From: a virus
Strand: one strand, 5' to 3'
IMG/VR virus record: IMGVR_UViG_3300022839_000089
Location: 1-25,458 of that record
DNA: 25,458 nucleotides
Shown: positions 1 through 25,458 of the stretch, piece by piece
How positions within the stretch are numbered: position 1 is the first letter of the stretch
Layout: the number at the start of each line of letters is the position of its first letter
Position numbers and translations under genes: made by a program
The notes under the pieces: model-generated
Database searches by the model: none
The model's input: the letters and a program-made list of their open reading frames with translations, nothing else
What the model was told of the DNA's origin: nothing

Positions 1-237
1 CAAAGCAGTAGTAGAGGTAGTACCTATCTGTAATAAACTTGTATTACCAGCCAATGCCGTAGTGGAGGTAGTACCTAAAGCTAACGTTGAGTATGCTGTA
101 TTACCAGCCAATGCCGTAGTGGGGGTAGTACCTATTTGCAAGAGTGAAGTATCACCTGCCAAAGCAGTAGTAGAGGTAGTACCTATCTGTAATAAACTTG
201 TATTACCTGCCATTGCAGTACTACTTGTAGTACCGAG
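1..237 (-). repeat. Short coding repeat array in the fibre, LAGNTSLLQIGTTSTTA-type units
   Basis: Successive units of 17 residues (51 bases), one expanded to 19 residues, share the pattern AGNT-S/A-LLQIGTT-STTA. Bases 1-48 are identical to bases 160-207, so part of the array is a recent copy while other units have diverged. The array continues beyond the left edge, so the copy number cannot be given. It forms part of the fibre shaft of the gpJ-like protein. Confidence 0.9.
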
Positions 238-3200
238 AGTTAGTAAAGTCGGTTTTCCAGAAAGAGCACTATATGCTCCGCTAAAGGAAGAGGTGCCTGC
301 ACCTATAGCGGTTCGTACTTCTGACGCAGTTATGCCTGTTTTTAAAGCAGGAGTTCCAGCATTATCATATAGCGCAGGAGACTCAGTGTTAGTAGCGTTA
401 GCATCTATATCATCTAACTTAGTTTTTAGAGTATTTGTAAAGTCGTTAGCGGTCTGACTATCAGCAGAAATTACTCCTGAAGCAATACTTATTCCACTAC
501 CAATTTTTACACCTCCAAGGACGCTGGCGGTAGAAGTAGGCAGAGAATAGTTATTTGCATTAGTATCAATAGTATTAAGTTTAGTGCCATCGGCAGCAAT
601 ATCCCTTCCATCAACGGTTCCAGTAACAACTAAAGCACCTGTTAGTGTTGCGCCTGTTGAGGTAGTATTAAACTTATTACTCCCTTGGTAGCGAAGATAT
701 ACAGAATTTGAGTCAATTTTAAACTGCTCTCTCCAAGTAAAGTCAACCCCCTGCTGCTCTCCTACTGTTTGACTGGCAGGTGAGGTAAAGATGCTATAAA
801 GTCCACTGCTCTGGCTCCACTCGGTGTGAAAAACATAACCAGCTTCCGTTACTATCTCATCCTCATCATGCCCTACTCGAATATTAAAGTTTCCGCGACC
901 ATCGTTATACGAGATAAGGTGTTTATCGTTTTCAAAATGTATGGAGTTTGCAGTATTAAGTGCAATCCCCCCTGTGAAAGTCTTGATGCCGGACATTGAC
1001 TGAGATCCAGTGGTACGAATAACAGTACTATCGACCGCTAAAGCTCCAGTTGAAGTTGTGTAAGACACGCCATTGCTTCCACTCAGAGCAGATCGTGCAG
1101 GAGTAGTAACTCTTGCATCGGTAAAGTAAAGGTTATTAGTACCTTCGTCCAGATTATCTGTTGTAAGACCTGCGAGGGACGAAGGAGTTCCTGTTACGTC
1201 CCCTATAAAAGTGCCATAAAAGGTTCCTGCTTCTACTTTTTCGCTACCAAAAGTCCAACCTGCAAGGTTGTTGCTAGGCCCTACTCCATTTTCGGCATAG
1301 ACCAGACTCTTATTGCCTTGACTTCCTCGTGCTACTTCAATACCTGCTGTTACCGTGCTTGCAGGGGTACCGGCCATATCACTGTTTATAAGGATCTTGT
1401 CGTCATAAGTAGATAAAGAACCTCTTACAGCAACGTCATTTGTAAAAGTTTTATTACCTGCAATTGATTGAGCACCTGAAGTACGCACTACAGTAGAATC
1501 TGCCGAGAAGTTAGTGCCTGATAAGCTTACACCTGCACTACCTGTATACTCAGTATTAGTGTTTGTAAGAGTAACATCTGCTCCAGACCCTTCAAGAGTC
1601 AAAGTAAGTGTTTGATCAGTAACTGAAGCACCTGTAACATTGTTATCCGGTAGAGTATATACGGTATCAGTAGAGCTTATAGTTACTGTATTAGCGGCAT
1701 CGTCTTTAACTAGGGTTACGTTAGTGCCTTGCGTTATAATACCCGCTGCTAGATCTCTTATTTCTTCATCGGTTCTTTGGGTGTTAGCAGAGCTTATAGT
1801 TACTGTATTAGCGGCATCGTCTTTAACTATGGTTACGTTAGTGCCTTGCGTTATAATACCCGCTGCTAGATCTCTTATTTCTTCATTGGTTCTTTGGGTG
1901 TTAGTGTCAGACCAAGGTACATTAACATACATCTTATCTGTATCTATCTCTACGGGATAGTTTTTTCCGGACTCCGTATAACCTATCTTAACAAGACCTG
2001 CTACAGTATCGGTAGCCGTAGTATACTGTGTGTTTGTAAAAGTAACATCAGAGACTCCTTCACGAGCTAAAGTAAGGACTTGGCCTGCAACTGAAGCATT
2101 AGTAACGTTGTTAGCAGGAAGAACATATACTGCAGGCACAGTTACAGTGTCTGTGCTCGCATCTCCTCTTATTAGAGTGATGGTGCTTCCACTAATTGTA
2201 AGAGCATTAGCTGCAGAGGTCAGAGACTGATTAGAGTTTTTAGCAGTTTTGAGTCCTATAGCGGTAGCAGTATCCGTGGCGAAGTTTTCATTATCGCCAA
2301 GAGCAGCGGCTAACTCATTCAATGTATCCAGAGCGGCAGGAGATGAGTCAACTAAGTTAGAGACTGCGGTGTTAACATAAGTCTCCGTAGCATATCCCGA
2401 ATCCAAACTAATTGTGGCTATTTGATTTGGCGTACTGCCCGTTACTGCAAGATTCAAACCTGTGGTAAAGTTAAGAGTAGTTGCGGCAGTTCCTTCTGAA
2501 GTTCCATCTTCTTGAACAATTACACCTGCTGTTGAGTTTACAATAGAATTTGCATCAATGGTAACACCGGAAAGTATTAGATCGGTTCCATCAAACAAAA
2601 TGTGCTTATCTGCTTTACCAAAAACCATCTTACCGCCAGTAAGATCCATAAAGGCACCAGCCTCTGTGCCGGTAGGAGAAGCATCTGCGTCTGGAATACT
2701 TCCACCTTTAATAGTACCTGTGGTTATGTCCCCAAGATCCGCAGTCATCGCTGATAAACCGCCTGTGATATTCATCTTGCCAGCGGTTATACTAGTTGCA
2801 CCTATTCTGTCTGCATTTATAGTACCTGCGTTTATGTCTCCTGCGTTCAGGGTTCCTCGCAGCTCCATTGTGCCAGCAGATTGATCCCAGAATACATACT
2901 TATCAGAAGACGCATCGCCTAAGTAAAAGTCTCCTGCAGAGTTTAAGTGGGCTCCTTTTCCAGTCAGAGTAGTTCCGTCTATTTTTGCTACAGTATCTCT
3001 ATTTCTTGCAGTACCGGTTCCAGTTCCTCCTTGAGTAGCTGTAAAGATACTTCCAATAGTATAAACTACGCCGGTTGTTCCTGCGACAGTATTCCACTGT
3101 GTTTGTGTAGTGTTTCCTAAGGCTGTAATGTAATACTCTGTGCCGTTAACAAAACTAGGTGCTGATACTTCGGCAGAAGGACCAACTCTAATATCTCTTG

Positions 3201-6200
3201 TTACAATTGCATCAGAGTCTAACATTGTAGTATTTAAAGTTTCAAAAGTACCTACATCAACAACTAGCTCTTTAAACTTTCCTGAAGTTGCAGATATATG
3301 ATCAGCAGTTATAGTGCCGTTTACAATTAAGTCACCATCAATAACTTCTTCTTGCTTATTCCATGCACCAGAGCCTTCGTATATCCAAACAGTTTGAGCT
3401 GTAGGATTACTCTGTGTACCAGTAAAAAAGAAAGCTTGATCATCTAGTACCGCAGCGTCAGGTTGTGCACCTGAACCGTCGCCCCATCGGCTGTTGGCTA
3501 GTGCCGAAGTTGTAGGCAGTGTAGTAACTTGTATGTGCCAGCGACCTGCACCTCTAGTTCCAGGAGTTCCGTCTATAGCACCCGTAGCGCTTCCAGCAAT
3601 ACCGCCAGTAGAGCTAGTAGGGAAGTATGCTGAAGGAATTACAAGGCCGTTTTGTGCAACAACAGTATGTCGGATCCAGTAGTACTTTGTTATTTGCGTT
3701 TGCTCTACTATTATGTCAGAGAGGCTAACAGCTTGCGTCGTGTATATTAAAGTTGCAGCGGTTCGATCATTTGTACTAGAAGCCCACACTTCGGTACTAT
3801 GTGTGGCAGTATTAAAAGTAGCTGAGTTTGTCCAAGCAAGATTAATTGCTCCCTTAGTAGAAGTACTAGCAGTTAGGGCTTGTATTCCTGCAGGGGCAGA
3901 AACAACTGCATTATTGACAGATCCGCTGGCATCTAGTTCGAGTTCTTTCGTGAAGTCTGAAGTCTTAATGTTACCAATTAAGTACGCAGAGTCGTTGTGC
4001 TCTGTAGCAGTTACCTGCACCAAGCCATTAGATTGAAAGTTCAAGCTGTCTATACGAAAGTACTTATCTACCCAATTAAATCTTGTGTTATTAATTTGTA
4101 TTATTTCACCAGTTAAAAGAAGATAGCCCTTTGAATCCAAAGTAAAGGATATGTCTAAACCATAGCGAGACTCGTCTAGAAACTGTTGAATATTAATCCG
4201 AGAGTTAAAGTAGTTAGAAACTCCAGGCATAGCAAATTGTCCGCTTCTACGGATGCCTTTGTCTTCCTTTAAGTAGGTAGAGTTAAAGTAGGTAATAGAT
4301 CTTGCATTGTAATTATTTTGTGGATCAATTACCTGAGCAGACATACTATTATAAGTACCTTTCTGCCCTTTGTCCTGTAGTTGAATCTTACCGATGATGT
4401 CTCCATCATTGATTATTTGATAGTCTTCAAAAGACGCAGGAGCTGCTTGCTTAATAGCTAACTCATACTTACCATTAGCATATCTTAGTATACCATTAAA
4501 CTGTTTAAGCATAGTATTAATGTTATCAAACAAAGGAACAGAAGTATCTATAATTTGGTTCATTTGGTGGCGGGTTACAAAGCGCTGCTCTGGCTCTTCC
4601 CAGCCTACATACTTCCAGTATTTTACATCATCAGAATCATATAAGGAGTATCCTGGAGAGTTAAAGCCCTCTACAATGTTTGTAAACTTTTTAACCAGAG
4701 GGTTGCCCGAAGCTGTGAAGCCGTCTAGTATAGATACGGCTAAAGTAGAGCTGTTAGGCCCGCTTAGAGAAAGATTGCTGGTTAAGTTGCCTGTAGTAGG
4801 TCTTGTACCTATTACAGCATTTGCTGAAGCTTGCCAAACCTTGCCGTCTATCCAGTAGTATTGCCCTTGCTTGAAAGATCTCCAGCTATTCCACTTGTAT
4901 CCTAGTTTTCCAATAACATTAGTAAACACAACTTCTGTAAATGTTGTAGCAGTAGTAGAGCCACCACTTTCTATATTTACAATTCGAGTAGCATAGCTCT
5001 TTACCGTTCCTTCAAATAGTAACTTTGAGTTACCCTCTAGTTTGTATACTCCGGAAGGGGTAACAGTGCCTGGAACTTGTATAGTTACGTCCGAAGGTGT
5101 GTCACAGTCTCGCGCGGCTTGTAGAAAGCTGTCTAGACTTATATCACTGTCTTCTAAACCCTTTCCGTATCTTTTACTTTGTAAGTAGTCAAGTAGTTGA
5201 AGAGCTGGGTTAATAGATACGCGGGAGTCTTCCCCGTTTTCGCCGGGGCCTATAGAGTAGAAATCTCCAGTAGTAGGACTAAAATCGTAAGGCATGGGAT
5301 CTTTAAGTCTGGCTATATACTTTTCAGAAGCAGCAGACACATATGTATAACTTAGGACCTCTCTTTGTATTTTCTGGGTTATAATATCATTAGAATCATA
5401 TCTTAAAAGCTCTAAGGCTCTACCATTATAAGACGCAGATACTTGAGAAGAGGCATTATTAAGATTGACAAGATTATGGTTTCTTATTGTGCACACAGCA
5501 CCGCCTGTTAAAGCATTAAACCTGCTTTTTACCCCCTGCATGCCTGAATTATTATCTAGTACCTTTATACTCTCTTGGAGAAAAACATTACCTTTTTCCA
5601 AGATCTCAAAAATAGCATTCGTAGTCTGTCCTGCAAAGTTAAGACTTATAAAGTCGCCTACATTGCATTGTGCATAAAAAGGGTTAGATGTGCCAAAGTT
5701 AATCTCTCTGTGCCCCCCTAGCGCGGCTGTATTTAAGTAGTTGCCAATCGAAACAACAGTTGTAGAAGGGGCAGCACCACTCTCTAAATAAGCTGATGTA
5801 TGCTCTTTATGGTCATATGTAACCATATGCCACTTGTCCGTTCCTTTTTTCATATAGAACGCAGTAGCAACACCTACTTGCGGGTTAGCTGACAACCTGA
5901 ACTTATAGTTTAAAAGACTAGAGCTTTTATAGTGCGACCACTTGTCTATAATCTTTACACTGCCACCAATCTGCACATCAGTAGAAGTATGGTGAATGGT
6001 TACAGTATCTCCTAGGTTAAAGTTAGACTGATCTGCGTTTCCATTTACACTATCTACATCATAACTATAATCATAGTTATAGGCTTTTATCTTTTTGCCT
6101 TGTATAACAAACTCAAGTTTTGGGATAGTAGTTTCGCCTTCCCCGATTTTATACTTAGATACTACATATGCTGTATCGAGCAGTCTATGGTTTGGGCTCC

Positions 6201-7908
6201 AGTAGTTGTTTTTATTCAATTCTGGGATAGTAGTTTGTATTTTGAAAGATTTATCAGCAGAGAGCTGGGTCAAAAGATCGTTTGAGTCTTGGTTCGGCTT
6301 ACCCGTATGCACAAATAGGGTAGCAGGTGCTGTGGAACTACCAGAGCCGGCTAGGCTAAAAGTTGTTTCATGCTGAAGGCCTTGGCCTCCGAACGTGTTA
6401 GAGTCAAAGCCAAAGTTAGGTAGAAAGTTAAGGCCATTAAAACCTCCAGAGTTGATAGCTCCACCTATATTAAAAGAAACAATTTGTCCGTCACTATAAA
6501 AGTTAAAAGATGTGCTAGACCTAGAACTTGCTCCTGCGAGTACATCACCTTTGTCTGCTCTTCCGTAACAAACTACAGAGGCATCTGTACCCGTAGCGGC
6601 ACTTCGAGCATTAGAGTCATTTAAGTCTAAACATACACTACTGTTATCATCTATATGTATATCATATATGCCGCCAATTTCACCCTCACAGAACGCGTGT
6701 GCAACATATACTTCTCTAGGGTCTGAGGCTAGAATGTCTGCGAAGATAGGTACGCTATCTACTTTTTGAACTCCGTAAACAACGGGGAGGGACTGAGCAC
6801 TTAAATTAAACTGTAAATCGACCTCTCTATCTACTTCGACTTGGTATTCTACGGTTTTCTTTCCGCCTATTAAACCTGCGAAACCTCCTCGCTTTTTCAT
6901 CTTGTAACGAGTTTCTTGGGCTTGATAAGTTGCAATAAGGTTTATAGACCTTTCTGCGTGTGCAAAACCTGCATCAAATTCGTACTCTGGACGTATAAGA
7001 GCCTCTACATCGGATTGCCCTGTGATACTCAAAGCTCTGTGGGCTGAGTCAGACGTTGTACGAGTTTGTACACGAACAAAATCACCCCAATGAGAGGTAA
7101 GGTTCCAAGAAACTTTTGAGTCTTTAAAAGAGTCATCTACTATAGACCCTTTTGAAATAATGCCTCTAAATATAAGAAAAGGTGTTCCTATGATCTCACC
7201 TCCAGTATGCAGAATAGTTGTTCCATCTGCAGCATAAACATTAGATGGATAAGAGTGCGCTCTGTAAATCATGACCTCTCGGTTAACATAATTTACATAG
7301 TTTGTTGCTTCTTTATTTCCGATTAAAGAACTTATCTCTTCGGACGCAAAAGAAAGAGCGTACTCCTGGTTTCCAGAAACTGCTGTTAAAGAGGTATCCA
7401 TAGGCGTTAACGATACTGTTTTATTATCGTTAGTAAACGTATTTATTCTTACATACTTATTGTTGTTAGCATTTCCAGTACTCTCTAAGAGTACTACATC
7501 ACCTTCTTGAAAGCCGGCTTCTAATAAATCTGTAGTTGTTGTCATGCTTGAGGTAGTAAAAGCAGCATTCGTCGTTATAACAGTGCCTATGGCAGTGCCT
7601 GAAAGCACTAAGCTCATGTTTGAAGCTTTTGCTTGCGTCGTTTCGTTTACAGTACCAACTTTTAGTACTTTATTGGCTACATAAGTCTGCGAACCATTAA
7701 GATTCTGCTTAGAGTCCTTAGAAAGATCGTCAAAGTCTACATTAATTGTGGCGTCTGTAATGTACGCGTAATCTGTTGCCTTTCCTGAGACAAAACCGGA
7801 AGAAGCTACCGCTTTAGGCTTCTCGAATTTTATTAAATGAAAGTAAGAATACGGATCATTGTCTATAAGTGATGTTTTTAATGCTGTATCAAGAGTTCTA
7901 TCTGCCAT
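1..7908 (-). CDS. gpJ-like tail tip / host-specificity protein fused to a long fibre (partial)
   Basis: I read one uninterrupted minus-strand frame from ATG at 7908-7906 to base 1, 2636 codons, with its stop beyond the left edge. A GAGGAGG ribosome site lies at 7923-7929, about 14 bases upstream, inside the end of the preceding gene. Residues 1 to about 1300 look like the tail hub part of lambda gpJ-type proteins. Around 1335-1430 (bases 3900-3620) is a fibronectin-III-like stretch, followed by a segment with IDGDLIVNGTITADHISA, the style of the gpJ C-terminal region. The rest is fibre-like: INAGTINADRIGATSITAGKM near base 2840, ALDTLNELAAALGDNENF near 2340, FTDARVTTPARSAL near 1120, then Thr/Gly-rich repeats at the edge. 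By position it would contact the receptor and close the tail tip. Recognition of the gpJ-like hub is good; the host receptor is unknown. The usual lambda L, K and I genes are absent upstream. Confidence 0.85.
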   Translation of the reverse strand, partial: MADRTLDTALKTSLIDNDPYSYFHLIKFEKPKAVASSGFVSGKATDYAYITDATINVDFDDLSKDSKQNLNGSQTYVANKVLKVGTVNETTQAKASNMSLVLSGTAIGTVITTNAAFTTSSMTTTTDLLEAGFQEGDVVLLESTGNANNNKYVRINTFTNDNKTVSLTPMDTSLTAVSGNQEYALSFASEEISSLIGNKEATNYVNYVNREVMIYRAHSYPSNVYAADGTTILHTGGEIIGTPFLIFRGIISKGSIVDDSFKDSKVSWNLTSHWGDFVRVQTRTTSDSAHRALSITGQSDVEALIRPEYEFDAGFAHAERSINLIATYQAQETRYKMKKRGGFAGLIGGKKTVEYQVEVDREVDLQFNLSAQSLPVVYGVQKVDSVPIFADILASDPREVYVAHAFCEGEIGGIYDIHIDDNSSVCLDLNDSNARSAATGTDASVVCYGRADKGDVLAGASSRSSTSFNFYSDGQIVSFNIGGAINSGGFNGLNFLPNFGFDSNTFGGQGLQHETTFSLAGSGSSTAPATLFVHTGKPNQDSNDLLTQLSADKSFKIQTTIPELNKNNYWSPNHRLLDTAYVVSKYKIGEGETTIPKLEFVIQGKKIKAYNYDYSYDVDSVNGNADQSNFNLGDTVTIHHTSTDVQIGGSVKIIDKWSHYKSSSLLNYKFRLSANPQVGVATAFYMKKGTDKWHMVTYDHKEHTSAYLESGAAPSTTVVSIGNYLNTAALGGHREINFGTSNPFYAQCNVGDFISLNFAGQTTNAIFEILEKGNVFLQESIKVLDNNSGMQGVKSRFNALTGGAVCTIRNHNLVNLNNASSQVSASYNGRALELLRYDSNDIITQKIQREVLSYTYVSAASEKYIARLKDPMPYDFSPTTGDFYSIGPGENGEDSRVSINPALQLLDYLQSKRYGKGLEDSDISLDSFLQAARDCDTPSDVTIQVPGTVTPSGVYKLEGNSKLLFEGTVKSYATRIVNIESGGSTTATTFTEVVFTNVIGKLGYKWNSWRSFKQGQYYWIDGKVWQASANAVIGTRPTTGNLTSNLSLSGPNSSTLAVSILDGFTASGNPLVKKFTNIVEGFNSPGYSLYDSDDVKYWKYVGWEEPEQRFVTRHQMNQIIDTSVPLFDNINTMLKQFNGILRYANGKYELAIKQAAPASFEDYQIINDGDIIGKIQLQDKGQKGTYNSMSAQVIDPQNNYNARSITYFNSTYLKEDKGIRRSGQFAMPGVSNYFNSRINIQQFLDESRYGLDISFTLDSKGYLLLTGEIIQINNTRFNWVDKYFRIDSLNFQSNGLVQVTATEHNDSAYLIGNIKTSDFTKELELDASGSVNNAVVSAPAGIQALTASTSTKGAINLAWTNSATFNTATHSTEVWASSTNDRTAATLIYTTQAVSLSDIIVEQTQITKYYWIRHTVVAQNGLVIPSAYFPTSSTGGIAGSATGAIDGTPGTRGAGRWHIQVTTLPTTSALANSRWGDGSGAQPDAAVLDDQAFFFTGTQSNPTAQTVWIYEGSGAWNKQEEVIDGDLIVNGTITADHISATSGKFKELVVDVGTFETLNTTMLDSDAIVTRDIRVGPSAEVSAPSFVNGTEYYITALGNTTQTQWNTVAGTTGVVYTIGSIFTATQGGTGTGTARNRDTVAKIDGTTLTGKGAHLNSAGDFYLGDASSDKYVFWDQSAGTMELRGTLNAGDINAGTINADRIGATSITAGKMNITGGLSAMTADLGDITTGTIKGGSIPDADASPTGTEAGAFMDLTGGKMVFGKADKHILFDGTDLILSGVTIDANSIVNSTAGVIVQEDGTSEGTAATTLNFTTGLNLAVTGSTPNQIATISLDSGYATETYVNTAVSNLVDSSPAALDTLNELAAALGDNENFATDTATAIGLKTAKNSNQSLTSAANALTISGSTITLIRGDASTDTVTVPAVYVLPANNVTNASVAGQVLTLAREGVSDVTFTNTQYTTATDTVAGLVKIGYTESGKNYPVEIDTDKMYVNVPWSDTNTQRTNEEIRDLAAGIITQGTNVTIVKDDAANTVTISSANTQRTDEEIRDLAAGIITQGTNVTLVKDDAANTVTISSTDTVYTLPDNNVTGASVTDQTLTLTLEGSGADVTLTNTNTEYTGSAGVSLSGTNFSADSTVVRTSGAQSIAGNKTFTNDVAVRGSLSTYDDKILINSDMAGTPASTVTAGIEVARGSQGNKSLVYAENGVGPSNNLAGWTFGSEKVEAGTFYGTFIGDVTGTPSSLAGLTTDNLDEGTNNLYFTDARVTTPARSALSGSNGVSYTTSTGALAVDSTVIRTTGSQSMSGIKTFTGGIALNTANSIHFENDKHLISYNDGRGNFNIRVGHDEDEIVTEAGYVFHTEWSQSSGLYSIFTSPASQTVGEQQGVDFTWREQFKIDSNSVYLRYQGSNKFNTTSTGATLTGALVVTGTVDGRDIAADGTKLNTIDTNANNYSLPTSTASVLGGVKIGSGISIASGVISADSQTANDFTNTLKTKLDDIDANATNTESPALYDNAGTPALKTGITASEVRTAIGAGTSSFSGAYSALSGKPTLLTLGTTSSTAMAGNTSLLQIGTTSTTALAGDTSLLQIGTTPTTALAGNTAYSTLALGTTSTTALAGNTSLLQIGTTSTTAL
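1672..1904 (-). repeat. In-frame 117-base tandem duplication in the fibre region
   Basis: Bases 1672-1787 and 1789-1904 are the same sequence at a period of 117 bases (39 codons). There are only two mismatches in 116 positions: 1713 versus 1830 and 1770 versus 1887. Both change the amino acid (Leu/Ile and Asp/Asn). Each copy encodes NTQRT(D/N)EEIRDLAAGIIT followed by a VKDDAANTVTISS end. The flanks hold an older, diverged pair: VYVLPANNVTNASVAGQ near base 2110 and VYTLPDNNVTGASVTDQ near 1640. Confidence 0.95.
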
Positions 7909-7911
7909 GAT

Positions 7912-8550
7912 CTAGTTACTAACCTCCTCAAGTTTTAGCGAAAAGCTATATAAGTTATTTGTGTTTAGGGTGTACTCTCGGGTGTCCGAGGTTTGAATTA
8001 CTTTAATTTTAGGGTCTGCAAAGTTTAAAACAGCTCCGCCTGTTACAGCCTTAGCAAGGCCTGGGCTAATGGTTAGAGCTGTGCCGTCTACTTGAGTTAC
8101 CATGTATGCCTTTGTGTGTGCACTATTTTGGCTATCCGCTATAGTGAATAACATACCAGGTTTTATATCTGTGCCTGCATTGCCGGAGGATATAAGAGCT
8201 GTAGCACCTGCAGTTGCATTGCTTGCTACAGTTCTAATAGTAGGGCCTTGTAGTCTGTACTGGGGTAGGGAGACAAAAAACGATGTTAGCGTTCCTCTTT
8301 TATGCAGAAGAAAGTTATAAATAGGATCAAACTCATCTTTTGTGAGAGGGTTGTAACTAATGTCAATACCCCATTTGTGATAGACATGAGAACGCGTTAT
8401 AACTCTGCCTGAGTTTGTTCTGTCTCTCATTATAGGCTGCTCAGACGCAAGCTTTACTGATGCAAAGCCTGGTCCATAAGTACCTGAAGAGTCGTTTCCA
8501 GCATCGTTTATTCGATTATTAGGATCTGGTAAAGTATTTTGAATTGCCAT
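7912..8550 (-). CDS. Distal tail / minor tail protein (lambda gpM position)
   Basis: This 212-residue protein is likely the adaptor between the end of the tail tube and the tip protein. The N-terminal half has the pattern HKWGIDISYNPLTKDEF followed by a hydrophobic FLLHKRGTLTSFFVSLPQ. That resembles the small distal tail proteins of lambda-like siphophages, where a short beta-rich domain is followed by an F-x-x-x-LP motif. The middle (residues about 105-175) is an inserted beta-rich part with GMLFTIADSQNSAHTKAY, of the kind that follows the ring domain. The ATG has AGGAG about 9 bases upstream. The gene follows the tape measure with a 14-base gap and ends three bases before the gpJ-like start. 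Position supports lambda gpM or Dit; I cannot separate these by eye. Confidence 0.7.
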   Translation of the reverse strand: MAIQNTLPDPNNRINDAGNDSSGTYGPGFASVKLASEQPIMRDRTNSGRVITRSHVYHKWGIDISYNPLTKDEFDPIYNFLLHKRGTLTSFFVSLPQYRLQGPTIRTVASNATAGATALISSGNAGTDIKPGMLFTIADSQNSAHTKAYMVTQVDGTALTISPGLAKAVTGGAVLNFADPKIKVIQTSDTREYTLNTNNLYSFSLKLEEVSN

Positions 8551-8564
8551 TTTTAGTTATTCTC

Positions 8565-11500
8565 CTATCGAGTCGTGTTCGCGCTATCTGACATAATGTC
8601 AACGCCTTCTAAGAACATCTCTCCATGTGCGTTTGCGGACTCTCGTATCATGCCGATTATATTCCCTCTTTGATTCATTAGTAAGTCTTCTACACCCGCA
8701 GCGTCTACTGCATTGATTGAGAAGTTTACATTTGTAGTTGCGCCGGTACTTTGACCTGAAGGTATAATTTCTCCTGCAGTTTCTGGCATGAACACTTCTG
8801 GTCCTTGCTCACCAACAATATAGCCTCCACCGGCTCTGTGTTTGTAACCAGAGAAGGCAGGCTTAAAGTTAGTCATACCACTTCCGGTTCCACTCTCTCC
8901 GCGAGCATAGCCTAACTCACCAGAAGGGCTGCGTGCTGAAGCCATGTCTACGGAGTTTTGACGATTGCCTACTGATACAGAAGCAGGTGCTCCTCCGCCT
9001 ACTGAAGCTCCTCCTCCAGAATAGGAAGTTCCTGATATAATAGCTAACTGAGCCGCTCCTAACGCGATTATACCTGCAGTTAGTGCGCCGCCAAAAAGGG
9101 GGCCAGCTCCAAGTGGTGGAGGTGCCCAAGCCGCCATAGCTGCCGCTGCTGTAGATAATACCACAGAGGCCATTTGTAGCTTTTTATTTTGTTCAAATGC
9201 TTTTCTTTTTGCACCTTCTTTCTTCTTTTCCAGTGCTGCCATTTTAGCAACAGAACCTGCAGACTTACCGTCTCTTTTCTTCTCTGCGGCTATTTCAGCA
9301 TCTATTCCTGCAATTTTTGCACTTGAAGCAGCTGAGGCTATATTACCCAAAGTAGCCATTCCTGCTGCTGCGAGAGCTAAGCCGTCTGCTGTAGTTGCTG
9401 TATTTGCTGTAAGTTTTTCTGAGAAGGCAGTAAAAGCTTCTCCCATTACAAAGCTACCTTCAACTACTGCACTTACTAGCAACCCGTCAGGTCCTAGTTT
9501 TTCAAGTTGAGACACCATAGGTGCTACTGCATCTCCTAGCATTTTTATCTTGTCAGAGCCTGAGGCGCCTCCATATATTTCTTGATTTTCTTCACCCTTG
9601 CCTACTACTGACATCATTCCACCTAGAGTTTCTCCTCCAAGTCTTGCGTGTTCAGAAACACGTTCTTTTATCAAGTCAAGGCGAGTTTTCTCTTGCTTAT
9701 TTGCTAGCTTTAGTAGGGCTACTTCTTGCTCGTACCCGGTTTGACCTGCTTTGACGGCCAAGGCCTGCTCTTCTATTAGCATAGTTCTAGAGAGTGTTTG
9801 TTCTGCGGATAACTGTTGTAGTGCAACGTCCTTCAGCCCTGCATTATTAAGAGAGTCTCTGTAGTTTGTAGTAGCTTGAAGCATTATTCCTTCTACTTTT
9901 CTGTATTGGTTCATAGCTACATATCTATCTCTTAGAGATTGCAGCTCTTCTTCGTTACTAACTCCGAACTTTTCAAAAGCCTCTGATAATTTGGTGGTCT
10001 GAATACCGCTATCTAGTGTTCTTATAACAGCGGCCAGACCTTTGTCTAAAACTTTAATCTGCTCCGCAAAATCTCCAGAAACTGCAGACTCCTTTGCAAA
10101 CAGTGCTTCTACCTCTGCACCCGCATCTTTCAAGGCTTGAAAAGAGGCTTCTGTTTTATTTAGTTCTCGACTGAGGTCATCGAAGGAGCTTTCTGCACTA
10201 CCGATAGTTTCTGCGGTTAAGTTGCTTAAGATAGTATCCACTTCTGCAATATTCTTAGACATAAGCTTGAACTCGTCACTACCTTTCTTATGTTGTGACA
10301 GACCTGCTTTCATTGTTTCTGAAAGACTTAAGAAGGCCCTTCTTGTTGAGATAAGGCGGCCCTCACTTGGGCCTGCCGCAGCCGCTTCTAGCTGTGCGAT
10401 TTGTCCTGTAAGTGTTGCTTGGTCTTCTAATGCTTGATTCATGGAGGTTATTGCACCTACTCTGTCTTCAGAGCTGACTCCGCCTCTTAATCTCTCGCCT
10501 ACTATTCTTTCCCATATTTTTCCTCCAATGCTTACCTCTTCTCCTTCTGTATTACTAACCCCTGCTTTATCTAGCAGGGCTCGAGCACTTGCTTCAGTCT
10601 CTTTAGCGGCGGCCAATTTTCTTTGAGCGGCAGCAAGATCCATACCTTGGTTTACACTTTCTGCAATTCTTAAATCTCTTACATGAGTTAGTGTTTGTTT
10701 CATTAAACCATTTTGAGCTTTTAAACTTATAAGGTATCTTTCGGAAGCAGTTGCGGCCAGTTCGTAGCTTTCTGCCATTTGCTTAATAATATTCGGAAAT
10801 TCTTCAAAACGTTCCTTACCTTCTTCGAGTACATCAGCTAAAGGGTTTACAACTTCTTTTGCATCGTCTCCGAACAACCACTTAACACCTTCCCATAAAA
10901 GCATTGCGCCCAGTATTATTTGTCCAATAATAGGAATAGATTGAAGCAGTGCTAAACCGAAAGCTTTTACACTAAGAGCTGCGAAAGCAGCTCCGGAAGC
11001 TACTCTCATGTAAGCTGACGCTAAAAATCCTTTCTCTGCGGTTGAGATTTTGAGCTGTACAGACTCTCGTATCATTTCGGCGCGGAGTAGTTGTATTGTT
11101 AATCTAAAGTTTCCTGCAGACGCCGAGGCAAGTATATCAGCCTGTGCTGATTTCTTTGTGGCTAGAGTTTCCATTTCTTGGGCGTTAGTAAGCTGGTATA
11201 AAGCAAACTCATTTTCTTTTATTGCTAATGTTTTCTTTTTAATAATAGCTGAGTCTGCTCCGTGGGCTTTAAGCATCCCAGGCATCTGCTTTTTATGGAG
11301 GTCGACAGATTTTCTTAGGCTATTTTGTGCTTTAGTGTAGTCGTCGGAGGAGGCGGTGCCTTCTGCTATTTTTACGGACAACTTATTGAATACTTTAGGA
11401 GACGATGCAGTAGCTTTTGTAGCTGCAATAGTTTCTTTTGCAGAGTCTGCCATGCCTTTAGCCATGCGGGCCGAAGCTTCTCCTGCTTCGGTTAGGGCGG

Positions 11501-12404
11501 GCACCATCATATTTACAACGCCTGTTCCAAGAACGCCCATAGTTGCTATTAAAGCTCCCATGTTTCCAGCCAAAAAGCCCGCTATAGGGCCTGCTACGAA
11601 GTTTACAAAGTTCATGCCTGCTTTGACCAGGTCATCAAACGTAGCAGCTAACTGGTTGAAGGGGTTGCTTTTTACGGTAGCTGAAAGCGCTCCAAATTTT
11701 GAGTCTCCCTGCTCAATAATAGCATTTGTAAAAGCCATTCTTCTTTCAAACTGAGTTAATTCAGTAGCTGCGACACCTATAGAGGCTGCGTACTTTTCGG
11801 TAGCATCATCAAGTCTTACCATAATACCTAATTCATCGAGTATTTCTGGCTCTAACTTAGCGGCACCTCGTACGAGTCTATCTAGGGCGTCTGTCATATC
11901 ACGGCCAAGGGCTAAGGAAGCCCCTTTAGCTACTTTTGTGAGTCCTTCCATTTGATCTTCACTGAAGCCTGCGGAAACGCCTATTGCCAAAGCCCTCATA
12001 GCATCGGCAGAGGATACAGCATTTTCGGTAATTTCTCTAAGGTTTTTTGTAACTATTGTCAGGTTTTCACCTGCAGCGCGACCTGTAAATAAAAGTCCTT
12101 CATTCAACTGCTTTACCGCTTGAGATCTAGAAAGAACTCCGAAGGCGGCGGTTACTGCAAACACGTGAGCTGCTAAGGTTGCGTAGGCAGGTACTAAACC
12201 ACCTTGTATGCCTGAGGACATTTTAGAGAAGCTTTTAGCACTACTAAGTCCTGTCTGGGCTACGCCCTTTTGGACCCTATTATGCCCTTCAGAAGCTTTG
12301 GAGACTTTGTCTGTAGCCTTGGCAGCCTTATCGGCTCCCTTGGCTATCTTGCTTAGACTGCCGTCTTCATTAACTTTGTACGTTACCGTAATCGTATCAG
12401 CCAC
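8565..12404 (-). CDS. Tape measure protein
   Basis: This is the longest complete gene (1279 residues) and sits just after the two tail chaperones, the invariant tape measure position. The N-terminus is Lys/Ala-rich and helical. Around residues 140-215 is GASLALGRDMTDALDRLVRG and then LEPEILDELGIMVRLDDATE, a block often seen in tape measures. Hydrophobic segments occur near residues 75-95, 265-305, 470-510 and 1095-1130, the last with many Gly/Ala. The C-terminal motif at about 1185-1213, AGGGYIVGEQGPEVFMP, is a hallmark of the family. It sets tail length and is ejected into the envelope. At the usual 1.5 angstrom per residue the tail would be about 190 nm, an inference only. The start is GTG at 12404, overlapping the previous stop by one base (TAGTG). 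Confidence 0.95.
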   Translation of the reverse strand: MADTITVTYKVNEDGSLSKIAKGADKAAKATDKVSKASEGHNRVQKGVAQTGLSSAKSFSKMSSGIQGGLVPAYATLAAHVFAVTAAFGVLSRSQAVKQLNEGLLFTGRAAGENLTIVTKNLREITENAVSSADAMRALAIGVSAGFSEDQMEGLTKVAKGASLALGRDMTDALDRLVRGAAKLEPEILDELGIMVRLDDATEKYAASIGVAATELTQFERRMAFTNAIIEQGDSKFGALSATVKSNPFNQLAATFDDLVKAGMNFVNFVAGPIAGFLAGNMGALIATMGVLGTGVVNMMVPALTEAGEASARMAKGMADSAKETIAATKATASSPKVFNKLSVKIAEGTASSDDYTKAQNSLRKSVDLHKKQMPGMLKAHGADSAIIKKKTLAIKENEFALYQLTNAQEMETLATKKSAQADILASASAGNFRLTIQLLRAEMIRESVQLKISTAEKGFLASAYMRVASGAAFAALSVKAFGLALLQSIPIIGQIILGAMLLWEGVKWLFGDDAKEVVNPLADVLEEGKERFEEFPNIIKQMAESYELAATASERYLISLKAQNGLMKQTLTHVRDLRIAESVNQGMDLAAAQRKLAAAKETEASARALLDKAGVSNTEGEEVSIGGKIWERIVGERLRGGVSSEDRVGAITSMNQALEDQATLTGQIAQLEAAAAGPSEGRLISTRRAFLSLSETMKAGLSQHKKGSDEFKLMSKNIAEVDTILSNLTAETIGSAESSFDDLSRELNKTEASFQALKDAGAEVEALFAKESAVSGDFAEQIKVLDKGLAAVIRTLDSGIQTTKLSEAFEKFGVSNEEELQSLRDRYVAMNQYRKVEGIMLQATTNYRDSLNNAGLKDVALQQLSAEQTLSRTMLIEEQALAVKAGQTGYEQEVALLKLANKQEKTRLDLIKERVSEHARLGGETLGGMMSVVGKGEENQEIYGGASGSDKIKMLGDAVAPMVSQLEKLGPDGLLVSAVVEGSFVMGEAFTAFSEKLTANTATTADGLALAAAGMATLGNIASAASSAKIAGIDAEIAAEKKRDGKSAGSVAKMAALEKKKEGAKRKAFEQNKKLQMASVVLSTAAAAMAAWAPPPLGAGPLFGGALTAGIIALGAAQLAIISGTSYSGGGASVGGGAPASVSVGNRQNSVDMASARSPSGELGYARGESGTGSGMTNFKPAFSGYKHRAGGGYIVGEQGPEVFMPETAGEIIPSGQSTGATTNVNFSINAVDAAGVEDLLMNQRGNIIGMIRESANAHGEMFLEGVDIMSDSANTTR

Positions 12405-12724
12405 TAGTGTTTTCTCTTTAGCTTTTCCCTCTCTCTTTTAAGTTGTTCTTGAGATTGGTTAATAGCCCTCGACTCTAAAAAGGTTAGAATCTCTAAAAAT
12501 AGTTCTTTATCCTCCACCCCATGAATGTCCATGTAATAAGATAAATTTGTAAAGTCTTTCCCTAAATACCCTATATCAGCCGCTAGTTTATCTCCAAGCT
12601 GTGAAAAAGTATTTATTGCTAGTATTGCTATGTCTGGAAAATCCTCCCATGCGGGAGGGATCTCCTCGAGTACCGGCTCTTGCCCCATTTGTTCACACAT
12701 TTTAAAGTAACGCTCTTGCGTCAT
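12404..12724 (-). CDS. Second tail assembly chaperone (lambda gpT position)
   Basis: The chosen start is ATG at 12724, seven bases after the TGA of the upstream chaperone, giving 106 residues from MTQERYFKMCEQMG. The frame is open further up to a TTG at 12769, but no good ribosome site favours that start. The protein has a short acidic middle (PAWEDFPDIAILAINTFSQLGDKL) and a strongly charged helical C-terminus (QLKREREKLKRKH). It lies between a gpG-like protein and the tape measure, where tail chaperones T or GT bind the tape measure during tail assembly. Its frame is +1 relative to the upstream gene, so a classic -1 slip would not join them; translational coupling is the simpler reading. Confidence 0.7.
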   Translation of the reverse strand: MTQERYFKMCEQMGQEPVLEEIPPAWEDFPDIAILAINTFSQLGDKLAADIGYLGKDFTNLSYYMDIHGVEDKELFLEILTFLESRAINQSQEQLKREREKLKRKH

Positions 12725-12731
12725 CTTTGCT

Positions 12732-13184
12732 TCACTGTTGTTGAAGAACGTTTCCAGCCTTTGGAACAACTGCTTCTTTTGGCTTACTGCGAAAGTTATC
12801 TAAATCAAAGACTACCTCGTTAAGCCACGTGTCAAATTCAGTTGAAGAACTGACAAGAGTCTCGGCATTATCTTCGCTGAACTCTAGCTCTTTGGAGGCA
12901 TCTTGCCCGTCTATGTCTACTAAAAGTAGTGTTTCTAGGTGTGCAAGTGTTAAGCCTTTCCAGTTTTTAATTACAGACCTTGAAAATTCTGTTATAAACT
13001 TTTCTTCGTCTAAGTTTTCTACCGCTTGACGTGTTTTACGATCGTACTTAGTAGTAGTACATTTTTTACGTAGCCCTGTAAGCTCTTTTCGTGAAAGGTT
13101 AGCAACCTCTACTTCAAAACCTTTAAGACCTGGAAAGTCAACCCAAGCTGCTTTGGTATCAACCATTAATTTTTTTAAATCCAT
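12732..13184 (-). CDS. Tail assembly chaperone (lambda gpG position)
   Basis: This 150-residue protein begins with MDLKKLMVDTKAAWVDFPGLKGFEVEVANLSR, a fold start typical of tail assembly chaperones and related to tail tube binding. The middle has a Lys-rich stretch (RKKCTTTKYDRKTRQA), then a tryptophan-containing segment IKNWKGLTLAHLETLL that resembles the conserved W-x-G-x-T of many gpG-like proteins. It ends KAGNVLQQQ just before the tape-measure-side chaperone. It should coat the tape measure and recruit tube subunits in the cytoplasm, and is not expected in the virion. AAGGAA lies about 9 bases before the ATG. I saw no standard slippery heptamer near its 3' end in the right frame. Confidence 0.8.
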   Translation of the reverse strand: MDLKKLMVDTKAAWVDFPGLKGFEVEVANLSRKELTGLRKKCTTTKYDRKTRQAVENLDEEKFITEFSRSVIKNWKGLTLAHLETLLLVDIDGQDASKELEFSEDNAETLVSSSTEFDTWLNEVVFDLDNFRSKPKEAVVPKAGNVLQQQ

Positions 13185-13203
13185 CGTTTTTTATTCCTTA
13201 TTT

Positions 13204-14118
13204 CTAGTTAAGTGTGATTTTAGTACCGAGATCGGTAACGTTGTCGTTCATTTTCCAATCATACGCCTGAGTATAAACGTCTGATACAGTATTTCTATTT
13301 GTAAAAGTACAGTGTGAAAGGTTAAATTTAAAGCCTCTAAAATCTGTACTAGACTCGCCGTTACCGGCTGTTATAACAACAGTTACATCTTCTTTCCAAC
13401 TTTGAACGTCGGAGTTGGAAGTGTTTGTAACATACTGCCCTATAGAACCTGAGAGTATTCTTTTTTCAAGAGTAAATTGAGAGGGATACATAGAGGTAGC
13501 TGCATTAGTTACGCTCAACGCATTATTGACAGTCTCATAAGGTATCCACTTTACTTCGTTTTGAAGCTCTATAGAACACTTATAAAGGCCAGAAGAAAGA
13601 TTATCGCCGTCTATAGAGACTACTAACTCTTTTGTTATCTGGTAATCTCTGGTGCCTCGTGAAGGCAGTGAGATCCCACCCAAAAGAGTAGTTCCTCTAG
13701 TCAGCTTTGATGCTTCGCCTGATAGTGTCAACTTAAGATTCTGTAATTTCTCAATTATGAATGTCCCATTAGTTATAACACAAGTTTCAAGCTTATACAC
13801 ATCATTCGGTAGCTTTATGTATAAAGTAAAGGTATTTAAAGTATAAGTACCTGTTTTGTAATCTACCAAAAGATTAAACACAACATCTAAAGCACTTTGT
13901 GTTATCATTGGTATAGTCATTTCAAAATTTGCAGCATTAGCTTTTTTAATATTAGATGCTTCATGCATCTTATGCTGCTCATGCAAAGTTTTTTGAGGAT
14001 AAGTCTCATCCGTAAAAGTTTGGCTAAAACTTAGGTCGGGGCCAACGTCTAGTCTATGGTAAGTTGAACCGTCATAAAGGTAGACCTCCGCTTCTTTGTT
14101 AAAATTAAAATTAGCCAT
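13204..14118 (-). CDS. Second tail tube-like protein
   Basis: This 304-residue, beta-rich protein is related to its upstream neighbour. Both begin with a short Phe-rich start, a (V)F/Y strand and then a SFSQ motif (residues 30-33 here, 37-40 in the neighbour), followed by an E/T-rich strand, a charged loop with Lys/Arg, and an N/A-rich strand. This layout fits tail tube proteins. The C-terminus (SSTDFRGFKFNLSHCTFTNRNT) may be an added domain. GGAG lies 5 bases before the ATG, immediately after a strong intrinsic terminator. It could be a minor tube protein, a tube end protein or a decoration of the tube. The relation to the neighbour is visible but weak, and its exact job is inferred from position. 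Confidence 0.65.
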   Translation of the reverse strand: MANFNFNKEAEVYLYDGSTYHRLDVGPDLSFSQTFTDETYPQKTLHEQHKMHEASNIKKANAANFEMTIPMITQSALDVVFNLLVDYKTGTYTLNTFTLYIKLPNDVYKLETCVITNGTFIIEKLQNLKLTLSGEASKLTRGTTLLGGISLPSRGTRDYQITKELVVSIDGDNLSSGLYKCSIELQNEVKWIPYETVNNALSVTNAATSMYPSQFTLEKRILSGSIGQYVTNTSNSDVQSWKEDVTVVITAGNGESSTDFRGFKFNLSHCTFTNRNTVSDVYTQAYDWKMNDNVTDLGTKITLN

Positions 14119-14130
14119 AATTCTCCGGAT

Positions 14131-14159
14131 AAAAAAAGGGGCTCGAAAAAGAGCCCCTT
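14131..14159 (-). terminator. Strong intrinsic terminator between the two tail tube genes
   Basis: On the minus strand the stem AAGGGGCTC pairs perfectly with GAGCCCCTT around a six-base loop (plus-strand 14145-14150). It ends in a run of T (complement of 14131-14137). It lies 13 bases before the ATG of the second tube gene and about 12 bases after the likely start site of the promoter at 14179-14207. Confidence 0.92.
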
Positions 14160-14178
14160 CTAACTTTTTCTACTTCAT

Positions 14179-14207
14179 AGTATAGTCCAAAAGACCTCCT
14201 ATGTCAA
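14179..14207 (-). promoter_or_regulatory. Near-consensus sigma70 promoter after the first tail tube gene
   Basis: The minus strand reads TTGACA (14207-14202), a 17-base spacer, then TATACT (14184-14179). The -35 is perfect, the -10 matches 5 of 6, and the spacing is optimal. Transcription should begin near 14171-14173, only about 12 bases before the terminator stem, which would give an RNA of about 41 bases if termination is efficient. The spacer also contains AGGAGG, which has no useful start codon at proper spacing. Confidence 0.8.
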
Positions 14208-14216
14208 GAAATATTT

Positions 14217-15326
14217 TTACGCACCTACGTACTTGATTGCCAATTCGTCTGTGGAGTCAATGTCCGTGCCCAAGGCATGGAAAGTAACTTCTAGAGAAAT
14301 AACATCATCAATAGAGTGGGTAGGTACTTCTAAGTGACATGAAGGCATATCAAACTCTAATCTAGGTGCTGCGCTTCCGCCAATTTTGAAGTTAAGATCA
14401 AAATCATTAGTAACAGTGCTTGTTCCGCCTATAAGGTTCTCAAACAGATCCATGCTGGAATCAGTAGCATTGCTTAAGTAGCAAGTAAAGCTGCCTGAAA
14501 TACTACGGGCACCTGTTACATGATCCAACGGAGTATTAACCACACCAAGAGTTTCTGGCGTTAGGAAAGTCATGTTGTTCGAAATAGTAATGCTTCCGCC
14601 TGTTAGTGTAAGAGCATAAGCAGATACACTAGTTGGGCTTGAAGAGGATGCTACAAGCTCAGTTAAACGGTTGCGGATAAAGTTACTGGTGCTTCCAATT
14701 GCTTCATAAATAGTACGAGTAGGGGCGGTAGCTTGTTCTGTGATTATAGTTCCCATACCAGACCAGTTAATAGTAGTGATACCATCAATATCAAAGTCAA
14801 TACCTGCTTCGTTTACACAACAGTTTGCAATCTTATAAGTAATTGCGGACTCACCTGTAGTACCGCCAAGTGTAAAGTAAATATTTGCTTTACCAAGACT
14901 TGTTTTATTTGAGTTTGCAAAACTGATGTCTAGGTCATCTGTACCAAGAGTGAAGCCTTCGAAAGCTGACCCAGTTTGAATAGCACTACCTACAGTCATA
15001 GCCCATAAAGCCTCTTCTACTGCGTGGTGGTTTGCTGCATCATCGGCTGCGCCAGTGCCTGTTCCTGCTGATATAAAAGGTCGTGCATAAGTAGAAAAGC
15101 TCCACTCTGCTGGTGCAAGAGAGTCGTTGAACATCTTGCGACCGCGTCGGCTGACATTACTGCCTGCTGACATTTCGTTTAAAGTTACTTCTGAACTGTT
15201 AGTTGCTTGTGAGAAAGAAAAGCCGTCAAGTACTGGAATTTCCCATACTCCTGCTTCTGTCCCGTCTGCAGCTAGGGGTGCGACAAAAACTTTACTGTCG
15301 CGGCTGAAAAACATGTTATCTGCCAT
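14217..15326 (-). CDS. Major tail tube protein
   Basis: This 369-residue protein starts MADNMFFSRDSKVFVAPLA and carries DGFSFSQ at residues 34-40, then a beta-rich chain with Ser/Thr/Gly-rich loops. It contains VSRRGRKMFNDSLAPAEW, the positively charged loop and following strand seen in tail tube subunits. The C-terminal half, including LTLTGGSITISNNMTFLTPE, looks like a second beta domain, making it longer than a minimal tube protein (about 150-250 residues). It follows the tail terminator and precedes the chaperones, as lambda gpV does, so it most likely forms the rings of the tail tube. AGGAG lies 7 bases before the ATG. It is probably one of the most abundant virion proteins. The gene is followed by a promoter and terminator, which is unusual inside a tail operon. 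Confidence 0.8.
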   Translation of the reverse strand: MADNMFFSRDSKVFVAPLAADGTEAGVWEIPVLDGFSFSQATNSSEVTLNEMSAGSNVSRRGRKMFNDSLAPAEWSFSTYARPFISAGTGTGAADDAANHHAVEEALWAMTVGSAIQTGSAFEGFTLGTDDLDISFANSNKTSLGKANIYFTLGGTTGESAITYKIANCCVNEAGIDFDIDGITTINWSGMGTIITEQATAPTRTIYEAIGSTSNFIRNRLTELVASSSSPTSVSAYALTLTGGSITISNNMTFLTPETLGVVNTPLDHVTGARSISGSFTCYLSNATDSSMDLFENLIGGTSTVTNDFDLNFKIGGSAAPRLEFDMPSCHLEVPTHSIDDVISLEVTFHALGTDIDSTDELAIKYVGA

Positions 15327-15389
15327 AGTATATCTCCTATGTTATCTTGAAAAGGCTAGGGCGTGAACTTTTGTTCGTGCCTGCATTTT

Positions 15390-15839
15390 CTAATATCGAA
15401 CCTCTATAAGCATCTCTCCGACACCTAAGGGCTCTAGCACACCTTCGTCAGTATCAATACTAACGATTGTGATTTGTTGTGTATATTGGGGCGTATTAGT
15501 ACGATCCAAATACTCTAATCGAGAGTTGTCTTCCAATACTGTTTCGACATCTTCCATCAATTCATCTAATGCCGCTACTGAATCTTCTGCCTGCACGTAG
15601 CATCTTATTGTAACTGAAAGAAATCTGTCTTTGTATCCGCCAGCTTGATACTCTCGTGTCTCAGAGCCGGCATTTAGGTGAACTGCAGGAAACTCCTCCA
15701 CTTCATCCCAAAATTTAAGTCTAGGGGAGACGTTTTCATTTAGGTCGGTTAAGTAAAAACCTGCTCCGTTTATATCTTTGAGCTTATCAACGATAGCATT
15801 AACAATGCCTAACCGTCTTGTTGTATATGCTCTACTCAT
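15390..15839 (-). CDS. Tail terminator protein (lambda gpU-like)
   Basis: This 149-residue protein has the alpha/beta layout of tail terminators: an N-terminal helix with RLGIVNAIVDKLKDI, a strand pair ending in FPAVHLNAG, a strand with FLSVTIRCYVQAED, a helix with ALDELMEDVETVLED, and a final strand GEMLIEVRY. Such proteins cap the tube when it reaches full length and form the joint to the head. The gene starts exactly where the neck gene stops (TAATG), with AGGAG about 5 bases upstream. It lies just before the tube genes, as U precedes V in lambda. No enzymatic role is expected. Confidence 0.8.
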   Translation of the reverse strand: MSRAYTTRRLGIVNAIVDKLKDINGAGFYLTDLNENVSPRLKFWDEVEEFPAVHLNAGSETREYQAGGYKDRFLSVTIRCYVQAEDSVAALDELMEDVETVLEDNSRLEYLDRTNTPQYTQQITIVSIDTDEGVLEPLGVGEMLIEVRY

Positions 15840-17140
15840 TATAGTCTCCTAGTGTATAATCTTCCAATGGCGAACTCTACAGCGATCTCCCTAATGGAGC
15901 GGCTAATTAACGCACGAGGATCTCGTTCAGGGCTCCCTTGTGCAAACCCTGGCTCAAATGTTTGATAGGGGTTTTTTTGATACGTATAACCAAAACTAGG
16001 AAAGCCTTGTCTTGTTTTTACAGCATCTACTACTTTAACGCTTTCTGCAAATCTGCCTGTTCGGTTGTTAAGAGCTGGAGTTTGCATATTTGCTTTTATA
16101 GTCTTAGGTAGCTCTTTATTTATCATCATCATCATCTGTAAAGGGCGGGCTGCTGCTGAGTTTGTTGCTCTTCTCTTTGCTTTTCGAGTTCTCAAGGTTA
16201 TAGCACTTATCGCTACTTTGCTACCTGTCTTAGACCCTTTACCTTTGCTTTTAGTTTTAGTGCTCATCTTAACTGATTTAGCACTAACCTTTACATTCTT
16301 TTTTCCTTTAAACTTATCAGTAACTAAAGCTCTCGTCTTGTCTTTCAACGAAGGCGAGCCTTTCATATCTAACATATCAGGAGTTAGTTCGCTAATAAAC
16401 TTCCTGTAAACAGATTTTACAGCTTTTTCTTGTTTGGAGTCCTTAATATTACCGGAACCTATTTGAAAAGCAATTACTGAAACATAGTTTGCATTGAGCT
16501 TACCTTTCTTTGTTACTATATTATGCCCGTCTGTGACAAGTCTCTTTATCTGCTGAAGAGCAAAGTCGTCCTCTCCTAGCTTTCCTTCTTTAAAAGCGCC
16601 TTCCAGATTATATAGAAGTAGCTTTTTTGTGGCATCGTCTAGTGCCGAGACGGAAGTGGCTATCTGGACTTGAGAGACTGCGTTACCTCTTGATCCGTGC
16701 CCTTTATGCAAGTTCTGTGATATATCTGCTCTGTCGCTTTCTTGTATCGCTCCTGATCTTACTAAGGTTTTTAACATTGTATTTTTAATAGTAGTTATAG
16801 ATCTAGAGAAACTACTAACTATAAACATATCTTTATCTAGCGTGTAAGGAAGCCTCAGCAGGGGCTCTTTAGCTCGGATTGCATTGTATCTTCTAGTGTT
16901 GCGTCTCTTAAAGTTCTCTTGCAACTTTCTTGCGTGTGCCTGAGCCTCTTTAAGTGCTAGAGCCAGGTCTCCTTTGCTAGGTACACTTCCTGTAGATACT
17001 TGTATAACTTTTTTCAGCTCTTCGGTATCTGCAAGTATTAATAACTGCCCTTTCTGTCTAGATACAGCTTTACGAGCCTCTGCATCTAGTTTTTTTAACA
17101 AAGGGTTCGTAAACGCCTTGTCGAAGTTTTTATTAGCCAT
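15839..17140 (-). CDS. Neck / head closure protein with HK97 gp10-like C-terminus and long basic N-terminus
   Basis: The last 110 residues fit the HK97 gp10 / lambda gpZ-like family. RTGRFAESVKVV is at about 360-370, then YTYQKNPYQTFEPG at 385-398 and a final ERDPRALISRSIREIA helix. Family members are usually 110-200 residues, so the preceding 320 residues are an unusual extension. That part is helical and very basic, with a Lys/Ser/Gly tract at roughly 275-320 (KMSTKTKSKGKGSKTGSK) just before the conserved part. The gene sits between the connector and the tail terminator, where gpZ-like proteins join head and tail. The extension could bind DNA or the portal channel; this is inference. Start and stop both overlap the neighbours by one base. 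Confidence 0.75.
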   Translation of the reverse strand: MANKNFDKAFTNPLLKKLDAEARKAVSRQKGQLLILADTEELKKVIQVSTGSVPSKGDLALALKEAQAHARKLQENFKRRNTRRYNAIRAKEPLLRLPYTLDKDMFIVSSFSRSITTIKNTMLKTLVRSGAIQESDRADISQNLHKGHGSRGNAVSQVQIATSVSALDDATKKLLLYNLEGAFKEGKLGEDDFALQQIKRLVTDGHNIVTKKGKLNANYVSVIAFQIGSGNIKDSKQEKAVKSVYRKFISELTPDMLDMKGSPSLKDKTRALVTDKFKGKKNVKVSAKSVKMSTKTKSKGKGSKTGSKVAISAITLRTRKAKRRATNSAAARPLQMMMMINKELPKTIKANMQTPALNNRTGRFAESVKVVDAVKTRQGFPSFGYTYQKNPYQTFEPGFAQGSPERDPRALISRSIREIAVEFAIGRLYTRRL

Positions 17141-17724
17141 TAAAAGTTCTTATACAGATCCAAGACTCTTTTAATATGGTCTGGGAACGCTACGTTATCT
17201 CGTTGACTTGAAGAGGAGCTGTTTTGAATACTAGCTCCCTGCATAGTTTGACGCGCTTTATGCTCGTCTTTTATATAGTATGTAATTAGGTCAATAACTG
17301 CGAGTTGTAGATCAGCAGGACACTCTTCATATCCTGCGTTATATGTAATTTTTACAGAAGCAGGTCCGGTAGGCCACGATTTGCCAACACCGCCTGTGTT
17401 AACACGATAGATACTATCAGTAGAACTATCTGCGTAGTATTCGGTAGTAGGTACACTAATGTAGCTGGCTCCAAAACTTTCTCTTTCTTCTACAGATACT
17501 ATTGATACTATAGGGCTTTCTGTTAGTTGAACTAGGTTTGTTCCCCAGCTGATATTAAACTCTTGTACTTTATTCGTAGAATAGTGGTCTACTATGCTGT
17601 TGCCACAGTAAGTTTTTACTAATGCGCTCACGGCAACAATTAAAGAACTGATCCGAGAATCTTCTTTTGTACTTTGGATACTCTCCGAAGTTTTATAGTC
17701 TTCAAGTGTAATCAAGTTTGCCAT
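17140..17724 (-). CDS. Head-tail connector protein (HK97 gp6-like)
   Basis: This 194-residue protein shows the connector pattern of HK97 gp6-type adaptors. It has an N-terminal LEDYK...SRISSLIVAVSALVKTYCG helix bundle, a central beta insertion (SIVSVEERESFGAS, then TTEYYADSSTDSIYRV), WPTGPASVKITYNAGYEECPADLQLAVIDLI, and a C-terminal helix ending HIKRVLDLYKNF. Such proteins form a ring under the portal and are the first head completion protein. It follows the capsid gene after a probable terminator and runs directly into the neck gene. The ribosome site is poor (GGA about 9 bases upstream). Confidence 0.88.
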   Translation of the reverse strand: MANLITLEDYKTSESIQSTKEDSRISSLIVAVSALVKTYCGNSIVDHYSTNKVQEFNISWGTNLVQLTESPIVSIVSVEERESFGASYISVPTTEYYADSSTDSIYRVNTGGVGKSWPTGPASVKITYNAGYEECPADLQLAVIDLITYYIKDEHKARQTMQGASIQNSSSSSQRDNVAFPDHIKRVLDLYKNF

Positions 17725-17740
17725 TTATAAGTCCATTAGT

Positions 17741-17790
17741 AAAAACTTAGGGGAGCGGACCCCCCTTCGTTTCTAATCTTTTGTAGATTA
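17741..17790 (-). terminator. Two hairpins after the capsid gene, the second terminator-like
   Basis: The first hairpin, TAATCT/AGATTA with a five-base loop (17774-17790), includes the TAA stop of the capsid gene. The second has AGGGG (17766-17762) pairing with CCCCT (17753-17749) around an eight-base loop, followed two bases later by G and TTTTT (17745-17741). Its stem is short and the U-run is separated by AAG, so termination is probably partial. That would raise capsid transcript over the downstream head-tail genes. Confidence 0.55.
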
Positions 17791-19173
17791 AGAGTCAGTA
17801 CGAATCAACTTAACAACCGATACATCGGTAGTGCCGTTGTTAGCACGCAACTGGTTGAAGCCGAGTGACTGGCTAGCAACAATTACGTTACGCTGGTTCA
17901 TTACTTCGTAATCCTGCTCTACAGATACACCGCGGAGACGTGGGATGACGTGGTTACGAACGTTAACACAGTAGCCTACAGAAGCAGTGTCGGCTTCAGT
18001 TTCGAGCTGGTCAGATACAACAACTGGAGTGCCATAGATAGCGCCGACCATGCCGGTGATCTTAGTAGCAATATCAGAACCTACGTCAGTGATGTCAGCA
18101 AAAGCTGGATCAGCAAGCAGATCATAATAACGAGCCTGAGATACGACATAAACGAGGTCAGAAGGCATCATGCCATACTTACCCATCAACTTACGACCAG
18201 CAAGGAACTCAGCAGCAGTAACTGCAACATCAGCACTAGCAGTAGAGTTAAGAACAGCAACGCTGTTAGTACCAGCAAGAGCTTCCAAGCCGTTAAAGCC
18301 TTCATTACCGCCAGAAGTACCATTGATGATTGCGTTGTCTACAGCACGAGCGTGAGCACGAGCAACAGAATCAATCAGCATAGGCATCAAGTTTACAAGT
18401 ACTTCTTCATCGATATTATTATCCATGAAAGTAGTAGAAACAAGACGGTTAGCTTTCAGAATTACCTGAGAAGCATTGTACTGGTTGCCCGTAACCTGTG
18501 GGTTGTTAGTCAAGTTACCAGCGGCAGCAGTATTAGAGCCCCAAGTAGCTGGGAGTGCGTCAGTCTGAATTGGCAATACTTGAGTTTGCGAGTTAATAGT
18601 AATCTCACGGAAAGCTTGAGCCAGTTTCAGTTCAAGCATGATTTCTTTCTCGATTTGAGTAGAAACGCCTTGAGCAATATCACCCGCACTAGCTGCGTAG
18701 TTTACGCCAGCTTTTTCGAACAAGTCCTGAGAATACTTAGTATCCCAGCCTTTGCCAGTCATTACGCCTAGCATGTGGCCAGTCATAAACTCTTTAGCAA
18801 ACTTAGAAATGTCGCCAGCGCCAGAACGGTCGCCGAAGCTTTTCTTGCTGTTTTGCATAGCAGTGATTTCAGCTGATTTCTCTTCGAGGTCTTTGCCGTA
18901 CTTAGCCATAACTTCGTCGAACTTAGCATCTTTCTCGTTAAGTTGCTTCTGTACGTCAGCCATAAGAGCCTCTACGCCAGTTTGTACGCCAGTCTTGACG
19001 CGGATGTTTTCGGCTTCGAGGGCGGTTGCTTTTGATACTTCAGCTTCAGCTACTGCTTTGGCTTCAGCTACGTCAGCTGCTTTTTGCTCGGCTTGCTTCA
19101 TTGCGATTTTAGCGGCTGTATCTTCAGCTACTTTCTTTGCAAAAGCTTCCAAGTCGATGTTTTGATTGTCCAT
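17788..19173 (-). CDS. Internally started scaffold-capsid protein (nested in frame)
   Basis: The ATG at 19173-19171 is codon 208 of the protease-capsid frame and begins MDNQNIDLEAFAKKVAED, which looks like a natural N-terminus of a capsid scaffold domain. The AGGAG at 19184-19180 with a 6-base spacer is stronger than the site of the full-length start. The product would be 461 residues, a normal size for an unprocessed HK97-type capsid protein. This would give many capsid copies per protease copy. The alternative is that only the full fusion is made and then cut. The ribosome site is seen in the sequence; its use is inferred. Confidence 0.6.
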   Translation of the reverse strand: MDNQNIDLEAFAKKVAEDTAAKIAMKQAEQKAADVAEAKAVAEAEVSKATALEAENIRVKTGVQTGVEALMADVQKQLNEKDAKFDEVMAKYGKDLEEKSAEITAMQNSKKSFGDRSGAGDISKFAKEFMTGHMLGVMTGKGWDTKYSQDLFEKAGVNYAASAGDIAQGVSTQIEKEIMLELKLAQAFREITINSQTQVLPIQTDALPATWGSNTAAAGNLTNNPQVTGNQYNASQVILKANRLVSTTFMDNNIDEEVLVNLMPMLIDSVARAHARAVDNAIINGTSGGNEGFNGLEALAGTNSVAVLNSTASADVAVTAAEFLAGRKLMGKYGMMPSDLVYVVSQARYYDLLADPAFADITDVGSDIATKITGMVGAIYGTPVVVSDQLETEADTASVGYCVNVRNHVIPRLRGVSVEQDYEVMNQRNVIVASQSLGFNQLRANNGTTDVSVVKLIRTDS

Positions 19174-19794
19174 TTTGATCTCCTGATCTGCGGAAATAAG
19201 TTCCGCGCTTTTCGGTGTGTGGTCACTAGCTATATTTGAAGAAGTATCTTCGTCCTTAGCCAGAGACTGACCGGCTAGATCTACACGATTAGTGAAAGTT
19301 TTTTTGAAGGCTTCGTACTCAGCATCTGAGTCAAAAGACTTCGCGAGCGAAAAAGTAGCTGCTTGATTGCAAGGTACGGAAACAACCGATACCTCAAATA
19401 ACTCAGCGTCCTTAATCATTAGTCCATCGGTTTCTTTAATGTAATCAGCATCCTTGACTCTGAAACCGACAGAAAAGGCTCCAAGAACACCGTCTTTAAC
19501 AAGTTCAGCTACATTGCCTGGGGCACTTTTGCTGATCTTACATTCTAACTCTAGGCCATTAGGTCCGGCTTTTACGCCAGTGGCTCTACCAATAGGTCTA
19601 TCATAATCATGATTAAATAGAATAATTGGATTTTTTTCAAAGTTCTTTAGTCCACCTTTCTGCCAAGCTTCTGCTGAAATAGTATCACCCGCGCGATCAA
19701 AATCAGCTGTACTTGCAAACCCTCGAATCATTACAGAACCATCGTCCTGTTCCTGGGTCTTAAAAGTAGACGTAAGATTAAAGATTTTATTCAT
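17788..19794 (-). CDS. Prohead protease fused to major capsid protein
   Basis: One 668-residue frame joins two normally separate genes. Residues 1 to about 155 are an HK97 gp4-like (U35) prohead protease, with His62 in FNHDYD, Ser108 in LGAFSVGF and an acidic residue in ELFEVSVV (131-138). Residues about 208-320 form a charged coiled-coil scaffold (delta domain) with ALA-rich heptads. From about 325 to the end is an HK97-fold capsid protein, with SVARAHARAVDNAIINGT in the spine helix region and SLGFNQLRANNGT near the C-terminus. The protease would cleave the scaffold and itself during head maturation. A second start at residue 208 has its own strong ribosome site, so the capsid part may also be made alone. 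AAGGA precedes the first ATG by about 7 bases. Confidence 0.92.
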   Translation of the reverse strand: MNKIFNLTSTFKTQEQDDGSVMIRGFASTADFDRAGDTISAEAWQKGGLKNFEKNPIILFNHDYDRPIGRATGVKAGPNGLELECKISKSAPGNVAELVKDGVLGAFSVGFRVKDADYIKETDGLMIKDAELFEVSVVSVPCNQAATFSLAKSFDSDAEYEAFKKTFTNRVDLAGQSLAKDEDTSSNIASDHTPKSAELISADQEIKMDNQNIDLEAFAKKVAEDTAAKIAMKQAEQKAADVAEAKAVAEAEVSKATALEAENIRVKTGVQTGVEALMADVQKQLNEKDAKFDEVMAKYGKDLEEKSAEITAMQNSKKSFGDRSGAGDISKFAKEFMTGHMLGVMTGKGWDTKYSQDLFEKAGVNYAASAGDIAQGVSTQIEKEIMLELKLAQAFREITINSQTQVLPIQTDALPATWGSNTAAAGNLTNNPQVTGNQYNASQVILKANRLVSTTFMDNNIDEEVLVNLMPMLIDSVARAHARAVDNAIINGTSGGNEGFNGLEALAGTNSVAVLNSTASADVAVTAAEFLAGRKLMGKYGMMPSDLVYVVSQARYYDLLADPAFADITDVGSDIATKITGMVGAIYGTPVVVSDQLETEADTASVGYCVNVRNHVIPRLRGVSVEQDYEVMNQRNVIVASQSLGFNQLRANNGTTDVSVVKLIRTDS
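19171..19184 (-). promoter_or_regulatory. Internal ribosome binding site and start codon for the capsid part
   Basis: The minus strand reads AGGAG, then ATCAAA, then ATG, an optimal arrangement inside the fused gene. The flanking codons (about 170-207) are a low-complexity, acidic linker between the protease and the scaffold, consistent with an old gene boundary. Confidence 0.65.
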
Positions 19795-19797
19795 ACC

Positions 19798-20112
19798 TTA
19801 ATCCTTTTTTACTGCTTGTTTAGGAGCAGGCTTGACCGCAGCTATGGGTGTAGGCTTTGGTGCTTTGGTTATAACAGGCTTTGGCTCGGGCTTTGGCTCG
19901 GGCTTTGGCGCTGATAGTTCAGGATAATTTATCCTAAGAGCATGGGTTAGGTACTTCCATGCTTTGAAACTTCTTTTAACAGTTATAACGCAACAGGCGT
20001 CTCGGCCTACAATTGCCATATATTCCTTCTGTTGAATACTGAGAGGTAGTTCAAACTCTTTAAAGTGCTTGGCTGCTTTCTCTAATACTGCTTGTCTTTG
20101 ACGAACTGCCAT
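19798..20112 (-). CDS. Small protein with a Pro/Lys-rich tail, unknown function
   Basis: This 104-residue protein lies between portal and protease-capsid genes. The first 70 residues are a compact, probably helical domain with two adjacent cysteines (GRDACCVITVKRSFKAWKYL). The rest is a disordered tail with PKPE repeated (12-base coding repeat near 19880-19912) and further KAPKPTP units ending KKD. I do not recognise the family. The head-gene position suggests a minor head or assembly protein, and the tail resembles flexible linkers. The stop is just 3 bases before the next start. Confidence 0.7.
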   Translation of the reverse strand: MAVRQRQAVLEKAAKHFKEFELPLSIQQKEYMAIVGRDACCVITVKRSFKAWKYLTHALRINYPELSAPKPEPKPEPKPVITKAPKPTPIAAVKPAPKQAVKKD

Positions 20113-21309
20113 TTATTCTTCTCCTTCTTGTGGTGGTCTTCCACCTTCATCTGGGTTAGCGGCGGAACCTGCAATATTTGCAGGAATCCGAATCTCTTGT
20201 GTACCGTCTATAGGCTCAAAGCCTAAACGCTCGCGCGCCTCTGCTGCAGTAATAATGCCACCATTTACTAGTGAAGTATAGTATGCAGACGAGTCACGTA
20301 ACTCGGGCTGCAGAGCAGGGATGTTTGTAATATCTTCGCTTAGCTCGAAACCGAAATATCTTTCTAGCCCATAATTGAGTTTTCGAACTATAGGAAGTAT
20401 AGTCTCAAGATAATATAATCGCATATTTGGGCGAATGTTGGCGTTGTTACCAGAGTCCATCAAGATTGGAGGGATTCCGAGCGCCTTTAAAATAATCTTT
20501 TCGTTCTCTAAGATTGCACTTTGAAAATCTAATTCTTTAAAATTAACATTCGAGATCTTATCTACTTCGATACCACCGTCAAGAATAAGAGGTCGTCGAC
20601 CACCTGCGTCCGGACGGTAGCGTGCCTGCCAAGAAACCATCATTCGGTCTTTAATTTTCTCAGAAAGCGTGTTTGGTGATTTAAGTACAAGACCGGGAAC
20701 TGCACCGTTCTTAAAGAAGTTATCTTGAAAGGCTCTCATGTGTTTCATAAGAACCATAGTACGGAGCGCCGGCTTTAAACGAGGAACACCGCGATAGATC
20801 GAGTGGAAAGAGTTCTCTTTAATATGAATGATTTCATCAGGGCGAAAGGTAACATCGAACATTGTAAACTTCTCGATGTAGGTATCTTTGTCGGCATGAA
20901 TCCTTACATCAGTAGCCGGTAGATGATAGAGGTGTGCTCCATCAAAGTACATAAATATGTTGCCATCAATAATAAAGTCAGTAATAAGATTACGCTTAAA
21001 ACTATTGATGTCTTGATAAGGGTTAGGAGATTTGTTCAGAAGAGTCTCTACTTTGGAGGCTCTAACGCCGGTAACAACGCCTCGGAAAGCATTATCTTTA
21101 GACACTAGAGTATGAATCTCAGCAACGTCATCAACGATCATGTTTACGCCGCGGTTAACTACCTCTAAGTCTTCATAGGCTCTTTCGTAGCTAAACGTAG
21201 GCTCTCTTGACGACTCAATTCCTGCATTGCCGATATGTCTCTGGGCAGGGTTCATCTTCTCCTCATCAGCTTCTACGGTTTTCTTTTCAAAAGGATTATA
21301 CCAAGCCAT
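20113..21309 (-). CDS. Portal protein (HK97 family)
   Basis: This 398-residue protein has the HK97-type portal layout. An N-terminal region with YEDLEVVNRGVNMIVDDVAEI is followed by NPYQDINSFKRNLITDFIIDGNIFMYF, the DEIIHIKE strand, FFKNGAVPGLVL and then the region ILKALGIPPILMD with an RLYYLETILPIVRKLN helix. It ends in an acidic, Gly/Pro-rich tail (PDEGGRPPQEGEE). Twelve copies form the ring through which DNA is packaged and ejected, and to which the terminase docks. The gene overlaps the HNH gene by 14 bases, which suggests translational coupling. The length is close to the family norm (about 400-430). Confidence 0.95.
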   Translation of the reverse strand: MAWYNPFEKKTVEADEEKMNPAQRHIGNAGIESSREPTFSYERAYEDLEVVNRGVNMIVDDVAEIHTLVSKDNAFRGVVTGVRASKVETLLNKSPNPYQDINSFKRNLITDFIIDGNIFMYFDGAHLYHLPATDVRIHADKDTYIEKFTMFDVTFRPDEIIHIKENSFHSIYRGVPRLKPALRTMVLMKHMRAFQDNFFKNGAVPGLVLKSPNTLSEKIKDRMMVSWQARYRPDAGGRRPLILDGGIEVDKISNVNFKELDFQSAILENEKIILKALGIPPILMDSGNNANIRPNMRLYYLETILPIVRKLNYGLERYFGFELSEDITNIPALQPELRDSSAYYTSLVNGGIITAAEARERLGFEPIDGTQEIRIPANIAGSAANPDEGGRPPQEGEE

Positions 21310-21661
21310 GTTTTTCTCTTTGTATCTCGACCCAGCGCATCTGTTTCTTTGCAGTCCCGAGCGCAGGATCTTTTCCGTAAATTGAGTGAAGCTTTAAATG
21401 ATGAGTATGACATAAAGTAACTGTGTAGTCATATAGCTCAGCATGATGCTCTTCTATAAAGTCATCCCGAAGTGCTTGAATATAATCAGGATTATGTTTG
21501 TTCTTTAGTAACCATTGATTTAACAAAGGTGTCAAACTGTAAAAGTGGTGAAAATCGAGCTGCTCTGTCTCATCGCAAATCTCGCAAGCCGAACCTTTAT
21601 TATACTTAGACTTTGCCTTATCTCGTACATATTTTACTACATCGCGTTTTAACTGAGGCAT
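21296..21661 (-). CDS. HNH endonuclease
   Basis: This 121-residue protein has the zinc-supported HNH layout. Cys26 and Cys29 (CEIC) are followed by LDFHHF (His38-His39) and the second half LCHTHHLKLH at 83-92, which provides Cys84 and the final histidines. HNH proteins beside the terminase and portal genes are common in cos-type siphophages such as HK97, where they are needed for cos cleavage during packaging. A homing role is an alternative, but the compact, overlapping setting makes that less likely. A perfect consensus promoter lies immediately upstream, so this is the first gene of the head transcript. AGGA lies about 12 bases before the ATG, weak spacing. Confidence 0.88.
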   Translation of the reverse strand: MPQLKRDVVKYVRDKAKSKYNKGSACEICDETEQLDFHHFYSLTPLLNQWLLKNKHNPDYIQALRDDFIEEHHAELYDYTVTLCHTHHLKLHSIYGKDPALGTAKKQMRWVEIQREKHGLV

Positions 21662-21694
21662 TTTAGTTCTGGTTCCTGATTTTTCATTGATAGA

Positions 21695-21723
21695 ATTATA
21701 TCGGCTTTAGGGTGACTTGTCAA
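21695..21723 (-). promoter_or_regulatory. Perfect sigma70 consensus promoter for the head operon
   Basis: The minus strand reads TTGACA (21723-21718), a 17-base spacer, then TATAAT (21700-21695). Both hexamers match the bacterial consensus exactly. The start site is expected near 21688, an A directly before an ATG of a 12-codon frame (MKNQEPELKCLS) that overlaps the HNH start. The promoter follows the large terminase stop by about 24 bases. Confidence 0.93.
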
Positions 21724-21739
21724 TAACTATTTTTAACTA

Positions 21740-21759
21740 GGTATCGCTAGAAGGATACC
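21740..21759 (-). other. Hairpin spanning the terminase stop codon
   Basis: A perfect 6-base inverted repeat (GGTATC/GATACC, eight-base loop) includes the terminase TAG. There is no T-run after it, so it is not a standard terminator. It lies just before the consensus promoter and may mark the end of the upstream transcript or slow its 3' decay. Confidence 0.4.
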
Positions 21760-23051
21760 TGTGCTGTTTGAAACGAGTAAAGTGCGTAGCGCAAACCATC
21801 TGCCATGTGAGAAGCCATGTTGTGCTTCGGCTTTTCCCTTATTAAGTTAGGGTTTGGATCCCACTGATAAGAGTCTAGGCATTTCAGAGATTCTTTGCAC
21901 TCCTGATCTACATATAGCTTATCATTGTCCACCACTCCGGCTACATGGCTTATACCATCGAGTACAGATTTCTTTGCATTAATAGTACTAATATCATAGT
22001 TTTGTGCAAAGTCAAATCGAGTTTGCTGTGCAGCGGAATCAATATAGATGTAGTCAATATCCCATCTTTCTATAAGTTTTTGTATTTCTTCGGCGTGTTG
22101 CTCTGTAGTACGCTCGGCATTGAAGTATTCGTCTACTAAGTAGTATTTATCCTCGTCCCAATCATAAGCGATTACACACATTGCTGTAGGATCTTTGAAA
22201 CCAACGTCCAACCCCGCAAAGACATCCATGCTACTAGTGTCGAACTGAGACAGGTCTTTGACTTGTTTTTCAAAGTCAAATTTCCAGATCTGACCTTCAT
22301 AAGTATTAAAATCAGCTTCGTACTCCTGCCTAAACTCTGCATCTGACATAGACTTGCGTGCTTCGTCAATATCTGCTTGGGCCATACGAGGGTTGTCAAG
22401 ATACGTTGCCTTAATAGAACACCATTGAGGAAAGTCATCTGAAAAACCTCTGTAGTAGAACTCAGAGAACCAGTTGTTGCGACCCCGTGGCGTGGATATA
22501 AATAGTGCTTTTGAATTAGGTTTATCTAGTGTGGGGCGAAGTGCTACGTTGAAAGCATCTTTTCCATCTGCTAGTGCAGCCTCATCAAATATAATGAGGT
22601 CGTAAGATCTTCCTACGCAGGAGTCTACTTGGTTGACCGAGCCCATTCTTACTGTAGACCCGTTAGAGATTTCGATAACTTTGTCTTTCGCATTATCTTT
22701 AGTAACTTCTAGGTCGAAGTGCTTAATCAAATTTCTTTGCAAATCAAAGGAGATCTGAGACAAGGAATAATTGGGGGACATGATAAGGATATTGGAGCCG
22801 GGCACTAAAGACACTAGCTGTCCAATAATATTTGCTATGTACGTCTTCCCCTGTCGCCGAGAAACGGCGGCACAGATAAAACGGTACTTAGGGTTGTTGA
22901 TCGCATTGATAATTGCTATCTGCGAGGGGAGGGGCTCAATTCCCAATAGTTCCATATATGGAGTTATTGGGAGCTTAAGAAACCTTGACTCAGATCCTAA
23001 TTCAACTATTTCAGCAGAGACAATGTCTCTTCTACTTACTTCGACGGCCAT
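21747..23051 (-). CDS. terL: Terminase large subunit
   Basis: This 434-residue packaging motor has an N-terminal ATPase and a C-terminal nuclease. Walker A is SRRQGKT at 64-70, Walker B LIIFDEAA at 152-159, and the coupling motif FISTPRG at 184-190. The nuclease begins with FAGLDVGFKDPTAM, giving Asp282, continues with YIYIDSAA (Asp338) and ends with HMADGLRYAL (Asp418), the three metal-binding acids of the RNase H-like fold. It binds the portal and drives DNA into the prohead. The start overlaps the peptidase gene by 16 bases. No recognisable small terminase is found in the window; it may be further upstream, or one of the small genes may serve. All key residues are present. Confidence 0.97.
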   Translation of the reverse strand: MAVEVSRRDIVSAEIVELGSESRFLKLPITPYMELLGIEPLPSQIAIINAINNPKYRFICAAVSRRQGKTYIANIIGQLVSLVPGSNILIMSPNYSLSQISFDLQRNLIKHFDLEVTKDNAKDKVIEISNGSTVRMGSVNQVDSCVGRSYDLIIFDEAALADGKDAFNVALRPTLDKPNSKALFISTPRGRNNWFSEFYYRGFSDDFPQWCSIKATYLDNPRMAQADIDEARKSMSDAEFRQEYEADFNTYEGQIWKFDFEKQVKDLSQFDTSSMDVFAGLDVGFKDPTAMCVIAYDWDEDKYYLVDEYFNAERTTEQHAEEIQKLIERWDIDYIYIDSAAQQTRFDFAQNYDISTINAKKSVLDGISHVAGVVDNDKLYVDQECKESLKCLDSYQWDPNPNLIREKPKHNMASHMADGLRYALYSFQTAQVSF

Positions 23052-23455
23052 TTAATCTTACCTATAATATATAATTTAGTAACAACGTCTATCGGGGTGT
23101 AAAACCACCGTGAAAACTTGTAACCCTGGGACTCTAGATGTTCTTTTGTATACCACTTGCGTTGAATGTTATCTATATACATACCGTCGTACCTAAGTAC
23201 TGCGTGCCCTACTCCGCCAACTCTACAAAAGCACATCTTAGCTTTAAAGGTTAGTATATCCTTCCAGAACCCTAGCATAGACTTATTGTTGATGTTGTAA
23301 AGAAGGGTTAAGGAGTAGTCCTCACAATCACCTTGATAAGGCTCTTCTTTTAATATAGTCCAAAACTCAGCAGTTTGAAACTGCTCGCTATCGTAACGAT
23401 ACTTCCAGGTCTTATTTAAGTGGTCTACTTTTTCTTGGTGCATATTATCCCTCAA
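23036..23455 (-). CDS. Transglutaminase-like cysteine peptidase (BTLCP / LapG type)
   Basis: This 139-residue protein carries the three hallmark motifs of the bacterial transglutaminase-like cysteine proteinase family (LapG-like): YQGDCEDYSLTLLY with Cys44, GHAVLRYDGMYIDN with His84 and Asp95, in the order C-H-D. There is a conserved Trp before the Cys (FWTILKE at 31-37). LapG cleaves a surface adhesin in the periplasm and needs calcium, but no signal peptide is present here, so the protein would stay in the cytoplasm unless released through a holin. Its place among lipoproteins and a holin-like protein suggests lysis or egress. Another reading is a virion or superinfection protein. The family call is good; the substrate is unknown. 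It overlaps the terminase start by 16 bases. Confidence 0.75.
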   Translation of the reverse strand: MRDNMHQEKVDHLNKTWKYRYDSEQFQTAEFWTILKEEPYQGDCEDYSLTLLYNINNKSMLGFWKDILTFKAKMCFCRVGGVGHAVLRYDGMYIDNIQRKWYTKEHLESQGYKFSRWFYTPIDVVTKLYIIGKIKWPSK

Positions 23456-23461
23456 TTGTGC

Positions 23462-23692
23462 TTATACTAGCTTTAGTAAGCCAGACAAGCCTTTTAGCAG
23501 TTTTCCTGTTAGTTCAATATTTGCACCTTCATGATTAACATCATGAGTTAGCTCAATATCAGTAAGTATCTCTACGTACTCTTCCTTACTTATAGTGCCA
23601 GCCTTATACTCATCTTGTAAGTCTAGTAGTAAGGCACCTATCTTTGCTAACTCAGTATTATCGCTGTTTACTAAATCTGTTAAGTATTCCAT
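23462..23692 (-). CDS. Small acidic protein of unknown function
   Basis: These 76 residues look like a helical protein with EYLTDLVNSDNTELAKIGALLLDLQDEY and, near the end, an amphipathic helix LTGKLLKGLSGLLKLV that resembles membrane-binding peptides. I do not recognise the family. It starts one base inside the upstream lipoprotein stop (TAATG) and ends seven bases before the peptidase start, so it belongs to the same transcript. Given its neighbours it might take part in lysis. Confidence 0.65.
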   Translation of the reverse strand: MEYLTDLVNSDNTELAKIGALLLDLQDEYKAGTISKEEYVEILTDIELTHDVNHEGANIELTGKLLKGLSGLLKLV

Positions 23693-24054
23693 TAGAACCT
23701 GCCCATTATAGCTTTTGCTATATTCTGACTCTGGCTATCAAGAGCTCTTTTCTTTAAGTTACAATAAGTAGGTGAAGGCTCTTTTTTGGCGTATAAGCCA
23801 GACCAAGTTTCCTTCATCTTATCTATCAGGCTTCCTATGTCAGTAGAGTTTTTACTATCTGAGTATAGACTTAACATGCTTACACTCTGATTAAGGTTTA
23901 CTAAGTCGCTTTCTTTAAGATTATCACAGTCTAAGTTAGTTACGTGTAGGCGTACTTTAACAGCTAGCATAGACTCATTATCATCATAGAAGCTCGGAAT
24001 ATTGCCACAACCTACTAGAAGGGCGATGTATAAAATAGGAAGTAATTTTCTCAT
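23692..24054 (-). CDS. Putative outer-membrane lipoprotein
   Basis: This 120-residue protein has a type II signal peptide: MRKLLPILYIALLVGC with the lipobox LVGC and Cys16 as the lipid anchor. The mature part (GNIPSFYDDNESM...) is mainly helical, with two further cysteines (CDN near 43-45 and YCNL near 97-100) that may pair. The last third is basic. Lipoproteins beside a membrane holin-like protein often act as spanins or as exclusion factors, but the length and lack of a Pro-rich stretch do not match a classic Rz1. It starts with an ATGA overlap on the EF-hand gene. A lysis role is inferred from context. Confidence 0.65.
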   Translation of the reverse strand: MRKLLPILYIALLVGCGNIPSFYDDNESMLAVKVRLHVTNLDCDNLKESDLVNLNQSVSMLSLYSDSKNSTDIGSLIDKMKETWSGLYAKKEPSPTYCNLKKRALDSQSQNIAKAIMGRF

Positions 24055-24362
24055 TTCTTCAGTGCCTGAGCGCCAAAGAAAGCACCAACAATTAATGATA
24101 CAGATACAAAGTAAGTAGGCGCCATATCACCTAAAGTCTTCGCCGCTGTATCGATACCTAATAGAGAAGCAAGTACAACAGCAAAGGGATATAACAACAT
24201 ACCGAACAATGCGAACCACGCCATCTTACGTTGAGCATCTCGCATTGCATCAGCATCATCGAGTTCTTTACGTTTAAACTCTAAGTACATTGCAGTTTCA
24301 GCATCGGATACATGTCCGTCACCATTAGTGTCTGCGGGGTGAAACTTAGGATCATCTACCAT
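24051..24362 (-). CDS. EF-hand, two-helix membrane protein (holin-like)
   Basis: Residues 11-22, DTNGDGHVSDAE, are a canonical EF-hand loop with Asp11, Asn13, Asp15, Ser19 and Glu22 in the metal positions. Beyond a charged helix (about 26-48) are two membrane segments, MAWFALFGMLLYPFAVVLASLLGI (split by a Pro) at about 48-71 and YFVSVSLIVGAFFGAQALKK at about 84-103, with a short linker between. Two helices and a short basic C-terminus match class II holins. The soluble calcium loop at the N-terminus is unusual for a holin. It sits between lipoproteins and before the peptidase, with a 7-base overlap upstream and 4 downstream. It could be a holin or a membrane sensor; the EF-hand is directly visible. 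Confidence 0.7.
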   Translation of the reverse strand: MVDDPKFHPADTNGDGHVSDAETAMYLEFKRKELDDADAMRDAQRKMAWFALFGMLLYPFAVVLASLLGIDTAAKTLGDMAPTYFVSVSLIVGAFFGAQALKK

Positions 24363-24661
24363 TTTACTTTATCCGCCCAATATGCCGCAGACATCTTCCC
24401 TTTAGCGATATTCTTTGCGTGTCGAGCTTTAAAGCTTCGACGCTTTGCTTTCATTGCGTCTGATTCTCCAGCCTTGGGCTTCCCTGCCGTCTTAGCTCCC
24501 TGCTGGCCGAAACGAATCGTTTTAATCTTACTGCCAGTCTTAGCTACAACAATATGAGACTTTTTGGCGTGTCCTGGAGTGCGTTTGGGTTTATTGAACC
24601 CCGTAACGCCTGCTCGTTTTATCCTTGAGTCTTTTTTCTTTGCTTTTCGCTTTGCTGGCAT
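24356..24661 (-). CDS. Basic conserved phage protein (DUF6321-like)
   Basis: This 101-residue protein has the pattern GVTGFNKPKRTPGHAKKSHIV, then IRFGQQGAKTAGKP, and RRSFKARHAKNIAKGKMSAAYWADKVKW. I recall this family (DUF6321) from many marine phages; the name is from memory. The charge is very high, with about a third Lys/Arg, so it probably binds DNA or RNA, or is packaged in the virion. The conserved C-terminal W-x-D-K-V-K-W is intact. AAGGAG lies about 8 bases before the ATG, a strong site. Function is unknown. Confidence 0.75.
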   Translation of the reverse strand: MPAKRKAKKKDSRIKRAGVTGFNKPKRTPGHAKKSHIVVAKTGSKIKTIRFGQQGAKTAGKPKAGESDAMKAKRRSFKARHAKNIAKGKMSAAYWADKVKW

Positions 24662-24672
24662 AAAGTTACTCC

Positions 24673-24849
24673 TTACTTCTGCTTAGTTGCACCTGAGATA
24701 TCTTCTCCGGCTGCAACTGCTATACCTTGTATCCCTGTACCTATTGCTCCGAGGCTGCTATTAGCAATTCCTTGTACACCATCAATACCGGCATTCAAGG
24801 TACCACAGGCTCCGAGTAGTAAGGCAGATACGATAACTAAATATTTCAT
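24673..24849 (-). CDS. Small entericidin-like lipoprotein
   Basis: The better start is ATG at 24849: AGGAG lies 6 bases upstream, whereas the earlier ATG at 24867 has no site. This gives 58 residues, MKYLVIVSALLLGAC with lipobox LGAC and Cys15. The mature peptide (GTLNAGIDGVQGIANSSLGAIG, then GIQGIAVAAGEDI) is Gly/Ala-rich, like entericidins, the small lipoproteins of enteric bacteria. A membrane-disturbing or exclusion role fits. It could also be a small spanin. Similarity to entericidin is by composition and pattern only. Confidence 0.65.
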   Translation of the reverse strand: MKYLVIVSALLLGACGTLNAGIDGVQGIANSSLGAIGTGIQGIAVAAGEDISGATKQK

Positions 24850-24877
24850 TAGGTTCTCCTTTTTCATGTGATTCCGA

Positions 24878-24897
24878 CGGTGGGTTCCTTCCCACTG
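24878..24897 (-). other. Short hairpin upstream of the lipoprotein gene
   Basis: GTGGG pairs with CCCAC across a six-base loop in the 88-base gap between two genes. No T-run follows, so it is not a terminator. Just beside it, 24902-24911 is a perfect 10-base palindrome (GGTACGTACC). Either could be a binding site or an RNA processing signal; no evidence separates these. Confidence 0.3.
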
Positions 24898-24936
24898 GTG
24901 CGGTACGTACCTCTTGACACGCAGAACATCATCCTT

Positions 24937-25203
24937 TTAACCTCGTCTCATACGGGCTTTACGCCTCTTCTTAACGAAAGTTTTAACCATAGTGGGTTTA
25001 CCACCTGGGTTTCCTGCTTTTCTTTTTCGGCTTATTGCAGACCTCTTCTGTGCTGCAGTCATGGTAGCTGCTTTCGCTTTCGGAACACATTTAGGGTACT
25101 TGCTAGTCTTAGCTTTCCCTCTACCGCACTTTGCGTAGCCTCCACCTTTCTTTGGGCGGGAAATATCTACCCAGTCTTCCTTAAACCACTTCTTGAGACT
25201 CAT
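24937..25203 (-). CDS. Small basic conserved phage protein (DUF5872-like)
   Basis: This 88-residue protein starts LKKWFKEDWVDISRPKKGGGY, followed by a pair of cysteines in YAKCGRGKAKTSKYPKC, and ends in GNPGGKPTMVKTFVKKRRKA. I associate this pattern with small marine phage proteins annotated DUF5872; the name is from memory. It has a Lys/Arg content near 35 per cent, likely a nucleic-acid contact, and the two Cys may bind metal or form a bridge. GGGAG lies about 6 bases before the ATG, and the start overlaps the upstream stop by 4 bases (ATGA). Confidence 0.75.
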   Translation of the reverse strand: MSLKKWFKEDWVDISRPKKGGGYAKCGRGKAKTSKYPKCVPKAKAATMTAAQKRSAISRKRKAGNPGGKPTMVKTFVKKRRKARMRRG

Positions 25204-25400
25204 TTCTTGACTCCCATTCGGTACTTGCCACCTCTACGCTTATATTCTTTTACTAAGAACGCATTTGCATAGGCTGACGGATATACCTTGAATTTTCTTT
25301 TTACGGCACTTTTAACAGAAGAGTATAGTCGCTTGTTCGTTGGAACTGGCTTCTTAGTAGCCGCGCTTTTTCTTCGAGGCTTTTTTCTTTTTACGGCCAT
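25200..25400 (-). CDS. Small basic phage protein with YPSAYANA motif
   Basis: This 66-residue protein has a disordered Lys/Arg-rich N-terminus (KRKKPRRKSAATKK) and a conserved C-terminus KFKVYPSAYANAFLVKEYKRRGGKY. The latter is a motif common in small marine phage proteins next to the preceding family. GGGAG 6 bases upstream supports this start. Bases 25354-25400 also code for the end of the upstream gene in another frame. The role is unknown; DNA condensation or packaging is only a guess. Confidence 0.75.
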   Translation of the reverse strand: MAVKRKKPRRKSAATKKPVPTNKRLYSSVKSAVKRKFKVYPSAYANAFLVKEYKRRGGKYRMGVKK

Positions 25401-25458
25401 GAGCTACTCCCTTCATTAACTTGCCGTTAGGCATTCTATGGTACCCTTTCGGGGCTCT
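25354..25458 (-). CDS. Small basic phage protein, C-terminus only (partial)
   Basis: The frame is open from the right edge: APKGYHRMPNGKLMKG, then a Lys-rich end KKKKASKKKRGY and TAA at 25356-25354. An internal ATG at 25434 would give a 26-residue peptide. The APKGYHRMPNG pattern is one I know from small marine phage proteins, so a longer gene probably extends beyond the window. Its last 47 bases overlap the start of the next gene in a different frame, with both frames giving Lys/Arg-rich sequence because of A-rich codons. Confidence 0.6.
   Translation of the reverse strand, partial: RAPKGYHRMPNGKLMKGVAHGRKKKKASKKKRGY

Follow-up and report, generated by a model that had tools for sequence, protein, structure and literature searches.

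The locus raises the question of whether five genes, encoding a lipoprotein, an EF-hand membrane protein, a second lipoprotein, a small acidic protein, and a peptidase, make up a single calcium-driven lysis or release system of a type that does without lysozyme and Rz/Rz1 spanins, as had been predicted from gene content. The window that was analyzed is a 25,458-base virus record (IMGVR_UViG_3300022839_000089) that may be a fragment. All five genes are present as described, although the gene of a basic protein that lies among them had been omitted (table 1). No lysozyme or Rz/Rz1 gene was found by lysis profiles in the window, as the original prediction had stated, which is uninformative because the record may be a fragment. 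Near the window lineage, the profiles identified no endolysin in the stretches G001 (55 kb), G002, and G004, all of which are possibly partial.

Table 1. Genes and protein segments of the locus, with positions in the window
Feature	Position	Strand	Remarks
Lipoprotein 1, short, Gly-rich, clade-specific	24673..24849	-	From inner ATG; to 24867 from outer ATG
Basic protein, 101 aa	24356..24661	-	phrog_7595, E 1.9e-40; between lipoprotein 1 and the EF gene
EF-hand two-helix membrane protein (EF protein), 103 aa, holin candidate	24051..24362	-	
Codons of the 12-residue calcium-type loop D11-T-N-G-D-G-H-V-S-D-A-E22	24297..24332	-	Sequence and family pattern
EF protein, predicted membrane helix 1, residues 50-68	24159..24215	-	Hydropathy; AlphaFold2 helix 20-67
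EF protein, predicted membrane helix 2, residues 80-98	24069..24125	-	Hydropathy; AlphaFold2 helix 81-102
Lipoprotein 2, 120 aa, lipobox Cys16	23692..24054	-	4-base overlap with the end of the EF gene
Small acidic helical protein, 76 aa, net charge about -9	23462..23692	-	
BTLCP-like cysteine peptidase, accessory	23036..23455	-	TTG start; the ATG at 23443, preceded by GAGG, appears the likelier start

Relatives of the locus were identified with the EF protein or lipoprotein 2 as query, using the best 80 matches per scan. Counts were made on sequences rendered nonredundant by identical protein, and clusters at 70% were used for the endolysin-distance and lipoprotein 2-neighbor counts. Profiles for endolysins and spanins were built from seeds within these loci and the seeds were checked with Pfam and PHROGs. 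The GH19 and GH108 profiles cross-match (57 shared) and were assigned by best score, so the split between these two types is rough. The M15 profile missed most of the DC31-like peptidases (44 out of 59 sequences were counted as "no endolysin" by that profile) and these peptidases were therefore counted separately; the labels Rz-like, Rz1-like, and peptidase within the DC31-like loci represent a reading of the sequences guided by DC31 and DC33.

The complete set of five genes in the same order was found only in contigs that apparently belong to the same virus (L002, L188/L202). Because the set does not recur in the loci of relatives outside such near-identical contigs, the conserved co-occurrence that a single system would imply is missing and the five-gene unit was rejected. 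The proposed lysis type without lysozyme and spanins fared no better, as the neighbors of these genes in relatives include conventional endolysins and spanins. A lysis role was supported for the EF protein, lipoprotein 2, and the acidic protein, which are found in relatives within standard cassettes of an endolysin and Rz/Rz1-type spanins, but not for the peptidase and lipoprotein 1.

The EF protein is one of a very large family from aquatic phages that lacks annotation and whose members are designated "hypothetical" in the records viewed. A strict EF-hand loop, defined as 12 residues with D at position 1, D/N at 3, D/N/S at 5, G at 6, a hydrophobic residue at 8, and E at 12, was present in 159 out of 161 unique family members (best 80 per scan), in 52 out of 53 unique CRP-1-like members, and in 58 out of 59 unique DC31-like members. 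Two hydrophobic segments were identified by hydropathy in 153 of the 161. The loop is not a product of chance since the pattern occurs in only one of the 5,616 other unique ORFs of 60-150 aa within the loci, and that ORF has no membrane segment. The best PDB match of the family profile was calmodulin (E 2.7e-6), with which the EF protein shares a canonical 12-residue loop (Dx[DN]xDG) and an exiting helix; unlike in calmodulin, the loop is single, lacks a paired hand, and is often preceded by too few residues for an entering helix (4-6 residues in 41 out of 159 members). The AlphaFold2 model, which is of moderate confidence (pLDDT 80.9, pTM 0.50), predicts one helix that continues from the loop into membrane helix 1, a second helix, and no entering helix before the loop. 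A fold search returned a single viral match below E 0.001 (58% identical) and nothing from the PDB at E below 8. Searches of PHROGs and Pfam linked no family member to a named holin family; the profile matches obtained were uncharacterized families (phrog_27150 and others) or EF-hands below threshold. The gene is present as a single copy in 18 out of 19 records. The existence of a relative without the loop in phage DC33 points to the loop as an add-on that the membrane part may not need.

The EF protein is short and contains predicted membrane helices, as would a holin, and a location within a lysis cassette, which is not visible in the window, was found in its relatives, where the EF gene immediately precedes endolysin and/or spanin genes. 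An endolysin gene is located within 1.5 kb downstream of the EF gene in 57 out of 138 unique sequences and in 11 out of 14 clusters at 70% identity (best 80 per scan). These endolysins comprise four profile types (GH19, GH108, GH24, and M15), and a position histogram of 135 unique sequences placed 54 endolysins at +500 to +1499 bp from the EF gene and none further downstream. Within the CRP-1-like group, 43 out of 53 unique sequences carry an M15 endolysin within 1.5 kb, no 3TM holin-like gene was found within that distance in any of the 53, and the EF gene of the isolates CRP-1 and CRP-9 overlaps or adjoins a "putative endolysin". Within the DC31-like group (59 unique sequences), an Rz-like gene begins at the stop of the EF gene in 29+11 sequences, an Rz1-like lipoprotein is present in 44, and a peptidase cluster in 41. 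The EF gene represents the sole recognizable holin slot in the CRP-1-like and DC31-like cassettes. A further locus (L207) displays an uninterrupted run of lipoprotein 2, acidic protein, EF protein, Rz, Rz1, and GH19 endolysin genes in which no multi-helix protein was seen besides the EF protein. XhlA-like upstream genes were not used as evidence because only one weak Pfam XhlA match was obtained among the 10 proteins scanned.

The EF protein is probably an inner-membrane lysis protein that most likely serves these phages as holin, resembling class II but equipped with a calcium loop and assisted by lipoprotein 2 and the acidic protein as accessory pair. This reading builds on the observed family, its conserved loop and two hydrophobic segments, and its synteny with endolysins and spanins. 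Similar to class II holins (as defined in PMC9636201; e.g., S of phage 21), the EF protein is short, has two predicted membrane helices, which may adopt an N-in, C-in topology, and is encoded next to endolysin and spanin genes in relatives; unlike class II holins, it contains an additional N-terminal EF-hand loop, matches none of the named holins in sequence, and is a holin by prediction. Based on charge and hydropathy, the two membrane helices would form a hairpin with both termini in the cytoplasm, and the single calcium loop at the N terminus would be joined to membrane helix 1 by an unbroken helix. The protein would accumulate late and form lesions that either allow passage of the endolysin or abolish the membrane potential. 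Calcium in seawater is high outside the cell and low in the cytoplasm, so that calcium entering at the first leak would occupy the loop and synchronize triggering. The translationally coupled lipoprotein 2 and acidic protein would support this process, with lipoprotein 2 as a membrane-anchored four-helix bundle that faces the periplasm.

Other roles of the EF protein have to be weighed against that of a holin. A 3TM protein is encoded between the EF gene and the endolysin gene in 44 out of 138 unique sequences and one 3TM seed matches Pfam GTA_holin_3TM (PF11351 / phrog_3427) and a PHROG holin, so that the EF protein may be a partner in these cassettes and not the holin. GTA_holin_3TM adjoins the EF gene there but is a separate neighboring gene with its own profile and no EF loop. 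A general role as regulator (antiholin or co-holin) of such a separate holin, with no part in the pore, is nevertheless unlikely, as no 3TM protein was found in the CRP-1-like, CRP-345-like, and DC31-like cassettes or in L207, all of which encode the EF protein. Within the window's own EF cluster, none of the 72 unique sequences has an endolysin directly downstream; a spanin is located within 1.5 kb in 7, the EF gene is part of the baseplate-hub/tape-measure operon of T4-like phages in 32, it lies near TerL in 11, and spanin, hub operon, and TerL are all absent nearby in 22. A gp51-like hub gene is found beside the EF gene in 33 out of 138 unique sequences, as in HTVC008M and Melnitz, where the gene next to the EF and hub genes is a tape-measure candidate (no Pfam match was obtained for the T4-like tape-measure neighbor in 4/4). 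The EF protein of the T4-like and window lineages could thus be part of the tail or hub, such as a plug in contact with the membrane, and have been recruited beside lysis genes elsewhere. This is improbable given that the EF genes of three members of the same cluster (L062, L077, and L081) adjoin spanin and lysozyme genes and that a calcium loop combined with a membrane hairpin would be unusual for a virion part.

Still less credible is a single calcium-driven egress system of all five genes in which the peptidase replaces the endolysin. The peptidase (phrog_12671, E 1.2e-6) retains the BTLCP triad (C44-H84-D95) and, with D43 and E45 flanking the cysteine, the D-C-E calcium motif known from DvhG (PMC13090378), and its gene in the window lies between the EF gene and TerL, which is the endolysin position of CRP-1. 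Unlike the LapG/BTLCP peptidases (Peptidase_C93) that it resembles in these residues, it is short, displays no signal peptide, scores 21.2 bits against a curated Pfam cutoff of 27, and is not consistently linked to lysis genes. Among the matches listed, it occurs in only 14 loci, at varying positions, and within 3 kb of lipoprotein 2 in 4 out of 79. In Vibrio phage K479 it is located among tRNAs and near RNA polymerase genes, and the corresponding slot in relatives holds DUF1353, other genes, or nothing. The peptidase was rejected as a lysis gene; the two phage contexts examined (of 54 homologue records) show no lysis linkage. Together with lipoprotein 1, which occurs in 7 loci among the matches listed, it is, judged by distribution, a clade-specific extra.

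The genes of lipoprotein 2 and the acidic protein are conserved as a pair and adjoin each other in 74 out of 79 nonredundant loci (best 80 per scan). Lipoprotein 2 carries a signal peptide with a lipobox cysteine (Cys16) that is invariant in 54 aligned sequences; Cys43 and Cys98 are also invariant. The PDB search with its predicted four-helix bundle returned common four-helix bundles only (best Foldseek E 0.031; VIA Z up to 13.3, rmsd 2.3 over 102 residues), and no structural relative was assigned because the scores are within the range warned of for helical bundles. A tblastn search with the version from L056 gave no match in annotated phages. The lipobox and the location next to i-/o-spanin genes in some relatives are shared with Rz1 and other o-spanin lipoproteins, whereas the predicted bundle and the two extra cysteines are not. 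A separate o-spanin gene with a PHROG spanin match lies near or adjacent to lipoprotein 2 in L025, L056, L196, and L211, and since such a gene adjoins it in relatives, the gene order suggests that lipoprotein 2 is probably not the o-spanin. An EF, spanin, or endolysin gene is present within 3 kb of lipoprotein 2 in 37 out of 79 unique loci and missing in the other 42, and many freshwater loci have other neighbors. Hence the pair might be a superinfection-exclusion or envelope module that merely lies near lysis genes, an explanation that deserves some weight, but the pair is contiguous with Rz/Rz1 and endolysin genes in L207 and overlaps the o-spanin gene in L056, L196, and L218. Our preferred reading is that the two proteins are putative accessories of the lysis region.

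Little is known about when phages lyse the most abundant marine bacteria. No EF-hand holin is listed in the open-access literature searched, and the EF family provides a concrete holin candidate for HTVC008M, Melnitz, several roseophages, and hundreds of uncultured aquatic phages and suggests an ion signal for lysis. The authors who described Melnitz found no other lysin-like gene and proposed a curli pore as a pinholin (PMC9004378). As a calcium-loop protein occupies the holin position of many lysis clusters, calcium may help to set when aquatic phages burst their host cells. A broader proposal, which is speculative, would be that calcium-gated holins are globally common, that calcium entering at the first leak fires lysis with help from a four-helix lipoprotein of the outer membrane and the acidic protein paired with it, and that SAR11 myophages, for which the literature searched names no holin, are included. 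Relatives of the EF protein are also encoded in host genomes, where at least eight were confirmed and six of those eight cover the loop region only.

The EF protein, a two-helix membrane protein with an EF-hand calcium loop, belongs to a family that recurs beside lysis genes. Among 135 unique loci of relatives, endolysin midpoints fall +500 to +1499 bp past the EF gene in 54 cases and none lies further downstream than +1499 bp; members with such an endolysin occur in 11 of 14 clusters. Three recurrent kinds of cassette surround the EF gene. The EF gene is followed by the gene for a three-helix holin-like protein (3TM) and an endolysin in 44 out of 138 unique sequences, and by an endolysin without 3TM, with or without a spanin, in 13 out of 138 and additionally in 43 of the 53 unique sequences of the CRP-1-like group. 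The third kind, EF-Rz/Rz1-peptidase, is found in DC31-like phages. A single run in one locus (L207) and its near copy (L245) unites lipoprotein 2, the acidic protein, the EF protein, an i-spanin, an overlapping o-spanin and a GH19-type endolysin. The original prediction of a calcium-linked egress cassette in the window points to something real, although on grounds that differ from those visible in the window sequence.

The five genes of that prediction (two lipoproteins, the EF protein, an acidic protein and a peptidase) are all present, but a sixth gene that lies among them, encoding a basic protein, had been omitted (table). The 25,458-base record, possibly a fragment, derives from a tailed phage, and its TerL is nearest to those of Vibrio phages with 112–121 kb genomes (52% identity).

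Table. Genes of the window in the order of the gene series, and features in loci (L) and larger records (G) of relatives
Feature	Record	Coordinates	Strand
Small basic proteins	window		−
Lipoprotein 1	window	24673-24849	−
Basic protein (phrog_7595)	window	24356-24661	−
EF protein	window	24051-24362	−
Lipoprotein 2	window	23692-24054	−
Acidic protein	window	23462-23692	−
Peptidase	window	23036-23455	−
TerL	window		−
HNH-like protein	window		−
Portal candidate (our own assignment)	window		−
Protease-capsid ORF	window	17788-19794	−
Tail genes	window		−
EF relative, Limnohabitans phage DC33	L326	2570-2887	
Spanin-like pair, Melnitz-3	L321	4174-4909 (record 24173-24908)	
Secreted-looking protein block	L309	G001 ~47.9-50.5 kb	
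Secreted-looking protein block	L200	952-3132	

With the window protein as the query, at least 594 EF relatives were identified in viral contigs, and divergent members used as queries returned 48, 52, 193 and 276 relatives, sets that may overlap. Among 50,697 phage records, the protein is carried by Pelagibacter phage HTVC008M, four Melnitz strains, Roseobacter phages CRP-1, CRP-9, CRP-207, CRP-345 and CRP-810, and Limnohabitans phages DC31 and DC33, and its annotation in the records viewed is "hypothetical protein". The larger records contain one copy each (18 out of 19), with none in the nineteenth. The loop pattern D-x-[ND]-x-[DN]-G-x-[ILV]-x-x-x-E is kept in 159 out of 161 unique members, the remaining two of which seem truncated, and among 5,616 unique short ORFs from outside the family it was found just once. 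By prediction, 153 of the 161 members have two hydrophobic segments, and the AlphaFold2 model of the EF protein contains a single helix spanning residues 20–67 (pLDDT 80.9), which would join the loop directly to membrane helix 1. From conservation of the loop alone, calcium control of the protein can be put forward as a hypothesis. No holin is named for pelagimyophages or Melnitz in two marine-phage papers (0 occurrences of "holin" at word starts in each), and the EF family is therefore a useful candidate; the term "pinholin" is used in the Melnitz paper (PMC9004378).

The weak point of the lysis reading is the lineage of the window itself. None of the 72 unique members of its EF cluster has an endolysin directly downstream. 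T4-like phages account for 32 of them, with EF in the hub/tape-measure operon, and 11 have TerL nearby. In one T4-like record (G010) the EF, spanin and lysozyme genes are scattered. Some members of the same cluster (L062, L077, L044, L081 and L032) do have spanins, and lysozyme or another endolysin, in their neighbourhood; in L062 the set consists of lysozyme, o-spanin and EF.

Lipoprotein 2 displays an invariant lipobox cysteine and two further invariant cysteines, and its model is a confident four-helix structure (pLDDT 91.5). Its only informative Pfam match is to a lipoprotein attachment site, in 7 out of 54 members. The acidic gene adjoins it in 74 of 79 nonredundant loci. Within 3 kb of lipoprotein 2, EF was found in 24 of these loci, a spanin in 18 and an endolysin in 10, and at least one of the three in 37 out of 79 loci and 27 out of 51 clusters.

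The peptidase had been assigned to a calcium-dependent family, and its motifs (C44, H84 and D95, plus D43/E45) fit the calcium-dependent BTLCP peptidases; D43/C44/E45 resemble the D316-C317-E318 carried by DvhG (PMC13090378). Its proposed place in a shared lysis set was not supported: the gene was found in few relatives, changes position and, in the phage contexts examined, lies outside lysis regions. DUF1353 or nothing may replace the peptidase in the EF-TerL interval of relatives. DUF1353 proteins fill the slot beside EF in five loci (L011, L014, L020, L007 and L032), and this position, together with the order o-spanin-DUF1353-EF in L032, suggests that DUF1353 may have a role in the lysis region.

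Several further features were observed in the window and its relatives. The basic protein belongs to the phrog_7595 family and has a net charge of approximately +28; EF is present in every one of the 50 loci of this family, which were found by searches anchored mostly on EF, and the family is also near EF in roseophage-like loci. A single ORF of 668 amino acids, whose N-terminal part matches a head maturation protease and whose C-terminal part matches a major head protein, is apparently a protease-capsid fusion. Upstream of the EF region, relatives of the window have secreted-looking proteins grouped in a block. The EF relative of phage DC33 lacks the calcium loop; nested Rz and Rz1 genes and the gene of an L-Ala-D-Glu peptidase follow it. 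In Melnitz-3, two adjoining genes with the annotation "hypothetical" resemble spanins: one matches the i-spanin profile phrog_739 (E = 5.3e-17), the other an o-spanin profile built in this analysis. A DUF1353 gene comes directly after the pair.
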